This document shows positions 1-64,000 of a stretch of DNA of 64,000 nt, in pieces; the stretch's first letter is position 1; the number at the start of each line of letters is the position of its first letter. The position numbers and the translations under genes are program-made. The notes beneath the pieces are model-generated. The model was not told the origin of the DNA, made no database searches, and saw only the letters and a program-made list of their open reading frames with translations. The stretch spans positions 3,706,501 through 3,770,500 of the forward strand of contig NZ_CP061205.1 of NCBI RefSeq assembly GCF_015240255.1. The letters are read 5' to 3'. Source of the DNA: Kordiimonas pumila (GTDB lineage: Bacteria > Pseudomonadota > Alphaproteobacteria > Sphingomonadales > Kordiimonadaceae).

Positions 1-1004
1 GTTTGGATAGCGCCAGAGCAAACAGCCTCTGCCGTTTCGGACGCAAACAGTTTTGCCATCGATGCCTGAATAAGGGCTGGCTCACCCGCATCTTTCAGGC
101 TAGCTGCGGACAGTACTAGCTGGCGCGCTGCCTCAAGCTTTGTCGCGAGATCAGCAAGGCGGAAACCCACCGCCTGATGGTCAATAATCGCCTTACCAAA
201 CGATTTACGCTCCTGCGCATACTGCACGGCGATATCAAGCGCCGCTTGCGCCATACCAATGCTCTGTGCCGCAATACCAATACGGCCTGCCTCGAGGTTC
301 GAAAGCGCTATTTTGTAACCAGCGCCCTCTGCCCCCAAGCGCAGATCCTCTTCAATGAACAAGTCATCAAACCGAAGCGCACAAGTGTCAGATGCCCCTT
401 GTCCAAGCTTATGCTCGACTTTTTCAACAATAAAACCCGGCTTGTCAGTTGGTACCAAAAAGCCTGAAATGCCGCGCTTGCCTGCCGCTGGGTTTGTCAC
501 CGCATACACAACCGCAAGGCCTGCAATCTTGCCAGAGGTAATAAACTGCTTCGACCCACTCAGTTTATAACCGCCTTCCACCTTAACCGCGCGGCACCTG
601 AGGGCTGACGCGTCTGAACCGGCATCTGTTTCTGTCAGCGCAAAAGCGCCGATCATTTTGCCTGCAATCAGGTCAGGCAGGAACCGGGCTTGCTGCGCCT
701 TAGTTCCATCTTTCAGTAACCCGCTCACAATCAGGCTATTCTGGATTGATACGATGGTAGACAGGGCACCGTCACCCGCTGCAAGCTCCATCAGTGCAAG
801 CGCATAGGAAACATAGTCAACCGCCGCACCGCCAAACTCTTCAGGCGCTGTCATACCCATAAGGCCAAGGTCGGCAATCGCTTTAAAAATTTCTTTAGGG
901 TATCCACCCGCCGCTTCATAAGCTTGGCTGTTTGGCTTTAGTTCCTGCTGGGCAAATGCCCGCACCATATCCCGCACAGCGGTTTGTGTTTCATTCAAAA
1001 TCAT
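1..1004 (-). CDS. Acyl-CoA dehydrogenase, C-terminus cut by window edge
   Basis: I translated this from the complement of the ATG at 1004-1002; the frame stays open to base 1, giving about 334 residues, so only the C-terminal end is missing. Residues 121-133 read FALTETDAGSDAS, the FAD/substrate-binding signature of acyl-CoA dehydrogenases. The stretch QERKSFGKAIIDHQAVGFRLADLATKLE further on is typical of the C-terminal helical domain, though I give it only in part. The enzyme would make the alpha-beta double bond in an acyl-CoA and pass electrons to ETF. It starts 12 bp after the stop of the indolepyruvate oxidoreductase gene on the same strand, so the two are probably cotranscribed. An IOR product becomes an aryl- or acyl-CoA, but branched-chain or ordinary fatty acyl-CoA is equally possible as substrate. 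Confidence 0.9.
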   Translation of the reverse strand, partial: MILNETQTAVRDMVRAFAQQELKPNSQAYEAAGGYPKEIFKAIADLGLMGMTAPEEFGGAAVDYVSYALALMELAAGDGALSTIVSIQNSLIVSGLLKDGTKAQQARFLPDLIAGKMIGAFALTETDAGSDASALRCRAVKVEGGYKLSGSKQFITSGKIAGLAVVYAVTNPAAGKRGISGFLVPTDKPGFIVEKVEHKLGQGASDTCALRFDDLFIEEDLRLGAEGAGYKIALSNLEAGRIGIAAQSIGMAQAALDIAVQYAQERKSFGKAIIDHQAVGFRLADLATKLEAARQLVLSAASLKDAGEPALIQASMAKLFASETAEAVCSGAIQ

Positions 1005-1016
1005 AAATAGTCTGCC

Positions 1017-4000
1017 TTATGCTGCTTGCTCATGCTCTGGTTTTGATGCGCCCTTAAAGGCACTTATAAAAGCGCTTTTGCTCTTTTTATACACACCAAT
1101 AGCCTCTTCTTTTACCGGACCATAACCCCGGATCATATCTGGAAGTGCGGCAATATCTGTTGCCTGCTTGATAGACCCTTCCCGAAGGCCTTGTAGCAAA
1201 CTATCAACCGTTTCAAAATAGTCTTGCACCAATGCGCGCTCCATACGGCGTTCATGGGTTTTACCAAACGGGTCTGCCCAAGTACCGCGTAGGCCTTTTA
1301 GCTGAGCCAGTATTTTAAACAGGCTAAATACCCATGGGCCAAATTTCATTTTGGCGGGCCTGCCCGTTTTAGGGTCTGTCCGCGTCAACAGTGGCGGCGC
1401 AAGCCAAATAGACAGTTTTTCAGTACTGGCAAACTGGGCCTTCAAATTTTCCATAAAGGCTGGCTCGCTGTAAAGCCGTGCCACTTCATACTCGTCCTTG
1501 TAAGCCATCAATTTATAAGCATTAACCGCAACGGCACGGATAAACGCTTCACCCTCATCACCCATGCCAGATACAGCATGTTTCACACGGGCAATGAGCG
1601 CCTGATAGCGGTCAGCGTAAGCCTTGTTTTGATACTCTACCAGATCGTTTGTACGTTTACTGATCAAGCTTTCAAGATTGAGAGCGGCACTATCCACCAC
1701 AGGTATTTCATAAATACCGGCAACCTTTTCAACTTCTACAGGGTCAACAGCTACCAGCCGCCCCCACATAAAGGCACGTTTGTTCAGGTCAACTGCTGCA
1801 CCGTTAATTTCAATTGCGTTAAAAATTGTCTCAGCCGTTACAGGTATCAAACCTTGCTGCCACGCATACCCAAGCATCATCATATTAGCCGCTATATTAT
1901 TGCCAAACAGGCCTTCTGCAATGCGGGTTGCCTTCAGGGTGTAGCCAGTTTTAGCACGTTTCATTAGCGTATTTATCATATCCGTTGCCGGAATGGCTGC
2001 ATCGCGGTCTGTTACAATGTCAGCAGTTGGTGCGATATCAGAATTCAGCACAACAGTTGCAGATCCAATACCCATTTTCTTAACCGCATCATCGCTGGCC
2101 GCCACAACAAGGTCAGTACCCAGAATAAGGTTAGCTTCGCCTTCCCCTACCCTAACTGCGTGAATGTCGTGATCTTTCGCTGCAAGACGCACCTGACTAA
2201 CAACCGCGCCGTTTTTCTGCGCAAGACCTGTAAAATCAAGCACCGTAGAATTCAGTCCTGCCCGGAAAGCGGCTGTGGCAATAAGCGAGCCTGTTGTCAA
2301 AACACCAAGGCCACCAATACCTGCCACATACACATTATAAACTGTATCGCCAAGCTGGGGTAAAACCGGTGTAGGTAACCCGGCAAATAGCCGCTCCTCA
2401 AGCCCTTTTACATAGTTTGCATCCGGTTTACGAAGAACAGGACCATCCACCTCAACAAAGCTGGGGCAAAACCCTTTAACGCAGGAGAAATCCTTATTAC
2501 AGCTACTCTGGTTTATTTTGCGCTTACGGCCAAAATCAGTCTCTAGTGGCTCAACCGCAATACAGTTTGATTGCACAGAGCAATCACCACAGCCTTCGCA
2601 CACACGCGGGTTAATAAACAGGCGTTTTGCCGGATCAGGGAATGCACCGCGTTTGCGTCTGCGGCGTTTTTCTGCAGCACAGGTTTGCTCATAAACAATG
2701 GCCGTGGCCCCTGGAACAGTACGAAGCGTTTTTTGCACGCTATCCATATCATCACGGTGATGAATTTTCGCGGCCTGAGGCAATTGGCCCTGCCATTTTT
2801 GCGGGTCGTCACTTACAAGGTGCACTTCCCCCACACCTTCAGCCAGCAACTGCTTTACAATGCCCACGGGTTCTGGCGCGCCTTCTGCCGGCTGGCCGCC
2901 GGTCATCGCGACCGCATCATTATACAGTATTTTAAAGGTAATATTTGCTTTTGATGCAACAGCTGCACGAATAGCAAGCAGGCCACTATGCTGGTATGTA
3001 CCATCACCAATATTCTGGAAAATATGCCCAGTTTTAGAGAAAGGTGCAGCACCAACCCACTGCATACCCTCGCCGCCCATCTGGCTAAATGTTGCTGTTT
3101 TCAGCTTTGGCACAGAAAGCGCCATAACATGGCAGCCAATACCGCCACCAGAAATCGACCCATCTGGCGTTTTGGTCGAACTGTTATGCGGGCAACCAGA
3201 ACAGAAAAACGGCTTACGTTTTGGGAATGCTAGAATTTCAGCAGACTTTGCGACACCAACCATCGCCTGATGGCGTTTTTTCGCCGTAGCAGGAGCCGCA
3301 TCGCCGAGCCGCGCCATTATGGCAGACGCCACCATTCGCGGTGTAAATTCAAGAATAACAGGTAACAGGCTTTTGCCTTGTTCGTCAGTTTTACCAATAA
3401 CGCGCGGGTGTGCGCCCGCACGGTTATAAAGCGCAGCTTTCAACTGATCTTCAACAATCGCCGTCTTTTCTTCCACTACCAGAATTTCTTCTGCCCCTGA
3501 TGCAAAATCGATCAAGAGATCTGTCACCAAGGGCCAGCTCATCGCAACCTTATAGACACCGATGCCCAGCTTTTTTGCAGCCGCTTCACTGATGCCAAGG
3601 TTTTCAAAAGCCTGCATGACATCCTGATGTGCCTTGCCAACGGTCACAATAACCAGTTTTGGTGCCTTTGGTGTAATAACCGGGTGATCAAGCCGGTTCG
3701 CTTTCGCCCATGCAATTGCTGCAGGCAAGCGTTCTTCAACCATACGGCGCTCATACTCGGCGCGCTCAGCAGGCCAGTTGATCGCTGGGTCCCAACCAAA
3801 ACCGCGTGGTGGAACCGGCATATCTGGTGTTTTAAAGATAGGGGCAAGGTCCGGCAGGGCGAAGGTTGCAGCACTTTCCACAACTTCAGCAATGGTTTTC
3901 ATCGCAACCCAAAGGCCCGAATACCGCGACATCGCAATACCAGCAAGACCCAGGGTTAAAATTTCAGAAACGCTTGATGGCTGCAACACAGGCATCATAA

Positions 4001-4496
4001 CAGACTGAAAAATCCCGTCTGTCTGATGCGGAAACATGGATGACTGGGCCGCATGATCATCACCGCCAACTGCCAGCACACCGCCCAAGGCTGAAGTGCC
4101 GATTGTGTTGGCATTGCGGAATACATCGCCGGTACGGTCAACACCGTTCCCTTTGCCGTACCAAATACCAAATACACCCTCAACATCAGAGGGACCGTAA
4201 GCCTTGTGCATCTGCGCACCCCAAAGGGCGGTAGCCGCCAAGTCTTCATTCAGGCCCGGTTGAAAAACAATATCATGATCAGCGAGATACCCTTCGGCTT
4301 TCCAAAGTTGCTGATCATAAGCACCAAGCGGCGAACCACGGTACCCGGTTACCAGACCCGCAGTCTTTAGGCCGTTTGTGCGGTCTAAATTACGCTGCGC
4401 CATAGGTAGGCGCACCAGCGCCTGAATGCCGGTCATAAAGGTTTGGCCAGACGGCGCTTCATAGAGTTCGTCGAGGTTTTTGTTCTTTTTTGTCAT
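1017..4496 (-). CDS. Indolepyruvate ferredoxin oxidoreductase, IorA-IorB fusion
   Basis: Oxidatively decarboxylates aryl 2-oxo acids such as indolepyruvate to acyl-CoA, a step in aromatic amino acid breakdown. The 1159-residue chain carries all modules: an N-terminal pyruvate-oxidoreductase-like region, a TPP-binding region with CSGCPHNSS near residue 432 and GGGIGCH soon after, GDGTYQHSG near 500, a [4Fe-4S] motif CEGCGDCSVQSNC near 633-645, a second cysteine cluster about 30 residues on, and a gamma-type domain with AGIGGLGVLTTG near 725. One-chain IOR proteins of about 1150-1200 residues are common in alphaproteobacteria. An 18-codon upstream extension exists, but the ATG at 4496 (MTKKNKN) gives the usual N-terminus. 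It is divergent from an Lrp-type regulator, its probable controller, and precedes an acyl-CoA dehydrogenase gene. Confidence 0.93.
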   Translation of the reverse strand: MTKKNKNLDELYEAPSGQTFMTGIQALVRLPMAQRNLDRTNGLKTAGLVTGYRGSPLGAYDQQLWKAEGYLADHDIVFQPGLNEDLAATALWGAQMHKAYGPSDVEGVFGIWYGKGNGVDRTGDVFRNANTIGTSALGGVLAVGGDDHAAQSSMFPHQTDGIFQSVMMPVLQPSSVSEILTLGLAGIAMSRYSGLWVAMKTIAEVVESAATFALPDLAPIFKTPDMPVPPRGFGWDPAINWPAERAEYERRMVEERLPAAIAWAKANRLDHPVITPKAPKLVIVTVGKAHQDVMQAFENLGISEAAAKKLGIGVYKVAMSWPLVTDLLIDFASGAEEILVVEEKTAIVEDQLKAALYNRAGAHPRVIGKTDEQGKSLLPVILEFTPRMVASAIMARLGDAAPATAKKRHQAMVGVAKSAEILAFPKRKPFFCSGCPHNSSTKTPDGSISGGGIGCHVMALSVPKLKTATFSQMGGEGMQWVGAAPFSKTGHIFQNIGDGTYQHSGLLAIRAAVASKANITFKILYNDAVAMTGGQPAEGAPEPVGIVKQLLAEGVGEVHLVSDDPQKWQGQLPQAAKIHHRDDMDSVQKTLRTVPGATAIVYEQTCAAEKRRRRKRGAFPDPAKRLFINPRVCEGCGDCSVQSNCIAVEPLETDFGRKRKINQSSCNKDFSCVKGFCPSFVEVDGPVLRKPDANYVKGLEERLFAGLPTPVLPQLGDTVYNVYVAGIGGLGVLTTGSLIATAAFRAGLNSTVLDFTGLAQKNGAVVSQVRLAAKDHDIHAVRVGEGEANLILGTDLVVAASDDAVKKMGIGSATVVLNSDIAPTADIVTDRDAAIPATDMINTLMKRAKTGYTLKATRIAEGLFGNNIAANMMMLGYAWQQGLIPVTAETIFNAIEINGAAVDLNKRAFMWGRLVAVDPVEVEKVAGIYEIPVVDSAALNLESLISKRTNDLVEYQNKAYADRYQALIARVKHAVSGMGDEGEAFIRAVAVNAYKLMAYKDEYEVARLYSEPAFMENLKAQFASTEKLSIWLAPPLLTRTDPKTGRPAKMKFGPWVFSLFKILAQLKGLRGTWADPFGKTHERRMERALVQDYFETVDSLLQGLREGSIKQATDIAALPDMIRGYGPVKEEAIGVYKKSKSAFISAFKGASKPEHEQAA

Positions 4497-4578
4497 AATC
4501 ACAGGCCCACTTGTTACATACCTGCAAATATAACCCTTCATGCCTAGCAAGTGTTGCCATATTGGCCTTATAATTTTG

Positions 4579-4623
4579 TATTATATAATATGATTGAACT
4601 AGTATTTTTAATAATATTAGTTC
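4579..4623. promoter_or_regulatory. Candidate Lrp operators between ior and the regulator
   Basis: The AT-rich 139 bp between the divergent genes holds a perfect 12 bp palindrome TATTATATAATA (4579-4590). It also holds an inverted repeat with arms GAACTAGTAT (4596-4605) and ATATTAGTTC (4614-4623), which match at 9 of 10 positions. The second arm ends 12 bp before the regulator ATG. Lrp/AsnC proteins often control the divergent gene and themselves from such sites; binding here is inferred. Confidence 0.45.
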
Positions 4624-4635
4624 ATTATTACCAAT

Positions 4636-5103
4636 ATGAAAAATCTAGACAAAATAGACATTAAAATTTTACAGGCGCTCACGCGGGATGGCCGTATATC
4701 GTGGCGCGAACTGGCGGACGAGGTTGGCTTGTCTTTAACCCCCACCCTTCGGCGGGTGCGCCAAATGGAAGATAATGGCATCATCAAAGGCTATACAGCA
4801 GAGCTTGACGAGAACAAGCTTCTAGGCTCTATGGCCGCCTTCATCTCCATCACGCTTGACCGGCAAGTCGATGAGATTTTACATATTTTTGAAGACAATG
4901 TTTCAAAACTGCCTGAGGTTATGAGCGGGCATCTTATGAGCGGCGGCGCTGACTATTTGCTACATGTTTATGTCCGCGACCTAGAGCATTACCGTGAATT
5001 TTTATCCGTTCTTTCCAAGGTGCAAGGCATTGCACACATACAGTCCAGTTTTGTTCTGAACACGTTCACACAGCGCACAGCACCAATGGTTACAAAGCGC
5101 TAA
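4636..5103 (+). CDS. Lrp/AsnC family transcriptional regulator
   Basis: 155 residues, the normal length for the family. The N-terminal winged helix starts LDKIDIKILQALTRDGRISW and continues with ELADEVGLSLTPTLRRVRQME, a clear AsnC-type helix-turn-helix. The C-terminal half (about residues 65-150) is the RAM ligand-binding domain, with DYLLHVYVRDLEHYREFL. Such proteins form dimers to octamers and respond to amino acids. Its place directly divergent from the indolepyruvate oxidoreductase gene suggests control of that gene by an aromatic or branched amino acid or its 2-oxo acid. I see no clear Shine-Dalgarno sequence; an inverted repeat lies just before the start codon and may allow autoregulation. 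Confidence 0.93.
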   Translation: MKNLDKIDIKILQALTRDGRISWRELADEVGLSLTPTLRRVRQMEDNGIIKGYTAELDENKLLGSMAAFISITLDRQVDEILHIFEDNVSKLPEVMSGHLMSGGADYLLHVYVRDLEHYREFLSVLSKVQGIAHIQSSFVLNTFTQRTAPMVTKR

Positions 5104-5115
5104 AAAGCTGCATGA

Positions 5116-6741
5116 TCACCAATTTACGATCTTCATTTGCCTGATAACAGCAAGTGCATATGTTTTCAGGTCAGGTGACACCACAAAAGGCCTGTCTGCC
5201 CAGTCAAGCAGGGCCATATCTGTATGATGATCTGAGTAGAAAGATACAAAAACATCAGCACGTTGCCGATTGCCGCCTGCCAACAAAGCATCTATCACAC
5301 GCTTGGCCTTTTCAACATTATAACAATTTTCGCCTTTTAAGGTGAGCGTGTCCCTTGATCCAACAAAAGCTGTTTCTGTGCAAATAACCTCATCAAAGCC
5401 CAAATAGCGCGCAAACAAAGTTGCATAGATATCAATACTCGCCGTTGCAAGTACAAGCCTGTTTCCTGTAATCTTATGCTGTTTTATAGCGTTAATGCAC
5501 TCTTTTCTAACATTGTAATCAAGGGTGTATTTCACATAGCTGTCCGCATGTTTAGTGATGCCTGCTTCCGTTTGGCCTTTCAGTGCTACAGCAAGCATGC
5601 GAGACTTAAGCTCAGTTCGGCTAATATGCCCCATTCTGTATGAAATCATATGCCGGAATAATTTGGCAAACAAAGCAGCCTTGCCCCAAAGTGTCTTACG
5701 TGTTGAAAGCAGGAACGGTGTAAAGGTACCGCCGCGTGTAATGGTGCGATCAAGGTCAAAAACAGCTATATGGTTCCTTGCGTCAATTGCGTGCAAGCAA
5801 GGGTTTCTCTGCTCTCCGGCCAACGGACAAAAAGCCGTAACAGGCGAGGTAGCCTGTTCTTTCATACGTGTCATAAGTATTGTTTCGGATATGTAATAAT
5901 CGCTAACTGAATCCACATCCATGGCGGCTTCGGCAGAGGAAAGACAGTAAGCAGAAACAGAGCATCCTGCGATTTTCCCTGCTGCCTCAAAGGCATGTTG
6001 AAGCGAAAGCTTTTGGAATAGCATACCAAGCAGCACTTTTGGTCCAAAGGCTTTGATCATCTGCCAAGGTTTTTTACGGTTCTGTTCCAGTGCTTGCCAA
6101 AAATCAAGCGCAGGCTCCACTTGCCCCGCTTTCATAATAAACAAGTTAGCACCAGATACTGACTTATCCTGAAATTTCAGATATGTTCTCTTTGATGCAG
6201 GGTAAGCCGCTTCAATCGTATTTTGGTCAACAAAACCAATGGCAAGTGCTGCATCTTTGTCTGCGCCGCCGATAAATTCAGCCACTGTTGCGGGTGTCAA
6301 CAAAGGGTTATCTGCCGTTGTTACCAGATAAGGGTTTACCTTGCCAAAGCGGTTCATCACGCTTTTAAGGCTGCCGCTAATACCTACTCCTGCCCCCATA
6401 AAAACGCATTGAACCGAAGGATACTGCTGTTGGCACAAGGTAATATCGTGTGCCATCTGTACCGCATCATCACCAACAACAACGATGGTTTTAACAGCAC
6501 CTGACTGGCACAGAGCATCCATTACATAGCGGATCATAGGCTTGCCGTGAAGTGGCACATGTGCCTTGCTCAGTGTGCCAGCGTGCGCTGCTACAGGATC
6601 TGTGCCCCGGCGCTTACCTGCCAGTATAATTGCGGTAAAAGACTGCACTTTATTTTGCGGCAAAACAGCCTTGATACAGACCGTATCAGCCCCACCAAGA
6701 GCATACCCAATATCAGGGGCCGTTAAAGTTAGTTCATTCAT
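5116..6741 (-). CDS. Nucleotidyltransferase-HAD phosphatase fusion
   Basis: A 541-residue two-domain protein. Residues about 38-290 form a MobA/cytidylyltransferase-like fold: IILAGKRRGTD, then SKAHVPLHGKPMI (a variant of the usual glycine-rich nucleotide loop and lysine), and TTADNPLL near 142-149 as the metal-binding aspartate motif. Residues about 325-535 are an HAD subfamily IB phosphatase with AVFDLDRTIT (motif I) and SFYSDHHTDMALL (motif IV), as in phosphoserine-phosphatase-like enzymes. I chose the ATG at 6741 because it overlaps the end of the upstream gene by 8 bp (ATGAATGA), a translational-coupling arrangement; a 29-codon longer frame exists but lies inside that gene. The neighbour resembles CDP-glycerol transferases, so the fusion may make a CDP-activated alcohol phosphate and remove a phosphate from an intermediate. 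Substrate unknown. Confidence 0.82.
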   Translation of the reverse strand: MNELTLTAPDIGYALGGADTVCIKAVLPQNKVQSFTAIILAGKRRGTDPVAAHAGTLSKAHVPLHGKPMIRYVMDALCQSGAVKTIVVVGDDAVQMAHDITLCQQQYPSVQCVFMGAGVGISGSLKSVMNRFGKVNPYLVTTADNPLLTPATVAEFIGGADKDAALAIGFVDQNTIEAAYPASKRTYLKFQDKSVSGANLFIMKAGQVEPALDFWQALEQNRKKPWQMIKAFGPKVLLGMLFQKLSLQHAFEAAGKIAGCSVSAYCLSSAEAAMDVDSVSDYYISETILMTRMKEQATSPVTAFCPLAGEQRNPCLHAIDARNHIAVFDLDRTITRGGTFTPFLLSTRKTLWGKAALFAKLFRHMISYRMGHISRTELKSRMLAVALKGQTEAGITKHADSYVKYTLDYNVRKECINAIKQHKITGNRLVLATASIDIYATLFARYLGFDEVICTETAFVGSRDTLTLKGENCYNVEKAKRVIDALLAGGNRQRADVFVSFYSDHHTDMALLDWADRPFVVSPDLKTYALAVIRQMKIVNW

Positions 6742-7987
6742 GGCTGTTGTCCGCAAATGCAGGAGATGGGAGCGACATGTCCTGCTGCAAAAACTGGCGG
6801 ATAACATTTGCTGCCCGCACTGATGCACCTGTTACCTGTTCGCCAAAAGTTTCGGCCACAGCCCGGCGCTGTTTTTCAATGTGATAGTCCTGATGCCATG
6901 ACATATCAGACAACACCGAACCAAGCTCAGTTGGGGAAGCGATAACTTTACCAAAATGCCAATTACGGTAATAAGGGCTATGTTGCCATGCAACATTATG
7001 GGTATTGATAAAAATGCAAGGTTTAGGGTCGACAATAAACTCGTAAACCTGACTTGAAACATCTCCCATATAAACATCCGCAGCGCGCGTATAAGAGGCA
7101 TCAACACAGGCGTCACTCCCTGTATCCACCAGAATATTTTCAATATTCATATAGCGTTCCGGGACCTTGAACCTGCGCCGAACCTTTAAAGGCCCGAGAC
7201 CAATATGCAGGAACCGCGAAAACATCATAACATGCGGCGCGAATATAAGGTTGTACTGTGGGTTTTTCCGGAAAAACTCTAGCACCTGAAGGCCGTATTC
7301 ATACCCGCAGGAAAGCCCAGGGTGAAAGTGCGGGTTAAACAACACTGTCAGGTTATCATTACTAAAAAATTTGGGCTTCACCTTAAAATTGATACTATCG
7401 AATTTAGCGCACCCAACTTCGGAACATTTATCTTCAGGGAGCACAATTTGCTGCGCTTTCAGCTTGTCCACTTCCTTGGCACCCGGCAGCAATATATAAT
7501 CAAACTCATGCAGCAGTTTGTTAAAGCTCACCACCCTGTCGCCAGCACCGTGTGTGGTAAAAATAAGTTTCAGATGCTTTTGCCCGAACCGGGTTTTAAG
7601 CATGGTGCTGGTTGTTTCAGGCACCACCAGCGCATCAAGGTCGGCAAACAAAAACCTGTAACGTGCCAAAACCCCAATACGCTCAAAGGGGACCGCGTTT
7701 CCCAAAACTTTATTCAACGTCCGCGCCCAGAATGGCGGGTGAAGCACGTGAAACACTGCCTTTGCTTTTGCGGTATCCGACATCATTTTACGTACAAAAG
7801 TAGCCCGGTCATTACCCGTTACATATACAGAGATTTCCATCGCATCGTTTTGCTCACAAAGTGCATTCATAATAGGTACACTATGAGGAATTTGGTGCGT
7901 CTGTTCATGGTTAAACAGAAAGCCTATCTTCTTCACGGGAGATAGTGCAGCTTGCTGTTTTTTCTCTATTCTCGCAAAGGCATTCAT
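6734..7987 (-). CDS. CDP-glycerol glycerophosphotransferase-like protein
   Basis: 417 residues from the ATG at 7987, which has GAGG nine bases upstream; another ATG five codons earlier lacks a well-placed ribosome site. The protein has no signal peptide. Around residue 146 it reads TTHGAGDRVVSFNK, matching the HG(T/A)-type motif of TagB/TagF-family transferases, and near 310 YMGDVSSQVYEFI matches their (T)D-x-SS motif. Such enzymes move an alcohol phosphate from a CDP-linked donor onto a wall polymer, capsule or lipid. With the downstream nucleotidyltransferase-HAD fusion it forms a two-gene operon, which suggests one enzyme makes the activated donor and the other uses it. The acceptor cannot be read from sequence; lipopolysaccharide, capsule or a lipid headgroup are all possible. 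Confidence 0.72.
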   Translation of the reverse strand: MNAFARIEKKQQAALSPVKKIGFLFNHEQTHQIPHSVPIMNALCEQNDAMEISVYVTGNDRATFVRKMMSDTAKAKAVFHVLHPPFWARTLNKVLGNAVPFERIGVLARYRFLFADLDALVVPETTSTMLKTRFGQKHLKLIFTTHGAGDRVVSFNKLLHEFDYILLPGAKEVDKLKAQQIVLPEDKCSEVGCAKFDSINFKVKPKFFSNDNLTVLFNPHFHPGLSCGYEYGLQVLEFFRKNPQYNLIFAPHVMMFSRFLHIGLGPLKVRRRFKVPERYMNIENILVDTGSDACVDASYTRAADVYMGDVSSQVYEFIVDPKPCIFINTHNVAWQHSPYYRNWHFGKVIASPTELGSVLSDMSWHQDYHIEKQRRAVAETFGEQVTGASVRAANVIRQFLQQDMSLPSPAFADNSHE

Positions 7988-8227
7988 GGACACTAACCTC
8001 ATTTCTACAAAACGGCTCCAATAGCCGCTTCCAGATAAATATGCTCACAGTCCGCACCACAAAACCAAAGCCTGTGCCGCACCCAAGCAGCCTTTTTTGT
8101 ACCCGAGCCAATGCCAGGCAAACGACATTTTTTAAGAAACATGACAAAAAACAAATGTTACGCCCACACTACCGCTAGGAAGAGAATCTATGGTATATAC
8201 TCAGGCCTTGTACTCTGGAGTTTATAC

Positions 8228-8749
8228 ATGCGAACCTTAAACCTTGCTGTCATCGTGGCAGCGATATTCTTATTTTTATCGCCCCTTACAATTGCTGAAG
8301 GCAAAACCACCAGCCTGATAAGCCTTACACACGCGATCTCTATTGCTGAGGACAGGATTAAGGCTCAAGCTATTGAAGCCAAAATGGCAACATCTGATAA
8401 TAAGGTTGTTTACGAAATTGACCTGCTGCATACGGGCAAACTATATGAGATTACAATGGACGCTGAAAACGGCGACTTTCTCAAAGCTAAAACACCTATG
8501 CTTGAGGGGTTATGGCATAAACTACTGCACCCAAATCGTCTAAAAATTGCAGAAACACTGGAACCCCTATCAAAGATGCTTCAAGCCTTTGAACAAAAAA
8601 CCGGTGGGTCAGTGCAACAAGTAGCTCTTTACCTAGATGATGATCAGCCGTTTTATGGGATCAAGCTTCAAACGGATGCAGGCATCGCCGACATAGAATT
8701 AAACGCTTTAACCGGTGAGCGTACACCTTCATCAAGCGCCAGCCAATGA
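8228..8749 (+). CDS. Secreted PepSY-domain protein
   Basis: 173 residues from the ATG at 8228, which has GGAG at 8217-8220; a longer in-frame start at 8111 has no support. Residues 1-24 form a signal peptide (MRTLNLAVIVAAIFLFLSPL then TIAEG), so the protein is periplasmic or secreted. Two PepSY-like units follow, each with the pattern of a helix and then YEIDLL...LYEITMDAENGDFLK (first) and FYGIKLQT...DIELNALTGER (second). It sits 28 bp before a response regulator and kinase gene on the same strand, so it is probably part of the signalling unit, perhaps a periplasmic modulator of the kinase. The same gene type occurs with the facing two-component system. Confidence 0.8.
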   Translation: MRTLNLAVIVAAIFLFLSPLTIAEGKTTSLISLTHAISIAEDRIKAQAIEAKMATSDNKVVYEIDLLHTGKLYEITMDAENGDFLKAKTPMLEGLWHKLLHPNRLKIAETLEPLSKMLQAFEQKTGGSVQQVALYLDDDQPFYGIKLQTDAGIADIELNALTGERTPSSSASQ

Positions 8750-8777
8750 CAGTGTTCATGAGAAAGCTGCCTTATAA

Positions 8778-9455
8778 ATGAATATATTGCTGGTTGAGGA
8801 TGACAGCCGCGCGGCCAATCATGTCATGAAAGGCCTGCGGGAAGCAGGCCACACTGTTAGCCATGAAACTGATGGTAAAGCGGCCACCTTTATGGTGGCG
8901 GCTGAAAGCTTTGACCTTATTATTCTTGATCGCATGCTACCGAATGTAGACGGTCTGACCATTCTCAAAACAATGCGCGCAACAGAAGATAGCACGCCGG
9001 TTTTACTACTCAGTGCTCTGGGTGAAGTTGACGACAAAGTAAAAGGCCTGAGAGCTGGTGCCGATGATTATCTCTCAAAGCCCTTTTCCCTTGCGGAACT
9101 ACTAGCGCGTGTTGATGTCCTCAGCAGGCGCGGCCCTGTACAACCAGTTACAACGCATATCCAGATTGCCGATCTTGAAATCGACCTTCTTGGTCGTGAA
9201 GTAAGACGTGGTAACCAGCGCATTGACCTCACGACCCGCGAATTTAAAATATTGGAATATCTGGCCCACCATATGGGCCGCGTAGTAACCCGCTCCATGC
9301 TGCTTGAAAATGTGTGGGAATATCACTTTGACCCTCAAACAAATATTATTGACCAGCATGTAAGCCGCCTGAGACAAAAAGTTGATAAAGGCTTCGCCAT
9401 ACAGCTTATCCACACCGTGCGCGGCACCGGCTATGTGATAAGGCCACCTGTATGA
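8778..9455 (+). CDS. OmpR-family response regulator
   Basis: 225 residues. The receiver domain (1-115) has acidic pocket residues E7-D8-D9, the phospho-acceptor D51 in LIILDRMLP, a T/S near 79 and the K in LSKPF near 101. The C-terminal winged helix (about 130-223) contains RRGNQRIDLTTREFKILEYL and NIIDQHVSRLRQKVD, typical of OmpR/PhoB DNA-binding domains. Its stop overlaps the start of the kinase gene by 4 bp (ATGA), so the two are a cognate pair. The regulated genes are unknown; the PepSY gene just upstream is the most likely target. Confidence 0.94.
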   Translation: MNILLVEDDSRAANHVMKGLREAGHTVSHETDGKAATFMVAAESFDLIILDRMLPNVDGLTILKTMRATEDSTPVLLLSALGEVDDKVKGLRAGADDYLSKPFSLAELLARVDVLSRRGPVQPVTTHIQIADLEIDLLGREVRRGNQRIDLTTREFKILEYLAHHMGRVVTRSMLLENVWEYHFDPQTNIIDQHVSRLRQKVDKGFAIQLIHTVRGTGYVIRPPV

Positions 9456-10858
9456 CCCAAGGCAGCACCAAATATTTACGCCATAGTTTTGCGTTTCGGC
9501 TAGTGCTGATCTACCTGGGTATCTTCATGCTGTCGATCGCTCTAATAACAGCGACACTTTTCTGGTTTGTGATTGTATCCCCGCTCAACACAATTAAAAG
9601 CCAGATCGATCATGAAATAGGACAGCTTGCAACATCATATATGGTTGACGGCGAGGCTGCTCTTAAAAAAAACCTTGAAAAACGCGCTGGTACAAAAAAC
9701 CATTCCATCGGAACAGCCTTTCATGTTTTTATAAACCCTGCAGGCGATGTTATTACAACAAACCTGCAAAGCTGGCCGTCTAAAAAACAAAGCGGCTTTT
9801 ACACCATAGAAGCTGATACGTATCACGAAGGCCAAGAAATTGACTATGATTCTCTCTCAAAAGAACGGCTTTTCCCAAACGGTGCCCGCCTGATTATAGG
9901 CAGGGACGCGGAAGATATTTTTGATCGCAGGGAGATACTCCTCGAAGCTTTGGCGTGGATTGCATTCGCCGCTATTCTCCTTGGGTCTATTGGTGGCACG
10001 CTTATGAGCCGGGCGGTTAATCAACGATTGGAAAATATTAACAACACAGCCCGCAAGGTGATTGCGGGTAACCTGAGCGATAGAATAGAAACCCGCGGCA
10101 CAGGGGATGATTTTGACCAGCTTGCAGAAACCCTGAACCTGATGCTGTCAAAAATTGAAATATCAATAGCCTCTATCAGCCGTGTATCAGACAGTATTGC
10201 CCACGAACTAAGGATGCCGCTCACACGCATGCGTGCTGATCTAGAAGATGTCTATCAGATTACAGCTGATAACCCCAAGGCAGGCCCCGTTATTGAACAG
10301 GCGATTACCGAGGCAGAAAGGCTGAAATCTGTTTTTGAAGCGCTACTGCGTATTGCCCGCCTTGAAACTGGCCGCCATGAAATCACCAAAAAGACCTTTG
10401 ATTTAACCGTTGTCATGAGAGACGCCATTGAACTGTATCAACCGCTTGCAGATGATAAAAACCTAGCGATATCGTTCCAGCATGCTGAACAAGCCATGGT
10501 GCACGGCGACCCAGACCTTCTGTTTCAAGCCGCATCAAATATTCTTGATAACGCAGTTAAATATGCCCGGCCCAATACTTGTGTAACGATCACTCTGGCA
10601 ACAGATGCTGGCAGGGCTGTTCTTTGTATTGAGAACGATAGCCCAACAATTCCCATTCACGACCTTGGGCGTGTGACCGAGAGGTTTTACCGTGCAGCAG
10701 AGACATCAGAACTTGAAGGGCTGGGGCTGGGGCTTAGCCTCGTGAAAGCAGTGGCAACAGCTCATAACGGGCACGTAAACATTACAAACCTGCCGGATGG
10801 TAGCGGTGTTGCCGTTGAACTTATTGTACCTGCTGCGCCCGCCTCCATACTTACCTAA
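9452..10858 (+). CDS. Membrane sensor histidine kinase
   Basis: 468 residues. Transmembrane helix 1 is about residues 15-42 and helix 2 about 162-185, enclosing a periplasmic domain of about 120 residues. A HAMP linker follows (about 186-240), then HisKA with phospho-acceptor H251 in SIAHELRMPLTRMRADL. The HATPase domain has NILDNAVKYA (N box) and GLGLGLSLVKAVATAHNG (G boxes). This is a TctE/PhoQ-type architecture. It is translationally coupled to the response regulator upstream, and its last 8 bp overlap the 3' end of a second kinase gene coming from the other side. Its signal is not known; PepSY proteins next to it point to an envelope cue. Confidence 0.93.
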   Translation: MTQGSTKYLRHSFAFRLVLIYLGIFMLSIALITATLFWFVIVSPLNTIKSQIDHEIGQLATSYMVDGEAALKKNLEKRAGTKNHSIGTAFHVFINPAGDVITTNLQSWPSKKQSGFYTIEADTYHEGQEIDYDSLSKERLFPNGARLIIGRDAEDIFDRREILLEALAWIAFAAILLGSIGGTLMSRAVNQRLENINNTARKVIAGNLSDRIETRGTGDDFDQLAETLNLMLSKIEISIASISRVSDSIAHELRMPLTRMRADLEDVYQITADNPKAGPVIEQAITEAERLKSVFEALLRIARLETGRHEITKKTFDLTVVMRDAIELYQPLADDKNLAISFQHAEQAMVHGDPDLLFQAASNILDNAVKYARPNTCVTITLATDAGRAVLCIENDSPTIPIHDLGRVTERFYRAAETSELEGLGLGLSLVKAVATAHNGHVNITNLPDGSGVAVELIVPAAPASILT

Positions 10859-12191
10859 CCGGCCAATGAAGCTCTACATTCAGGCCGCCAATATCCGCTT
10901 TACCAAGGCTTATATCACCGTATGTTGCCTCAACCAGCGTTCGGGCAATCGCAAGACCAAGGCCGTGTCCTCCACCTGCTTCATCGAGCCGCTTACCACG
11001 CTTTAATGCCTCGGCCATTCTATTAGCTTCAATACCAGGGCCGTCATCTTCGATCCTAAGGGCAATAGTGCGCTCTGAAGCGACACCCGTTATCCGCACA
11101 ACACGCCGGGCAAACTTTACTGCATTTTCCAGAAGCGGCCCTAATATTTCATTCAGATCATCGGGGTTCATATTCACATACAAAGCCTCTGGAATATTGA
11201 TCTGGTAATCAAGCCGCATGCCTTTTTCTGTACGTTCCAACACAGATATAAGGCGCTGGCTTACCACAAGCGGGAATGCTTTGCATTTCTCTGTCTCTGT
11301 CTGGCTTGCCGCTGCTCTTGTTCGGGCTAGTTCTGCGTCAATCGCGGTTTTAGCGGCCAAAATAGCACGTTCCATACCTTCCGTGGCGCCGCCAGATTCC
11401 TTGATAATACGGCTTTGCGCACTTAAAGCTGCAAGCGGCGTTTTCAGGCCGTGTGCCAGATCAGCCGCGCGCTGCTTGGCCCGCGTCAAATCAGCCTCGC
11501 GCGCAGAAAGCAGTTCATTCAATGCTGTTGTAAGGGGTGTTACCTCACGCGGAAACTTGGCTCCCATACGCTGTGTTGGGTTTTGGCGCAAAATCACCAG
11601 TTCTTTACGGAGATATGATAAGGGCTTTAAGCCCAGATAAACCTGTACCCACGCAGCGGCAGACAGAAAGACCCATAACACCAAAAGAAACATACCCAGT
11701 TCCCGCCCAAATTCGGCACTTGCCTCTTTCACGGTTTCTTCATTATGCGCTATTTGAATGAGCACATCACCCGCTTCATCGCCGGGTTCAATAAGCCGTT
11801 CCAGCACAAAAACCGTTTGCCCGAACGGGCCCGGCGCCAAATGGGTACGCCATTCACTTAATGTCGCATCATGCGGCTTTGGCATAACCTGATCCCACAA
11901 GGACCGCGACCGCAAAACTTCTGCTTTCGTAGAAATCTGCCAGTAAAGGCCGCTTGCCGGCTTCAGAAACCTGGGGTCTATTGGTTTACTTACAATGACG
12001 GCAGTCCCTGCAGGATCAACTGTTAAATCAGCAATAAGCTGAAAGGCGTAACGCTTTAGCTCGTCCTCAATACGGCGTTCTATGTGGCGCTCAAAGAGCA
12101 AAATCATGATAAGCCAAGCAAAGGTGAGAGCCGCAAAAATAGCAACGGTTCCCCCAATTAATAACCTGAACTTAAGCGAGTAGTTTTTCAT
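10851..12191 (-). CDS. PhoQ-like sensor histidine kinase
   Basis: 446 residues with helix 1 at about 8-33, a periplasmic region of about 130 residues, helix 2 at about 165-186, a short HAMP-like linker, and HisKA with H247 in RAADLAHGLKTPLAAL. The AHGLKTPL form is the PhoQ-type H box. The ATP-binding domain has LLENAVKFA and GGHGLGLAIARTLVEATYG. The start overlaps the end of its response regulator gene by 4 bp. PhoQ relatives sense divalent cations, low pH or cationic peptides, but this periplasmic domain is too diverged for me to assign a ligand. It converges on the kinase at 9452-10858, with 8 bp overlap. Confidence 0.92.
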   Translation of the reverse strand: MKNYSLKFRLLIGGTVAIFAALTFAWLIMILLFERHIERRIEDELKRYAFQLIADLTVDPAGTAVIVSKPIDPRFLKPASGLYWQISTKAEVLRSRSLWDQVMPKPHDATLSEWRTHLAPGPFGQTVFVLERLIEPGDEAGDVLIQIAHNEETVKEASAEFGRELGMFLLVLWVFLSAAAWVQVYLGLKPLSYLRKELVILRQNPTQRMGAKFPREVTPLTTALNELLSAREADLTRAKQRAADLAHGLKTPLAALSAQSRIIKESGGATEGMERAILAAKTAIDAELARTRAAASQTETEKCKAFPLVVSQRLISVLERTEKGMRLDYQINIPEALYVNMNPDDLNEILGPLLENAVKFARRVVRITGVASERTIALRIEDDGPGIEANRMAEALKRGKRLDEAGGGHGLGLAIARTLVEATYGDISLGKADIGGLNVELHWPVR

Positions 12192-12853
12192 GTATCGCCT
12201 TCGGTCAGCAAATACCCAAAGCCGCGCCGAGTTTTTATCCAGCTAGCGCCTATTTTACGGCGGATCCGCAGCACAAGCGCTTCAATAGCGTTACTGTCAC
12301 CCGGTTCATCAACACCGTAAAGATGCTCGGCCAGTTCCCCTGCTGAAACCGGCCGCCCAGGCTGATGCGCCAAATAGTTTAAAAGACGGAACTCAAGCTG
12401 AGAAAGATTAATCGGCACCCCGCCAAGGTTAACCACCATCCGGCGTGTATCAATGCGGAGTTTACCCACAGATAGCGTGGCATCCGCGTGCCCTGCTGTG
12501 CGCCGAATTAGTGCTTTCACACGGGTGACAAGCTCACCCATTTCAAAAGGTTTTCCCAGATAGTCGTCTGCACCAGCCTCGATACCCTCAACCTTTTCGG
12601 TCCAGTCACCCCGCGCTGAAACAATAAGAACAGGTAAATGTTTACCTTCCGTTCGCCATTTTTTCAAAACCGAAAGTCCGTCCAGAAACGGCAAACCAAG
12701 GTCGAGAATAGCAATATCATATTCTTCTACGCTGCCCTGAAACCAAGCTTCTTCACCGTCTGTTACCAGTTCTACAACATATCCAACAGCCTGAAGCGCT
12801 TTAACAATGTCTGGCCCGACATCCGGGTCATCTTCCACCACAAGCGCACGCAT
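12188..12853 (-). CDS. OmpR/PhoP-family response regulator
   Basis: 221 residues. Receiver domain with E7-D8-D9, phospho-acceptor D51 (AILDLGLPFLDG), and K near 101 in LGKPFEMGELVTRV. The winged helix (about 125-218) contains NLSQLEFRLLNYLAHQ and SNAIEALVLRIRRKIG, typical of the PhoP/QseB branch. The start ATG shares one base with the stop of the upstream PepSY gene (TAATG), and its end overlaps the kinase start, so pepSY-regulator-kinase form one operon. Candidate binding repeats lie before the operon at 13173-13216. Confidence 0.94.
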   Translation of the reverse strand: MRALVVEDDPDVGPDIVKALQAVGYVVELVTDGEEAWFQGSVEEYDIAILDLGLPFLDGLSVLKKWRTEGKHLPVLIVSARGDWTEKVEGIEAGADDYLGKPFEMGELVTRVKALIRRTAGHADATLSVGKLRIDTRRMVVNLGGVPINLSQLEFRLLNYLAHQPGRPVSAGELAEHLYGVDEPGDSNAIEALVLRIRRKIGASWIKTRRGFGYLLTEGDT

Positions 12854-13155
12854 TAGTCTGCTCTCAACTTAATGTAAGCACCAGTACGGGCATCGAGAAA
12901 CAGTTCCATAACCTTGCCAGATTTTTCCAGAAACTTGATTTCATAGTATATCTTGTCTTTTTTGTTCTCAAGCTCCACCTCGATAATGTCACCTGTGACA
13001 TATTTTTCGGATAACTTGAGAATTTCCATCAACGGTAAAACTTCACCATTTTGCAAGGCGCGCCTCGCAATATCATGATCATCGCCCATAGCCATATAGC
13101 TTATGTCGACAATAGAAAGGGCTAGGCCCAATAATAATATAGATCGTGTTTTCAT
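12853..13155 (-). CDS. Small periplasmic PepSY-like protein
   Basis: 100 residues from the ATG at 13155; a TTG five codons earlier is in frame but less likely. A signal peptide is visible at the N-terminus (KTRSILLLGLALSIVDISYM). The rest is one PepSY-like unit ending with IYYEIKFLEKSGKVMELFLD then ARTGAYIKLRAD. It is the first gene of the operon with the response regulator and PhoQ-like kinase. PepSY domains are thought to inhibit peptidases or modulate sensors in the envelope. A sister gene is transcribed in the other direction 113 bp away. Confidence 0.8.
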   Translation of the reverse strand: MKTRSILLLGLALSIVDISYMAMGDDHDIARRALQNGEVLPLMEILKLSEKYVTGDIIEVELENKKDKIYYEIKFLEKSGKVMELFLDARTGAYIKLRAD

Positions 13156-13172
13156 AACTCGAATATTCAACT

Positions 13173-13216
13173 TTCATGCTGACATGAAGCTGACACCTTC
13201 CTCAGACTGATATCAG
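13173..13216. promoter_or_regulatory. Candidate response-regulator sites between PepSY genes
   Basis: The divergent intergenic region contains two identical heptamers GCTGACA, at 13178-13184 and 13189-13195. They start exactly 11 bp apart, the spacing expected for an OmpR/PhoP dimer on one face of DNA. An inverted repeat TTCATG-CTGA-CATGAA (13173-13188) overlaps the first, and a perfect palindrome CTGATATCAG lies at 13207-13216. This suggests shared control of both PepSY genes by the neighbouring regulator, which is inferred. Confidence 0.45.
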
Positions 13217-13268
13217 CGTAGCCTCTGTATTCTATCCTCACTATCCACAAAAATACAGGAGAACACAG

Positions 13269-13583
13269 ATGGTAAACTACAGCAAAATTTTTCAAGGCAC
13301 CGTAACAGCCCTTATCCTCGGCGTTGGTATCCACAGCAGCGTAGCATTTGCCCACGACAAACACCAATCGTCTGCCGCAAATGAGTATGTCGCGGCAGCC
13401 AGCAACACCCTAAGCCTCACAGACCTGCAAGCAGTGGTCACAAACAAAGGCATCACCTCGACCGAAATCAAGGTTAAAGGCTTACTGCTTGAAATAGAAG
13501 GCTACGATACTGCAGGCCGCGAGGTAGAGCTAATGCTTGACCGACGTTCAGGCGACATTATGCATTTTGAGTATGATGACTAA
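13269..13583 (+). CDS. Small periplasmic PepSY-like protein
   Basis: 104 residues. The ATG at 13269 has a strong ribosome site, AGGAG at 13257-13261. The N-terminus is a signal peptide (IFQGTVTALILGVGIHSSVAFA then HDKH). The mature part has one PepSY-like unit: a helix (LSLTDLQAVVTNKGI), then IEGYDTAGREVELMLDRRSGDIM. The ending is closely similar in pattern to the divergent sister protein at 12853-13155. It is monocistronic and followed by a clear terminator. Probably an envelope partner or target of the adjacent two-component system. Confidence 0.8.
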   Translation: MVNYSKIFQGTVTALILGVGIHSSVAFAHDKHQSSAANEYVAAASNTLSLTDLQAVVTNKGITSTEIKVKGLLLEIEGYDTAGREVELMLDRRSGDIMHFEYDD

Positions 13584-13614
13584 ATACCCGCTGCGACCAA
13601 GCGGTTACAGAACA

Positions 13615-13642
13615 AAAAGCCGGGCCTAAACGCCCGGCTTTT
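13615..13642 (+). terminator. Intrinsic terminator after pepSY gene
   Basis: A 7 bp GC-rich stem GCCGGGC/GCCCGGC (13619-13625 and 13632-13638) with a 6-base loop is flanked by an A tract before and TTTT after. It therefore could stop transcription from both sides, including the chemoreceptor gene on the other strand. Confidence 0.9.
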
Positions 13643-13662
13643 CTATTTCACTGTCAACTATT

Positions 13663-15060
13663 TCAACTACGAAGGCGTGCTGTAAAGCGGTTAACTGCCT
13701 CTTCAAGCACACTCGCCTGTTCGGTAAGGCCGCCAGAGCTGTTGCTTACCGTGCGGGCCGCACTCGCACTTCTGTGAGCTACTTCCTGCACACGGTGTAC
13801 ATTCTGCCCAAGATTTGCCGTGCTTTGGCTCGCGTTTTGAACGCTGCGGCTAATCTCGCTTGTCGATGCTTCCTGCTCCACAACCGCTGCCGCAATCATA
13901 CTTGAAATCTCGCTCACCTGATTAATGGTCTTGTGAATAGATTTCACTGCCTCAACCGTTTCTTTTGTCGCAAGCTGCATGGCCAAAACCTGTTGCTCAA
14001 TCTCTTGCGTGGCTCTCGCTGTTTGGTTAGCAAGCGACTTTACTTCACTTGCAACCACAGCAAAGCCTTTACCGGCATCGCCCGCACGCGCGGCCTCAAT
14101 GGTGGCATTGAGGGCAAGCAGGTTTGTTTGCTCGGCAATAGCATTAATCAGGTGAATAACCTCAGATATCCGGTCTGATGCTGATGCAAGAGACCCCACA
14201 CGACCCTCCGCATCTTTGGCAACATTCATGGCGTTTGATGTCACCACATTGGCCTGTTCCACCTGCGTGCGAATTTCACCAATGGCGCTTGTCAGGCCCT
14301 CTGTGGCCTCAGCAACAGAGACCATATCCCGCCCTGTGGCATCAGTCGCACTGGTGGCTGCATTCGCTTCGTTGCTTGTTTCTTCAATGGCGTCCGACAT
14401 AGTATCTGCTGCCATTTGAAGTTCAGCGACAGCACTAGAAAGCAATTGAATAACACCAGAAACCTCGCTTTCGAAGCTGTTGGCCAGATCAAGCTCCATC
14501 TGGTGGCGTTCTTCCGCCATCAAACGCTGCTGTTTCATTTCTTCTTCGTGCTTAATATTTTCAGCTTCAATTTGCTGACGCTCCAGCTCACGTTCTTCTG
14601 CTTCGCGCTGCTTGCGAACCACCTCTGCCTCTGCGCGCAAACGTTCGGTTTCCAGCGAATTTTTCCTGAGCAGTTCTGCTGCTCGCGCCATCGCAGCTAT
14701 ACCATCACCGTGATTGACATCTGAAATAGGAACATCATATTTGCCTTCAGAAATAACTAAAAGCTCACGCTGCAAACACCGCAAAGGTTTCATGATACTG
14801 GCCGTAATCGCCCACGACAGTGCTAGAATAAGCGCAAATAAAAATGCCGTAACCATATATACAAACGTTAAGTGGCTATCGAATGTTTTAGCAGAAACAT
14901 CACCCGTTTGCAGTTCGGCAACAAGCGTCGAAAATTCCCATAAAATGAGTACCATGCCCAAAAACGACAGGCCGGTTAGTGTCCAAATCCGTACATTCAC
15001 TTTAAAATTACGCAAAAAATTAATCATGCTAAAAAAGTTGGCCTTTCCCCATTTACCCAT
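13663..15060 (-). CDS. Methyl-accepting chemotaxis protein, no large sensor domain
   Basis: 465 residues from the ATG at 15060; an internal ATG at 15027 is an alternative. Two membrane helices (about residues 25-48 and 65-90) enclose a loop of only some 20 residues, so there is no room for a periplasmic ligand domain. A HAMP domain follows (about 90-145). Then comes a highly charged coiled coil of about 70 residues rich in E, R, K and Q. The signalling domain (about 200-465) holds the hairpin tip AEQTNLLALNATIEAARAGD, the CheA/CheW contact. It probably senses a membrane, cytoplasmic or energy signal. It stands alone, without other chemotaxis genes nearby. Confidence 0.92.
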   Translation of the reverse strand: MGKWGKANFFSMINFLRNFKVNVRIWTLTGLSFLGMVLILWEFSTLVAELQTGDVSAKTFDSHLTFVYMVTAFLFALILALSWAITASIMKPLRCLQRELLVISEGKYDVPISDVNHGDGIAAMARAAELLRKNSLETERLRAEAEVVRKQREAEERELERQQIEAENIKHEEEMKQQRLMAEERHQMELDLANSFESEVSGVIQLLSSAVAELQMAADTMSDAIEETSNEANAATSATDATGRDMVSVAEATEGLTSAIGEIRTQVEQANVVTSNAMNVAKDAEGRVGSLASASDRISEVIHLINAIAEQTNLLALNATIEAARAGDAGKGFAVVASEVKSLANQTARATQEIEQQVLAMQLATKETVEAVKSIHKTINQVSEISSMIAAAVVEQEASTSEISRSVQNASQSTANLGQNVHRVQEVAHRSASAARTVSNSSGGLTEQASVLEEAVNRFTARLRS

Positions 15061-15257
15061 GCTGATATTCACCAAAAAATGGCAACATTGCACCCTTTAA
15101 GGATACTAAGCATAAATTTTTAGAAATCCCACGATTTTAACACTGTGCAGAGTGTTTTTCTTTTTGAGATGCCCACATCTTGAAAAAACAAGACGAGTCA
15201 CCAAGTAAAATTTATCACTATAATAAAAATTACGACAGCAAGGTTAAAGGAAACATC

Positions 15258-15452
15258 ATGCGACTTCTAATGGCTCTTTTATTGCCGCCTCTTGTTTTTT
15301 TCACAATCAATCGTCCTTTTCAGGGAATATTCTGTGCGCTTTTATGGCTTACCATCATTGGTTGGCCGGTTGCAGCCATATGGGCCGTTTATGCCCTTGG
15401 GCAATACAGAAATGAGGAAATGCGCCGCAGTATGAATTATCGGCACTTTTAA
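15258..15452 (+). CDS. YqaE/Pmp3-family membrane peptide
   Basis: 64 residues from the ATG at 15258 with AAAGGA at 15246-15251. A longer frame starting at a TTG (15180) is unlikely because the family begins MRLLMALLLPPL. Two hydrophobic helices are visible: LLMALLLPPLVFF and ALLWLTIIGWPVAAIWAVYAL, joined by a short loop with RPFQ. Pmp3/YqaE peptides are small inner-membrane proteins linked to salt and membrane-potential stress. The C-terminal tail (RNEEMRRSMNYRHF) is charged and cytoplasmic. Confidence 0.8.
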   Translation: MRLLMALLLPPLVFFTINRPFQGIFCALLWLTIIGWPVAAIWAVYALGQYRNEEMRRSMNYRHF

Positions 15453-15480
15453 TCAGGCATAAAACAAGAAAACAGGCTAC

Positions 15481-15500
15481 GGGGCCAAACAGTTGGCCCC
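15481..15500. terminator. Hairpin between convergent genes
   Basis: GGGGCCAA-ACAG-TTGGCCCC is a perfect 8 bp stem with a 4-base loop, placed between the convergent Pmp3-like and FAD oxidoreductase genes. Neither side has a good T tract, so its terminator role is uncertain. Confidence 0.5.
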
Positions 15501-15512
15501 AACAAACTGACG

Positions 15513-16649
15513 CTAAAAGCGAGCAGGGCTATATAGGCTGGGGTCCACACACGCGGCTCTCATATATTCTGGCATATTTATGCCAAGCAACATGGAGGCA
15601 ACAAGCTCTGACCAGGCTGGAGCGGTTTGAATACCGTACCCGCCCTGACCAACGTTCCAGAAAAATGCCGGGTTATCCGGTGCGTGACCAATAACCGGTA
15701 CACGATCTGGCGCAAATGTCCTAAGCCCTGCCCACTTTGACAGAATAGTTGTCACCTCGGTGCCTGTTGCCTGACCAAAATATTCTGCCGCATACGCAAT
15801 GTCTTCCAGCTCTGGCTGGGCATCACACGCCGCACTAAGGGTTTCATCGGCAGGTGACACCAGATACCCTGTGCCCTCTGGCTTAAAATAAAAGCTATCT
15901 TCAATATCGAGAGTCACTGGATAACCAGCCTCAAACGGCTTGCCCTTAGGGTTCGGTACTGTAATGATTGTGCGCCTAAGCGGTTTCAGTCCCACAGGGT
16001 TTATACCCGCAATATCAGCGACAACATCACCCCACGCACCAGCAGCATTCACCAAAACTTTGGCCTGAATGTCGCCTGTGCGGGTTTTCACATGCCAAAG
16101 GCTGCCATCATAGCTTGCCGCCTCAAGCCCTGCGCCCAACATGAATTTTACACCTGCCTTTTTCGCTCCTTTAATATAAGCACCGTGCAAGGCCGCTACA
16201 TCAAGTCGGCAGCAGTTAGGGTCATATATGCCGCCCGCGAATAAACCCGGTTGCAAGGCAGGCATCAATTTCAGAACACCAACCTCGTCCAGCATCTCAA
16301 TATCAGGTAAAGCTTTTTTTTGAACTGCATATAGCTGTTGAGCAATAGCCCGCTGGCTTTCCTTAAAAATATACAGAGCACCAAGCGGAGACTTAATCTC
16401 TGTATCTGCAAAGCCTACTGGCTGATTATAGTAAAAACCTTTTGAAGCTGTTGTAAGAGGCTGGATAGCCGGGCCACCGTATGTTTCTGCATAAAAAGCA
16501 GCGGATCGGCCTGTGGTGTGATAACCCGCCTGATCTTCCATATCAATAACAAGCACATCAGCCTTGCCCGCAAGATGAAAAGCCGTACTTGCACCTGCAA
16601 TGCCTGCCCCGATTATTAAAAAATCTGTTTTTTGCATCATACTGCCCAT
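15513..16649 (-). CDS. FAD-dependent amino acid oxidase-like oxidoreductase
   Basis: 378 residues of the DAO/glycine oxidase family. The N-terminal Rossmann motif is FLIIGAGIAGASTAFHLAG (from residue about 9), ending in an acidic residue of VLVIDMED for FAD ribose binding. TTGRSAAFYAETYG resembles the flavin-contact segment of these oxidases. The C-terminal part has GLRTFAPDRVPVIGHAPDNP and NVGQGGYGIQTAPAWSELVA, typical of DadA/SoxB-like proteins. It likely oxidises an amino acid or N-methylated amine; the substrate is not evident. Several ATGs occur near the start and the exact one is uncertain by 3-4 codons. It is divergent from the HisN-like gene. Confidence 0.88.
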   Translation of the reverse strand: MGSMMQKTDFLIIGAGIAGASTAFHLAGKADVLVIDMEDQAGYHTTGRSAAFYAETYGGPAIQPLTTASKGFYYNQPVGFADTEIKSPLGALYIFKESQRAIAQQLYAVQKKALPDIEMLDEVGVLKLMPALQPGLFAGGIYDPNCCRLDVAALHGAYIKGAKKAGVKFMLGAGLEAASYDGSLWHVKTRTGDIQAKVLVNAAGAWGDVVADIAGINPVGLKPLRRTIITVPNPKGKPFEAGYPVTLDIEDSFYFKPEGTGYLVSPADETLSAACDAQPELEDIAYAAEYFGQATGTEVTTILSKWAGLRTFAPDRVPVIGHAPDNPAFFWNVGQGGYGIQTAPAWSELVASMLLGINMPEYMRAACVDPSLYSPARF

Positions 16650-16714
16650 TGCGCTTACGGCGCTATATGTGGTCTAAAGTCGCATGTTTGGCAAGTATGA
16701 TATAGGACAATTCT

Positions 16715-17524
16715 ATGAGCAGCGACAAAATGGCAGATCTCAGCACAGCAGAGATTGAAACCCTTAAAGCTTTTGCCGGTACTCTTGCAGACAGCGCCGC
16801 CCAAGTGACACTAAAATATTTTCGCCACCCAATTGGTGTTGATGACAAAGACAAAGGCACGGGATTTGACCCTGTAACGGCCGCTGACCGGGGAGCAGAA
16901 GAAGCAATCCGTGCCCTTATTGAGGCTACATACCCCGACCATGCTATTCACGGCGAGGAATACGGCATCAAAGAAACCGGTAGCGATTTTGAATGGGTGC
17001 TTGACCCAGTAGACGGCACACGCGCCTTTATTTCCGGCCTGCCCACATGGGGCACGCTCATTGCGCTGAAATATAAAGGTGAGCCAATTATCGGCATCAT
17101 TGATCAGCCCTATATCAAGGAGCGTTATGTAGGCTGGCCGGGCGGCGCTAGCCTAAACGACAAGCCAATCAACACCCGTACCTGCAAAAGCCTGAACACA
17201 GCCACCGTTTCAACAACAGACCCGGCCCTATTCCCGGCAAGTGAACGCCCATCGTTTGATGCTTTACTGGCAGAGACACGCTTAGTGCGATACGGGCTGG
17301 ATTGTTACGCCTATGCGATCCTAGCCTCTGGTTTTATGGATATTGTTATAGAAACCCGCCTTCAGCCATACGACATGATGGCACTTATTCCTGTTATTCG
17401 CGGCGCAGGCGGCAGCGCCACAGACTGGAAAGGCGATGCCCCCGGCACATGCGGGCACCTGCTCGCGCTTGGTGACGCGGCCTTACTCGGCAATGTTCAA
17501 AAAATTCTTGAACCAGCGCTATAA
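16715..17524 (+). CDS. hisN: HisN-type histidinol-phosphatase (IMPase family)
   Basis: 269 residues with the inositol-monophosphatase fold. Metal motifs are GEEYG (residues near 88), WVLDPVDGTRAFISGLP near 100 (the DPxDGT motif), and a later D in RLQPYDMMALIPVIRGAGG. The form DGTRAFISGLPTWGTLI is characteristic of the HisN branch that hydrolyses L-histidinol phosphate in many alpha- and actinobacteria, rather than of true inositol phosphatases (which have DGTxNF). A role in the penultimate part of histidine synthesis is thus likely; a hisI gene lies at 57.1 kb but not in the same operon. The 3' end overlaps the convergent hydrolase gene by 6 bp. Confidence 0.85.
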   Translation: MSSDKMADLSTAEIETLKAFAGTLADSAAQVTLKYFRHPIGVDDKDKGTGFDPVTAADRGAEEAIRALIEATYPDHAIHGEEYGIKETGSDFEWVLDPVDGTRAFISGLPTWGTLIALKYKGEPIIGIIDQPYIKERYVGWPGGASLNDKPINTRTCKSLNTATVSTTDPALFPASERPSFDALLAETRLVRYGLDCYAYAILASGFMDIVIETRLQPYDMMALIPVIRGAGGSATDWKGDAPGTCGHLLALGDAALLGNVQKILEPAL

Positions 17525-18517
17525 CGCCTCTGTATCTGAGGCGTTATTCAGGACAATAAAATCAGCGATGGCGGCCCAAACGGCAGCACGGTATTCGTCT
17601 TTTTCTTTTAGAATTTCGTGCATGGCACCCTCTATCACCACCAGCTTACCGTGTGGCAAGCGCTTGGCAAACGCGGTTTGCGCCGTGTTATCTACAATCT
17701 TGTCTTCACTCGCCTGCAAGATCAGCACCGGGGTTTCAATTGCTTCCGCATAGCCTTTTGCATTCAGCTTATCCGTGGATTTCAAGGCCTCCCATAGCCA
17801 TTTATATGTGGCACCGCCCACCGCCAGCCGCATGTCCTTATTTTTTACAAAATAATCTTCATCGGCGAAGCGATCATCATCGTGCGTTAGCTTTTTGCGC
17901 CAACCCCAGCGGCCTTCCTTAAAGGATGTATGCCCGGCAATATAGCTGGCCCCTAGCCCCAAATGGCGCATACCCCATGAAAGTGCCTTCACTGTGAAAG
18001 CCGGTGTGCCTGCCAGATAAATACGCACCATAGGGGCAACTGTAATAGCTTTTTCCACATAGCCGGGGTGATCATGCAGAAACCGCAAGATCACATGGCT
18101 ACCGGCAGAATGCCCCATGAGAATAAACGGCTTTGGCATTTTACCTTCGAGAGCCTTATCAAACAGAGCTTTCACATCACTGATATGCGGGTCAAAAGAA
18201 CGCACAAAATGCTTGCCCCTGTCGCTGTGTGGCCGGTATGACATACCCTGACCGCGCAAATCCATCGCGGCACACGCATACCCTAATGCATTGAAAATAC
18301 GGATATCCTCAAAGAACTTTTCGATAAACTCTGTACGCCCAGGCAGAAAAATAATAGTGCCTTTAGGATTTATAACCGTGCTCGCCGGGAAGCGGGCAAA
18401 ACGGATCTGCTGACCGTCATAGGATTTGAAATATTCAAAAACCGCGTCCTCTGGCGGTTCACGGCGCTTCGCCTTTGCTTCAGCCACGATAGCGGCTGAT
18501 GGTTCCCTATTACTCAT
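17519..18517 (-). CDS. Alpha/beta hydrolase, lysophospholipase-like
   Basis: 332 residues from the ATG at 18517, which has GGAGG seven bases upstream; the longer frame to 18577 lacks this. The nucleophile elbow is GHSAG in FILMGHSAGSHVILRF (near residue 115). DLRGQGMS before it is typical of the PldB/monoglyceride-lipase group (serine aminopeptidase S33). The acid is probably the D in LQASEDKIVDN and the histidine the one in IEGAMHEILKEKDEYR. No signal peptide is visible, so it acts in the cytoplasm or at the inner membrane. The substrate is probably a lysophospholipid or monoacyl ester. Confidence 0.88.
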   Translation of the reverse strand: MSNREPSAAIVAEAKAKRREPPEDAVFEYFKSYDGQQIRFARFPASTVINPKGTIIFLPGRTEFIEKFFEDIRIFNALGYACAAMDLRGQGMSYRPHSDRGKHFVRSFDPHISDVKALFDKALEGKMPKPFILMGHSAGSHVILRFLHDHPGYVEKAITVAPMVRIYLAGTPAFTVKALSWGMRHLGLGASYIAGHTSFKEGRWGWRKKLTHDDDRFADEDYFVKNKDMRLAVGGATYKWLWEALKSTDKLNAKGYAEAIETPVLILQASEDKIVDNTAQTAFAKRLPHGKLVVIEGAMHEILKEKDEYRAAVWAAIADFIVLNNASDTEAL

Positions 18518-18857
18518 ACACGTGCCTCCGTATTGCCTGAGATACGGCCTTCCTCTGCCTGATACTAATGCAAGCATTATACAGATCTATCGAGCCACGA
18601 TTTCACAAAATATACAAGTGGATAACAAAATTATTTCTCCGCTTATGCACATGGTCGCCCCCCCAGAACCGAGCCGTTAGGTATGAAAAAACCTTTATGT
18701 CAAAGTCACATAAGCAATAACAGGTGAAATAAAGAGCTCCTAATAAAGCCTTTATTTATCATATGTTTATCTAAAATTTTCCGCATAAATTTACGTTATA
18801 TCCATTTTGCTGATGCACAGTCAGGCTTTCGTTATCAGGCAAAACGGCAATGAAATA
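18518..18857. other. Gene-free stretch before the tadG-like gene
   Basis: About 340 bp of AT-rich sequence between the divergent hydrolase and TadG-like genes. It must hold both promoters, but I recognise no strong operator, RNA or repeat. Two alternative starts for the TadG-like protein (18807 TTG, 18813 ATG) lie at its right end. Confidence 0.5.
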
Positions 18858-20312
18858 ATGGCAATATTTTCTCAAAAACAAGTGCAAAATCTGCTGCAAA
18901 AAGGCGTGACCCGGTTATGGCAAGACCAAACGGGCAGCCTTATGCCCATAGTTGCGGCAAGCATGCTAACACTAACTGGCGCGGCTGGCCTCGCTATTGA
19001 TGGCGGTCGCATGTTTCTGGTGAAAGATGTTCTTCAAAAATCGCTCGACAGCGCGGGGCTTGCAGCAGGCCACGCCATGGAAGTTGAAAATATGGAAAGT
19101 GATGCGCACCAGTTTTTCGACACCAACATTCGCGGCATTGAAAACATTGTTAATTCAAGCGAAATGCGCATTAGCTTCAGTAACAATAATAAGCTGATCA
19201 CCCTTTATGCCGAGGCAAAAGTCAGCGCCTCTTTTGTATCCCTGTTTGGATACGATGAAATTACCGTAACTGCCAGCACAGAGATTGCCCGTGAAACACG
19301 TGGTATGGAACTAGTGCTGGTGATGGATAACACAGGCTCTATGCGTGGCAGTAAAATAACTGCCATGAAAGACGCAGCAGAATCGCTCGTGGAATATGTA
19401 TACGGTGATAATGAAACATCGCCAAACCTGTGGGTAGGGCTTGTGCCCTATGTCGCTGTTGTCAATATTGGCACAGACCACGATAGCTGGCTCACCTCTG
19501 CCGACCAAGACAAGCTTGATACAGGCCATTATGCACCCACTGACTGGAAGGGCTGCGTTATGGCGCGCACTGACGGCGAGGATGAAACAGATACTGTGCC
19601 GTCAGACAAGCCTTTTAGCCTGTATTTTTGGCCTGACAGTGTAGACAACGATTGGATTGAGGACGACGGCGACTATGACCTTGATGAAACCAATAATGCA
19701 CAAAATAATGGCCGAGGCCCTAATCTTGGCTGTGGCCCGGCTATCACGTCCCTGGTTGCTGAAAAAAGCACTGTTATTGATGCCATAGATGAAATGCTAC
19801 CTTGGCACCGGGGCGGCACCACCAGCAACCTAGGGCTTGTTTGGGCATGGCGTGTACTATCGCCAGCATGGCAGGGCTTATGGGGCGGCGATACCCCCGC
19901 AACACTGCCACTGCCCTATGATGCCCCTTATATGGATAAGGTTGTTGTGGTTCTCACTGATGGCCAAAACCAGTTTTATGACTGGCCTGATCACGGCCCA
20001 ACAGGAACCGGCCCTTTTGGCTCTGATTTTACCGGATACGACAGATTAAATACCTTTGGCTACAGCACCTTGGGTGCAGCTCAAACAGAAATAGACAGCC
20101 GGTTTTCCAACGTCTGTACGTCGATGAAAACAGAAGGCATCATTATTTATTCCATCACTTTTGGATCAACGCCAAACTCCACAACGCAGGCGCTCTACCG
20201 TGGTTGCGCCTCTAACCCAGCCTATTATTTTCATGCGCCGTCCAACGCTGAATTGGAAACAGCCTTTGAAGAAATTGGCCGTCAGCTTTCCAACCTCAGA
20301 CTGTCGAAATAG
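18858..20312 (+). CDS. TadG-like pilus protein with vWA domain
   Basis: 484 residues from the ATG at 18858. A TadE/TadG-type N-terminal helix (QTGSLMPIVAASMLTLTGAA near 30-50) anchors it in the inner membrane. A von Willebrand A domain follows from about residue 150: LVLVMDNTGSMRGSKITAM is the metal-ion-dependent adhesion site in DxTxS form, and VVVLTDGQNQF its later part. Between them is an insertion of about 150 residues rich in D, N and W. TadG-like vWA proteins sit in the periplasm and help Tad pilus assembly or anchoring. It starts a three-gene operon with two TadE-like genes; the main flp-cpa-tad operon follows 2.5 kb on. Confidence 0.85.
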   Translation: MAIFSQKQVQNLLQKGVTRLWQDQTGSLMPIVAASMLTLTGAAGLAIDGGRMFLVKDVLQKSLDSAGLAAGHAMEVENMESDAHQFFDTNIRGIENIVNSSEMRISFSNNNKLITLYAEAKVSASFVSLFGYDEITVTASTEIARETRGMELVLVMDNTGSMRGSKITAMKDAAESLVEYVYGDNETSPNLWVGLVPYVAVVNIGTDHDSWLTSADQDKLDTGHYAPTDWKGCVMARTDGEDETDTVPSDKPFSLYFWPDSVDNDWIEDDGDYDLDETNNAQNNGRGPNLGCGPAITSLVAEKSTVIDAIDEMLPWHRGGTTSNLGLVWAWRVLSPAWQGLWGGDTPATLPLPYDAPYMDKVVVVLTDGQNQFYDWPDHGPTGTGPFGSDFTGYDRLNTFGYSTLGAAQTEIDSRFSNVCTSMKTEGIIIYSITFGSTPNSTTQALYRGCASNPAYYFHAPSNAELETAFEEIGRQLSNLRLSK

Positions 20313-20326
20313 CGGAAGGAAAGTGT

Positions 20327-20890
20327 ATGGGTTGGTTCAATAGAAAACTGCACCGCATAAAACGGAATGAGCAAGGTAGTGTGCTTATTGAAACTGCCTT
20401 AGGTCTTCCCATTTTGCTCATCACCATTATCGGCGTACTGGAAGTTGCCAACATGCTGTTTGTTTCTATTGCTGTTGAAAATGCAGTTTTAAGGGCATCG
20501 CGTTTTGGCATCACCGGCAGTAACGGCGAAGCCGTAAGCAGGATTGATCAGGTGCGAACTATCATTGAAGAAAACACTTTTGGCCGAGTAAATATGGATA
20601 CGGTCGATATTCAAACCCTTGTATATGACCAATTCTCGGATATCGGCGAGCCTGAGCCTTATGAGGACGACAATGACAGCGGCACGTGGGATGAAGGCGA
20701 AGCTTATACCGATGTAAACGGTAACGGCGCGTGGGATGCTGATATGGGTACCGAGGGCCTTGGCGGCGCTGGCGATATTGTCTTATACCGGATCAACTAT
20801 GCAGCAAACAGCTTATCTGGCCTTACTGACTGGGCTGGTAAGTCTGTCAATGTTTCCTCAACTGTGGCAGTGCGCAATGAACCCTATTAA
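20327..20890 (+). CDS. TadE-like pseudopilin with Asp-rich loops
   Basis: 187 residues. After a basic N-terminus comes EQGSVLIETALGLPILLITI, the TadE prepilin-like signal: glycine, then E at +5, then a hydrophobic helix. After cleavage at the G this would act as a minor pseudopilin of the Tad system. Residues about 105-145 hold two acidic loops, DDNDSGTWDEGE and DVNGNGAWDADMG, which look like EF-hand/dockerin calcium loops (D-x-[DN]-x-[DN]-G-x-x-D). It begins 14 bp after the TadG-like gene and its end overlaps the next gene by 14 bp. Confidence 0.85.
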   Translation: MGWFNRKLHRIKRNEQGSVLIETALGLPILLITIIGVLEVANMLFVSIAVENAVLRASRFGITGSNGEAVSRIDQVRTIIEENTFGRVNMDTVDIQTLVYDQFSDIGEPEPYEDDNDSGTWDEGEAYTDVNGNGAWDADMGTEGLGGAGDIVLYRINYAANSLSGLTDWAGKSVNVSSTVAVRNEPY

Positions 20891-21440
20891 AAAAATCATG
20901 CCGCGCCTAAGGCATAATAAAGAAGGCTCTGTTCTGGTTGAAATTGCCCTATCAATTCCAATTTTTCTGGGGCTACTTACAGGCATGGTTGAAGTGGGTA
21001 GTTACCTGTTGCTGCACATGAAAATGCAGCATACCGTTGTGGCAATAGCAGACCTTGTTACCCGCGATGAAACCATCAACGAAGCCACCATGACTGATAT
21101 TTTTCAGGCGGTCCCACAAGTGATGGCGCCCTATAATAAAAGCGCAGATACGCTGATGATGGTATCGTCCATTAGTCAGCTTGAAGATGAACAACCAACC
21201 ATTTTCTGGCAGCGCAGCGGCGGCGGCACCCTAAGTGCCGCAAGCGGATACGGCGAAGAAGGCGATACCGCCACCCTGCCCGCAGACATAACCATGAGGG
21301 ATGATGAAACCGTGCTGGTGACTGAAATATTCTACCGGTACGAACCGCTGGTTTTTAGGTTTTTACCAAACCAAACCCTAAAGCGTACAGCCTTTTTCAG
21401 GCCGCGCATTGGCGCACTTCAACAAATTGATGAAGATTAA
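20877..21440 (+). CDS. TadE-like pseudopilin
   Basis: 187 residues from the ATG at 20877; a longer frame starts inside the previous gene and is not credible. The N-terminus has KEGSVLVEIALSIPIFLGLL, the TadE-type prepilin signal with E at +5 after the glycine. The rest is a periplasmic domain without further recognisable motifs. It overlaps the previous TadE-like gene by 14 bp in another frame, so translation is probably coupled. Its stop overlaps the end of the convergent ZntB-like gene by 4 bp. Confidence 0.87.
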   Translation: MNPIKKIMPRLRHNKEGSVLVEIALSIPIFLGLLTGMVEVGSYLLLHMKMQHTVVAIADLVTRDETINEATMTDIFQAVPQVMAPYNKSADTLMMVSSISQLEDEQPTIFWQRSGGGTLSAASGYGEEGDTATLPADITMRDDETVLVTEIFYRYEPLVFRFLPNQTLKRTAFFRPRIGALQQIDED

Positions 21441-22411
21441 AACCAGCGTTTAACCCTAAGAAAGACAACACTTCCCACAATAAGAACTATCAAAACACCA
21501 AGAAATATATCAAAAGCAAGGGGGTCTTCGGACCCCGGTATACCAGCAAGATTCACACCGAGAAGCCCGGTTAAAAAACCAAGTGGCAAGAAGATAATTG
21601 ATACAATAGACAGAATATACATGCGCTGATTAAGCTGGTCTGCCAGCATGGTTGTTAGTTCCTCGTGCAATATCTGGCAGCGCTCGCGGATTGCATCCAG
21701 ATTTTCCACAAATCGGGTTAAATGGTCAAACGCATCGAGGAACAAAAACTGATCGCGGCTTTCAAGCCAGCCAAGCGTAATACCCTTGAGACGCAGTAAC
21801 ACCTCGCGCTGCGGCGCAATATAACGCCGGAACATTGTGGCTTCTTTTCTGCTTGCCGTTATATCGTGCCGTAAGGCGCTTTCTGGGTTATCCAGTGTTT
21901 TTTCTTCCAATGAAAAAACCGTGTCTTCAAGCTCCATCAAAACCGGATCAAGACGTTCAATGATACGCAGATTAATAGCCGCCACAACAGCACCTGAACC
22001 AACCAAGCCGTTATCCGCTGTACCAAGCTGTTTTTGAACATCTTCAAGAGCGCGAATACGCTGACGCTGTACTGTAATAACCCGCTTTTCATCTGCCCAT
22101 ATGCGCACAGACGCCATATCGTAAGCCTCTTTACCGGCATTCAGGTTTGCAGCCCTCAAGATCAGCAAAAGCCCAGCGCCGTAATTTTCAAGGCGCGGGC
22201 GGGTTTCCTCTGCTGTCATCGCGCGGATTGCAGCCTTTGGCACATCAGGCAGCAATTTCGAAAGCCACTGCTTGCAATCAGCATGGGTTACATCAAGCCT
22301 AACCCAGCCAGACCAATCTGCCTGCGCTTGCAAGCCTGCAGCATCTACCCCGTCAAAAGATAGCTTGGCTCCATCAAAAGATAGCGCAGAAAAAACACCA
22401 TTCGCTGTCAT
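21437..22411 (-). CDS. ZntB/CorA-family cation transporter
   Basis: 324 residues. A large cytoplasmic N-terminal part ends in two C-terminal membrane helices: IIFLPLGFLTGLLGVNLAGIPG (about 275-296) and FLGVLIVLIVGSVVFL. The selectivity motif reads GVN with AGIPG, as in ZntB, rather than the GMN of CorA. ZntB moves zinc with protons; CorA relatives move magnesium. The ion therefore is probably Zn2+ but not certain. The gene overlaps the end of the MscS gene upstream by 4 bp (ATGA), so the two share an operon. The start at 22411 gives the normal family length. Confidence 0.88.
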   Translation of the reverse strand: MTANGVFSALSFDGAKLSFDGVDAAGLQAQADWSGWVRLDVTHADCKQWLSKLLPDVPKAAIRAMTAEETRPRLENYGAGLLLILRAANLNAGKEAYDMASVRIWADEKRVITVQRQRIRALEDVQKQLGTADNGLVGSGAVVAAINLRIIERLDPVLMELEDTVFSLEEKTLDNPESALRHDITASRKEATMFRRYIAPQREVLLRLKGITLGWLESRDQFLFLDAFDHLTRFVENLDAIRERCQILHEELTTMLADQLNQRMYILSIVSIIFLPLGFLTGLLGVNLAGIPGSEDPLAFDIFLGVLIVLIVGSVVFLRVKRWF

Positions 22412-23436
22412 GATTTTGGCTCCTTCCCTTTTTGTGTCTTAGTTGCAGAAGGTAATGACACGTCATATTCTTGTGGCAAAGACTTCACATAAACATCCTG
22501 CTGCGGAAAGGGAATAACAATACCGTGCTCGTCAAACTTGCGCGCAATGGTAAAAAGCACATCGCTGCGCACCTGCTTACGGCCTTGTGTCACGTCGTCC
22601 ACCCAGAAGTATAGGGTGAAATTTACTGAGCTTGCCGCAAAGTCTTCCAGAAAGCATAAAGGCTCATGCGCCTTGCTACACAGCGAATGTTCTATCGCAG
22701 AAGCGAGAATAAGATCGCGTGCCAGCTCGTAATTGCTGCCATACGCGACGCCTATTGCAATATCTACCCGGCCAGAAGGGTTAGAAAATGTCCAGTTCAC
22801 CACCCGGCTCGTGATAAAATCTTCGTTCGGGATCATGATTTCACGGCTATCGAATGTTTCCAACAATGTATAACGGCCACCGGTGCGCCTTATAAAGCCT
22901 GCAGTGTTATCATCCAGTTCAATAAGGTCACCGACTTCAACCGATTTTTCAAACAGCAAAATAAGCCCGCTGATAAAATTAGAGGCAATTTTCTGCAAAC
23001 CAAAACCAAGACCAATGCCTATAGCACCACTTAAAAAAGCAAAGGCTGTCAGGTTTACCCCGAGTGTATTCAGCGCCGTTAAGGTCAGCAGACTATAAAT
23101 AACAATCTGAAAAATCTTGGTCGCCAGCATCCGGTTACTGATTTTTAAACTGGTTATACGCGCAAGGTAAGCGTCAAAACTGCTGGTAATGAAAGCTGAA
23201 AGCCAAAAAAACATCAGGATCACAAAAAGCGATCGCAGTACAACGTAAGGCGAAATCGTAAAGCCTTCCATTTTCACTGTTAGTTTTGGTGATTCCAGCA
23301 CTTCTCTGGCTGGGTCCAAATACCCTGCTTCTGCAATCCAGAACAAAGCTGCCAATAATAGAAAAAGTACAAGATGAGAAACAAGGCCCTTTGGGCTAAT
23401 CAGTCTTAGCATAAAGTGGTTAAAGCCACGTGCCAT
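22408..23436 (-). CDS. MscS-family mechanosensitive channel
   Basis: 342 residues. Four hydrophobic segments precede the MscS pore helix: LTAFAFLSGAIGIGLGFGLQKIASNFISG (about 130-160) has the alternating glycine/alanine pattern. The beta domain then shows VEVGDLIELDDNTAGFIRRTGGRYTLLE and IMIPNEDFITSRVVNWTF, a clear MscS hallmark. It opens under membrane tension to release solutes in hypo-osmotic shock. It lies upstream of, and overlaps, the ZntB-like gene. This pair breaks the Tad region in two. Confidence 0.93.
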   Translation of the reverse strand: MARGFNHFMLRLISPKGLVSHLVLFLLLAALFWIAEAGYLDPAREVLESPKLTVKMEGFTISPYVVLRSLFVILMFFWLSAFITSSFDAYLARITSLKISNRMLATKIFQIVIYSLLTLTALNTLGVNLTAFAFLSGAIGIGLGFGLQKIASNFISGLILLFEKSVEVGDLIELDDNTAGFIRRTGGRYTLLETFDSREIMIPNEDFITSRVVNWTFSNPSGRVDIAIGVAYGSNYELARDLILASAIEHSLCSKAHEPLCFLEDFAASSVNFTLYFWVDDVTQGRKQVRSDVLFTIARKFDEHGIVIPFPQQDVYVKSLPQEYDVSLPSATKTQKGKEPKS

Positions 23437-23878
23437 ATGGTGTCTGCCTCACTAGTATATGTGTAACCCTGACCTTATCGTTATCGGCGCGGGCAGGCAA
23501 TACAGAATGCCAGCAACTCCCTGTTACATACGGCACGATAGGATATTAAAGCACTTGAATAGACTATCTCGCCAAGAATCAGCTCTTAGCTACCTTAAAC
23601 GATTCGTAGTTTTCACAGGTTTTAAGGGTCACATTTCTTAATATTTATGTTCATTCCACGGTCATCTTTTGCTTTCAGAACCACTCACCGAAAATAAATT
23701 ATGTTTTTTTTGGCTCTACTCTTGCGCCAATAGCAACTAAAACGATTATACGCCACAACCAACTGAAAATTTAAATCCTGCATTTTCAATAGCTTTCAAA
23801 TTTAATTAAAAACCAATATAAATTATACCAAATTTTTATTATAAGTAACTGATTTAAAAAGGTTTTTTTAGTTTCTCG
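23437..23878. other. AT-rich gene-free stretch before flp
   Basis: About 440 bp with no convincing gene. It becomes very AT-rich from 23640, with long A and T runs from about 23810. A 60-codon frame at 23459-23641 starts with PDLIVIGAG, like a dinucleotide-binding motif, but has no ribosome site and no further homology I can see. The stretch probably serves as promoter and upstream region for flp. Confidence 0.5.
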
Positions 23879-23911
23879 TTAACTTTTTATTTAGGGATAA
23901 AAGACTATAAA
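23879..23911 (+). promoter_or_regulatory. Candidate CtrA box and -10 element of flp
   Basis: TTAA-N7-TTTA at 23879-23893 matches the CtrA consensus TTAA-N7-TTAA with one mismatch. A -10-like TATAAA lies at 23906-23911, so the box would overlap the -35 position, as in CtrA-activated promoters. The pilin gene pilA is CtrA-controlled in Caulobacter. That it holds here is inferred. Confidence 0.4.
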
Positions 23912-23946
23912 TGGTCTATCGGAACTTGGCAGCTGGAGAAAACATT

Positions 23947-24141
23947 ATGTTTAAGATGCTATCTAAACTACGTCGCAGTGAAGAAGGCGCTACAGCCATT
24001 GAATATGGTTTAATCGCCGCGCTCGTTGCTATCGCCCTCATCACGGCACTTGGTGCACTGGGCGATTCACTTGGAACAATATTTGGTGATGTTTCTGACA
24101 CACTAGATACCAATGTGGATGGAACTGATATCGGTTCTTAG
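23947..24141 (+). CDS. flp: Flp-type type IVb pilin
   Basis: 64 residues from the ATG at 23947, with GGAG at 23935-23938; an upstream in-frame ATG adds 12 codons without a ribosome site. The short basic leader ends at the prepilin peptidase site: EEG followed by ATAIEYGLIAALVAIALI. The mature protein carries E at +5 and Y at +6, the Flp hallmark. The rest is one hydrophobic helix and a small acidic tail (TNVDGTDIGS). It is the main subunit of the Tad pilus and is followed by a terminator before cpaA, which should make its transcript more abundant than the rest of the operon. Confidence 0.95.
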   Translation: MFKMLSKLRRSEEGATAIEYGLIAALVAIALITALGALGDSLGTIFGDVSDTLDTNVDGTDIGS

Positions 24142-24180
24142 TAGAGCTAGACTTACTTAATTTCGCGTAAGTGAAAAACA

Positions 24181-24222
24181 AAAGGTTGCCGGGGGGGCTA
24201 ACTGTCCGGCGACCTTTTTTTT
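24181..24222 (+). terminator. Terminator between flp and cpaA
   Basis: AAAGGTTGCCGG pairs with CCGGCGACCTTT (one G-T pair), followed by a run of eight T. It should release most flp transcripts while some read through into the cpa genes. Confidence 0.9.
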
Positions 24223-24275
24223 ACGGCCAAACACAATTCGGAAAATCAGGTAAAGTAGAATACGGCGGGACGAAA

Positions 24276-24761
24276 ATGCTTACCCTTGATGTTATAAAAA
24301 CAGGCACTTTTCTGTTAATCGCAAGCCTTTTGGTGATTGCGGCTTATACAGATATCAAAGAACGGCGGATTTCAAACCGCCTCTCTATTGGTATTTGCCT
24401 GGCATTTGGTATGCTTTCCTCCCTGCAGATACAGGCAGGAATATCTCTTATGGAAGCCTTCATCTATCCTGTGGCAGCAGGATTTGTAGTTTCCCTTGTT
24501 TGTACAGGGCTTTTTGCCCTTGGCTTAATGGGCGGCGGCGACGTGAAGCTACTAGCTTCTATGGCCCTTGTCGCGGGTCCCTTTATGAGCCTGTCCTTTA
24601 TTCTCTATACTGCCCTGTTTGGCGGCGTTGTTGCACTCGTAACACTTGTGCACGCCAGAATTTCAGGCAGCCCTGACACAGCTAAGGTACCCTACGGTGT
24701 TGCAATCTCTGCGGCGGGCCTGTGGGTATGCCTTGAGCGCTTTTCCGACATAACTGTGTAG
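24276..24761 (+). CDS. cpaA: Prepilin peptidase CpaA/TadV
   Basis: 161 residues from the ATG at 24276, which has GGGA just upstream; the longer frame from 24171 runs through the flp terminator and is rejected. A polytopic membrane aspartic peptidase (family A24): first catalytic D in AAYTDIKERRISN, second D in LMGGGDVKLLASMAL (GGGDVKL). It cleaves the leaders of Flp and TadE-like proteins. It is the first gene of the cpa operon. Confidence 0.93.
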   Translation: MLTLDVIKTGTFLLIASLLVIAAYTDIKERRISNRLSIGICLAFGMLSSLQIQAGISLMEAFIYPVAAGFVVSLVCTGLFALGLMGGGDVKLLASMALVAGPFMSLSFILYTALFGGVVALVTLVHARISGSPDTAKVPYGVAISAAGLWVCLERFSDITV

Positions 24762-24838
24762 GCAGCTAAACACATCGCATCGTTTATGAAGCAAACGGCG
24801 GGATGTGAGACATATCAGGTTGCGAACAGGAGGGGCAC

Positions 24839-25744
24839 ATGAACCCCAGAAATTTGATCTTTATTGTACTTGCTGTAGCGGGCGCTGCACTTGTTGTGCT
24901 GCTGACACGGTCGTTTTTGTCTAGCGCACAGCAAGAAGCTCTGACAGCGCAAAGCCAGACACCCCGAACCCATGCTATAAAGATACTGGTAGCCAAGCGC
25001 GATCTTAGTGCTGGAACGATCGTAACGCAGGAAGATTTTATCTGGCAGCCATGGCCTGAAAACGGCCTGAGTGATGCCTACTACCGCGCGGGTACAGACA
25101 AACAGGAAATCCTCACCAACAAGGTTGTACGCACACCTCTTACCAAAGGCCAGCCTTTCACCCGCAGCTCAGTAGTAGCGCAAGGTGAGCGCGGCTTTCT
25201 CGCCGCCATTTTAACAGAAGGCATGCGCGCCGTGACAGTAAAGCTTTCCCCCACAAGCGGGATTGGCGGGTTTATATTTCCCGGTGACAGGGTCGATGTG
25301 ATTTTAACCCATGAAATGGATATATCACGCACTGAAAAATACCAGATCGCAGAAACTGTATTCCAGAACGTGCGAGTACTCGCCGTTGACCAGAAAAGCA
25401 CATCAGATGATCAGGCAAAAATCGCAAAAACAGCCACCCTCGAAGTCACCCCAAAAATGGCAGAAAAAATGGCCATGATGGACAAAATAGGCGAATTGTC
25501 GCTTAGTCTCAGATCACTTGCGAACTCAGGTGACGGCCTGACTTCAGACCCCCTAAGTCCACCTGTCAGTGTTACAACAACACATACGATGGGCAGTGAT
25601 ATCAGCCGCTTTGTACCCTCAATGGACATGGACACGAGCAAAACCTCCATTCGGGTAGCCCGCGGTAGTGAAGCAAGCATTGTCGATATTGGCGGCAATA
25701 AAATCTCTGCAAATGCTTATGTGCAGCAAGGAGACAATCCATGA
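24839..25744 (+). CDS. cpaB: Tad pilus assembly protein CpaB/RcpC
   Basis: 301 residues. One N-terminal membrane helix (LIFIVLAVAGAALVVLLT) leads into the periplasm. The SAF domain is seen at about 40-110: VAKRDLSAGTIVTQEDFIW then VRTPLTKGQPFTRS. RcpC/CpaB proteins link the secretin to the pilus base and may bind peptidoglycan. The stop overlaps cpaC by 4 bp, so the two are coupled. The 77 bp gap after cpaA holds only a possible ribosome site, GGAGGGG. Confidence 0.92.
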   Translation: MNPRNLIFIVLAVAGAALVVLLTRSFLSSAQQEALTAQSQTPRTHAIKILVAKRDLSAGTIVTQEDFIWQPWPENGLSDAYYRAGTDKQEILTNKVVRTPLTKGQPFTRSSVVAQGERGFLAAILTEGMRAVTVKLSPTSGIGGFIFPGDRVDVILTHEMDISRTEKYQIAETVFQNVRVLAVDQKSTSDDQAKIAKTATLEVTPKMAEKMAMMDKIGELSLSLRSLANSGDGLTSDPLSPPVSVTTTHTMGSDISRFVPSMDMDTSKTSIRVARGSEASIVDIGGNKISANAYVQQGDNP

Positions 25745-27210
25745 TACGCACTATCACGTCCCGCATAACACCCTGTGTTAACCGTATCTGCGTACCTCTT
25801 CTGATTGCAGCGATCGCGTTTTTGCCAATCAGCAGCAGTGTATATGCCGACACACTCGGCGCAGTATCAGGGGCTGAACTTATGAACCCTGGCTCTGATA
25901 ACCTGTTTGTGGAAATAAACAAAGGCACGCTCATCAGGCTCGATAGCCCGGCAACCGAGGTTTTCATAGCCAATCCCGAAATTGCGGACGTGCAAGTGAA
26001 ATCAAACCGGGTGGTGTATATATTTGGCAAGGCACAGGGCGAAACCACCTTTTATGCTCTGGACCAAAATGACAAAACCATTTTCAGCAGCACTGTACAG
26101 GTTACCCGTAACCTAACTGCGCTTAAGTCTGCCTTTAGCAGGCTTTTACCGGGCACAGCTATTGAAGCAACAACGGCAGGCCACCTGATTATTCTACAAG
26201 GTAATGTGGGTTCCCCCGCTGAAGCTGCAACTGCGGAACAGCTTGCCCGCCGTGTACTTGCAACCGATGCCATAATGAACAATCTTAATATCACACAGCC
26301 CACGCAGGTAAACCTTCGGGTTCGTATCGCCGAAGTATCACGTTCTGTAATCAAGCAGCTTGGTTTTAGCTGGGAAGGTTTCAAAACAGGGTCTAATTTT
26401 GGCTTTGGCATTGCCACAGGCCGCGATGTATCGAACCTGATTGCAGACCCGATCACAGGTCTTCCCCTTGAAGTATTTCAGCGGGCGACTGAAGGTGGTG
26501 CCTTGTTCGGTGAGATCATGTCGGGGTCGCTTGATTTGAACTATGCGATCGATGCTCTTGATCAGGAAGGCTTTATCAAAGTGCTTGCTGAGCCAAACCT
26601 GACAGCCCTTACAGGCCAAGAAGCTAACTTTTTAGCAGGCGGCGAATTTCCTATCCCGATCCCCAGTAGGGACGGTATTGCCATTGAATACCGCGAATTT
26701 GGCGTAAAGCTTGATTTCACACCAACTGTTATGAATTCTGGCCGTATCTCCATGCACGTGCGCCCAGAAGTAAGTGACCTTTCATCCGCTGGTGCTATCA
26801 GGATTGAAGGGATCAGCATTCCCTCAATCAGCACGCGGCGGGCTGATACCACCGTAGAGCTTGGTAGTGGTCAATCTTTTGCGATCGCGGGGCTTATTCA
26901 AAACAATGTCGTTCAGGATGACAGCAAATACCCCATTCTCGGAGACATTCCGATACTGGGCGCTTTGTTCAAATCAGAAAAATTCCGCCGTGAAGAAACC
27001 GAACTATTGATTGTTGTGACGCCGTACCTGGTGCGCCCTGTTTCTGACAGACAGCTTGTTTTACCAACCGATAATTTTGTTGCGCCCTCAGACTTTGACC
27101 GCTTCATAAAGGGTAAGCGCTGGGAACCAAACCCCAAGCCAGCAGCCATCAGGCTAGATCAGGAAACCGGACCATCGCTTAAAAACCGCGCTGGCTTCCA
27201 GCTGGACTAG
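25741..27210 (+). CDS. cpaC: Tad pilus secretin CpaC/RcpA
   Basis: 489 residues. The signal peptide ends near residue 38 (SSSVYADTLG). An N-terminal pilus-assembly domain (about 55-130) is followed by a BON/N-domain part (about 135-200). The secretin core (about 240-450) includes LTALTGQEANFLAGGEFPIP and ends in LLIVVTPYLVRPVS, both hallmarks of type II/III secretins. It forms the outer-membrane channel for the pilus. No lipobox is present; its lipoprotein partner is CpaD. Confidence 0.95.
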   Translation: MIRTITSRITPCVNRICVPLLIAAIAFLPISSSVYADTLGAVSGAELMNPGSDNLFVEINKGTLIRLDSPATEVFIANPEIADVQVKSNRVVYIFGKAQGETTFYALDQNDKTIFSSTVQVTRNLTALKSAFSRLLPGTAIEATTAGHLIILQGNVGSPAEAATAEQLARRVLATDAIMNNLNITQPTQVNLRVRIAEVSRSVIKQLGFSWEGFKTGSNFGFGIATGRDVSNLIADPITGLPLEVFQRATEGGALFGEIMSGSLDLNYAIDALDQEGFIKVLAEPNLTALTGQEANFLAGGEFPIPIPSRDGIAIEYREFGVKLDFTPTVMNSGRISMHVRPEVSDLSSAGAIRIEGISIPSISTRRADTTVELGSGQSFAIAGLIQNNVVQDDSKYPILGDIPILGALFKSEKFRREETELLIVVTPYLVRPVSDRQLVLPTDNFVAPSDFDRFIKGKRWEPNPKPAAIRLDQETGPSLKNRAGFQLD

Positions 27211-27223
27211 AAAGGATTATCCT

Positions 27224-27904
27224 ATGGTACATCTTGGAAATATACTGAAAGTCGCGGCTGTTGGTTTGGCCCTTATCCCCGTCACCGCCTGCCAGCATAC
27301 CAGTGTTGGCACACCCAGCCCTTTTGAGCAGGAAATGCGCAACACTGTGCAAATGGTGCGCCTGCCCTATAGTGTGGCAGTTGAAGAAGATGCCACAACC
27401 GGCCTTTCCCCTAAAACGGAAAGGGAGATCGCCAGCTTTCTCGCTAGTGTGCAAGCCGGGTACGGGGATGTTGTCTTGCTTGACGGGCCATCAACCTCAC
27501 CCCACAGGATAACCGCGATTGCTGATTTCATAAAAGCACGAGGGCTGGCGTTTGCTGGCACTGCCACGATGGGACCCGCACCAGAAACCGGGGTGGTTAT
27601 ACTGTATGTTGAAAGATACCGGGTAATTACCCCTGATTGCGGCGGGTGGGAAGCAGAAGTAAGCAACCAACAGCGCAATAATGATAGTGCTAACCTAGGC
27701 TGTGCAAACACAACCAACCTTGGCCTCATGGTCGCAAACCCGCGCGATCTTGTATCTGGGGCAAGCACTGGAAACTCAACCACCTCTGCCGTTGGGGCTA
27801 TTTACAACCCAGCACCACAAACATCAGGGCCTACCATGACTCTTTCGCTTGACGGCATGGGCGCGCTTGCTGGTGGCACCGCGGCGGTAAGCGGCAGCAA
27901 ATAA
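27224..27904 (+). CDS. cpaD: CpaD-family pilus lipoprotein
   Basis: 226 residues with AAAGGA before the ATG. The N-terminal signal ends in a lipobox: ALIPVTAC, with Cys as lipidation site, then QHTS. The middle has the CpaD-like region YVERYRVITPDCGGWEAEVSN, whose cysteines likely pair, and NLGCANTTNLGLMVANPRDLV, the family's most conserved segment. CpaD probably helps the secretin reach the outer membrane. The C-terminal 30 residues are low-complexity (G, A, S, T). Fourteen base pairs after cpaC. Confidence 0.93.
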   Translation: MVHLGNILKVAAVGLALIPVTACQHTSVGTPSPFEQEMRNTVQMVRLPYSVAVEEDATTGLSPKTEREIASFLASVQAGYGDVVLLDGPSTSPHRITAIADFIKARGLAFAGTATMGPAPETGVVILYVERYRVITPDCGGWEAEVSNQQRNNDSANLGCANTTNLGLMVANPRDLVSGASTGNSTTSAVGAIYNPAPQTSGPTMTLSLDGMGALAGGTAAVSGSK

Positions 27905-27915
27905 GGAAACAGATC

Positions 27916-29130
27916 ATGGAACTGGCAGCACAAAAACTGAACCGTGAAGTATTTGCCGCCTATGTCTGCGACGAGGCAGCCGCAGAAGCACTAAAGGGCG
28001 CTGTATCAGAGCGGGGCTGGGCACCGGGCATGGTATTTTCAGGTGGCATTGCAGGCGCTGTACGTGCCCTTGGTGCCATGCCATGCCCTAGCTTCCTTAT
28101 TGTTGACATATCACAGTCTCTCGACCCAAGAGCCGACGTACAGTCACTTGCAGATGTCTGCGATGAAGGTACTGTGGTATTAACAATTGGCGACGTTAAC
28201 GACGTGGTACTATACCGCGACCTTTTGAACGCAGGTGTCCATGACTATCTCTTGAAGCCACTGAATACTATGGCCATGCGTGACGCGCTGCAGTCAGCAG
28301 AACATGCCCTTATGACGCCAGACGAACCCGATACACTTCCCGTAAACGGCGAGAGCCGCACAGCGCTGATTGTTGGCATAAGGGGTGGTATAGGGGCCAG
28401 CACACTGGCATCAAACATTGCGTGGCTGAAAGCTACATCTGGCCAGCCAACGGCACTTCTTGATCTTGACCTGTATTTTGGCACATCCGCAATGATGTTT
28501 GACCTTGAACCGGGCCGAGGCCTTGCTGACGCACTGGAAAACCCAAGCAGGGTTGACGGTCTGTTTCTGGAGCGTGCCGTTGTTAAGCCGCATAAAAACC
28601 TTGCCATCCTGTGCACTGAAGCACCGGTTGGTGGCATTGTCCCGCCCACAGGGGATGCTTTAGCCCAGCTTGTTGAAGCCATGTCGGAAAATTTCCAGAA
28701 TGTTGTCGTTGACCTGCCCCGGCAATTGCTTGGCGACAACCCGGCAGTGCTGGAGGCCGCAACGGATATTATTCTGGTAACAGATTATTCCCTGGCTTCA
28801 GCCCGCGATTGTATCCGTATGAAATCCTTTATTAAAAACGCGGCCCCTAATGCCCGCTGCTTCATTGTGGCAAACAAGCTGGGTTCAAGCCCTGCTGAAG
28901 TTGACGAAAAAGACTTTGAAAACTCAATCGAACATAACCTTGATGCAAAGATTATGTTTGACAGTAAAGCAGCCGTTCTTGCCGCACAAAAAGGCAAGGT
29001 AATCTGTGACGGTGCCGAGAGCAGCAAACTGGCAAGCAGCATTAAGGCGCTCAATAGCCTTCTTCAAGACACTGAAGAAGAAAGCGAAGCCGTAAAACGC
29101 TCATGGCTTGGCAAAGTTTTAAAAAAGTAA
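27916..29130 (+). CDS. cpaE: Pilus localisation ATPase CpaE/TadZ
   Basis: 404 residues with AAGGA before the ATG. Residues 1-125 resemble a degenerate receiver domain (FLIVDISQSLDPR and LLNAGVHDYLLKPLN). A ParA/MinD-type domain follows from about 150: IVGIRGGIGASTLASNIAW is a deviant Walker A in which the usual lysine of KGGVGKST is replaced, as often in TadZ. LLDLDLYFGT is the Walker A' partner. TadZ/CpaE places the pilus machine at a pole. It lies 11 bp after cpaD and 32 bp before cpaF. Confidence 0.93.
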   Translation: MELAAQKLNREVFAAYVCDEAAAEALKGAVSERGWAPGMVFSGGIAGAVRALGAMPCPSFLIVDISQSLDPRADVQSLADVCDEGTVVLTIGDVNDVVLYRDLLNAGVHDYLLKPLNTMAMRDALQSAEHALMTPDEPDTLPVNGESRTALIVGIRGGIGASTLASNIAWLKATSGQPTALLDLDLYFGTSAMMFDLEPGRGLADALENPSRVDGLFLERAVVKPHKNLAILCTEAPVGGIVPPTGDALAQLVEAMSENFQNVVVDLPRQLLGDNPAVLEAATDIILVTDYSLASARDCIRMKSFIKNAAPNARCFIVANKLGSSPAEVDEKDFENSIEHNLDAKIMFDSKAAVLAAQKGKVICDGAESSKLASSIKALNSLLQDTEEESEAVKRSWLGKVLKK

Positions 29131-29162
29131 TCCGGTTTTCAGTACATATGAACAGATAGCAA

Positions 29163-30935
29163 GTGAAAGATATGAAACCACAGGCATTTGGGAAAAAACG
29201 GCAAGGTCTAAAGCCAGCAGGCGGTAATTTCGGGCGGGCGTCCTTTACATCGTTCCCTGCAACTGAAAGCGCACAATCTAGCCCTGTTTATCCAGTGAAT
29301 GACACCGGTGCGGTCTCACAGCCACACGATGCACCACGACCCGTAGGCCTTGCTATTAACGGTGTGTTTCAGGCGGCTGTGCCTGACGAAAGCATGGCTA
29401 TTGCCCTAAGCTTGGAAACCCTGCCCACTGCCGCAACAGAGCTACTGGCAACCATTTTCACGGCCGATGAACTACGCATGTCAACCAAGGCGGAAGTAGA
29501 GCACAAGATACTGTCAATGGTTACAAAGCTGGCCACTGAACATGGCCTTACCCTAAAAGGTGCTGAACAAAAAACTTTACTAGCAGAGCTTTTGGCTGCT
29601 GCGCAGGAAACCATCGGCCAGATTGGCGATCATGACCCAATTGCCAAAACAAGCAAAGATAAACAGGACAATAAAAAAGCCCTGTTTGATGCTAAAAACC
29701 GTATCCAAAATATGTTAATGGAGCATATTGACCCGGCGGCCGCTGCGGAGCTACCCCGCCCTGAGCTTGCTGAGCAGGTCGGCGAAGTTGTCGGCGAACT
29801 GCTTGTGCAGGAAAAAATAAACCTGAACCTTAAAGAGCAGCGCGATCTAGTTTCCCTGCTGCTTGATGACATGCTCGGCCTAGGGCCACTTGAGCCGCTC
29901 CTCGCTGACGAATCCATTTCAGATATAATGGTGAACGGACCCACACAGGTTTATGTGGAGCAGCACGGCAAGTTGACGCTTACCGATGTTACATTCCGTA
30001 ACAACCAGCACCTGATGAATGTGGCACAGCGTATTGTAACGGCTGTAGGCCGGCGGGTTGATGAAACATCCCCCATATGCGATGCCCGCCTGCTTGATGG
30101 TAGCCGTGTGAATGTTATCGCGCCGCCGCTTGCAATTGACGGCGCATCAATCTCGATCAGGAAATTCAAGAAAGACAAAATAACACTTGATAAAATGCTT
30201 GAGTTTAAAAGCATTTCTCCGCCGCTTGGGAAGCTACTGAAAATAGCTGGCGCATGCCGCCTGAATATTCTTATTTCCGGGGGGACAGGCTCTGGTAAAA
30301 CCACCATGCTGAATGCTCTTTCCCGTATGGTTGATAAGGGTGAACGGGTTGTCACTATTGAAGACGCTGCCGAATTGCAACTACAGCAGCCGCACGTAGT
30401 ACGGCTTGAAACCCGCCCACCAAACCTTGAAGGGCAAGGTGAAATAACCATGCGCGACCTTGTTAAAAACGCACTTAGGATGCGGCCAGACCGTATCATT
30501 CTGGGCGAAATCAGGGGCGGTGAAGCCATTGATATGTTGCAGGCAATGAACACGGGGCATGATGGTTCTATGGGCACATTGCACGCAAACCGCCCGCGCG
30601 AAGCCCTAACGAGGCTTGAAAATATGGTGAATATGGCAGGGCTGCACTTGCCCCCAAAAGCGATCCGCGAACAGATTGCCTCATCGCTTGATCTCATCGT
30701 TCAGGTTCAACGGATGCGCGACGGTGGCCGCCGCACCACGCATGTAACAGAAGTGGTTGGCATGGAAGGTGATGTCATTACCACACAAGACCTGTTCAAA
30801 TATGAATTTACGGGTGAAGACGAAAGTGGCCGCCTGATCGGTGATTTTGTTTCAACCGGCGTGAGACCACACTTTCTAACAAAAGCCGCCTATTTTGGGC
30901 TTGAACGCGCTCTTATGGAAGCAATGAACGGATAG
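29163..30935 (+). CDS. cpaF: Pilus assembly ATPase CpaF/TadA
   Basis: 590 residues if the GTG at 29163 is used, three fewer from the ATG at 29172; I cannot decide between them. The N-terminal 170 residues are variable. The secretion-ATPase core has NILISGGTGSGKTTMLNALS (Walker A near 372-380), VTIEDAAELQL (Asp box), ILGEIRGGEAIDML (Walker B) and the His box GSMGTLHANRPREAL. It powers pilin extraction and pilus extension from the cytoplasmic face. TadB and TadC follow directly. The long reverse-strand frame at 29951-30697 is only a codon-use shadow. Confidence 0.95.
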   Translation: MKDMKPQAFGKKRQGLKPAGGNFGRASFTSFPATESAQSSPVYPVNDTGAVSQPHDAPRPVGLAINGVFQAAVPDESMAIALSLETLPTAATELLATIFTADELRMSTKAEVEHKILSMVTKLATEHGLTLKGAEQKTLLAELLAAAQETIGQIGDHDPIAKTSKDKQDNKKALFDAKNRIQNMLMEHIDPAAAAELPRPELAEQVGEVVGELLVQEKINLNLKEQRDLVSLLLDDMLGLGPLEPLLADESISDIMVNGPTQVYVEQHGKLTLTDVTFRNNQHLMNVAQRIVTAVGRRVDETSPICDARLLDGSRVNVIAPPLAIDGASISIRKFKKDKITLDKMLEFKSISPPLGKLLKIAGACRLNILISGGTGSGKTTMLNALSRMVDKGERVVTIEDAAELQLQQPHVVRLETRPPNLEGQGEITMRDLVKNALRMRPDRIILGEIRGGEAIDMLQAMNTGHDGSMGTLHANRPREALTRLENMVNMAGLHLPPKAIREQIASSLDLIVQVQRMRDGGRRTTHVTEVVGMEGDVITTQDLFKYEFTGEDESGRLIGDFVSTGVRPHFLTKAAYFGLERALMEAMNG

Positions 30936-30939
30936 GGTG

Positions 30940-31929
30940 ATGCAAAGCAGTAATCTTGAAATTATCCTTCTTGGTAGTGGGCTTGTAGGCATTGTGCTGT
31001 TGATGGCCGTTACTTTTTTAACGCGCGCCCTTAACAGCACCAGAAAGCAAACCCGCACCCGGCTGGATAAATTCCGCACGCGCTTTGGTGAACGCACCCG
31101 CATGAAGGGTGATCATGCTCGCTCGATCCGGCTTAACCAGCAACAAACTGGTCTTGCTGGCCATATTGCCAGCCTGCTTCCAAAGCGCGACCAGATACAA
31201 AAGCGTATTGCCAAGGCGGGCCTCAGCACACCGTTATCCCGCTATGCAACAATCTCTGGCCTGCTCGCACTTTTTAGTGCCCTTACAATCTGGCTTATGG
31301 GTGCGCCTTTTGTGCTTTCCGTACTGCTGGGTATTACTGTTGGGGCAGGCCTTCCGCATATGGTTATTTCAAACCGGATAAAATCGCGTACCACACGCTT
31401 TACGCAGCAATTCCCGGAAGCAATGGACCTTATGGTGCGCGGGCTAAAATCGGGCTTACCCGTGAATGAATGTATTACAAATGTGGCTAAAGAACTACCG
31501 GCACCAACAGGTGTTGAGTTTCAAAAAATAACAGACGCCATGCGCCTTGGAAAACAGCTTGAGGAAGCCCTTTGGGAAACTGCCGACAGGCTTGATACCC
31601 CTGATTTCAAGTTTTTTGTTATTTCCCTTGTAGTACAGCGCGAAACCGGCGGCAATCTGGGCGAAACACTTGGCAACCTTTCCAACATCCTGCGCCAAAG
31701 GCAGGCGATGAAATTAAAGATCAAAGCTTTATCGTCAGAGGCAAAAGCAAGCGCATGGATTGTGGGCGCCCTGCCGTTCATTATGCTCGGGCTTATTATG
31801 ACGATGAACTATGACTATGGCATCGTTCTTTTTACCCACCCAAAGGCGATTATTGCAGGCATTGGTGCCCTTTTGTGGATGGCGATCGGCATGGTGATAA
31901 TGGCTAAAATGATCCGGTTCGAGGTGTAG
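30940..31929 (+). CDS. tadB: Tad pilus inner-membrane platform protein TadB
   Basis: 329 residues from the ATG at 30940 (a GTG at 30937 is next to it). The gene starts 4 bp after the cpaF stop. Hydrophobic segments are at about 7-28, 100-135 and at the C-terminus (about 268-325). The central F-domain has QQFPEAMDLMVRGLKSGLPV and RETGGNLGETLGNLSNIL, the GspF/TadB signature. It forms the membrane platform with TadC for the CpaF motor. Confidence 0.94.
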   Translation: MQSSNLEIILLGSGLVGIVLLMAVTFLTRALNSTRKQTRTRLDKFRTRFGERTRMKGDHARSIRLNQQQTGLAGHIASLLPKRDQIQKRIAKAGLSTPLSRYATISGLLALFSALTIWLMGAPFVLSVLLGITVGAGLPHMVISNRIKSRTTRFTQQFPEAMDLMVRGLKSGLPVNECITNVAKELPAPTGVEFQKITDAMRLGKQLEEALWETADRLDTPDFKFFVISLVVQRETGGNLGETLGNLSNILRQRQAMKLKIKALSSEAKASAWIVGALPFIMLGLIMTMNYDYGIVLFTHPKAIIAGIGALLWMAIGMVIMAKMIRFEV

Positions 31930-31932
31930 GCA

Positions 31933-32916
31933 ATGCATGAAATTGAAAAAATATTGGGCATTTCAACTGTTGACCTGCTGTCAATTATAACAGGCCTTTC
32001 TGCTTTTCTTGTTATGTTTGCTGTGTATCAAACAGCCCTCGTGCGTGACCCCATGAAAAGCAGGATAAAAAACCTGCAAGAACGGCGTGAAGCTCTCAAG
32101 GCAGGGCTTATCAGCACCGGAAAACGCAAATCCCCGGTAAAAAAGATGGATAATGTGAGTATTCTCCGGTCCATCGCCAACAAATTTAAACTACTGCAAA
32201 CCGAGCAGACCAAGAAAATTTCGTCTTCCCTTGTGCAAGCTGGTTTCAGGTCTGGCGATTCCGTTGTTGTCTATCAGGTAACGCGTCTCGTGCTGCCACT
32301 GGTTATGGGGCTTGTCGGTATCATTCTATTTTATGGCATGGGGGTTATGCCCGGCTATAAAAACTTCCACCCGATCTTTGCCATTGGATTTGTGCTGCTC
32401 GGTCTAAAACTGCCCGATATTTATATTATGAATGCCAAACAAAAACGCACAGACCTAATACGCAAAGGCCTGCCTGATGCACTTGACCTACTTGTAGTGT
32501 GCGCGGAAGCTGGCCTTACACTCGATAGCGCCCTGAACCGTGTCGCAAAAGAGCTGGGGCGGGCCTACCCTGAGCTTTCAGATGAGTTTTCCCTGACAGC
32601 CATTGAACTAGGGTTTCTGCCCGAACGCAGGCAGGCCTTGATCAACCTTTCTGAGCGCGTTGACCTCCCGGCCCTCAGGGGTGTGGTAACCACACTGGTG
32701 CAAAGTGAAAAATACGGTACACCCCTGGCCACATCACTAAGGGTTTTATCAGCTGAGTTCAGGAACGAACGCCTGATGAAGGCTGAAGAAAAAGCCGCAC
32801 GCTTGCCAGCCACCCTCACGGTGCCGCTTATTCTGTTTATCCTGCCAACGCTGTTTGTTGTTCTGCTTGGCCCCGCTGCCTGTAAAGTAGTTGATGACTT
32901 TATCAGCAAGCACTGA
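31933..32916 (+). CDS. tadC: Tad pilus inner-membrane platform protein TadC
   Basis: 327 residues, 3 bp after tadB. The F-domain has KGLPDALDLLVVCAEAGLTL and a later QSEKYGTPLATSLRVLSAEF, the TadC form of the GspF signature. Membrane segments lie at about 12-32, 115-160 and 290-318. It completes the motor platform. It is the last gene of the operon; a tadD-type TPR gene, often next in other alphaproteobacteria, is not present here. Confidence 0.94.
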   Translation: MHEIEKILGISTVDLLSIITGLSAFLVMFAVYQTALVRDPMKSRIKNLQERREALKAGLISTGKRKSPVKKMDNVSILRSIANKFKLLQTEQTKKISSSLVQAGFRSGDSVVVYQVTRLVLPLVMGLVGIILFYGMGVMPGYKNFHPIFAIGFVLLGLKLPDIYIMNAKQKRTDLIRKGLPDALDLLVVCAEAGLTLDSALNRVAKELGRAYPELSDEFSLTAIELGFLPERRQALINLSERVDLPALRGVVTTLVQSEKYGTPLATSLRVLSAEFRNERLMKAEEKAARLPATLTVPLILFILPTLFVVLLGPAACKVVDDFISKH

Positions 32917-33044
32917 TTTTCAGAGTGATATAAGTTCGTCTCTCACGGCAAATACACACCGTTGCAAATGCAATGATTTTAGCATATTGTTTATCGCAGA
33001 GTGTGAAAACACACCTTAAAATCATTACAGCGATGGAGGGCATA

Positions 33045-34436
33045 ATGCTGCGCAAGTTTTATATACTATTGGTTTCAATACCCCTTGTATTACTATCCTT
33101 TACTGCAAAGGCAGAGATTGCCAGTGCAGAAACTATAACAAAAGCTGCTACCGAATTACTAGACAGGGAGTTTCCTGCAGACGCACCCGGTATTGCAGTG
33201 CTGGTTGCACAAGGTGACAAAGTTTTATTCAGTGGGGCCCGCGGCCTTGCAAATGTGGAACTTGGCATTCCAGTGGCACCAGATAATGTGTTTCGTATTG
33301 GCTCAGTAACCAAACAATTTGCCGCTACAGCCCTATTAAAGCTGGTTCAAGAAGGCAAGGCAAAGCTCGATGATCCGCTGAGCAAATATCTGCCAGAATA
33401 TCCAAATGGTGACGACATAACGCTGGTACATCTCCTGAACCATACTTCCGGTGTTAACAGCTATACAGGTATCGAGAATTATTTTACCGATGGGCGCATC
33501 CAAAAAGACCTGTCAACAGAACAAATGATTGATGTATTTAAAGACTTGCCTGTTGATTTTGCACCCGGTGAAAAGTTTGCCTATAACAATTCGGGGTATG
33601 TCCTTGTAGGTGCCGTGATCGAGGCTATTACAGGCCGCCCTTGGTATGACTATATCGAAAAGGAATTGCTCGTTCCAAATGGCATTCTACGCACACAGTT
33701 CGGCTCGAACACACGGCTTATACACGGCGCAGTAAGTGGTTATGAGTATAACAATGGTGTTATAAAACCGGCCACATACCTCAGCATGACACAGCCCCAC
33801 GCTGCCGGCGCACTAACATCTAACGTTTATGATTTGATGCTCTGGAATCGCACGGTACATACCGGTAAGATTCTTGATCCAGAAATGTACAAACGTTTCA
33901 TTACGCCAGAAGGTGTGGCAGCTGATGTAAATTATGCATTTGCTGTAACAGACGGCGACATCCGTGGTCATAAGTCTATACAGCACGGCGGCGGCATCAA
34001 CGGTTTCATCACCTACCTGCTTTATATCCCTGACGAAGAAATCACAGTGGCAGCTATCCAGAATTCCACAGGCACACTGATGAGGAGCGAAAGGGTAGCT
34101 AAAGAGCTAGCGTCAGTTGCTGTGGCTGACCCAATGCCTACAGGCACACCGGTTACACGTTCAAATGATGAACTGAAAAAATATGTGGGTACTTATGCAA
34201 ATGAAGAGGGTGCAGTGGTAACACTGAAACTCGAAGGTGACACCCTTATCTGCACAACAGACCAAGGGCCACGTGGATACCCACAAACACAACCTCTGAA
34301 GCCACTAAGCGACGGCACATTTGAAGTTGGCATGAACAGTTACTGGCTTTCGTTCAGTGATGGCAAAAAAGGTGTAAGCACTTTAAAAACCGTCTTTATG
34401 GACACAAGCAAAGGCGGCACATTCAAGCGCAAATAA
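33045..34436 (+). CDS. Secreted serine hydrolase, class C beta-lactamase fold
   Basis: 463 residues from the ATG at 33045, with GGAGG five bases upstream; a longer frame from 32973 is unlikely. A signal peptide is clear (LRKFYILLVSIPLVLLSFTA then KAEIA). The catalytic SxxK is in FRIGSVTKQFAATALLKL (near residue 88), YxN is YNN in FAYNNSGYVLVGA, and the third box is HGG in QHGGGINGF. A C-terminal domain of about 100 residues (KKYVGTYANEEGAVVTLKL) is of the kind added to many peptidase S12 proteins. It may be a D-aminopeptidase, esterase or a peptidoglycan-linked enzyme; antibiotic hydrolysis is not implied. Confidence 0.88.
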   Translation: MLRKFYILLVSIPLVLLSFTAKAEIASAETITKAATELLDREFPADAPGIAVLVAQGDKVLFSGARGLANVELGIPVAPDNVFRIGSVTKQFAATALLKLVQEGKAKLDDPLSKYLPEYPNGDDITLVHLLNHTSGVNSYTGIENYFTDGRIQKDLSTEQMIDVFKDLPVDFAPGEKFAYNNSGYVLVGAVIEAITGRPWYDYIEKELLVPNGILRTQFGSNTRLIHGAVSGYEYNNGVIKPATYLSMTQPHAAGALTSNVYDLMLWNRTVHTGKILDPEMYKRFITPEGVAADVNYAFAVTDGDIRGHKSIQHGGGINGFITYLLYIPDEEITVAAIQNSTGTLMRSERVAKELASVAVADPMPTGTPVTRSNDELKKYVGTYANEEGAVVTLKLEGDTLICTTDQGPRGYPQTQPLKPLSDGTFEVGMNSYWLSFSDGKKGVSTLKTVFMDTSKGGTFKRK

Positions 34437-34459
34437 CACCTTGCAGCAAAGAAAAGTAT

Positions 34460-34495
34460 AAAGCCTGGTTTGAGTATAATCGAATCAGGCTTTTT
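34460..34495 (+). terminator. Terminator after the serine hydrolase gene
   Basis: AAAGCCTGGTTTGA pairs with TCGAATCAGGCTTT over 14 bp counting G-T pairs, with loop GTATAA and a short T tract after it. Confidence 0.8.
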
Positions 34496-34645
34496 CCTTT
34501 AAAACACCAGTATGTATAAGAGCCTGCAATAATATAGCCCGTCTAAAACTGTGGACTGTGCAGAGCAAAAAACGCTTTTTTTTAAAGGTTTTCACCAATT
34601 ATAATCAGAGAATCATTGACCTTTAGATGAATTTCTGGTCTTTTA

Positions 34646-34763
34646 GGGGGTGCGAGAGGATACAGCCTTGCTGTGTCCGCTCCATATTGTGACGGCGCCT
34701 TGCGCTGTCACTCTATCCTCGCTGTCGTGACTCGGGCCGGGTATTTACCCGGCCACTTTTTTG
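34646..34763 (+). ncRNA. Candidate structured small RNA, family not recognised
   Basis: No open frame covers this segment, but it folds well by eye. An outer stem pairs GCGA and GGATA (34652-34662) with TATCC and TCGC (34714-34722). Inside are two hairpins: ACAGC-CTT-GCTGT (34662-34674) and a 10 bp stem GTGACGGCGC/GCGCTGTCAC with the same CTT loop (34689-34711). An intrinsic terminator ends it: GGCCGGGT-ATTT-ACCCGGCC, then six T (34735-34762). A possible -35 TTGACC lies at 34616-34621, with a poor -10 TCTTTT at 34639-34644. I do not recognise 4.5S, 6S, tmRNA or RNase P features. It could be a trans-acting small RNA. Confidence 0.6.
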
Positions 34764-35085
34764 TTATCAAACCAAAAGATCACTCTTTATAATACCTGTA
34801 AGAGACATTTCTATGAATGTTGGTTACACAAAACCAGTTGGTGGGCTGAACACTTTTGCAGAGCAGCGTTTCCATATACATTGCACACAGCATGAAAAAG
34901 GCTCTGACCAAGCTACCTGTAAGGGGGGATACAGTGCAGCAAACGCCAGAGCCTCAAGTCACCGCTAAATACTCAGTACAAAATATTGACCTTTAGCGGC
35001 GGAGACAAAAATGCCTGCCTGTGAAACACGCAGGGCTTTATTTCATCAGTTGTTGTCTGTTGCCTAATATGCAGAAAAAGGTATA
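34764..35085 (+). other. Gene-free stretch with further hairpins and two tiny frames
   Basis: Several stems follow the small RNA: GGCTCTG/CAGAGCC (34900-34906 with 34947-34953), enclosing CTGTA/TACAG (34917-34934); CCGCTAAA/TTTAGCGG (34962-34969 with 34992-34999); and CCTGC/GCAGG near 35014-35034, followed by TTTATTT. Two small frames occur: 34892-34996 (34 codons, no ribosome site) and 35011-35067 (18 codons, with GGAG at 35001-35004). The 12-mer ATTGACCTTTAG appears at 34615 and again at 34985, and TACCTGTAAG also occurs twice. A second structured RNA or a leader for oxyR is possible but unproven. Confidence 0.35.
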
Positions 35086-35104
35086 ATCGATCCAATGGAT
35101 TGAT
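35086..35104. promoter_or_regulatory. Candidate OxyR box upstream of oxyR
   Basis: ATCGATCCAATGGATTGAT is a 19 bp near-perfect palindrome (ATCnATCCAnTGGATnGAT) ending 25 bp before the oxyR ATG. The first 16 bases match a site before katA at 14 positions. This fits autoregulation by a LysR-type protein. Confidence 0.6.
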
Positions 35105-35129
35105 TGTTTAACTGTGATCGGATTTATCA

Positions 35130-36041
35130 ATGAGCTTTCCTCCTACCCTAAAGCAGCTCAGGTATCTTTCAGCGCTTCATAAAACCATGCATTTTGGTAA
35201 AGCGGCGGATGTTTGCCATGTAACCCAGTCCACCCTTTCAGCAGGACTACAGGAACTGGAAAGTTTACTCGGCGCCCAGCTAGTAGAACGCACAAAACGC
35301 AGTGTTATGTTTACAGCCCTTGGTGAAGAGGTGGTGCATCGCGCCCTTAAAATTTTAAATGATGTCGATGACCTGACCGACATGGCTGCCGCCGCAAAAG
35401 ACCCCCTGCGCGGTATTGTGCGTATGGGTATTATCCCCACGATTGCACCCTATCTACTACCCAAAATAATGCCCGCCCTGCAGCGGGAACTACCTGCGCT
35501 TGAACTACAGCTACGAGAAGATAAATCTGCCGACCTGTGCGACCAGATGCGTATCGGCGAGCTGGATATTTTATTATACGCCCTGCCTTTTGCTTGCGGT
35601 GACGCAGAAGAAATGCCGCTGTTTCATGATGGTTTTGTTGCGGCTTACCCCAAAGGCATGATCCAGAAAAAAACTATTACAACGGCAGAACTGGACAGCA
35701 GCCGCCTGATGCTTTTGGAAGAAGGCCACTGCCTGCGCGATCATGCGCTTGATGCTTGCCGGCTTATGGGGAACAAGGCACGGCGGGAACTATCAGGCAC
35801 CAGCTTGCCAACCATTGTGCAAATGGTGGCGGCAGGCCACGGCACCACACTGTTACCACAAATGGCGGTAGACGCAGGGCTTACAAACGGGGTCAATGTA
35901 GACATACTACCTTTCAGCGATATAAACCCCACCCGCACCATTGGCCTTGCTTGGCGGCACACAAACCCGCGTGCTGTAACCTTCCGTAAACTTGGCGATG
36001 TGATTAAAGCTGCCTGCACCCATGAAGCCGTAGCCGCCTAA
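35130..36041 (+). CDS. oxyR: OxyR hydrogen peroxide sensor/regulator
   Basis: 303 residues, a LysR-type regulator. The N-terminal helix-turn-helix is at about 18-45 (FGKAADVCHVTQSTLSAGL). The effector domain holds the redox pair: C201 and C210 in EEGHCLRDHALDAC, the same spacing of nine as C199 and C208 of E. coli OxyR, which form the disulfide that switches the protein on. Peroxide would thus activate it. The convergent neighbour is a catalase gene, and similar palindromes lie before both genes. No other LysR subfamily has this cysteine motif, so the assignment is firm. Confidence 0.95.
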   Translation: MSFPPTLKQLRYLSALHKTMHFGKAADVCHVTQSTLSAGLQELESLLGAQLVERTKRSVMFTALGEEVVHRALKILNDVDDLTDMAAAAKDPLRGIVRMGIIPTIAPYLLPKIMPALQRELPALELQLREDKSADLCDQMRIGELDILLYALPFACGDAEEMPLFHDGFVAAYPKGMIQKKTITTAELDSSRLMLLEEGHCLRDHALDACRLMGNKARRELSGTSLPTIVQMVAAGHGTTLLPQMAVDAGLTNGVNVDILPFSDINPTRTIGLAWRHTNPRAVTFRKLGDVIKAACTHEAVAA

Positions 36042-36068
36042 AAAAACACCACCCCAACAAGGGTGGTG
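36040..36068 (-). terminator. Terminator of katA
   Basis: CACCACCC (36047-36054) pairs with GGGTGGTG (36061-36068). Read on the minus strand the hairpin is followed by a run of T from the A tract at 36040-36046, so it ends katA; on the plus strand there is no T tract. Confidence 0.85.
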
Positions 36069-36094
36069 CAAGTGCTTAGGGAGGATAATTGTCT

Positions 36095-37564
36095 TTACGC
36101 AGCCATAGCTTTTTTCACACGGGCTGCATAATCAGGGTCTGCCGCTGCAAACTGCGCCAACATACGCTCCTGCACCGTTTTTTCTGCCATTTTCAAACCA
36201 CCGCCAATATTACCAGCAAGCTGGTTTTTCTGGTCATCCGACATAATGCGGAACAGGTCACCTGCCTGTGTGAAGTTATCTTCATCACTGCTATCGTGGT
36301 AGCCAACCCATGCATTTTCTGCGAGCGGCATTGGTGGTTCTGCAATTGCAGGATTTGGTACTGGTGCACCTTCTTTTGCCCGGTCGTTAGGGTAAAAGTT
36401 TACACCTGAACCCTGATTAGCAGCACGGCCCGTCACCGGGCACACCCCCATGCCTGCCATCGCACCGTCACGTTCATAGTGGTGCACAGGGCACTTAGGC
36501 GCATTCACCGGCAACTGGTGGTGGTTTGTGCCTACCCGGTAGCGGTGTGCATCAGGGTATGCAAACAGGCGTGCCTGTAGCATTTTGTCAGGCGATGCCC
36601 CCACACCTGGCACAAGGTTGCTAGGGCTAAAGGTTGCTTGTTCGGTTTCCGCAAAATAATTATCAACATTGCGGTTCAACACAAGCTTGCCAATTTCTTG
36701 CAAAGGAAAGTCTTTGTGAGACCATACTTTGGTCAGGTCAAACGGGTTCACTTTATAGGTTTTAGCCTCAGCTTCTGTCATAACCTGAATTTTCACGGTC
36801 CAGCTTGGAAACACGCCGTTATCGATCGCATCAACAAGGTCTTGCTGCGCGCCAAATGCTGGCAGGCCTTCTGTCTCACTTGCGCGCAGGGTCTTAATGC
36901 CCTGATCGGTTTTAAGGTGAAACTTAACCCACACGCGAGTACCGTCGGAATTCCAGAAACTCAGGGTGTGCGAACCAAAACCATCCATATGCCTGTAGCT
37001 TGCAGGAATACCCCGGTCTGACATCAGAATAGTCATCTGGTGCAGGCTCTGCGGGTGGTTTGCCCAAAACTCAAACATGCGCGCCGGGTCTGGCGTGTTG
37101 GTACGTGGGTCTTTCTTCTGGCTATGAATAAAATCCGGGAACTTTGAGGGGTCACGCAAGAAAAACACCGGCGTGTTATTACCCACAAGGTCAAAGTTGC
37201 CTTCATTTGTATAGAATTTTACAGCAAAGCCACGCGGGTCACGGGCATAATCACTGCTGTCCTGCCCACCGCCCACGGTTGAAAAGCGCACAAACACGTC
37301 CGTTTCTTTGCCCGCACCCTGCAAGAAGCTGGCAATCGTCAGGTCGCTTAGGTCTTTTGTAAGGGTAAAGCGTCCATAAGCACCAGTACCACGGGCATGC
37401 ACAACACGCTCAGGAATCCGCTCACGGTTAAAGTGCGCCAGTTTTTCCATCAAACGCCAGTTTTCAAAAGTGAGAGAGCCGCGCGGACCAGCAGAAATAC
37501 TGTTATTGTCGTCTGCTATGGGGGCACCATTTTCACTTGTTAAAACTTTTGTGTCTTCAGCCAT
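36095..37564 (-). CDS. katA: Monofunctional haem catalase
   Basis: 489 residues, the size of small-subunit (clade 3) catalases. AAAGGA lies eight bases before the ATG. The distal haem histidine is in RERIPERVVHARGTGAYG (near 56) and the catalytic asparagine in NFDLVGNNTPVFFLRD (near 130). The proximal tyrosine is in RLFAYPDAHRYRVG (near 340). No signal peptide is seen, so it works in the cytoplasm, turning hydrogen peroxide to water and oxygen. It is convergent with oxyR and has candidate OxyR sites 60 bp upstream. Some relatives are annotated katB; the symbol is by similarity. Confidence 0.95.
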   Translation of the reverse strand: MAEDTKVLTSENGAPIADDNNSISAGPRGSLTFENWRLMEKLAHFNRERIPERVVHARGTGAYGRFTLTKDLSDLTIASFLQGAGKETDVFVRFSTVGGGQDSSDYARDPRGFAVKFYTNEGNFDLVGNNTPVFFLRDPSKFPDFIHSQKKDPRTNTPDPARMFEFWANHPQSLHQMTILMSDRGIPASYRHMDGFGSHTLSFWNSDGTRVWVKFHLKTDQGIKTLRASETEGLPAFGAQQDLVDAIDNGVFPSWTVKIQVMTEAEAKTYKVNPFDLTKVWSHKDFPLQEIGKLVLNRNVDNYFAETEQATFSPSNLVPGVGASPDKMLQARLFAYPDAHRYRVGTNHHQLPVNAPKCPVHHYERDGAMAGMGVCPVTGRAANQGSGVNFYPNDRAKEGAPVPNPAIAEPPMPLAENAWVGYHDSSDEDNFTQAGDLFRIMSDDQKNQLAGNIGGGLKMAEKTVQERMLAQFAAADPDYAARVKKAMAA

Positions 37565-37623
37565 GGTTAAATCCTTTCGAGTTGAAGAACCTTATCTGCA
37601 TGAAGCTTACATGCCTCTATTAA

Positions 37624-37670
37624 ATCTATCCAATTGATTATATTTTATTCTTAAATCGATTTTATAGATT
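37624..37670. promoter_or_regulatory. Candidate OxyR sites upstream of katA
   Basis: ATCTATCCAATTGATTATA (37624-37642) matches the oxyR-upstream palindrome at 14 of 19 positions, with the core ATC-n-ATCCAAT-n-GATT shared. A second partial palindrome, AATCGATTTTATAGATT, lies at 37654-37670. The first site is 60 bp from the katA start, a place suited to activation. Confidence 0.55.
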
Positions 37671-37723
37671 AAAGGTCATATAAGCACAGTCATAACGATA
37701 AGCATTTGACATCATGCGTGTTT

Positions 37724-38872
37724 ATGAAATTATTCACTCTGGATGCACCAAATGCAAGGGTGCCAAATAGCCTTGGGGGCAATGTGAACACTGTACCGAA
37801 CACATCCACAATAAAAGCAGGGACGCATAACAAACGCCTGAAAGCGGCCCTTACGGCGCTAGAGCAGCAGGCAGCAGCAGCACGGTCTGATATAGAGCTA
37901 ACCTGCGCCATTGCCGCACTGGAGGCATTTCCTACCCCCGTTGCCTATGATAACAGCCTTGCACGTACCATTGCGACCTGTGTTTCCGCCGCACTTGTTG
38001 TAACAGCAGCCATTTTGCAGGGTCTTGCATACCCGCCTGAATACGCAATTGCTGCAATCTGCGGCGCCCTTCTGCCTTGGGCTGTGTACTGGATCCTTGT
38101 ATCGGGTCGTAAAAACAGCCTTGAAAGCCTTTCCCGTACCATTGCCTACAAAAGCAGCTTGTTTGACTACGGCCTAAAAGAACAGCGCCTGCACCCTACA
38201 GGCAAGGCCCGCGAGCTTGGCGGCGAATTTCCGCTTTTCAGACAAGGCAACCACAGCCGCGAGGTGCGCCTGATGCTGTCTGGCACACAGGAAGGCACAG
38301 ATCATAGCTTTGCCTATGACTATTTCCATTTTCACTATGTCAACAAACGCACAGAAACCTACACAACAACTGACAGCAAGGGCCGTACCCGCGTACGCAC
38401 CCGCACCGTCTATGACCATTTTGACAGATATGGTTTTATCACGGATTTCCCGTACGCAAAAGACATTCACATTGCAGAAGGCGGCCTTGGATTTTTCACC
38501 TCTGGCTATAAAACCAGCTCCGTTAGTTTCAACAAGCGGTTTGGGGTGGAGGCCACAAGTGACATGGTCGCCGCCAAATTCCTAACACCCAAGATAATAC
38601 AGGAAATAGAAGCTGCCGGAGAGGCTTTGCTAGAAATGGACCTCTACTTTGGCAAACACGGCAAGCTATGCTTTTCTTACGGGAACAACAGCACATTTGC
38701 AACTATTCCCGCAGCACAGCTAACAGACCCAAAAGCTTTTAAAGAGGTTATCAGCGGCCATAATAGCCAGCATGGGCTGGATAGCGCCCTCACTTTTCTG
38801 CACACATTAATGAAATACTCTGATAATAATTTTGATATAGTCCACAAAACACAGCCAGAGGGTGTACAGTAA
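37724..38872 (+). CDS. DUF3137-like membrane protein
   Basis: 382 residues from the ATG at 37724; an upstream in-frame TTG at 37706 is an alternative. Two adjacent hydrophobic segments are at about 85-103 and 108-128. The C-terminal half has RTVYDHFDRYGFITDFPY and SVSFNKRFGVEATSDMVAAKFLTP, which match the pattern of DUF3137 proteins (FNKxF...D...A..LLTP). The start of the next gene, a LemA protein, overlaps its stop by one base (TAATG). DUF3137 and LemA genes often sit together. The function is unknown; an envelope role is likely. It is divergent from katA. Confidence 0.7.
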   Translation: MKLFTLDAPNARVPNSLGGNVNTVPNTSTIKAGTHNKRLKAALTALEQQAAAARSDIELTCAIAALEAFPTPVAYDNSLARTIATCVSAALVVTAAILQGLAYPPEYAIAAICGALLPWAVYWILVSGRKNSLESLSRTIAYKSSLFDYGLKEQRLHPTGKARELGGEFPLFRQGNHSREVRLMLSGTQEGTDHSFAYDYFHFHYVNKRTETYTTTDSKGRTRVRTRTVYDHFDRYGFITDFPYAKDIHIAEGGLGFFTSGYKTSSVSFNKRFGVEATSDMVAAKFLTPKIIQEIEAAGEALLEMDLYFGKHGKLCFSYGNNSTFATIPAAQLTDPKAFKEVISGHNSQHGLDSALTFLHTLMKYSDNNFDIVHKTQPEGVQ

Positions 38873-39444
38873 TGGAAACAGTTTATATTTTGCCCGGGAT
38901 TGTCATTCTCCTTATCATCATCGGGATCATCATTAACAATGGTATCATTTCCCGCAAGAACATGGTGGTGCGGTCGTGGGCTGATGTCATTACCTATGAG
39001 CGGCAGAAAAACGAAACCCTGCCAGCGCTTGAAGCCCAAGCAAAAGACTATAAAGAGCATGAAGCCAGTCTGCTGACTGCGGTCACGGAGCTACGCTCGG
39101 CGCTTGCAAAAGCCTCCACCCAAGATGTGAACACAAGTGATCTGGCGGCAATTGAAGCAAGCACCACAAAACTGATGTCAGGCTTTAATATTGCGGTTGA
39201 AGCCTACCCTGACCTGAAGCAGGCTAATGTCACCATGGCTTTGATGCGCGAGATCAGCGAACTGCAAGATAATATCGCAGCAGGGATCAGCATTTTTAAC
39301 AGCAATGTTGAAGCCTTTAATACGGGTGTTGAAATTTTCCCAAACAGCCTCGTGAATAGCATGTTTGCGCGGCAAACCCCTTACCGGCCATTTTATAATG
39401 AAGCGGCAGCCAGTTCGCTCGGGTTTACCCCGTCACAGGAGTAG
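38872..39444 (+). CDS. LemA family protein
   Basis: 190 residues. One N-terminal membrane helix (YILPGIVILLIIIGIIINNG) is followed by a helical domain. It contains RKNMVVRSWADVITYERQKNETLPALE, with YPDLKQANVTMALMREISELQDNIAAGI and NSNVEAFNTGVEIFPNSLV further on, the LemA pattern. LemA proteins are N-out or N-in envelope proteins of unclear function. It is coupled by TAATG overlap to the DUF3137-like gene and followed within 3 bp by a ferric-reductase-like gene, so the three likely form an operon. Confidence 0.88.
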   Translation: METVYILPGIVILLIIIGIIINNGIISRKNMVVRSWADVITYERQKNETLPALEAQAKDYKEHEASLLTAVTELRSALAKASTQDVNTSDLAAIEASTTKLMSGFNIAVEAYPDLKQANVTMALMREISELQDNIAAGISIFNSNVEAFNTGVEIFPNSLVNSMFARQTPYRPFYNEAAASSLGFTPSQE

Positions 39445-39446
39445 CC

Positions 39447-40031
39447 ATGCAGCTGCTGAAGGGTAAATCACTTATTGCTGTTTGCGGAGGTCTTACCCTT
39501 CTCTATACCGCATTTGCTTGTGTGATGGCAGGTGGTTATCTCGCAGGCCTTCCCTATGTGATGAAACCTACAGCGCATTTTGCTTTTGCCTTGTTTTTTA
39601 TGGCATTCACCGCCAGCAGCTTTCACACACTTGTGCCGGGACGCTATAGCCGCTGGGCTATCCGAAACCGACGCTATATTGGCCTATCGTTCGCGGCGGT
39701 GCATTTTATTCACCTTTTTCTGGTGCTCTCGAACATTACACTTACCGATGAAAGCAGGCCTTTGACGCTGCTGGTGGGTGGCGGGTTGGCTTACCTGTTT
39801 ATCGTCCTGATGGCCGCCACATCAAACAACTGGTCTGTACAGAAAATGGGGGCAAAAAACTGGCGCAGATTGCACCGTACAGGTAGTTGGTATATCTGGC
39901 TTATTTTTATTTACGGCGCGCCCAGTGTTCTGGACGGCAACTATATGCGTGTATGGATTACACTATTCTGCTTTATTGCCCTTGGGCTTCGCATTGCTGC
40001 ATATTGCAAAAAGAAAACTGCCAAAACCTAA
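39447..40031 (+). CDS. Ferric-reductase-like membrane protein
   Basis: 194 residues with about six hydrophobic helices. Histidines placed on them include those in FAFALFFMAFTASSFHTL, SFAAVHFIHLFLVL and WRRLHRTGSWYIWLIF, as expected of the haem-binding ferric reductase-like transmembrane domain (as in MsrQ). There is no flavin or NAD domain in the chain, so electrons must come from another protein. It is the third gene after the DUF3137-like and LemA genes. It overlaps the end of the convergent FG-GAP gene by 4 bp. The substrate is unknown. Confidence 0.75.
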   Translation: MQLLKGKSLIAVCGGLTLLYTAFACVMAGGYLAGLPYVMKPTAHFAFALFFMAFTASSFHTLVPGRYSRWAIRNRRYIGLSFAAVHFIHLFLVLSNITLTDESRPLTLLVGGGLAYLFIVLMAATSNNWSVQKMGAKNWRRLHRTGSWYIWLIFIYGAPSVLDGNYMRVWITLFCFIALGLRIAAYCKKKTAKT

Positions 40032-41584
40032 TGTGCCAAAAGCACTAAAAAAGTATTTTTCATGTCAGCACCATCTGCGCCTAACCGGTCATAGTGGATT
40101 AATATATCAGCTTTACCGTCTGCGTTTATATCAGCTGCCGTTACAAATTTATTGTTTTTAGGCAGTGTTATATCCATTTTTTTATCTGACCTGTCGAACA
40201 GATCGTCATCGTCTGGCATATTGCTATATAGCTGTAGCTCTGTCTGCTTTTTAGACAGTAGCAAATCCCTGAAGCCATCACCTGTTATATCAGCCAGTTC
40301 CACCACCGGGATAGTGCTCTGGCCGGAAGACAGATCAACAGCGACCGATATTTTCTTTCTATAGTCTGCCTTTTCAGAAAAGGTGCCGTCTGGGTGCTGC
40401 GCAAAAAAATGTACGTGCACACCCGCCGAACCAGACAAAAGAATACTGATAATTTTACCAAGACCAATATCTACAGCGCCTGTGGCAAAGTCTGGCCTGC
40501 CATCGCCGGTAAAGTCTTCATAGCGCGTACCTGCCGCAAACCCTTCCAGTTTAATGGTGCTATCTGCCTCTGGCCTGAAAGCCAGCATCCCCTTTGTTTC
40601 GAACCCGTAATGAAAAGAAAAGCCTGTCGTTCTGTTAAACAGCCCTTCGGCACTGTCCGTTTCTGTCACAATATCAAGTACACCATCGGCATTAATGTCT
40701 GTCACTGCCGTGATGATTGTCTCCGTCAGACTGCGCTGATCTGCGTAGCGCTCAACCGATTTAAGCTGCTCGGCAAAACTGTTACCAATAATCTTGATAT
40801 CAATTGGATAAACCACCCCTGCGCTATCAAAGCCACCACCTACCTTCTGATGGAAAGCCACAAAGCTATTATCTTTTAGGAACACTATATCGGTTAACCC
40901 GTCAAAATTGGCATCCGCCGATAGAGCCGGAAACTGGGTATAGCGCGGCGTGGCACTATAGGGCGGGAAAGTAACATATTGGTCTTCAGCCCTGTTCATG
41001 CGCAGTTCAACGGGCATATCAAGCCATATCTCGCTCTTGAACAGGCCAGTACCGTCATTAACAAACAGATGATACCCTTCAAAATCAGGGATCAAAATAT
41101 CGGCCAAACCGTCCCCTGAAAAATCACGGGCAAAATCCACCGCTTCAAAAACAGGGGTACCCGAATGACGATATATGGAAGGTGATGTTACCAGCCGCTT
41201 GAAGGCCTTACTCGCAACATCATAAACCATAACACCCACATTATCGAACACCAGAAGGCTATCTTGCTCGGCACGCATAAGCGGCGCAAAATCAAAGAAC
41301 AAACCACTTTCTGGCATCTCCACCTGAAGGGCAGGCTCCGGCGTCACACTGCCACCCGCAACCTTATAAAAAGAAAACAAATGGGCGCCGTCTGCCCCGT
41401 CGCCGCGTGCCATAATAGCAGGTGTTTTTGCTGCAAAAAAATTGACAGCTTTAAGCGCACGAATGCTATGCTCTGCCTTTACTGTTTGCACACTGAAAGG
41501 CGCATCACCCGCCTGTGCGGCGGGTAAAAACGCAAAAAAAAGCACCCCAAACTTTAGCCAGTTATTACACCTACCGATTTTCAT
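40028..41584 (-). CDS. Secreted FG-GAP/VCBS repeat protein
   Basis: 518 residues from the ATG at 41584, with GAGG nine bases upstream; ten extra codons are possible. A signal peptide ends at FLPAAQA then GDAPF. At least six repeats carry a calcium-binding loop of the D-x-[DN]-x-D-G-x-x-D kind: DFSGDGLAD, DANFDGLTD, DINADGVLD, DFTGDGRPD, DITGDGFRD and DINADGKAD. They likely form a beta-propeller as in integrin alpha chains. No enzymatic domain is attached. It would be periplasmic or on the surface, perhaps for adhesion or carbohydrate binding. Confidence 0.85.
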   Translation of the reverse strand: MKIGRCNNWLKFGVLFFAFLPAAQAGDAPFSVQTVKAEHSIRALKAVNFFAAKTPAIMARGDGADGAHLFSFYKVAGGSVTPEPALQVEMPESGLFFDFAPLMRAEQDSLLVFDNVGVMVYDVASKAFKRLVTSPSIYRHSGTPVFEAVDFARDFSGDGLADILIPDFEGYHLFVNDGTGLFKSEIWLDMPVELRMNRAEDQYVTFPPYSATPRYTQFPALSADANFDGLTDIVFLKDNSFVAFHQKVGGGFDSAGVVYPIDIKIIGNSFAEQLKSVERYADQRSLTETIITAVTDINADGVLDIVTETDSAEGLFNRTTGFSFHYGFETKGMLAFRPEADSTIKLEGFAAGTRYEDFTGDGRPDFATGAVDIGLGKIISILLSGSAGVHVHFFAQHPDGTFSEKADYRKKISVAVDLSSGQSTIPVVELADITGDGFRDLLLSKKQTELQLYSNMPDDDDLFDRSDKKMDITLPKNNKFVTAADINADGKADILIHYDRLGADGADMKNTFLVLLAH

Positions 41585-41743
41585 ATTATTACGCCTCGCC
41601 GCCATGACCTGCACTTTTGTGCAACTCTACCGTGACACCAAGGCAGGAATTTGACCAGCCCAATACCGAAAAAAGCACGTATTGGCAAACCCGTCACATC
41701 AGCATAGGCTTGTATTCCTATTGTGACATAAAGGGGAAGGGAT

Positions 41744-42160
41744 ATGGAACAATCAATTCTAACACCAGTGCTGGTGCTTGTTTGCTGGACGCTGGTTTTA
41801 TGGGTCTGGCTCTATGCGACACGTCTTCCAGCCATGAAAGCTGCTGGTGTCGACTTTACCAAGCCAGCAGAAGCGAAAGCCAAAATGGAAACGCTGCCCG
41901 CAAAGGCGGTCAATGTAGCAAACAACTATAACCACCTGCATGAACAGCCGGTTATTTTTTATGCCCTGATATTTTACATTCATTTATCCGGCGCTGTAAC
42001 AAGCCTTGATATACAGCTTGCGTGGGCCTATGTGGGCCTGAGGGTGCTGCATTCCCTTATACAATGTACCAATAATATGGTTATACGCAGGTTTATGGTT
42101 TTTGTGTTGGCGTCAATCTGCCTGTTTGCCCTTGCTGTTCGAGCAGTTGCCGCACTTTAA
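41744..42160 (+). CDS. MAPEG family membrane protein
   Basis: 138 residues with GAAGGGA before the ATG. Four hydrophobic helices are visible. YNHLHEQPVIFYAL, WAYVGLRVLHSLIQ and TNNMVIRRF match the MAPEG family (membrane-associated proteins in eicosanoid and glutathione metabolism). Its bacterial members are mostly of unknown function, possibly glutathione transferase-like. It is monocistronic and followed by a strong terminator shared with the convergent amidohydrolase operon. Confidence 0.85.
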   Translation: MEQSILTPVLVLVCWTLVLWVWLYATRLPAMKAAGVDFTKPAEAKAKMETLPAKAVNVANNYNHLHEQPVIFYALIFYIHLSGAVTSLDIQLAWAYVGLRVLHSLIQCTNNMVIRRFMVFVLASICLFALAVRAVAAL

Positions 42161-42189
42161 ACCCTATAAATAGGCTGGGGAACTCTATT

Positions 42190-42217
42190 AAAAAGGCCGG
42201 TATTAACCGGCCTTTTT
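42190..42217. terminator. Bidirectional terminator
   Basis: AAAAAGGCCGGT-ATTA-ACCGGCCTTTTT is a 12 bp perfect stem with an A tract before and T tract after. It serves both the MAPEG gene and the amidohydrolase operon. Confidence 0.92.
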
Positions 42218-42237
42218 GTTTAGTTGATAAATAACTG

Positions 42238-43497
42238 TTAGTGTTTCAGCGCCGGTGAACGCGGAATATCTATATACCGGTCCCGCAGTTTTGTTTGGCG
42301 AGAAACAAGAGGTATGTCGCTGCCTTTGATAAACACCGCATCCGGGCTTGACATAACCTCAAGGGGGTCACCGTCCCACACCACAACGTCAGCGTCCATA
42401 CCGGGGGCCAACGTGCCGTACGTGCTTGCAATACCATATATCTGTGCAGGGTTTACTGTTAGCGCATCAACCGCTGCATCCCACGGCAAGCCCATAGCGA
42501 CTGCGTTACCTGCATGCTGTACGACAAGTCTGCTGTTATGGCTATCTGGCCCTGTGAACGCAATTTTAACACCAGCCGCATTAAGCCGGGCTGCATTCTC
42601 CCCTGTTGAAGCCAATTCATCAAAGCGGCTTGGCAGGTTCTGTACCGGATCAAGCACCACAGGAATGTCGGCACGTGCCAGTTCCTCCGCCACCATCCAT
42701 GCTTCGCGGCCACCATCTACAATAACCTGAACGCCGTATTCGTTTTTAAAGCGAATGACATTCTGGATATCAGACGCACGGTGCACCGTAATCATCAATG
42801 GTGTTTTACCCGCCAGAACAGCAGATAAAATTTCCTCTGACGGGCTTAGCTTTACCTCATCATCATCTTTTTTCTTGCTGGTTTTTACGGTTTTTTCTTT
42901 CACGGCATCTAGTTTTGCCATAAAGGCTGCCCACATGGCTGACCTGCTGCCCCCAGTTGAACCGGCTGCATCTTCGTCCAGATCAATCCCCACAATGGCA
43001 GGGTCTTTTACAATCATATCGCCAGTACCAAGCTGAACAATAGCGCCCGTTCCGCGCCAATTATCCTTGGTGCCAGAAAAACGTGTTAGCGCACGAGTCA
43101 CCCCTTCTATCCGGGTGTTTGCAATAATAGTATTCGCAGGATTGAAACTATAGGCAACATCAAGGTTAATCGTGTCTTCTGCCTTTGAGGCCGTTGCATC
43201 ATCGTTATCGCCCCAACCACCAATTTCGCCAAGGCCGATAGTACTGTCAGCAACCATAAAGCCTACGGTTACCCATTTACCTTTGGCATCAACCGTGCGG
43301 TAACCTGCGGGTACGCTTGCGCCAGATACAACAGAGATAATTCTGCCATCTGATATAAGCACGGTCGCATTATCAACCTTACCCTTGCCACCTTCTGTAA
43401 AGGCTGTACCGCCCGTGATGGCAATATCCTCTGCATATCCTGCTGTTGCAAAAACTGAAAGTGACGCAAGGATAAGTGCTTTCATAAGAGGTCTCAT
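42238..43497 (-). CDS. Amidohydrolase-like protein lacking the HxH metal motif
   Basis: 419 residues with AAGGAG before the ATG. A signal peptide ends at FATAGYA then EDIAI. The fold follows the amidohydrolase plan: an N-terminal beta-sandwich, a barrel, and the C-terminal LAPGMDADVVVWDGDPLEV. However, at the place where active members have DAHTH, this one reads VGFMVADSTIGLGEIGG, so both histidines of the first metal site are absent. It may be a non-catalytic partner of the enzyme encoded just upstream, whose gene it overlaps by 4 bp, or act on a different basis. Such tandem pairs occur in many proteobacteria. Confidence 0.85.
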   Translation of the reverse strand: MRPLMKALILASLSVFATAGYAEDIAITGGTAFTEGGKGKVDNATVLISDGRIISVVSGASVPAGYRTVDAKGKWVTVGFMVADSTIGLGEIGGWGDNDDATASKAEDTINLDVAYSFNPANTIIANTRIEGVTRALTRFSGTKDNWRGTGAIVQLGTGDMIVKDPAIVGIDLDEDAAGSTGGSRSAMWAAFMAKLDAVKEKTVKTSKKKDDDEVKLSPSEEILSAVLAGKTPLMITVHRASDIQNVIRFKNEYGVQVIVDGGREAWMVAEELARADIPVVLDPVQNLPSRFDELASTGENAARLNAAGVKIAFTGPDSHNSRLVVQHAGNAVAMGLPWDAAVDALTVNPAQIYGIASTYGTLAPGMDADVVVWDGDPLEVMSSPDAVFIKGSDIPLVSRQTKLRDRYIDIPRSPALKH

Positions 43498-44918
43498 TTC
43501 ACATCTCCTTCACCCACATGGCCCAATTCAAAATCAGAAACGGGCGGTGTCTCCGTACGGTCGTAAACAATCGCACCATCAACAAACGTGAGATCTGCTT
43601 TTGCATAAACACTAAACGGGTCAGTTGACCAAACCACGACATCTGCATCCTTACCGGCTTCAAGGCTACCTGTAAGTTGGTCAATGCCCAGTGACTTGGC
43701 CGGGTTAAGGGAAAGCCATTGCCATGCTTCTGCTTTCGAGATCTCAACACCAGCTTTGCGACCATCTGCAAGCGCCTTTGCCGCTTCCTGATTAAGGCGT
43801 TGGATACCCAGTTCGCTATCAGAATGCACAATGGCACAGGCACCAGCCTTGTGCACAAAGGGAATATTTTCGCGAATAGCGTCGTTGGCTTCCATTTTAA
43901 AGCCGTACCAGTCGGCCCACATGGCAGAACACACACCCTTTGCTGCAAGTTTATCTGCAATCTTGTAACTTTCAACAGCATGGTGGAAGGCAGAAATTTT
44001 GTAACCAAATTCTGACATCACATCCATCATCACCACCATTTCATCCGCGCGGTAACAGTGCATATGAACCAGAATATCACCTTTTAAAACGCCAGCTAGC
44101 GTTTCAAGGCGCAGGTTACGCGTTGGCGGCACAGCATCTATGCCCGCTTTATAGTCACGCTCATACTTATCCCATCCTTGCTGGTATGCCTGAGCATCTG
44201 CCCAGCCCTGCCTGTAGCCATGTACGTTACCCATGCGGGTAGAAGGCCGCGCCAATACGTTATTCTCGCCACTGCCATAAACACGTTTTGGGTTTTCACC
44301 GCACGCCATTTTCATCCCGTAAGGCGCACCTGGAAATTTCATATCCTGCACACTGCGCCCTGGCACATTCTTAACAGTAACAGATCGCCCGCCCACAAGG
44401 TTCGCTGATCCGGGTAAAATTTGCATTGATGTAACACCGCCAGCAAGCGCACGGCCAAAACCGGGGTCTTGCGGCCATACCGAATGTTCAGCCCACACAC
44501 CCGCCGTAATAGGCTCACCCACTTCGTTACCATCAGAATGCGATCCGGTACCTGGGCTCGCATAAACGCCCAAATGACTGTGTGCATCAATAATACCCGG
44601 TGTTACATAGCGGCCGGTTCCATCAATCACCACCGCGCCTTCAGGCGGTGTTATAACTTCTGCAACCTCAACAATTTTACCGCCCTGCATCAGTACAGAA
44701 CCGCCCTCCATAAAACCGCCGACACCATCATATATATTGGCGTTCACAATAACGGTAATGTCGCTTTCAAGCGGTATATATGTTGATGGAAACGGGTCTT
44801 TATCAATATCAACAAAGTCAGCCTGTTCCCCCATGTCAAACTTACAGGCAGCAAGCAGTACTCCCATCAAGGCAACTGTGCATGCAGCACGCACCCTGTT
44901 CTTATATATATTTTTCAT
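43494..44918 (-). CDS. Amidohydrolase lipoprotein
   Basis: 474 residues. The signal sequence ends in a lipobox LLAAC, so it is a lipoprotein exported to the periplasmic side. The metal motif is intact: VTPGIIDAHSHLGVYASPG, with further candidate ligands in HMHCYRADEM, SAFHHAVESY and AIVHSDSELG. It ends with LEAGKDADVVVWSTDPFS. The substrate may be an imide, cyclic amide or N-acyl amino acid, as for imidazolonepropionase or dihydropyrimidinase relatives. It is translationally coupled to the downstream amidohydrolase-like protein; a peptide transporter and an S9 peptidase lie nearby. Confidence 0.88.
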   Translation of the reverse strand: MKNIYKNRVRAACTVALMGVLLAACKFDMGEQADFVDIDKDPFPSTYIPLESDITVIVNANIYDGVGGFMEGGSVLMQGGKIVEVAEVITPPEGAVVIDGTGRYVTPGIIDAHSHLGVYASPGTGSHSDGNEVGEPITAGVWAEHSVWPQDPGFGRALAGGVTSMQILPGSANLVGGRSVTVKNVPGRSVQDMKFPGAPYGMKMACGENPKRVYGSGENNVLARPSTRMGNVHGYRQGWADAQAYQQGWDKYERDYKAGIDAVPPTRNLRLETLAGVLKGDILVHMHCYRADEMVVMMDVMSEFGYKISAFHHAVESYKIADKLAAKGVCSAMWADWYGFKMEANDAIRENIPFVHKAGACAIVHSDSELGIQRLNQEAAKALADGRKAGVEISKAEAWQWLSLNPAKSLGIDQLTGSLEAGKDADVVVWSTDPFSVYAKADLTFVDGAIVYDRTETPPVSDFELGHVGEGDVK

Positions 44919-45123
44919 ATTTTCTTTCCCTACGTCGTTAAAACACGCGCTGTAGTGCCGCGTATTTTACTAGGGAAAGCCTATCAAGGGAAAAACATGC
45001 TGTCACGTAGAACAGACAGAAAAACAAAAACACTATGGTTTTTGGCCGACACGCTCAAGTTGGTATAATCTAAAGTAATAAAGCCATAGCAAAGCGATAC
45101 AGCAAAACCTGTTCTATAGCAGC

Positions 45124-45747
45124 TTACAATGCGGCAATATTGTCATAGATTTCATAGTCCTGAACCAGCACTGACCGACAGTACCGGATATCTACGTCGG
45201 TCAGCTCTGAAGTCTTTTCGGGCGATACATTCAAGCGGCGCAGCTTAAGCTCTTGCCCCATTTTATTCTGAATGTTTAATAAAAATGCATCCAAGTCTTC
45301 ATACCGAATTAGGTGAAGGCCTTTTCGTGTGCCGTCCATACCAGTTACAAAATCGCACTGCCTGCCAACACTGGCATATTTAGGCGGGTTAGGCTGCATG
45401 GCATCAAGTAAATATTGTTGCCATGTGAGGTGCCCGGCATATTCCCAGTGATCAGGCTGTACCTCAGGCGAAATTTCATGGCGGTTCCTGAAACGATACC
45501 AGCTATACATCCACTCAGCGGGCTCGCGGAACAGGCTATATACATCATAGCTGTCAATTTCGTCACCTACTTTTAGGCGTAAAAACGGCATAATATACTG
45601 CTGATATTCACTATAACTAGTGTGTCGCAAACGGTGGTCAGAATCAAAAACACCATCACATAATGTCCTGAGCGAAAACACTAGTGATGTAGAGGCGCAT
45701 TTGCGGTTTGAAAGGATAACAAATTTGTGACGTGTGGAAATGAGCAT
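45124..45747 (-). CDS. Sulfotransferase-like protein
   Basis: 207 residues, shorter than most sulfotransferases. The N-terminus has KFVILSNRKCASTSLVFSLR, matching the 5'-phosphosulfate (PAPS) loop, and VYSLFREPAEWMYSWYRFR matches the 3'-phosphate motif RxPxxxxxS. A role in sulfating a surface glycan or lipid is plausible. The gene stands alone with AT-rich flanks on both sides and no clear ribosome site. A related kinase or other P-loop protein is unlikely because both motifs agree. Confidence 0.7.
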   Translation of the reverse strand: MLISTRHKFVILSNRKCASTSLVFSLRTLCDGVFDSDHRLRHTSYSEYQQYIMPFLRLKVGDEIDSYDVYSLFREPAEWMYSWYRFRNRHEISPEVQPDHWEYAGHLTWQQYLLDAMQPNPPKYASVGRQCDFVTGMDGTRKGLHLIRYEDLDAFLLNIQNKMGQELKLRRLNVSPEKTSELTDVDIRYCRSVLVQDYEIYDNIAAL

Positions 45748-45825
45748 AATTTTAATTTAGCTATTCTATAATTTCAAAGAAAATAGCGAGGCCCCACACC
45801 CCGCTATGAAACTAGTTTGGCGCTT

Positions 45826-47370
45826 TTAATGCACCCCGTGCATCCATTTGCGCATAATCGGTGTCAGCACCAAAAGCACAACACCAACACCCAGCGCAAA
45901 CACGCCAACAGAATGGAACAAGTCAATAGTAGCTGTTACGTCCAGTTCGGCAGAATTAGCACCGTGTGCACTATCCCCTGTTAAGCTGGAGATAAAACCA
46001 GCCACATAGTTTGCAAAAGCCGTAAACAGGAACCACATGCCCATCATCATGCCCACAAGCCTTGCAACGGAAAGCTTCGTGATCATAGATAAGCCAACAG
46101 GGCTAAGGCATAATTCGGCAAGGGTCATGAACAGATAAATAATAAACAGCCAGAAAAAGCTTTTGCCCGGCCCATCAGTAAGACCCATGCCATAAGCAAA
46201 TAAAATATACCCAATGCCAACAAGGAACATGGCGATTGCAAACTTTGCTGGTGTTGAAGGTTCCCACCCTCGCTTAGAAAGCCAGAGCCACGCCCACGCA
46301 AAAATAGGGGCAAACACAATAATAAACAGCGGGTTCATGGTTTGCACCTGCGACGCTGCAACACTGAAAATACCTAAATCCAGATCAAACTGTTGGTCTG
46401 CAAGAAGTGTCAGGCTTGAACCTTGCTGTTCAAATAAAGCCCAAAATACTACCTGAAATACAATTAGAATAGTTGCAACCATCAGGCGTTCTCGCTCAAC
46501 GTTTGTGCATTTAATAAACCCATAAACAAGCACAATCGCAACCATCAACAGTCCAGAACCACCAAGCAGGTTACCCACAACTTTTTGGTTTTGCACCAGC
46601 CACCACATGACGCCGACCAGTAAAACACCTACAATATAAATGACATGCTCGCGGCTAAGGCCCAGAAAAATTCGCTCCGTCAATTCCTCAGGGTTTGGTG
46701 GGTCTGCCCGGCCATCTAGCAAAGATTGCCCTTTTAGAAACACAACAAGCCCCAAAAGCATACCAATGCCTGCAATACCAAAACCATAGCCCCAGCCGTA
46801 TTTTTCACCTACCCCCGCAACAATAAGGGTAGCAAGGAAGGAACCAACATTTATGCCCATATAGAAAATGGTAAAACCACCATCACGGCGCGGGTCTGTC
46901 GGGCCGTATAATGCCCCGACAATCGTAGAAATATTGGCTTTTAAAAAACCAACACCGGTAATGATAAGGGCGAGAGACAGAAAAAATATGGACAAATGCG
47001 CTTCTGAGCGTACAACCATGTCACCATCCAGCACAGCTTGCGGCCCTTCAAAAGCAAGAGAGATATGCCCAAGAACCAGAAGAATGGCGCCGAAAGTAAC
47101 AGCTTTTCTACTACCCAAGTACCTATCTGCCAGATAGCCCCCAAGCACAGGCAGCAAATATACAAGGCCGGTATAGGCACCGTAAATCAGGCTGGCTTCT
47201 CCTGCGGAAAACAGAAAGTGCTTGGTTAAAAACAATATAAGCAGCGCCCGCATGCCATAGTATGAAAAGCGCTCCCACATTTCTGTTAGAAAACATATTG
47301 TCAAGCCAATCGGGTGCCCCAGAAACTCCCTTTCCTGAGACCCAATTGTTGAAACATCATTTGTTGTCAC
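45826..47370 (-). CDS. Proton-dependent peptide transporter (POT family)
   Basis: 514 residues, about 14 membrane helices. The E-x-x-E-R signature is EMWERFSYYGMRALLILFL (near residue 30), followed by GGYLADRYLGSRKAV, the MFS loop motif. FYMGINVGSFLATLI is the second POT signature. It would import di- and tripeptides with protons. The gene is flanked by an S9 peptidase gene, whose products (short peptides) it could take up. No operon partner overlaps. Confidence 0.93.
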   Translation of the reverse strand: MTTNDVSTIGSQEREFLGHPIGLTICFLTEMWERFSYYGMRALLILFLTKHFLFSAGEASLIYGAYTGLVYLLPVLGGYLADRYLGSRKAVTFGAILLVLGHISLAFEGPQAVLDGDMVVRSEAHLSIFFLSLALIITGVGFLKANISTIVGALYGPTDPRRDGGFTIFYMGINVGSFLATLIVAGVGEKYGWGYGFGIAGIGMLLGLVVFLKGQSLLDGRADPPNPEELTERIFLGLSREHVIYIVGVLLVGVMWWLVQNQKVVGNLLGGSGLLMVAIVLVYGFIKCTNVERERLMVATILIVFQVVFWALFEQQGSSLTLLADQQFDLDLGIFSVAASQVQTMNPLFIIVFAPIFAWAWLWLSKRGWEPSTPAKFAIAMFLVGIGYILFAYGMGLTDGPGKSFFWLFIIYLFMTLAELCLSPVGLSMITKLSVARLVGMMMGMWFLFTAFANYVAGFISSLTGDSAHGANSAELDVTATIDLFHSVGVFALGVGVVLLVLTPIMRKWMHGVH

Positions 47371-47527
47371 ACTACAACCCCATTTCTATTTTGCTTTTGT
47401 CCCCCACCTTTGTAGCAGGCGGTATGTATTGAATTGCTATTTGTTGCAAATCAGCAAGCAAAAACCAACCAAATAGTCATAACCCTTTCTGACTGGCCCA
47501 AATACCGGCATAAATAACCTGCTCTCG

Positions 47528-49459
47528 CTAATGCAAAGGGCGCTGTTTCAGGTATTTATCAAGAAACTGAAGACTGGCTGACAAATATGTTCGTTTGTCT
47601 GCCTCGTTGTATAAAACATGTTCTGCGCCCTTCAGCACAATAAATTCATATTCCTTTGAATGGTCTGCCAGCGCATCGGCCATAAGCGTTGAGTGATAGA
47701 ATGGCACATTTGTATCATGTGTTGCATGCAACAACAGTACCGGGGTTCGTACCAGATCAACCCTGTTAAGCGGCGAACGACGCATAAGGACACGCTCTGA
47801 CAGATGCTCTTTGATACGGGGTATAGTAAGCATATGAAACCGGTTTTTGTTTAAAAAATCGATCAAATATGGCAGGGAGCTAACCCCATTCAAGCTAATA
47901 GCGCATGCAAACAGGTCATCATCCCTGATGGATGACAAGAGCGCGGCATAACCACCAAACGAACCGCCCATTACACACATTTGCCCAGCACTTGAAATAC
48001 CCTGATCAACAAGCCATTCTGCTGCTGTGCGCACATCTTCCTGCATGCGCCGCCCCCACTCACCGTATCCAGCACGGCGCCATGTTTCGCCGTATCCACT
48101 AGACCCTCGAAAGTTCGGCTGCAATACACTATACCCATGCGCCACAAGCCAGCTTACCAACGGCTGAAACTGGGTAGCTGCACGACTAACTGGGCCGCCG
48201 TGAACCAGCACAACCGCCTTACCTGTAAGGCCTGATTGTGGGACCGACAAAATAGCATGCATCGGCGCTTTCATACCTTTTACAGGCATATAAACCCCAC
48301 TTGATACCGGCTTGGGCAACGTTTCAATTCCGGCGTCAAACGGTAAACGGGTGAAGCTTTTTTCTTCGCGGTCAAAAATAGTGTAAACAGGCGGCCTGTA
48401 TGTTTCATCGCTGCGCAGTAACACCCGGCGACCATCTCTGCTGGCTGATACTATCCTCAAATCATTGGTACCCAATTGGCGTTCAAAGCTTTGCAGTTCC
48501 TGCTTGCGCTCAGCCAACCAAACAATATTCACATCACCTTCCGCCACGTAGCTTGCACCGATTGTCAGGTCTGTTACTGGGTCAATAAGCGCCGCCGACA
48601 TATCAAACTGGGGGTGTGCTGCCAGCCGGGTTAACATATCCCCGGTTTTAATATCCATACGCCACAAATCTCGCTTGTCACCCGCATGTGCAGAGAGCAC
48701 AAGTGCTGTAGCCCCGCCCGGCTCTATCATAAGAACAGAAAGCGCGGGGCCATCAAAATAATCCCTATCAGAAACAGTATACCAGCTCCCGTCGTCACTG
48801 CGCCGGGCATAGAGCAGTTGGCGGCGCCCCTTAAAGCCTTCCCCCATTTGCACTTCGCCCGACGGCGAGGCCCACCACCTTATAACCGGGTTCCAGCCAC
48901 TGATTATTTTCTCAGATGTGCCATCAAGGATATTAACCCGGTAAACTGCCGGAAAGCCAGGGGTGCCCGGGTCCTCCCACTGCAAAAGAACATGAACAGG
49001 GTCATCAGGCATATCACTGATCAAAATAGGGGGTAGTTCATCTGGGCGCGGGCCATCACTATCAATAAGCGGGCGCAACCGGCCTATATGTGCATCATAA
49101 ATAACGAGGCCATTCTCGGAAAGTGACAACAGCAACCGACCACCACCAACCCAGCCCATCCAGCCCACATCAGCGCGGACATACGGTAAAACATCAGCAG
49201 CTTCAAAACCTGCATTCACTGACCAGACTGCAATTTTACTATCACCGTCATGCTGGCGAGCAAGAGCCGCTAGAAAATGACCATCAGATGACAGGGTAAC
49301 TGCACCAATCAAAGGATTTCTGACAAGGCGTGTTAAAAGATCAGAATCATTTTCTGCGCGAGCTAGACACAGGGTATTTACCAGTAAAAATACTATCCCA
49401 TACAGAAACAGTATATTTTTCTGTGCAACAGAATGATGTTGTAGAATTCGTGTCGTCAT
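47528..49459 (-). CDS. Prolyl oligopeptidase-family peptidase (S9)
   Basis: 643 residues with a signal peptide (NILFLYGIVFLLVNTLCLARA). The N-terminal half (about 50-380) is a beta-propeller-like region. The C-terminal alpha/beta hydrolase has the nucleophile S in CVMGGSFGGYAALLS, the acid D in LLLHATHDTNVPF and the H in VLKGAEHVLYNE. It fits the S9C acylaminoacyl-peptidase/dipeptidyl-peptidase group, cutting peptides outside the cytoplasm. A peptide transporter gene lies next to it and could import the products. Confidence 0.92.
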   Translation of the reverse strand: MTTRILQHHSVAQKNILFLYGIVFLLVNTLCLARAENDSDLLTRLVRNPLIGAVTLSSDGHFLAALARQHDGDSKIAVWSVNAGFEAADVLPYVRADVGWMGWVGGGRLLLSLSENGLVIYDAHIGRLRPLIDSDGPRPDELPPILISDMPDDPVHVLLQWEDPGTPGFPAVYRVNILDGTSEKIISGWNPVIRWWASPSGEVQMGEGFKGRRQLLYARRSDDGSWYTVSDRDYFDGPALSVLMIEPGGATALVLSAHAGDKRDLWRMDIKTGDMLTRLAAHPQFDMSAALIDPVTDLTIGASYVAEGDVNIVWLAERKQELQSFERQLGTNDLRIVSASRDGRRVLLRSDETYRPPVYTIFDREEKSFTRLPFDAGIETLPKPVSSGVYMPVKGMKAPMHAILSVPQSGLTGKAVVLVHGGPVSRAATQFQPLVSWLVAHGYSVLQPNFRGSSGYGETWRRAGYGEWGRRMQEDVRTAAEWLVDQGISSAGQMCVMGGSFGGYAALLSSIRDDDLFACAISLNGVSSLPYLIDFLNKNRFHMLTIPRIKEHLSERVLMRRSPLNRVDLVRTPVLLLHATHDTNVPFYHSTLMADALADHSKEYEFIVLKGAEHVLYNEADKRTYLSASLQFLDKYLKQRPLH

Positions 49460-49645
49460 AACAATATGTTATCATGCTATTAGAAGGGAAAAAACGCTCT
49501 ATCTTCAAAGTACATTGCTTTTTTTGCCATGCTATACCTTGCCAAACCAGCCTTTTCTGCTATTTTCTAGACTGTAAGTTCCAGTATATTATTTGCAGCG
49601 CCTCTTCGCGCTCATACCCTACTGACTTCAAACGGGAAAAGTTGA

Positions 49646-50578
49646 ATGACGGCTAAGTCCACACAGTGGCGGGCAATAAAACCCGGCGATATCGTGAATA
49701 GCGAGGAATCACACCATCTTCGGCAGCGCTCTAACATTTGGGGCTTCTGGCTTATCGCTCATTGCTGGGCAACTATAGGCATCGCAATAGCACTATATGC
49801 CTTTTTTCCAAGCGCCCTCACCTTGATTTTAGGCATCATCATTGTGGGCGGACGGCAGCTTGGTCTTGCTATTTTAATGCACGAAGGCAGTCACGGCCTG
49901 CTTTTTCGTAACCGCGCCCTTAATGAGCGTATGACACAGTGGTTTACAGCATGGCCTATGATCTTAAATGTCCATGCATACCGTGTGCGCCATATGGCAC
50001 ATCACCGTTTTACCCGCACAGATAAAGACCCGGAAAATTATCTCTATACACCTTTTCCTGTGACAAAAAGCAGCATGATCCGCAAGTTTGCACGCGACCT
50101 ATCAGGCGTTGTTTTTCTCCGCACCAATTATGCCATTTTCCGTTTCATATGGGGCGACCCCAAAGGCCGCAGCACACGACTTATTGGTTTTTATGCCGGA
50201 CCGCTTCTATTTAATGGCCTGATGGCCACAGCCTTTGCCTATGCTGGCAGAATAGACCTGTGGCTACTGTTGTGGCTTTTACCACTTGCGACAACATACC
50301 AGTTATTTCTACGTATTCGGAATATTGCCGAGCATGCAACGGTGCCTAACCTTACCGATTCTCTAAAAAATAGCCGCACAACACTGGCCAACGTGCTTGA
50401 GCGGGCAACCGTTGCCCCTTACTGGGTGAACTATCACATCGAACACCACATGCTACCTTTTGTTCCCTGTTACAGGCTACCGTTTGTTCATACATTAATG
50501 CGGGAAAGAGGTTTTGCCGACCGCATGGAAATTCGCATGGGGTACCGCGATATTATAAGGCTTAACGCCTCTGCATAA
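49646..50578 (+). CDS. Membrane fatty acid desaturase
   Basis: 310 residues with two pairs of membrane helices and three histidine boxes: HEGSHG (near 83), HMAHHRF (near 115) and HIEHH in YHIEHHMLPFVPCYRLP (near 275). These hold the di-iron centre of membrane desaturases and hydroxylases. The substrate may be an acyl lipid, ceramide or carotenoid; the HEGSHG form occurs in several bacterial acyl-lipid desaturases. The gene stands alone with a weak ribosome site (GGGA). A perfect hairpin follows 47 bp after the stop. Confidence 0.88.
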   Translation: MTAKSTQWRAIKPGDIVNSEESHHLRQRSNIWGFWLIAHCWATIGIAIALYAFFPSALTLILGIIIVGGRQLGLAILMHEGSHGLLFRNRALNERMTQWFTAWPMILNVHAYRVRHMAHHRFTRTDKDPENYLYTPFPVTKSSMIRKFARDLSGVVFLRTNYAIFRFIWGDPKGRSTRLIGFYAGPLLFNGLMATAFAYAGRIDLWLLLWLLPLATTYQLFLRIRNIAEHATVPNLTDSLKNSRTTLANVLERATVAPYWVNYHIEHHMLPFVPCYRLPFVHTLMRERGFADRMEIRMGYRDIIRLNASA

Positions 50579-50624
50579 AAACCCTGAATCCTTTAGCTAC
50601 TACAGACTTCATACTATCTGAATT

Positions 50625-50659
50625 TTAATAACAGGCACCCTGATTAAGCCTGTTATTAA
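50625..50659. terminator. Perfect 12 bp inverted repeat between convergent genes
   Basis: TTAATAACAGGC (50625-50636) and GCCTGTTATTAA (50648-50659) are exact inverse copies around an 11-base loop. It lies between convergent genes and probably acts as a two-way terminator; a distinct T tract is missing. Confidence 0.6.
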
Positions 50660-50741
50660 GTCGGAAGAAACCTTTATGCAAAAAACATACGGCAATAGCT
50701 ATAGAACTTACTGTGCGGAAGTTCGGCACTGGCTATAATTC

Positions 50742-52028
50742 TTAATTACCCGTATAGGTTATACGCCAAATACGACCACCACCGACAGAACTGCTAACAT
50801 ATAATTCGCCGTTGTTGCCTTCTGCCAGACCGGTTGGGCGATATGCTGCATCACGAGGGTTTTCAATTGCTGAACCACCAGCGAAACTATCTGCAAAAAC
50901 AACCCAATTACCAGTTGGTTCGCCTTTATCATCCATCGGCACAAACACAACATGGTAGCCCTCTTGAGGCATAGGGGTGCGGTTCCACGAACCGTGAAAA
51001 GCAATGAAGGCTCCTTTTTGATACGCGGTAGGCATCCCTTCTTTTTTCTGTTTAAACAGCAGGGCATTCGGGGCCCAGTGACCCGGAAAACCAATAAGGG
51101 GGTCCTGCCCTTTATCAGAAACAGTTTTGCCGTCGCCGCCGTATTCAGGCATAACCATGCGCTTGCCGACGTGCTGGTCAAAATAGCTATAGGGCCAGCC
51201 AACATCGGCACCCTCCGCTACCTTATGAAATTCTTCCGCAGGTAAATCTGCACTTTCATCCGGCGTATAAAAATCGGGGAAAAATTCCGCCAACTGATCA
51301 CGCCCGTGCTGCAGCAGATACAAGCTATCCGCGAAAGGATTCCAAGCAATCGCCATTGCATTACGAACACCGGTTACATATCTGGTCGCCGTTTTTGTTT
51401 GCTCTTGCATCAAAGCATTCGCATCAAACTTCCAAACGCCTGCAAATTCATCCAGAATAGGGCATGGGTCCATCCCCGGTGAATCTTTGGTGCGTGCTCG
51501 CTCCATACATGCATTAGAGGGGGCGCCTACCGTTACATAAAGGCCGCCCTTACCATCAAAGGCCATAGGCTTTGAGGCGTGCTGCCTTTTAGCGCCAAAA
51601 CCATGCGCTACAAGCTCAGGGTCAGTTTTCGGAATATCGCTTTCAGGTAATTTCCAGCGAATAACGCTAACGTCGGTCGCAAAATAAAGGTACCCGTCAT
51701 AAATGCCAATGCCAGAACCACGGATACGCTCGGCAAAATATATGCGCTCTTCCGCTATGCCATCACCGTCCGCATCTCGCAGGGCAACAGCGCCCATTTT
51801 GTTGTTAGGCCGCCTAAGTGCGCCGTACATCCAGCCATTTTCTGCCATTACAATGTGGCGTACTTCGCCCACATCATCGGCATAAACTGTTGACGTAAAG
51901 CCTTTAGGAAGCCGAATACCTGTAATCGGGTCTGCGACTGACTTTGTATCAACACCTAAATCAGCGGCGCCTACAGACACAGCAAGGCACAGCACGGCCA
52001 CTACTGATACAACAAAACTCTTCACCAT
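50742..52028 (-). CDS. Sorbosone dehydrogenase-like PQQ-type beta-propeller protein
   Basis: 428 residues. A signal peptide ends at VSVGA then ADLGV. The start of the mature part, ITGIRLPKGFTSTVYADDVGEVRHIVMAENGWMYGAL, is given here only as the pattern: a blade with a conserved R-x-I/M contact. Later segments include GVRNAMAIAWNPFADSLYLLQHGRDQL and GEPTGNWVVFADSFAGG. This is the glucose/sorbosone dehydrogenase family, a soluble PQQ-dependent beta-propeller in the periplasm. Which sugar aldehyde it oxidises is unknown. I saw no PQQ synthesis genes in the window. Confidence 0.82.
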   Translation of the reverse strand: MVKSFVVSVVAVLCLAVSVGAADLGVDTKSVADPITGIRLPKGFTSTVYADDVGEVRHIVMAENGWMYGALRRPNNKMGAVALRDADGDGIAEERIYFAERIRGSGIGIYDGYLYFATDVSVIRWKLPESDIPKTDPELVAHGFGAKRQHASKPMAFDGKGGLYVTVGAPSNACMERARTKDSPGMDPCPILDEFAGVWKFDANALMQEQTKTATRYVTGVRNAMAIAWNPFADSLYLLQHGRDQLAEFFPDFYTPDESADLPAEEFHKVAEGADVGWPYSYFDQHVGKRMVMPEYGGDGKTVSDKGQDPLIGFPGHWAPNALLFKQKKEGMPTAYQKGAFIAFHGSWNRTPMPQEGYHVVFVPMDDKGEPTGNWVVFADSFAGGSAIENPRDAAYRPTGLAEGNNGELYVSSSVGGGRIWRITYTGN

Positions 52029-52250
52029 TCATGACCCTTGCTTGCTATCTATGCTACAATAACCAAAGGAACAAACCATCCCACACTAAATGGTTTATCA
52101 CACAAATATTATCCCCAAAACCCCCTGAGGTAGGTATAGGTGATTAAATATGCTTAATACAATAAATCTATGCAAAAGATTAATTTGGCCGATAAAGTCA
52201 GTGACTGTGGCATTTTAATTAGGTAACTAAGAACCATTCCTAACAATAAA

Positions 52251-52272
52251 CAGTGTATACACAGTGTATACA
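52251..52272. promoter_or_regulatory. Tandem 11 bp palindromic repeats before nitroreductase
   Basis: The 11-mer CAGTGTATACA occurs twice with no gap (52251-52261, 52262-52272). Each copy contains the palindrome TGTATACA. The repeat lies 28 bp before the start codon of the nitroreductase gene and looks like a double operator; no regulator gene is next to it. Confidence 0.5.
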
Positions 52273-52300
52273 AAGCCAAAAACTACAGAGCGAGAGATAT

Positions 52301-52903
52301 ATGTCTTTTAATACCCCAAACCCCGCCACCTATGACCTCTTAATGAAGCGGCGCAGTGTTGTCGCCCGCGACATGGTAGGCCCCGGCCCAGATGATACAG
52401 ACCTTAAAAAAATACTAGAAGCCGGTATGCGAGTGCCTGACCACGGCAAGCTCGCACCGTGGCGTTTTATTGTGCTACGTGGTGCTGAACGGGAAAAATT
52501 GGGTGACCTAATTGCCGAAGCACTGAAAGCGGAAAGCGACACAAGCGAAAAAACCGCCGAAAAAATGAAAGATTACGCCTCACAAGGGCCAGTACTTGTT
52601 GTCTCTATTTTCAGCCCTCAACCGCTGCATCCAGCCATACCTTACTGGGAACAACAGCTCTCTGCCGGTGCTTCATGCCAGAATATGCTTATTGCAGCTA
52701 CTGCTCTTGGTTATGCCAGTCAGTGGCTAACCGGCTGGGGAGCCTTTAGCCGCCATGTTATGAACGGGCTTGGACTTAATGACGATGAATGTATTTCTGG
52801 CCTTATGTTTTTTGGTCACCAAGCCATCGAGCCAACAGAGCGGGCGCGCCCCGATGTTGATAAGCATATTATCTGGGGTTTCCCTGAAGGCGCTGGTGCC
52901 TAA
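52301..52903 (+). CDS. YdjA-like nitroreductase family protein
   Basis: 200 residues from the ATG at 52301; a longer frame through the tandem repeat is less likely. The FMN-binding region is MKRRSVVARDMVGPGP and ILEAGMRVPDHGKLAPWRF, which match the small YdjA-type nitroreductases. ALGYASQWLTGW is the later flavin contact. It is probably a homodimeric FMN-dependent NAD(P)H oxidoreductase; the natural substrate is unknown. A selO gene starts directly after its stop codon. Confidence 0.88.
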   Translation: MSFNTPNPATYDLLMKRRSVVARDMVGPGPDDTDLKKILEAGMRVPDHGKLAPWRFIVLRGAEREKLGDLIAEALKAESDTSEKTAEKMKDYASQGPVLVVSIFSPQPLHPAIPYWEQQLSAGASCQNMLIAATALGYASQWLTGWGAFSRHVMNGLGLNDDECISGLMFFGHQAIEPTERARPDVDKHIIWGFPEGAGA

Positions 52904-54334
52904 GTGCCGTTCCGCGATACATATACACCTGAGCAGGCTTTCCTAGATTTAGGCCAAGGCTACGGCGACGAAGTAGCCGCAGCCAATTTCCCAAAAACGA
53001 TTCTACGCTATAGAAACAACCGGGCTGCAGAAACCCTTGGGCTTGAAGTTTTAAGTGATGATGAATGGATCAGCCACTTTGGCCACTTTAAACCCCTGCC
53101 CGGCAACCTGATGGCCCCCATTGCCCAGCGCTATCACGGCCATCAGTTCCGCACCTATAACCCGGATATAGGCGATGGGCGCGGTTTTCTGTTTGCACAG
53201 ATGCGCGACACAGGGGACCGCCTGATGGACCTTGGCACAAAAGGTAGCGGCACCACGCCTCACAGCAGGTCTGGGGATGGCCGCCTAACCCTGAAAGGCG
53301 GCGTACGCGAAATTTTAGCAACTGAAATGCTAGAAGCACTTGGCGCTTATACAAGCCGTACTTTTTCCGTTATTGAGACCGGTGAAAGCCTGCACCGGGG
53401 GGATGAGCCTTCCCCTACGCGCTCAGCGGTTATGGTGCGCCTAAACCACGGCCATATTCGCATTGGCACTTTTCAGCGCCATGCTTTTTTCTCTGATAAA
53501 GAACGGCTGATTAAGCTGGTTGATTATTGCCTGAAATATTATTACGGAACCGAACCAAAAGGTAGTGAGGCTGACAGGGCGCTTGAGTTTCTCAGTAAGG
53601 TCAGTGCCCGAGTTGCTATTCAAGCCGCTGACCTAATGGCCGCAGGCTTTGTGCACGGGGTTTTAAATACTGATAATATCAACATAACCGGTGAGATATT
53701 CGATTTTGGTCCTTGGCGCTTCCTACCCACGATGGAGCTTGGTTTTACTGCCGCCTACTTTGACCAGACCGGGCTTTATGCCTTTGGCCAGCAACCTGAC
53801 GCCCTGCACTGGAATATATACCAACTTGGCGGCGCACTCGCTGATATTGCAGAAGAAGAGGCCCTGAAGGAGGCCCTTGCCCCTTTCCCAAGCATCTACC
53901 TTGCAGCTATCCGTGAAAAACTGCTGAAACGGCTGGGAATAAAAACAAAAGGCGATACTGAAGATGATGCCTTGCTCACCAAAGTAAACGAATTTATGGC
54001 GACAGAGAAATTCCCGTATGAGCGCTTTTTCTATGACTGGTACGGCGGCGCAGCCAGCACAGCACGTGCTGAGGCCAGCCCGCATGCAGGCCAATATAAC
54101 GACGCTCAATATGCTGAGTTAAAAGCCATGCTTTCAAGCTATGCCCCTTTAAACCCAACAGCACTTGAGCATACTTATTTCAAGGGCAATACCCCCTGCA
54201 CCATGCTGATCGACGAGGTAGAAAGCCTGTGGGCCCATATTGCCGAGCGCGATGACTGGCAGCCACTTTACGCAAAGATTGATGCCATCCGCGAAATGGG
54301 TGAAGCGCTTAACCTCATCGCCGGACAAGAGTAA
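52904..54334 (+). CDS. selO: SelO/YdiU protein adenylyltransferase
   Basis: 476 residues starting with GTG at 52904, directly after the nitroreductase stop, so translation is coupled. It has the pseudokinase-like core: YHGHQFRTYNPDIGDGR (near 86), DLGTKGSGTTPHSRSGDGR (near 107), and VHGVLNTDNINITGEIFDFG (near 250), which holds the catalytic Asn and Asp. SelO transfers AMP from ATP to Ser/Thr/Tyr of redox proteins such as glutaredoxin and sucA. The C-terminus has no final Cys or selenocysteine motif as in E. coli, and the last 100 residues look diverged. Confidence 0.92.
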   Translation: MPFRDTYTPEQAFLDLGQGYGDEVAAANFPKTILRYRNNRAAETLGLEVLSDDEWISHFGHFKPLPGNLMAPIAQRYHGHQFRTYNPDIGDGRGFLFAQMRDTGDRLMDLGTKGSGTTPHSRSGDGRLTLKGGVREILATEMLEALGAYTSRTFSVIETGESLHRGDEPSPTRSAVMVRLNHGHIRIGTFQRHAFFSDKERLIKLVDYCLKYYYGTEPKGSEADRALEFLSKVSARVAIQAADLMAAGFVHGVLNTDNINITGEIFDFGPWRFLPTMELGFTAAYFDQTGLYAFGQQPDALHWNIYQLGGALADIAEEEALKEALAPFPSIYLAAIREKLLKRLGIKTKGDTEDDALLTKVNEFMATEKFPYERFFYDWYGGAASTARAEASPHAGQYNDAQYAELKAMLSSYAPLNPTALEHTYFKGNTPCTMLIDEVESLWAHIAERDDWQPLYAKIDAIREMGEALNLIAGQE

Positions 54335-54439
54335 ATACAAGTACCATTAGCGGTGTTTGACCGTGATACGATTAAAGCGCCATGTGCCTTTGAACACGGC
54401 TTCGTCAACGCTATGGCTAAAGCCACTAGGCTTCAGTAT

Positions 54440-54649
54440 CTAATTATCCTCAGCAAGGGTATGCGCCACAATAGCATTGGCATGCCCATGCCCCATTCCG
54501 TGCTGTTCTTTCAACATAGCTACCAGTTGCATATGCTTGGCAGGCTGCGCCGCACGCACCAGCTCCTTCCAGTCTGAAATTGGGCGACCATACTTCTTCT
54601 CAATGGAAGGAAAGTAGGATGCCGGGCCTTTAATCTTATCTTCGCTCAT
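54440..54649 (-). CDS. DUF4287 small protein
   Basis: 69 residues. The sequence begins SEDKIKGPASYFPSIEKKYG, continues RPISDWKELV, and ends with the segment QHGMGHGHANAIVAHTL, the DUF4287 pattern. The function is not known. It is monocistronic and convergent with selO. The N-terminal methionine lies at the first ATG after the stop of no upstream gene, so the start is clear. Confidence 0.8.
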   Translation of the reverse strand: MSEDKIKGPASYFPSIEKKYGRPISDWKELVRAAQPAKHMQLVAMLKEQHGMGHGHANAIVAHTLAEDN

Positions 54650-54791
54650 GATTAAACGGTATTAAAACCGCCCCTTTATGTTACCGAATCCTGGTGGCGC
54701 AACCTATGAATTCACTTGAGATAGTGCCACTTTTTCTGCAGCGTACTTCTAAAAAAACCACATGAAAACCAAATTTTTTTCAAGTCATAGA

Positions 54792-55205
54792 TTACTTGAA
54801 AGCTTCTTCCAGCACCTCAACTGGTAACAGCACGCTGCCATGCCTGCCGGGGTGGTCATGCACGGGGGCAAGCAATGCCAAATCAGCCCACTTTTCAGGG
54901 AAATCGGCTTCCCCTGTTTTCACCATATGGCGGAATCGTGATGCAATACCTGCAAACTCGCTTGCGGTTAGACCCATGATATGCTGGCCAAAAATAGCGG
55001 CTGACGCCTGCCCAAGGGCACAGGCTTTCACTTCCTGCCCATAAGCGGTGATAACGCCTTCTTCAACAAGGGCATCTGCATTTATCCGGCTACCGCAAAC
55101 ACGGCTGGTTTTTGTAATATGCAAAATACCCTCACCCTCAAGTCGAGCGGTATGAGGAATTTTTGTGGTCCACCGCAAAATATCGGTCGTATAAAGTTCA
55201 GCCAT
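54792..55205 (-). CDS. IscU/NifU-like Fe-S scaffold protein, alphaproteobacterial form
   Basis: 137 residues. Two of the three cluster-binding cysteines are present: SRVCGSR (near 37) and VKACALGQAS (near 62). The third, usually near residue 106 in classical IscU, is replaced by histidines in HDHPGRHGSVLLP. The same change is common in this alphaproteobacterial subfamily. It may assemble or carry iron-sulfur clusters, but no iscS, sufS or hscA lies nearby. It is divergent from folE. Confidence 0.85.
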   Translation of the reverse strand: MAELYTTDILRWTTKIPHTARLEGEGILHITKTSRVCGSRINADALVEEGVITAYGQEVKACALGQASAAIFGQHIMGLTASEFAGIASRFRHMVKTGEADFPEKWADLALLAPVHDHPGRHGSVLLPVEVLEEAFK

Positions 55206-55512
55206 AAATAATCCATGAGCACTAACAAGTGCTGTTATTTAAGGTGCCACCCGCAGAAATCCAAGAGGAATAACGTATCTGTGAGCAATATATTTCATAA
55301 CATAGCTTGTACTGCCCTTGCAGTATGCGATAATGCAGACCATATCAGTCATGAATTCAAACCATATATATATATATGGTTTTGGCTGAATTGGCGCTTT
55401 GATGCCAGATGGGCATACCTCCATCTGTGTGTCAGGCATAATTGGAAGGAGCAGTTTCGACTGTTTTTACCCGCTGCGCGGATAGCAGCACTATATTTGA
55501 AAGGAAATCCGA
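55206..55512. promoter_or_regulatory. folE upstream region with 24 bp AT palindrome
   Basis: This 307 bp divergent region has no gene. A perfect 24 bp palindrome at 55359-55382 has arms starting AAACCATATATA around an alternating TA core. It lies about 130 bp before the folE ATG and could be an operator or a cruciform-prone site. AAGGA before the folE ATG is the ribosome site. I see no known riboswitch. Confidence 0.5.
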
Positions 55513-56142
55513 ATGGATGCCGTACTTGAACGGATCAACCATGATCCCGAACTGAAGGTACTCCCGCAGGAAGAAGGTCACCGCCCCACACGGGCCGAGG
55601 CTGAAGCCGCGGTTCGCACGCTTATAAAATGGGCTGGTGATGACCCCTCCCGTGAAGGTCTTATTGACACCCCTAAACGCGTTGCAAAAGCATATGAAGA
55701 ATTTTTTGAGGGTTACAAAAAAGACCCGGCCGAAATTTTGTCGCGCACTTTTAGCGAAGTTGCCGGATACGACGACATGGTCGTGCTGCGTGGTATAAAA
55801 GTGGAAAGCCACTGCGAACACCATATGGTGCCAGTGTCTGGCACCGCCCATGTTGCCTATATGCCCAACGGCCACGTTGTTGGTATATCAAAGCTTGCCC
55901 GTATAGTTGAGGCCTTCGCCAAGCGCCTGCAAACACAGGAAACCATGACAGCCCAGATTGCAGACGCCATTGAAAAACACCTCGACCCCAAGGGGGTTGC
56001 TGTTGTTGTCGATGCAACGCACCAATGCATGACATGTCGGGGGGTAAAGCATGACGGTGTTTACACCATCACGCGGCAGTTTCGCGGCGTTTTCAAAGAA
56101 GCAGATCAGGAACGTCGTTTCTGGGATCTTGTAAGAGGCTAA
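55513..56142 (+). CDS. folE: GTP cyclohydrolase I
   Basis: 209 residues. It has ESHCEHHMVPVSGTAHVAY (zinc Cys-His and catalytic His), VVGISKLARIVEAFAKRLQ, and HQCMTCRGVKHDG (third zinc ligand), all typical of the FolE family. It converts GTP to dihydroneopterin triphosphate and formate, the first step of folate and tetrahydropterin synthesis. AAGGA lies seven bases before the ATG. A trypsin-like protease gene begins 4 bp after the stop. Confidence 0.96.
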   Translation: MDAVLERINHDPELKVLPQEEGHRPTRAEAEAAVRTLIKWAGDDPSREGLIDTPKRVAKAYEEFFEGYKKDPAEILSRTFSEVAGYDDMVVLRGIKVESHCEHHMVPVSGTAHVAYMPNGHVVGISKLARIVEAFAKRLQTQETMTAQIADAIEKHLDPKGVAVVVDATHQCMTCRGVKHDGVYTITRQFRGVFKEADQERRFWDLVRG

Positions 56143-56146
56143 TATC

Positions 56147-57025
56147 ATGACCACAAAGCCGCACACGGCGCTCTGTATGCGGCTTCTGGCTTGCCTCGTT
56201 TTCTTGTCGGTTTGTGTAAAAGCTAACGATGAACCCTACACGCGCAAAGATATCCCGTCTGATCAATTGCCCAACACCGTAGTTTCAAGCTTTCACCGCC
56301 GTGCTGTTGATAGTCACGAAGCGCCATGGAGGTCTATTGGCCGGGTGAATGTAGGGGGCCTTGTGCACTGTAGCGGCACCCTGATTGCGCCCAGCATTGT
56401 CTTAACTGCTGCCCACTGTCTTTTTGATGCCCGGCAACAAAAAATGGTTGTGCCCGGGACCGTGCATTTTCTAGCAGGCTATGCCAAAGGCGAATATATC
56501 GCGCACTCCCGTGTTACGCGTTATGTAACAAGCCCCGGCTTTGATGGTACCCGTGGTCCATCGCAAGAGAACCTCCCTTTTGACTGGGCCTTAATGACAC
56601 TTACCGATCCTCTTGGGGACATGGTGGGCTATATGGCACTTCACAGTAACCTAACCAACATTCCGCCTACCGAAAATGGTGCGCGCCCAAAGGTTAGCCT
56701 ACCCACAACACATGTAACAACGGCAGGATACCCTAAAGACCGTGCCCATGTGTTATCGCTTGAGGAAAACTGTGACATTAAAGCAGTACTCCATCTCGGT
56801 CATATTTTGATGACAGACTGCATCGCTATTCCAGGCGATTCTGGGGGTCCCATGATGCAACAGGAAAAGGGCGCGTGGGTTATTATTGGCACACAGACCG
56901 CAGCCACACAAATTGGCCGCACCCATGTGGGCGTGGGTGTATCCGCCCTTGCCTTCAGGCATGACCTAACACTTTTGCTGGCCGAAGAAGAGCAGAAATT
57001 CGCTACTATAGACGATAAAAATTAA
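56147..57025 (+). CDS. Secreted trypsin-like serine protease
   Basis: 292 residues. A signal peptide is visible (ALCMRLLACLVFLSVCVKA). The catalytic triad is complete: His in VLTAAHC (near 85), Asp in PFDWALMTL (near 145), and Ser in IPGDSGGPMM (near 230). It belongs to the chymotrypsin family S1, probably periplasmic or secreted. It sits 4 bp downstream of folE, so the two share a transcript, but I see no functional link. Confidence 0.93.
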   Translation: MTTKPHTALCMRLLACLVFLSVCVKANDEPYTRKDIPSDQLPNTVVSSFHRRAVDSHEAPWRSIGRVNVGGLVHCSGTLIAPSIVLTAAHCLFDARQQKMVVPGTVHFLAGYAKGEYIAHSRVTRYVTSPGFDGTRGPSQENLPFDWALMTLTDPLGDMVGYMALHSNLTNIPPTENGARPKVSLPTTHVTTAGYPKDRAHVLSLEENCDIKAVLHLGHILMTDCIAIPGDSGGPMMQQEKGAWVIIGTQTAATQIGRTHVGVGVSALAFRHDLTLLLAEEEQKFATIDDKN

Positions 57026-57086
57026 AGGCTTTTATTGCACACTATTTTGCATAGAATAGCGACGAAATGATTGCAGGACACACCCA

Positions 57087-57509
57087 ATGACCAAGCTAAA
57101 ATTTGCTGACAGAACAGACAAAAAAGCCGTGGAAACCGGCACTGGCTTTGCACCAAAGTTTGATGAAAACGGCCTAATACCTGTATTTACAACTTGTGCA
57201 ACCACAGGGCGTGCCCTTATGCAGGCATGGATGAATGCTGAGGCCATTTCCTGCACAATTGAAACCGGTGAAGCGCACTATTTTTCGCGCTCTCGCGGGG
57301 AACTCTGGCACAAGGGTGCAACATCCGGTGAGTTTCAAGTTGTGAAAGACTTCCGGGTAGACTGCGACCAAGATAGCCTATGGCTTGTCGTCGAACAAAA
57401 AGGTGGGAAATGCTGTCATGTCGGGCACGCAAGCTGCTTTTTTCGGAGTATTCCTGTGGGTGAAAAAATCACTGGCACGGTAAAGCTTGGCCTACCACCA
57501 ATAGCATAA
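57087..57509 (+). CDS. hisI: Phosphoribosyl-AMP cyclohydrolase
   Basis: 140 residues, with AGGA before the ATG. The family hallmarks are visible: [16 protein letters not shown] (metal-binding D residues and C) and [11 protein letters not shown] (zinc-binding Cys and His). It opens the purine ring of phosphoribosyl-AMP in the third step of histidine synthesis. It is the one-domain form without HisE. A HisN-type phosphatase lies at 16.7 kb. The 3' end is 10 bp from the end of a convergent gene. Confidence 0.95.
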
Positions 57510-57519
57510 CAAGCAAGCG

Positions 57520-59919
57520 CTAGGTTGCATCCGCATAGGTTTGCACATCAACAAGCAAATGCCCATACTCTTCTATTCTCTTGGGCTTACCCAGCAAGTA
57601 ACCCTGTACTTCATTACAGCCTTCAGAGCGCAAAATCGCATGCTGGATTTCGGTTTCCACACCTTCAGCAAGAACTGGCATGTTCAAGCCTCGCGCCAAA
57701 CCGATCATACCACGAATAATACTAAGAGACTGGTCATTTGCCTGCATTGCATGGATGAAAGACCGGTCAATCTTCAGCTTATCAAAAGGAAACTTCTGTA
57801 AATAAGCAAGGGATGAATAGCCTGTACCAAAATCGTCCATCGCCAGCTTTACACCCATAGCCCTTAGGCTTTTAAGAATTTTAAGAGCCTGCTCAGAATC
57901 CTGAATAAGAACACCCTCTGTTATCTCAAGCTCGAGCCTGCTGGCTGGTAAGTTTTTGACCTCAAGTGTTTCCCTAATAACATCAATCAACCCTTCCTGC
58001 TTAAACTGCACAGGGGACAGGTTGACCGCGATTGTAACAGCTACATCCCACTTTGCTGCCTCGCTAATAGCTTCTGATAAAATCCAATTACCAAGCTTAA
58101 TAATTTGGCTAGATTCTTCCGCGAGCGGGATAAACTCAACCGGGCTAATAAAGCCCAAGTCAGGATGGCACCATCTAACAAGTGCCTCAAAACCTGAAAG
58201 TAGCTTGCGCTGGCAATCATACTGCGGTTGGTATTCTAGGTATATTTCGCCGTTATCAATGGCCTTATCAAGATCACGCTTTAAGCGGCGTTTATAGACA
58301 ATATCTTTATCGAAATGATCTTCATAAAAACAATGGCTACAGCCATCAATCTGTTTGGCCTGCCGCATGGCCACTTCTGAACGGGCAAGCAAGCTTTCTG
58401 GATCTTGCCCTGTGCCCTCAGCTATAGCAATACCCATGCTTAACGTTATAGGAAGTGGACCTTCCCCTATCATGAGGGGCTGTTCCATTGCATGACAAAG
58501 CCTTTCAGCCATATCTGCAACAGCATCTGTGCGCCGTACATTCTGCATCATGACACAGAACTGATCTGCCCCAATACGCGCCACAGTATGCAAGCTGCGG
58601 GTTTCATTTTTCAATCGTTCCGCCACAAGCTTGAGGATTTCATCCCCAGTACCTGTACCATAAATAGCGTTCATTTCCTTGAAGCCGTCAATATCAAGAT
58701 AAAGCACTGCCATCATAGTGTTTTGGTCAGACAATAAGGTTGTTGCATGCTGCAATCTATCCATAAAAAGCTGACGGTTCATGAGATTTGTTAATATATC
58801 ATAGTTTGTAAGATGGTTGATTTTCTTTTCCGCAGCACGCCTTTCACTAAGGTCGCGGATTACAAGAACATAATTACTTAGGCCGGTCTCCACCTCAACT
58901 ACCCTGAAAAACAACTCAACAGGAATAACACGACCCTGTGCTGTTTTAAGCTGCATTTCCTCCATATGGACATGCGAAACAGCCAAGTCAGCAATACTGT
59001 CATTGTTTTGAAGATGCGGTATGCAGTCCCGCACATTCATACCCGCAATGTCCTGTAACGGTTTACCGTAAATCTCCAGAAAAGACTGATTGGCATTTCT
59101 AATATCACCGTTCCGGCCCATAACGACGATCGATTCAAGAGCCGCATCAGCAAGTTTACGGAAACGTGCAGCTTCATAGGTTTTATGGGCCACCATATTT
59201 TGCCCAGCAAACGTAAGTGCCAAACTAAACCCAAGGATAACCATTATAACAATGGCCACTGAAGCGACCAGAGCATCCTGTGATAAGGAGGAAACACTCG
59301 AAACAACAGTCGGGTCGTAAACTACTGTTAAACCAGACATCCCCGTGAAATGAAGGCCGCAAATCGCCAGTGTCATGAATAGCGCCGAACCAACAAATCG
59401 TCCTATGTGTCGTGTTCTGTGCATTAAAAGAAACGATACTGTAAAAAGCAAAAGCCCGAGCACAGTAGAAATAGCCACAAAGGCCGTATCATATTCAAGC
59501 CGCCCCTGAAGGTGCAACCCAGACATACCAAGATAATGCATCATGATAATGCCTGCACCAACTATAGCGCCCGCTATTACCCTATAAAACTTTTGTTGCC
59601 GGTAGGCCACAATCGCCAACCCAATGCCGGAAACACTGATAGCAAGAATAATAGAAGAAACTGTTGGTATAATATCATATGATACAGGCATGCCTGTATC
59701 ATAGGCGACAAGCGCAATAAAGTGTGTGGCCCATGCCCCACCACCAACAGTGATGGCTGTTAAAATAATCCATTTATCACGGTCACGCCCATGAGTATTA
59801 CGGGTGCGCTGCTGGAGCGAAATTGCAGTGAAAGATGCAAAAAAACAAACAAGCGCAGCTATAGCAAGAAAGCTGAAATCATGATCATATGCAATACACC
59901 GGTAAAACTGTTCTATCAT
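57520..59919 (-). CDS. MHYT-PAS-GGDEF-EAL cyclic-di-GMP protein
   Basis: 799 residues. Seven membrane helices (about 1-250) carry MHYT motifs: ATHFIAL, MMHYLGMSG and LHFTGMSG, which are thought to bind copper and sense oxygen, CO or NO. A PAS domain follows (about 265-375). The diguanylate cyclase domain has ARIGADQFCVMM, where GGDEF is changed to GADQF, so synthesis is probably lost. The EAL domain keeps GFEALVRW, ELEITEGVL and MDDFGTGYSSL, the metal-binding residues, so it probably hydrolyses cyclic-di-GMP. It may lower c-di-GMP in response to a gas or redox signal. Confidence 0.94.
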   Translation of the reverse strand: MIEQFYRCIAYDHDFSFLAIAALVCFFASFTAISLQQRTRNTHGRDRDKWIILTAITVGGGAWATHFIALVAYDTGMPVSYDIIPTVSSIILAISVSGIGLAIVAYRQQKFYRVIAGAIVGAGIIMMHYLGMSGLHLQGRLEYDTAFVAISTVLGLLLFTVSFLLMHRTRHIGRFVGSALFMTLAICGLHFTGMSGLTVVYDPTVVSSVSSLSQDALVASVAIVIMVILGFSLALTFAGQNMVAHKTYEAARFRKLADAALESIVVMGRNGDIRNANQSFLEIYGKPLQDIAGMNVRDCIPHLQNNDSIADLAVSHVHMEEMQLKTAQGRVIPVELFFRVVEVETGLSNYVLVIRDLSERRAAEKKINHLTNYDILTNLMNRQLFMDRLQHATTLLSDQNTMMAVLYLDIDGFKEMNAIYGTGTGDEILKLVAERLKNETRSLHTVARIGADQFCVMMQNVRRTDAVADMAERLCHAMEQPLMIGEGPLPITLSMGIAIAEGTGQDPESLLARSEVAMRQAKQIDGCSHCFYEDHFDKDIVYKRRLKRDLDKAIDNGEIYLEYQPQYDCQRKLLSGFEALVRWCHPDLGFISPVEFIPLAEESSQIIKLGNWILSEAISEAAKWDVAVTIAVNLSPVQFKQEGLIDVIRETLEVKNLPASRLELEITEGVLIQDSEQALKILKSLRAMGVKLAMDDFGTGYSSLAYLQKFPFDKLKIDRSFIHAMQANDQSLSIIRGMIGLARGLNMPVLAEGVETEIQHAILRSEGCNEVQGYLLGKPKRIEEYGHLLVDVQTYADAT

Positions 59920-60080
59920 GTTTTCAGTTACTCTTTAACAACACATCAAAAGATTCTATATAAACCCGATGCTAAGTTTTGCGCTCAATTCTGTCTTAAT
60001 CTTACAATATTAAGACACAGAAAATATTAAAATAATACTAATCACTACAAAAAATTGAAGTAATATAATCTCGATTAAGC

Positions 60081-61508
60081 ATGCACGCTAAGTCTAACAT
60101 GTTTAAAGGAATGAACTTCTTGGAAATTACTATACAAAAACAAAAGGCTATAAACCTTCTTGTGAATAAGTTTGCGGAACAAATTTCTTGTAACCCAGGC
60201 ATTCTTGAAAGCCATGGCCGCGACGAAAGCACCCATATCCCGATGCCCCCTGATGCGGTTTTCTTTGCACAATCAACAGAGGATATCGCTACAGCCGTTA
60301 AAATATGTGCCGAATACAACCTACCCATTATTCCATACGGCGCAGGCACGTCCCTTGAGGGGCATTTAACTGCTGTACATGGTGGCCTATCCATCGACAT
60401 GTCGCGTATGAACCGGGTCATTGCCGTTAATGAAAATGACATGGATGTGCGTATTGAAGCAGGCATTACCCGAAAAGACCTAAATGCCCACTTAAGGGAT
60501 AAGGGATTGTTTTTCCCTGTTGATCCCGGTGCGAACTGCACCTTAGGCGGCATGGTGGCAACCAGAGCCTCTGGCACCAATGCCGTAAAATACGGCACTA
60601 TCCGCGAGCAGCTTTTATCCCTTAAGGTTATAACAGCTTCCGGCGATATTATTGAAACGGGTACCCGGTCTAAAAAATCAGCCGCAGGGTATGACTTAAC
60701 CCACCTGTTTTGTGGCAGTGAAGGCACCCTCGGCATTGTCACAGAAATCAGCCTGAAGGTACACGGCATTCCTGAAAAGGTCGCCGCAGGCATATGCCGG
60801 TTCACAAGCCTTGAAAAGGCAGTAAATACTGTGATCAGTACAATCCAGATGGGCATTCCGGTTTCAAGGATAGAGCTTCTGGACACGCTTTCTGTCCGCG
60901 CAGTGAATGGATATTCAAAAACTGAATATCCAGAAGCCAATACTTTGTTTATTGAATTCAGCGGCTCTGAGGCCTCTGTCCAAGACCAAATTGAAAACTT
61001 TACCATGCTAGCCAGTGAATACGGCGGCACGCATGTTGAGTTTGCCGAAAATCAGGAAGACATAAACGCCCTTTGGCACGCTAGGCACCAACTGCTTTAT
61101 GCCACCCGCGCCTTATCCCCAGGCAAGAATTTTATCACCACAGACGTCTGTATACCTATATCAAGCTTGGCCGAATGCATCATCAAAACCCGTGCTGACC
61201 TTGATGCTTCAGGCCTGTTTGGCAGTATTGTTGGCCATGTCGGTGACGGTAATTTTCACACTATTATCCTTTATGACCCAGCGAAGCCTGCTGAACTGGA
61301 AATTGCAGAAAGCCTGAATAGACGCATGGTGAGACGTGCTATTGATATGGGTGGCACCTCAACAGGTGAACACGGTATCGGCACCGGCAAGCGCGAATTT
61401 TTAGTATGGGAACGCGAAAGCGCTATCCCTGTTATGCGCATGATAAAACAGGCGCTTGACCCCAAAAACATTATGAACCCCGGTAAGATATTTTTGGATA
61501 TCGCTTAA
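60081..61508 (+). CDS. FAD-linked oxidase, D-lactate dehydrogenase type
   Basis: 475 residues. The FAD-binding part has IPYGAGTSLEGHLTAVHGG (near 85), DPGANCTLGGMVATRASGTNAVKYG (near 150; PCMH-type fold) and the C-terminal TGEHGIGTGKREFL. This is the GlcD/D-lactate dehydrogenase branch, which oxidises D-2-hydroxy acids and passes electrons to cytochrome c or quinones. Several in-frame ATGs and a TTG lie at the start; I keep the first, but the start is uncertain by up to 13 codons. The next gene starts 1 bp after its stop. Confidence 0.9.
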   Translation: MHAKSNMFKGMNFLEITIQKQKAINLLVNKFAEQISCNPGILESHGRDESTHIPMPPDAVFFAQSTEDIATAVKICAEYNLPIIPYGAGTSLEGHLTAVHGGLSIDMSRMNRVIAVNENDMDVRIEAGITRKDLNAHLRDKGLFFPVDPGANCTLGGMVATRASGTNAVKYGTIREQLLSLKVITASGDIIETGTRSKKSAAGYDLTHLFCGSEGTLGIVTEISLKVHGIPEKVAAGICRFTSLEKAVNTVISTIQMGIPVSRIELLDTLSVRAVNGYSKTEYPEANTLFIEFSGSEASVQDQIENFTMLASEYGGTHVEFAENQEDINALWHARHQLLYATRALSPGKNFITTDVCIPISSLAECIIKTRADLDASGLFGSIVGHVGDGNFHTIILYDPAKPAELEIAESLNRRMVRRAIDMGGTSTGEHGIGTGKREFLVWERESAIPVMRMIKQALDPKNIMNPGKIFLDIA

Positions 61509-61509
61509 C

Positions 61510-62274
61510 ATGCTTTGGGAAAGCTTTATATGGGCAACATCTTCCAGTGTGCCATATGCACGCAGCGCTGGCCTAACGACAGAGATAGCAGGCATTGCCG
61601 GGCGCTATAAGCGCCATAAAGCCAGTTGGCAAACCCATTTAGAGAAATCAAAACAGCGCATAAGCCTTGCCCTTGAACACGCAGACTCACACAAGCCCTG
61701 TCTAGTCATGGGGGCGGGGCTATGCCTTGACATACCTCTTGAACATATTGCCCAGCACCCCGCAGGCTGCGTACTAATAGATGCCGTTCTCCCCCTTACA
61801 ACCAGATTAAAGCTGCTTCGATACCGTGCAATAGACTATAAACTTGCTGACATTACTGGCTTTCTAGCGCCTTTCTGGTCAAGCATAGAGGGCGATGAAA
61901 TACCGGCACCAACAACGGCACCTCTTCCTCTTAAAGGCTACGCCTGTGCGATTAGTCTCAATATACTATCGCAGTTGCCTCTGCCGTTTGCAGGTAGCCC
62001 GCCTAGCGGGGATACTGAATGCAAACTAACCGCCGCCATTCAAAAGGCCCATATGGATACATTGTTGGCAATGGATTGTCCTGTCCTCCTTATTACAGAT
62101 TATGACCGCAGGGAGACAACAGGCGGCACCCTAAAAACAATCCCGACTGTAGCGCCCCACTTACTGCCGGGAAACCCTGACCAAAGCTGGATATGGGACA
62201 TTGCTCCCTTGGGCGAAACTGGCCCAAATCAAATTGTTCAACTTAAAGTTGGTAGCTGGTACATAGAAAAATAA
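61510..62274 (+). CDS. Uncharacterised protein with Rossmann-like segment
   Basis: 254 residues; I do not recognise the family. The segment CLVMGAGLCLDIPLEHIA then GCVLIDAVLPLTTRLK (about residues 60-100) resembles the nucleotide-binding beginning of a SAM-dependent methyltransferase or oxidoreductase. The rest has no clear motif. No signal peptide or membrane segment is present. It starts 1 bp after the FAD-linked oxidase, so the two are probably coupled, and a hydroxyacylglutathione hydrolase gene follows after 71 bp. A link to D-lactate metabolism is possible. Confidence 0.65.
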   Translation: MLWESFIWATSSSVPYARSAGLTTEIAGIAGRYKRHKASWQTHLEKSKQRISLALEHADSHKPCLVMGAGLCLDIPLEHIAQHPAGCVLIDAVLPLTTRLKLLRYRAIDYKLADITGFLAPFWSSIEGDEIPAPTTAPLPLKGYACAISLNILSQLPLPFAGSPPSGDTECKLTAAIQKAHMDTLLAMDCPVLLITDYDRRETTGGTLKTIPTVAPHLLPGNPDQSWIWDIAPLGETGPNQIVQLKVGSWYIEK

Positions 62275-62345
62275 GTTCTGACTGGCAGACCACATGAATA
62301 GCCCTTATAATAGCGCCGAAACCTGTTTACACAGAAGGTGCCTTT

Positions 62346-63110
62346 GTGCTCGAAATTGTTCAAATTCCTGTTTTACACGACAATTATCTGTATTTGCTGC
62401 ATGCTCATGAAAGTGGTGAAACAGCTATTGTTGACCCTGCGGTTGAAGACCCTGTTGTAGCAGAGCTTGAAAAACGCAGCTGGAACCTGACCCACATTTT
62501 AAATACACACCACCACAATGATCACACAGGTGCCAATTTAGCCCTTAAAGGCCGCTATGATGCAACGGTAATTGGCTCTGCAAATGATCAGGCCCGCATA
62601 CCGGGTATCGATATTGCTGTGGGTGAAGGCGACCAAATCACCTTAGGTGACAATATGGCTTCCGTGTATTTCGTGCCCGGCCATACAAGGGGTCACATCG
62701 CGTATTTTTTTGCCTCTAACAAAGCGCTTTTTTGCGGTGATACAATGTTTTCAATGGGTTGTGGCCGCCTGTTTGAGGGCAGCCCTGACCAGATGTGGCA
62801 ATCACTTTCAAAATTAATGTCCCTACCGGATGACACCCGCATTTACTGTGCACACGAATATACCCAGTCAAACGGCACCTTTGCTCTTTCTGTTGAACCA
62901 GAGAACAAAGCACTACAAAGCCGGATGGCTGAAGTCATACGCCTTCGAGATGCCGGCAAACCAACGGTGCCTTCTATTCTCGCGCTTGAAAAAGAAACCA
63001 ACCCCTTTTTGCGGCCAATGAGCGAAGAAATACAAGAAAATGTGGGGCTGATCGGCGCACCTTTGCCCGCTGTTTTTGCCGAAGTCCGACGACGTAAGGA
63101 TAGTTTTTAA
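62346..63110 (+). CDS. gloB: Hydroxyacylglutathione hydrolase (glyoxalase II)
   Basis: 254 residues, starting with GTG at 62346. The metallo-beta-lactamase motif THHHNDHTGAN lies near residue 55 and later ligands are in VPGHTRGHIAYFF and FCGDTMFSMGCGRLFEG. The C-terminal part with NPFLRP is the glutathione-binding HAGH domain. It splits S-D-lactoylglutathione to D-lactate and glutathione, completing methylglyoxal detoxification. The D-lactate dehydrogenase-type gene upstream could remove the product. Confidence 0.95.
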   Translation: MLEIVQIPVLHDNYLYLLHAHESGETAIVDPAVEDPVVAELEKRSWNLTHILNTHHHNDHTGANLALKGRYDATVIGSANDQARIPGIDIAVGEGDQITLGDNMASVYFVPGHTRGHIAYFFASNKALFCGDTMFSMGCGRLFEGSPDQMWQSLSKLMSLPDDTRIYCAHEYTQSNGTFALSVEPENKALQSRMAEVIRLRDAGKPTVPSILALEKETNPFLRPMSEEIQENVGLIGAPLPAVFAEVRRRKDSF

Positions 63111-63170
63111 CAAGCCCCTCCCCATTAATTTATGGTTTTGAGTGCCTCGAACAACAAAAGGTACCGTTAA

Positions 63171-64000
63171 ATGAAGACCCTTATACTAGCAGGAGCCCTC
63201 ATGGCAGCGACAGTTACTGTAACCGCACAGGATGACCCCTACCTCTGGCTTGAAGATGTTGAGGGCGAAAGAGCCATCGAGTGGGTTGAAGCCCATAACA
63301 AAAAATCGCTTGAACGCCTTACTACAGACAGCCGTTTTGAATCCATACAACAAGGCTTACTTCAGGACTACAATGCCAGCGATAAAATTGCCTATGGCAA
63401 ATTACTGGGCGGTGCTGTTCATAATTTCTGGCAAGATGAAACCCATGTGCGCGGTTTGTGGCGGCGGGCTAGTTGGCGCTCCTATACCGCTAGTGAACCC
63501 AAATGGGTTGAAATCTTGGATATTGACAAACTAGCCGCCGATGAGGGTGAAAATTGGGTGTATAAAGAGCGCCAATGCCTACCACCTGATTTTGGCCTAT
63601 GCCTTATCTCGCTATCACGCGGCGGCGGCGATGCTGTTGTTATGCGCGAATTCGATGCCGTTTTAAAACAATTTGTCGCTGGCGGCTTTGTAACAGAAGA
63701 AGCAAAACAAGGCTCTGTATGGATTGATAAGAACACGCTTTTAATCAGTACAGATTTTGGCATAAATACCATGACAGATAGCGGCTATCCAAACGAAGTA
63801 CGCGTTTGGAAACGCGGTTATCCGCTCGCATCTGCCCGCACTGTGCATACGGGTGACCTCACCGACGTTGGCAGCTTTCCGTTCGCAAGCCACCGCCCAG
63901 AAGGCAGTGTTATTGGTGTTGTGCGTGCACCTGATTTCTTCACAGAAATTGTCTATGTTCTAAAAGGGGACAAGGACGAAGAAGAAATGCGCGAGCTTTA
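63171..64000 (+). CDS. Prolyl oligopeptidase (S9A), cut by window edge
   Basis: The frame starts at the ATG at 63171 and runs to the end of the window (about 276 residues). A signal peptide is visible (KTLILAGALMAATVTVTA then QDDPY). YLWLEDVEGERAIEWVEAHN is the N-terminal signature of prolyl oligopeptidases, and the following region would be the beta-propeller. The catalytic domain lies beyond the window. It is a second S9 peptidase in the window, after the one at 47.5 kb. Confidence 0.88.
   Translation, partial: MKTLILAGALMAATVTVTAQDDPYLWLEDVEGERAIEWVEAHNKKSLERLTTDSRFESIQQGLLQDYNASDKIAYGKLLGGAVHNFWQDETHVRGLWRRASWRSYTASEPKWVEILDIDKLAADEGENWVYKERQCLPPDFGLCLISLSRGGGDAVVMREFDAVLKQFVAGGFVTEEAKQGSVWIDKNTLLISTDFGINTMTDSGYPNEVRVWKRGYPLASARTVHTGDLTDVGSFPFASHRPEGSVIGVVRAPDFFTEIVYVLKGDKDEEEMREL

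Follow-up and report, generated by a model that had tools for sequence, protein, structure and literature searches.

A conserved small RNA of the Kordiimonadaceae lineage with a near-invariant core predicted to pair with envelope-stress mRNA leaders

Introduction

The small RNAs of the enterobacterial envelope-stress responses usually show complementarity to their targets over roughly 6-16 nt, and porin mRNAs are among these targets. Control of the phage-shock protein (psp) response, in turn, is known mainly via PspF/PspA and sigma54. For the alphaproteobacterial small RNA SorY, a target and control by RpoH are known. GntR-HTH/ABC operons encoding a protein with Toastrack, a PSP partner domain, are described in a 2024 survey of PSP systems (PMC11237479).

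The window analyzed here is a stretch of 64,000 nucleotides (G000:3706501-3770500) from a genome of 4.04 Mb in a single contig. A preliminary description of this DNA had proposed a structured, trans-acting small RNA of no recognized family upstream of oxyR. The literature searched on small RNAs of Kordiimonas and related taxa, on psp together with small RNAs or with GntR/YtrA, and on SorY, a search whose coverage excluded most subscription papers and bioRxiv, does not describe this RNA, and the family is apparently undescribed.

Results

Structure of the small RNA gene

The gene and its parts are listed in Table 1. The folding energy of the segment 34640-34766 is -58.8 kcal/mol as compared to -38.7 +/- 3.5 kcal/mol in shuffled sequences, none of 200 of which folded as well (z -5.7). 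With this fold and the covariation of both hairpins described below, the structured RNA element of the preliminary description is confirmed. Hairpin 2 and the terminator have the extents given there. For hairpin 1 the CTT loop was correct, and the proposed extent of 34662-34674 has to be replaced by the 9-bp stem of Table 1. An outer stem, which was thought to enclose both hairpins, amounts to about three weak pairs in the minimum free energy (MFE) structure of the single sequence and is missing from both consensus structures, so that it lacks support; below hairpin 1 the MFE structure contains a short GAG/CTC helix. A feature overlooked so far is the near-invariant stretch between hairpin 2 and the terminator, referred to as the core in the following, whose 3' end shares 4 nt with the 5' arm of the terminator. 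When the RNA is folded alone, the core is partly paired (UCGC is 9-22% unpaired), and opening its first 21 nt costs 4.4 kcal/mol.

Table 1. Features of the small RNA locus (positions within the window)
Feature	Position	Strand	Evidence
Small RNA gene, about 110-115 nt	34650..34762	+	fold z -5.7; homologs of at least 56.9 bits (model R1) in 45/118 genomes of the order
Hairpin 1: 9 bp, CTT loop	34658..34678	+	fold; 7/8 consensus pairs with two-sided changes
Hairpin 2: 10 bp, CTT loop, one G-T pair	34689..34711	+	fold; 8/8 consensus pairs with two-sided changes
Targeting core CUAUCCUCGCUGUCGUGACUCGGGCC	34713..34738	+	near-invariant in aligned rows; complement present in mRNA leaders
Intrinsic terminator: 8-bp stem, 4-nt loop, T-run	34735..34762 (stem-loop 34735-34754, T-run to 34762)	+	terminator scan, consensus
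Probable sigma70-type promoter: -35 TTGACC 34616-34621, weak -10 about 34639-34646	34616..34644	+	recurrence in relatives, by eye

Upstream of the RNA, most genomes of the same family carry TTGACC followed by a TGGTYTTYTAG-like stretch, as judged by eye. The TTGACC recurs 17-19 nt before a poor -10 element that fits the consensus weakly and is absent from the sites of the promoter scan. The start site was placed from this candidate promoter, and the likely 5' end at 34650 from the promoter spacing together with the point at which conservation begins.

Between the small RNA and oxyR, a second structured stretch (34870-35055, fold z -2.3) contains a terminator-like hairpin at 35018 and, at 34986-34996, the 11-mer TTGACCTTTAG, which is the same as 34616-34626 in the promoter region of the small RNA. 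This stretch is perhaps the oxyR leader or another RNA.

Conservation and distribution

One row containing an N was excluded, and of the remaining 39 small RNA rows, 28 and 36 were aligned. The smaller alignment, used for covariation, comprises 28 sequences of family f1 including that of the window (26 distinct rows). Covariation is present in hairpins 1 and 2: two-sided changes occur in 15 of their 16 pairs, and 78 cells carry such a change as compared to 22.9 in shuffles, none of 500 of which equals this number. Likewise, 97.0% of the cells are paired, a value reached in 0/500 shuffles, and pairing falls to 37-46% when the partners are slid out of register. The terminator stem is invariant across the 28 rows.

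By DNA search, 43 of 59 genomes (counting that of the window) had a match, which in the distant genomes was confined to the core and terminator. The covariance model R1 was built from the 36 rows and used to search 118 genomes of the order. The 45 genomes reaching at least 56.9 bits all belong to four families (f1 29/29, f2 8/8, f6 6/7, f7 2/2), outside of which the best score was 30.4 bits. One genome, G052, has two copies of the RNA. In the f6 genome G058, which is 89% complete, no small RNA was matched, yet both the psp and the GntR site described below are present.

An exact pattern scan of named genomes returned 31 loci, 30 of which contain the small RNA. Since many of the 31 loci are from Kordiimonas or Kordiimonadaceae, we infer that f1 corresponds to the Kordiimonadaceae. 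In 15/30 loci the RNA is flanked by homologs of tad (upstream) and oxyR (downstream), and in a further 14/30 by one of the two, many of these loci being stretches that end short of the neighbor. In Rhodothalassium (L117), neither homolog adjoins the RNA.

Candidate homologs in family f8 were rejected, as their R1 scores were weak (30.4 bits at best) and their alignments rested mainly on the terminator. Homologs of tadC, tadB or oxyR were absent at nine loci inspected, of which eight were R1 matches in f8 and one was a match to SorY. A small RNA of another kind is present at four f8 loci (L277, L279, L280, L284); it has a hairpin containing GUCUCCC and a terminator with GCCGGG, and it matches the model weakly.

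Relation to known RNA families

Rfam 15 was searched over positions 30000-40000 and in five relatives, and every listed match lay below its gathering score. The nearest family was SorY (RF02651) with 32.8 bits as compared to a gathering score of 111; SorX (RF02784) reached 22.4 bits as compared to 46.6 (best of the five relatives 30.7), and rpsL_pseudo matched at the small RNA locus with 21.7 bits as compared to 70. SorY exceeded its cut-off in 0/59 genomes. Membership in an Rfam family was dropped, no family having reached its gathering score; this agrees with the earlier failure to recognize the family, and no housekeeping RNA was matched.

The RNA resembles SorY and SorX of Rhodobacter sphaeroides in being an alphaproteobacterial small RNA with a hairpin and a GGCCGGG-like terminator, and these two families give the best Rfam scores of the locus. 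Together with the oxyR-like gene near the RNA, which is common in relatives, these sub-threshold scores could point to a divergent member of the SorY/SorX group with a function in oxidative stress, a role that had also been suggested from the neighboring oxyR. We find this reading hardly credible. The scores of the RNA are far under the gathering values, and the SorY matches are unspecific because SorY also matches at E<=1 in 4 of 14 control genomes, including E. coli. Moreover, the leaders of oxyR (z -0.1) and katA (z -2.0, marginal) are without clear complementarity to the core when compared to mononucleotide shuffles. It is membrane-stress operons, rather than oxidative-stress genes, that hold the complementary sites.

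Sites complementary to the core

Positions 34715-34738 (ATCCTCGCTGTCGTGACTCGGGCC) are identical in 36/36 aligned rows except for position 34734, which is A in the three f2 rows. These 24 letters are shared by four families while the flanking stems vary freely, and this calls for partners of the sequence itself. The complement of the core was searched in 147 genomes of the order, 46 of them from f1, f2, f6 and f7, with a tolerance of 3 mismatches. Nineteen off-locus sites were found in these 46 genomes and two in the other 101, one of them intergenic upstream of an rplU-like ORF and one within a transposase-like ORF; a reversed control pattern gave none in all 147. With up to 1 mismatch, no complement was present in 384 other genomes of the class, a draw whose members of the same order are from f5 only.

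As judged by eye from the surrounding ORFs, 15 of the 19 sites are sense-oriented and located within a leader or at a start codon, one is flanked by a gene and a terminator-like hairpin, and three are inside or antisense to ORFs. Of these 15, three are found ahead of pspA or of the ORF in its leader (L061, L135, L143), and six at the head of an operon encoding a GntR regulator together with an ABC ATPase (L096, L132, L134, L136, L141, L142). With the covariation and these sites in unlinked mRNA leaders, the trans-acting character proposed in the preliminary description is well supported. A GTGTACTACATAACTAATACACC-like palindrome upstream of the GntR operon in L096, L134 and the GntR leader of G000 is perhaps the operon's own operator.

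A shorter, looser pattern matched 145 times in the 29 f1 genomes (small RNA copies included) as compared to 20 times for its control, and 16 versus 6 times in 16 genomes of f3, f4, f5 and f8. From the matches listed, 20 loci were chosen by hand, exact matches first: 11 are leaders, three lie before terminator-like hairpins, one is inside an ORF and five are not clear-cut. The genes behind the 11 leaders include an MFS-like transporter, two adaptor-like efflux proteins, DUF6768 and a TPR-like protein, and the leader of a small membrane protein has a site in three species, with the AUG 10 nt downstream. Of the genes tested, Pfam bore out only GntR, DUF6768 and the ABC ATPase; the remaining gene names were read from ORFs.

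Tandem copies of the complement occur in L289, in the leader before an efflux-adaptor-like ORF, and in L305, in a stretch without an evident gene. At L293, L296, L286 and L095 the complement was found by eye between a stop codon and a terminator-like hairpin, and a convergent secB-like ORF adjoins such copies in two species; these are possible 3' UTR sponges. Both the tandem copies and those just 5' of the hairpins would fit a more general reading in which the complementary leaders or 3' UTR copies titrate the RNA and its main target lies elsewhere. This appears improbable, as the operons whose leaders hold the two most conserved sites are plausible targets.

In G000, the genome of the window, the pattern GCCCRAN{6,16}AGCGAGGA has three matches, the psp leader (818712), the GntR leader (1985612) and the small RNA; taken alone this gapped pattern is unspecific, with 21 matches in 16 genomes of families lacking the RNA. 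The psp region comprises a sigma54-like promoter (by eye), a 54-aa Arg-rich ORF, the site AGCCCGAGGACGAAGCGAGGATAA, whose 3' end lies 18 nt before the pspA AUG, pspA itself and pspB-/pspC-like ORFs. Four nt separate the GntR site TGGCCCAAGTCACAAATAGCGAGGATAA from the downstream AUG of an Arg-rich ORF of 46 aa, which is followed by a YtrA-like GntR gene, an ABC ATPase gene and a permease-like ORF; a second site, CCCGGGTTACGACAGC, is located upstream in the same leader. After subtraction of the opening costs, the estimated net duplex energies are -11.0 (psp) and -15.8 kcal/mol (GntR). Upstream of pspA and the GntR gene, G000 (L338:1128-1292, L337:343-483) and several relatives have small ORFs that encode about 37-65 aa and are rich in Arg; the two tested had no Pfam match.

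A third copy in G000 (356864; L060:1465) spans the end of an integrase-like gene and the ribosome binding site of the next ORF, so that the last codons of the integrase-like ORF and this binding site are a near-perfect complement of the core. In G017, a looser copy (L300) follows a similar integrase-like ORF at a distance of 226 nt. As the 3' ends of small RNAs serve as attachment sites elsewhere, the off-locus copies could be attachment sites of mobile DNA integrating at the 3' end of the small RNA. This was rejected as highly improbable: integrase-like ORFs were seen at 1/19 sites (G000) and 1/20 looser loci (L300), most sites are leaders of other operons, and viral contigs, plasmids and phages gave no matches.

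Duplex formation with psp and GntR leaders

For each leader (at most 700 nt, extended by 20 nt into the gene) the best duplex with the core of its own family was compared to 60 dinucleotide shuffles. Leaders were obtained for 54/54 genomes bearing pspA and for 48/53 genomes with the GntR gene (left out were G030, at a contig end, G032, G044, G053 and G057), and they were grouped by family and not by presence of the RNA in the single genome. At one decimal, z<=-3 was reached by 41/43 psp leaders of f1, f2, f6 and f7 as compared to 0/11 in f3, f5 and f8 (G053 -2.9), and by 34/42 GntR leaders of the RNA-bearing families as compared to 0/6 elsewhere; the genomes are related, so that these counts are not independent. 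The psp leaders missing the cut-off are those of G010 (-2.6) and G011 (-2.0), and the GntR leaders missing it are those of G002 and G026 (f1), G036, G047, G052 and G056 (f2), G039 (f6) and G034 (f7). The mean duplex energies were -37.0 (psp) and -36.5 kcal/mol (GntR), versus -26.6 and -23.7 kcal/mol in the families lacking the RNA. The true core was better than all of 30 shuffled cores in 37/43 psp and 29/42 GntR leaders, versus 1/11 and 1/6 elsewhere. As a control, random 720-nt stretches of named loci, from which near matches to the core or its complement had been excluded, gave z<=-3 in 2/120 cases and a mean energy of -25.8 kcal/mol. The pairing is imperfect in places: many pspA-proximal sites, that of G000 included, contain an internal loop, and in 9/85 leaders GTGACGAC stands in place of GTCACGAC, giving the same recurring G-G mismatch.

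A matched substitution in family f2

The core of f2 reads ...CUCAGGCC, with A at position 34734. The psp leaders of this family have GGCCTGAG in 6/6 cases examined and in a seventh (G443), whereas psp leaders outside f2 usually have C at the matching position, and T in two f1 leaders (G008, G019). When the letter was exchanged in silico, A paired better in 6/6 f2 psp leaders and G in 27/29 f1 and 8/8 f6/f7 psp leaders. The mean gain from A in f2 is small (-35.0 versus -34.3 kcal/mol, i.e. 0.7). The GntR leaders of f2 are weak (z<=-3 in 2/6), and the exchange split them 3 to 3. Among nine off-locus sites with up to 1 mismatch in eight f2 genomes, six of which are psp sites, eight have T and the exception has G. 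The f2 substitution is a single event in the small RNA, and the psp sites share ancestry.

This substitution bears on another reading, in which the leader motif serves as a cis element for a protein, or as a DNA site, and the small RNA is complementary to it by chance or descent without pairing. The recurrent GTGACGAC variant, which brings no gain in pairing, and the tandem copies in L289 and L305 would be in line with such an element. It is nevertheless quite improbable: in f2 a change in the small RNA is matched in the leaders, the sites are nearly confined to RNA-bearing lineages and mostly have one orientation relative to the genes, and the copy in the small RNA adjoins a terminator, an improbable spot for a leader element.

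Mode of action

In the mechanism that we propose, two covarying hairpins and an intrinsic terminator frame the 26-nt core, which would pair chiefly with the leader of the psp operon and with that of the operon of a small basic ORF, GntR regulator and ABC transporter, and in single species also with other leaders, several of them for membrane proteins. The duplex would hinder ribosome loading and lower translation, probably together with Hfq. Hindered ribosome loading is the most likely effect because about half of the psp sites (21/43) end 16-23 nt before the pspA AUG and some others contain GCGAGGA, the Shine-Dalgarno sequence of an ORF in the leader. In four further psp leaders (G024, G033, G039, G058), the AUG of a small ORF follows the site at 3-16 nt. 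A block of initiation fails to explain most GntR leaders, since a start codon is near the site in 8/42 only (AUG of an ORF of at least 29 codons 3-16 nt downstream).

The RNA could also pair with the same leaders and activate them by opening an inhibitory fold or by protecting the mRNA from RNase or Rho. The variable distance between site and start, with some sites 140-680 nt upstream, and the 34/42 GntR sites that are not followed within 16 nt by the start of a sizeable ORF would agree with this. We regard activation as rather unlikely in view of the psp sites that end shortly before the pspA AUG, and of sites whose GCGAGGA is the well-placed Shine-Dalgarno sequence of the next small ORF, e.g. 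in the GntR leader of G000. Thus, the positions near an AUG argue for repression of initiation at these leaders, and the sites farther upstream would be compatible with either sign.

An hfq gene is present in the genome. ARN runs are in only slight excess over shuffles in psp (4.2 vs 3.3) and GntR leaders (4.3 vs 3.3), with 3.1 vs 2.6 and 4.0 vs 3.0 in the groups without the RNA, and these Hfq-type repeats, barely above shuffles, were set aside as evidence.

Discussion

Overall, the comparison of genomes presented here establishes, at the level of sequence, the structure of the RNA, the conservation of its core, the complementary leader sites, their restriction to RNA-bearing lineages and one matched substitution. 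These results make it quite probable that the RNA acts in the Kordiimonadaceae lineage as a trans-encoded antisense RNA whose fixed core pairs with envelope-stress mRNA leaders, likely as a repressor and probably with Hfq. In the cell, the RNA would then be expressed, form a direct duplex with these leaders, repress rather than activate, and presumably engage Hfq. We further lean towards the view that the envelope-stress response of this lineage is wired by a single RNA whose 26-nt core is frozen and which connects psp, the GntR/ABC operon and a shifting set of membrane genes via long, sometimes tandem, coevolving sites.

If true, the psp response would be under the control of an antisense RNA that ties it to the GntR/ABC operon, which would make this RNA the first known case of antisense control in the phage-shock response; the literature searched, mainly titles and the beginnings of abstracts, contained no description of an antisense RNA on the psp operon. 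The locus provides a small RNA family with a regulon predicted from sequence alone, plus a natural substitution pair of small RNA and target. Its core may serve as a model for why a targeting sequence stays unchanged over long times.

When compared to the enterobacterial small RNAs MicA, RybB, MicL and CpxQ, the RNA described here is likewise trans-acting, ends with a terminator and has one conserved targeting region, and several of its predicted targets are membrane-related with sites near translation starts. Unlike in these RNAs, the complementarity extends over about 20-26 nt and is nearly perfect in some targets, and the putative targets are psp and the GntR/ABC operon instead of porins. 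With the alphaproteobacterial small RNAs carrying CUCCUCC loops (CcsR/ar7 type) it shares an anti-Shine-Dalgarno CCUC in the targeting region. However, the core of the present RNA is located between a hairpin and the terminator and not in loops, and its specificity extends some 20 letters further.
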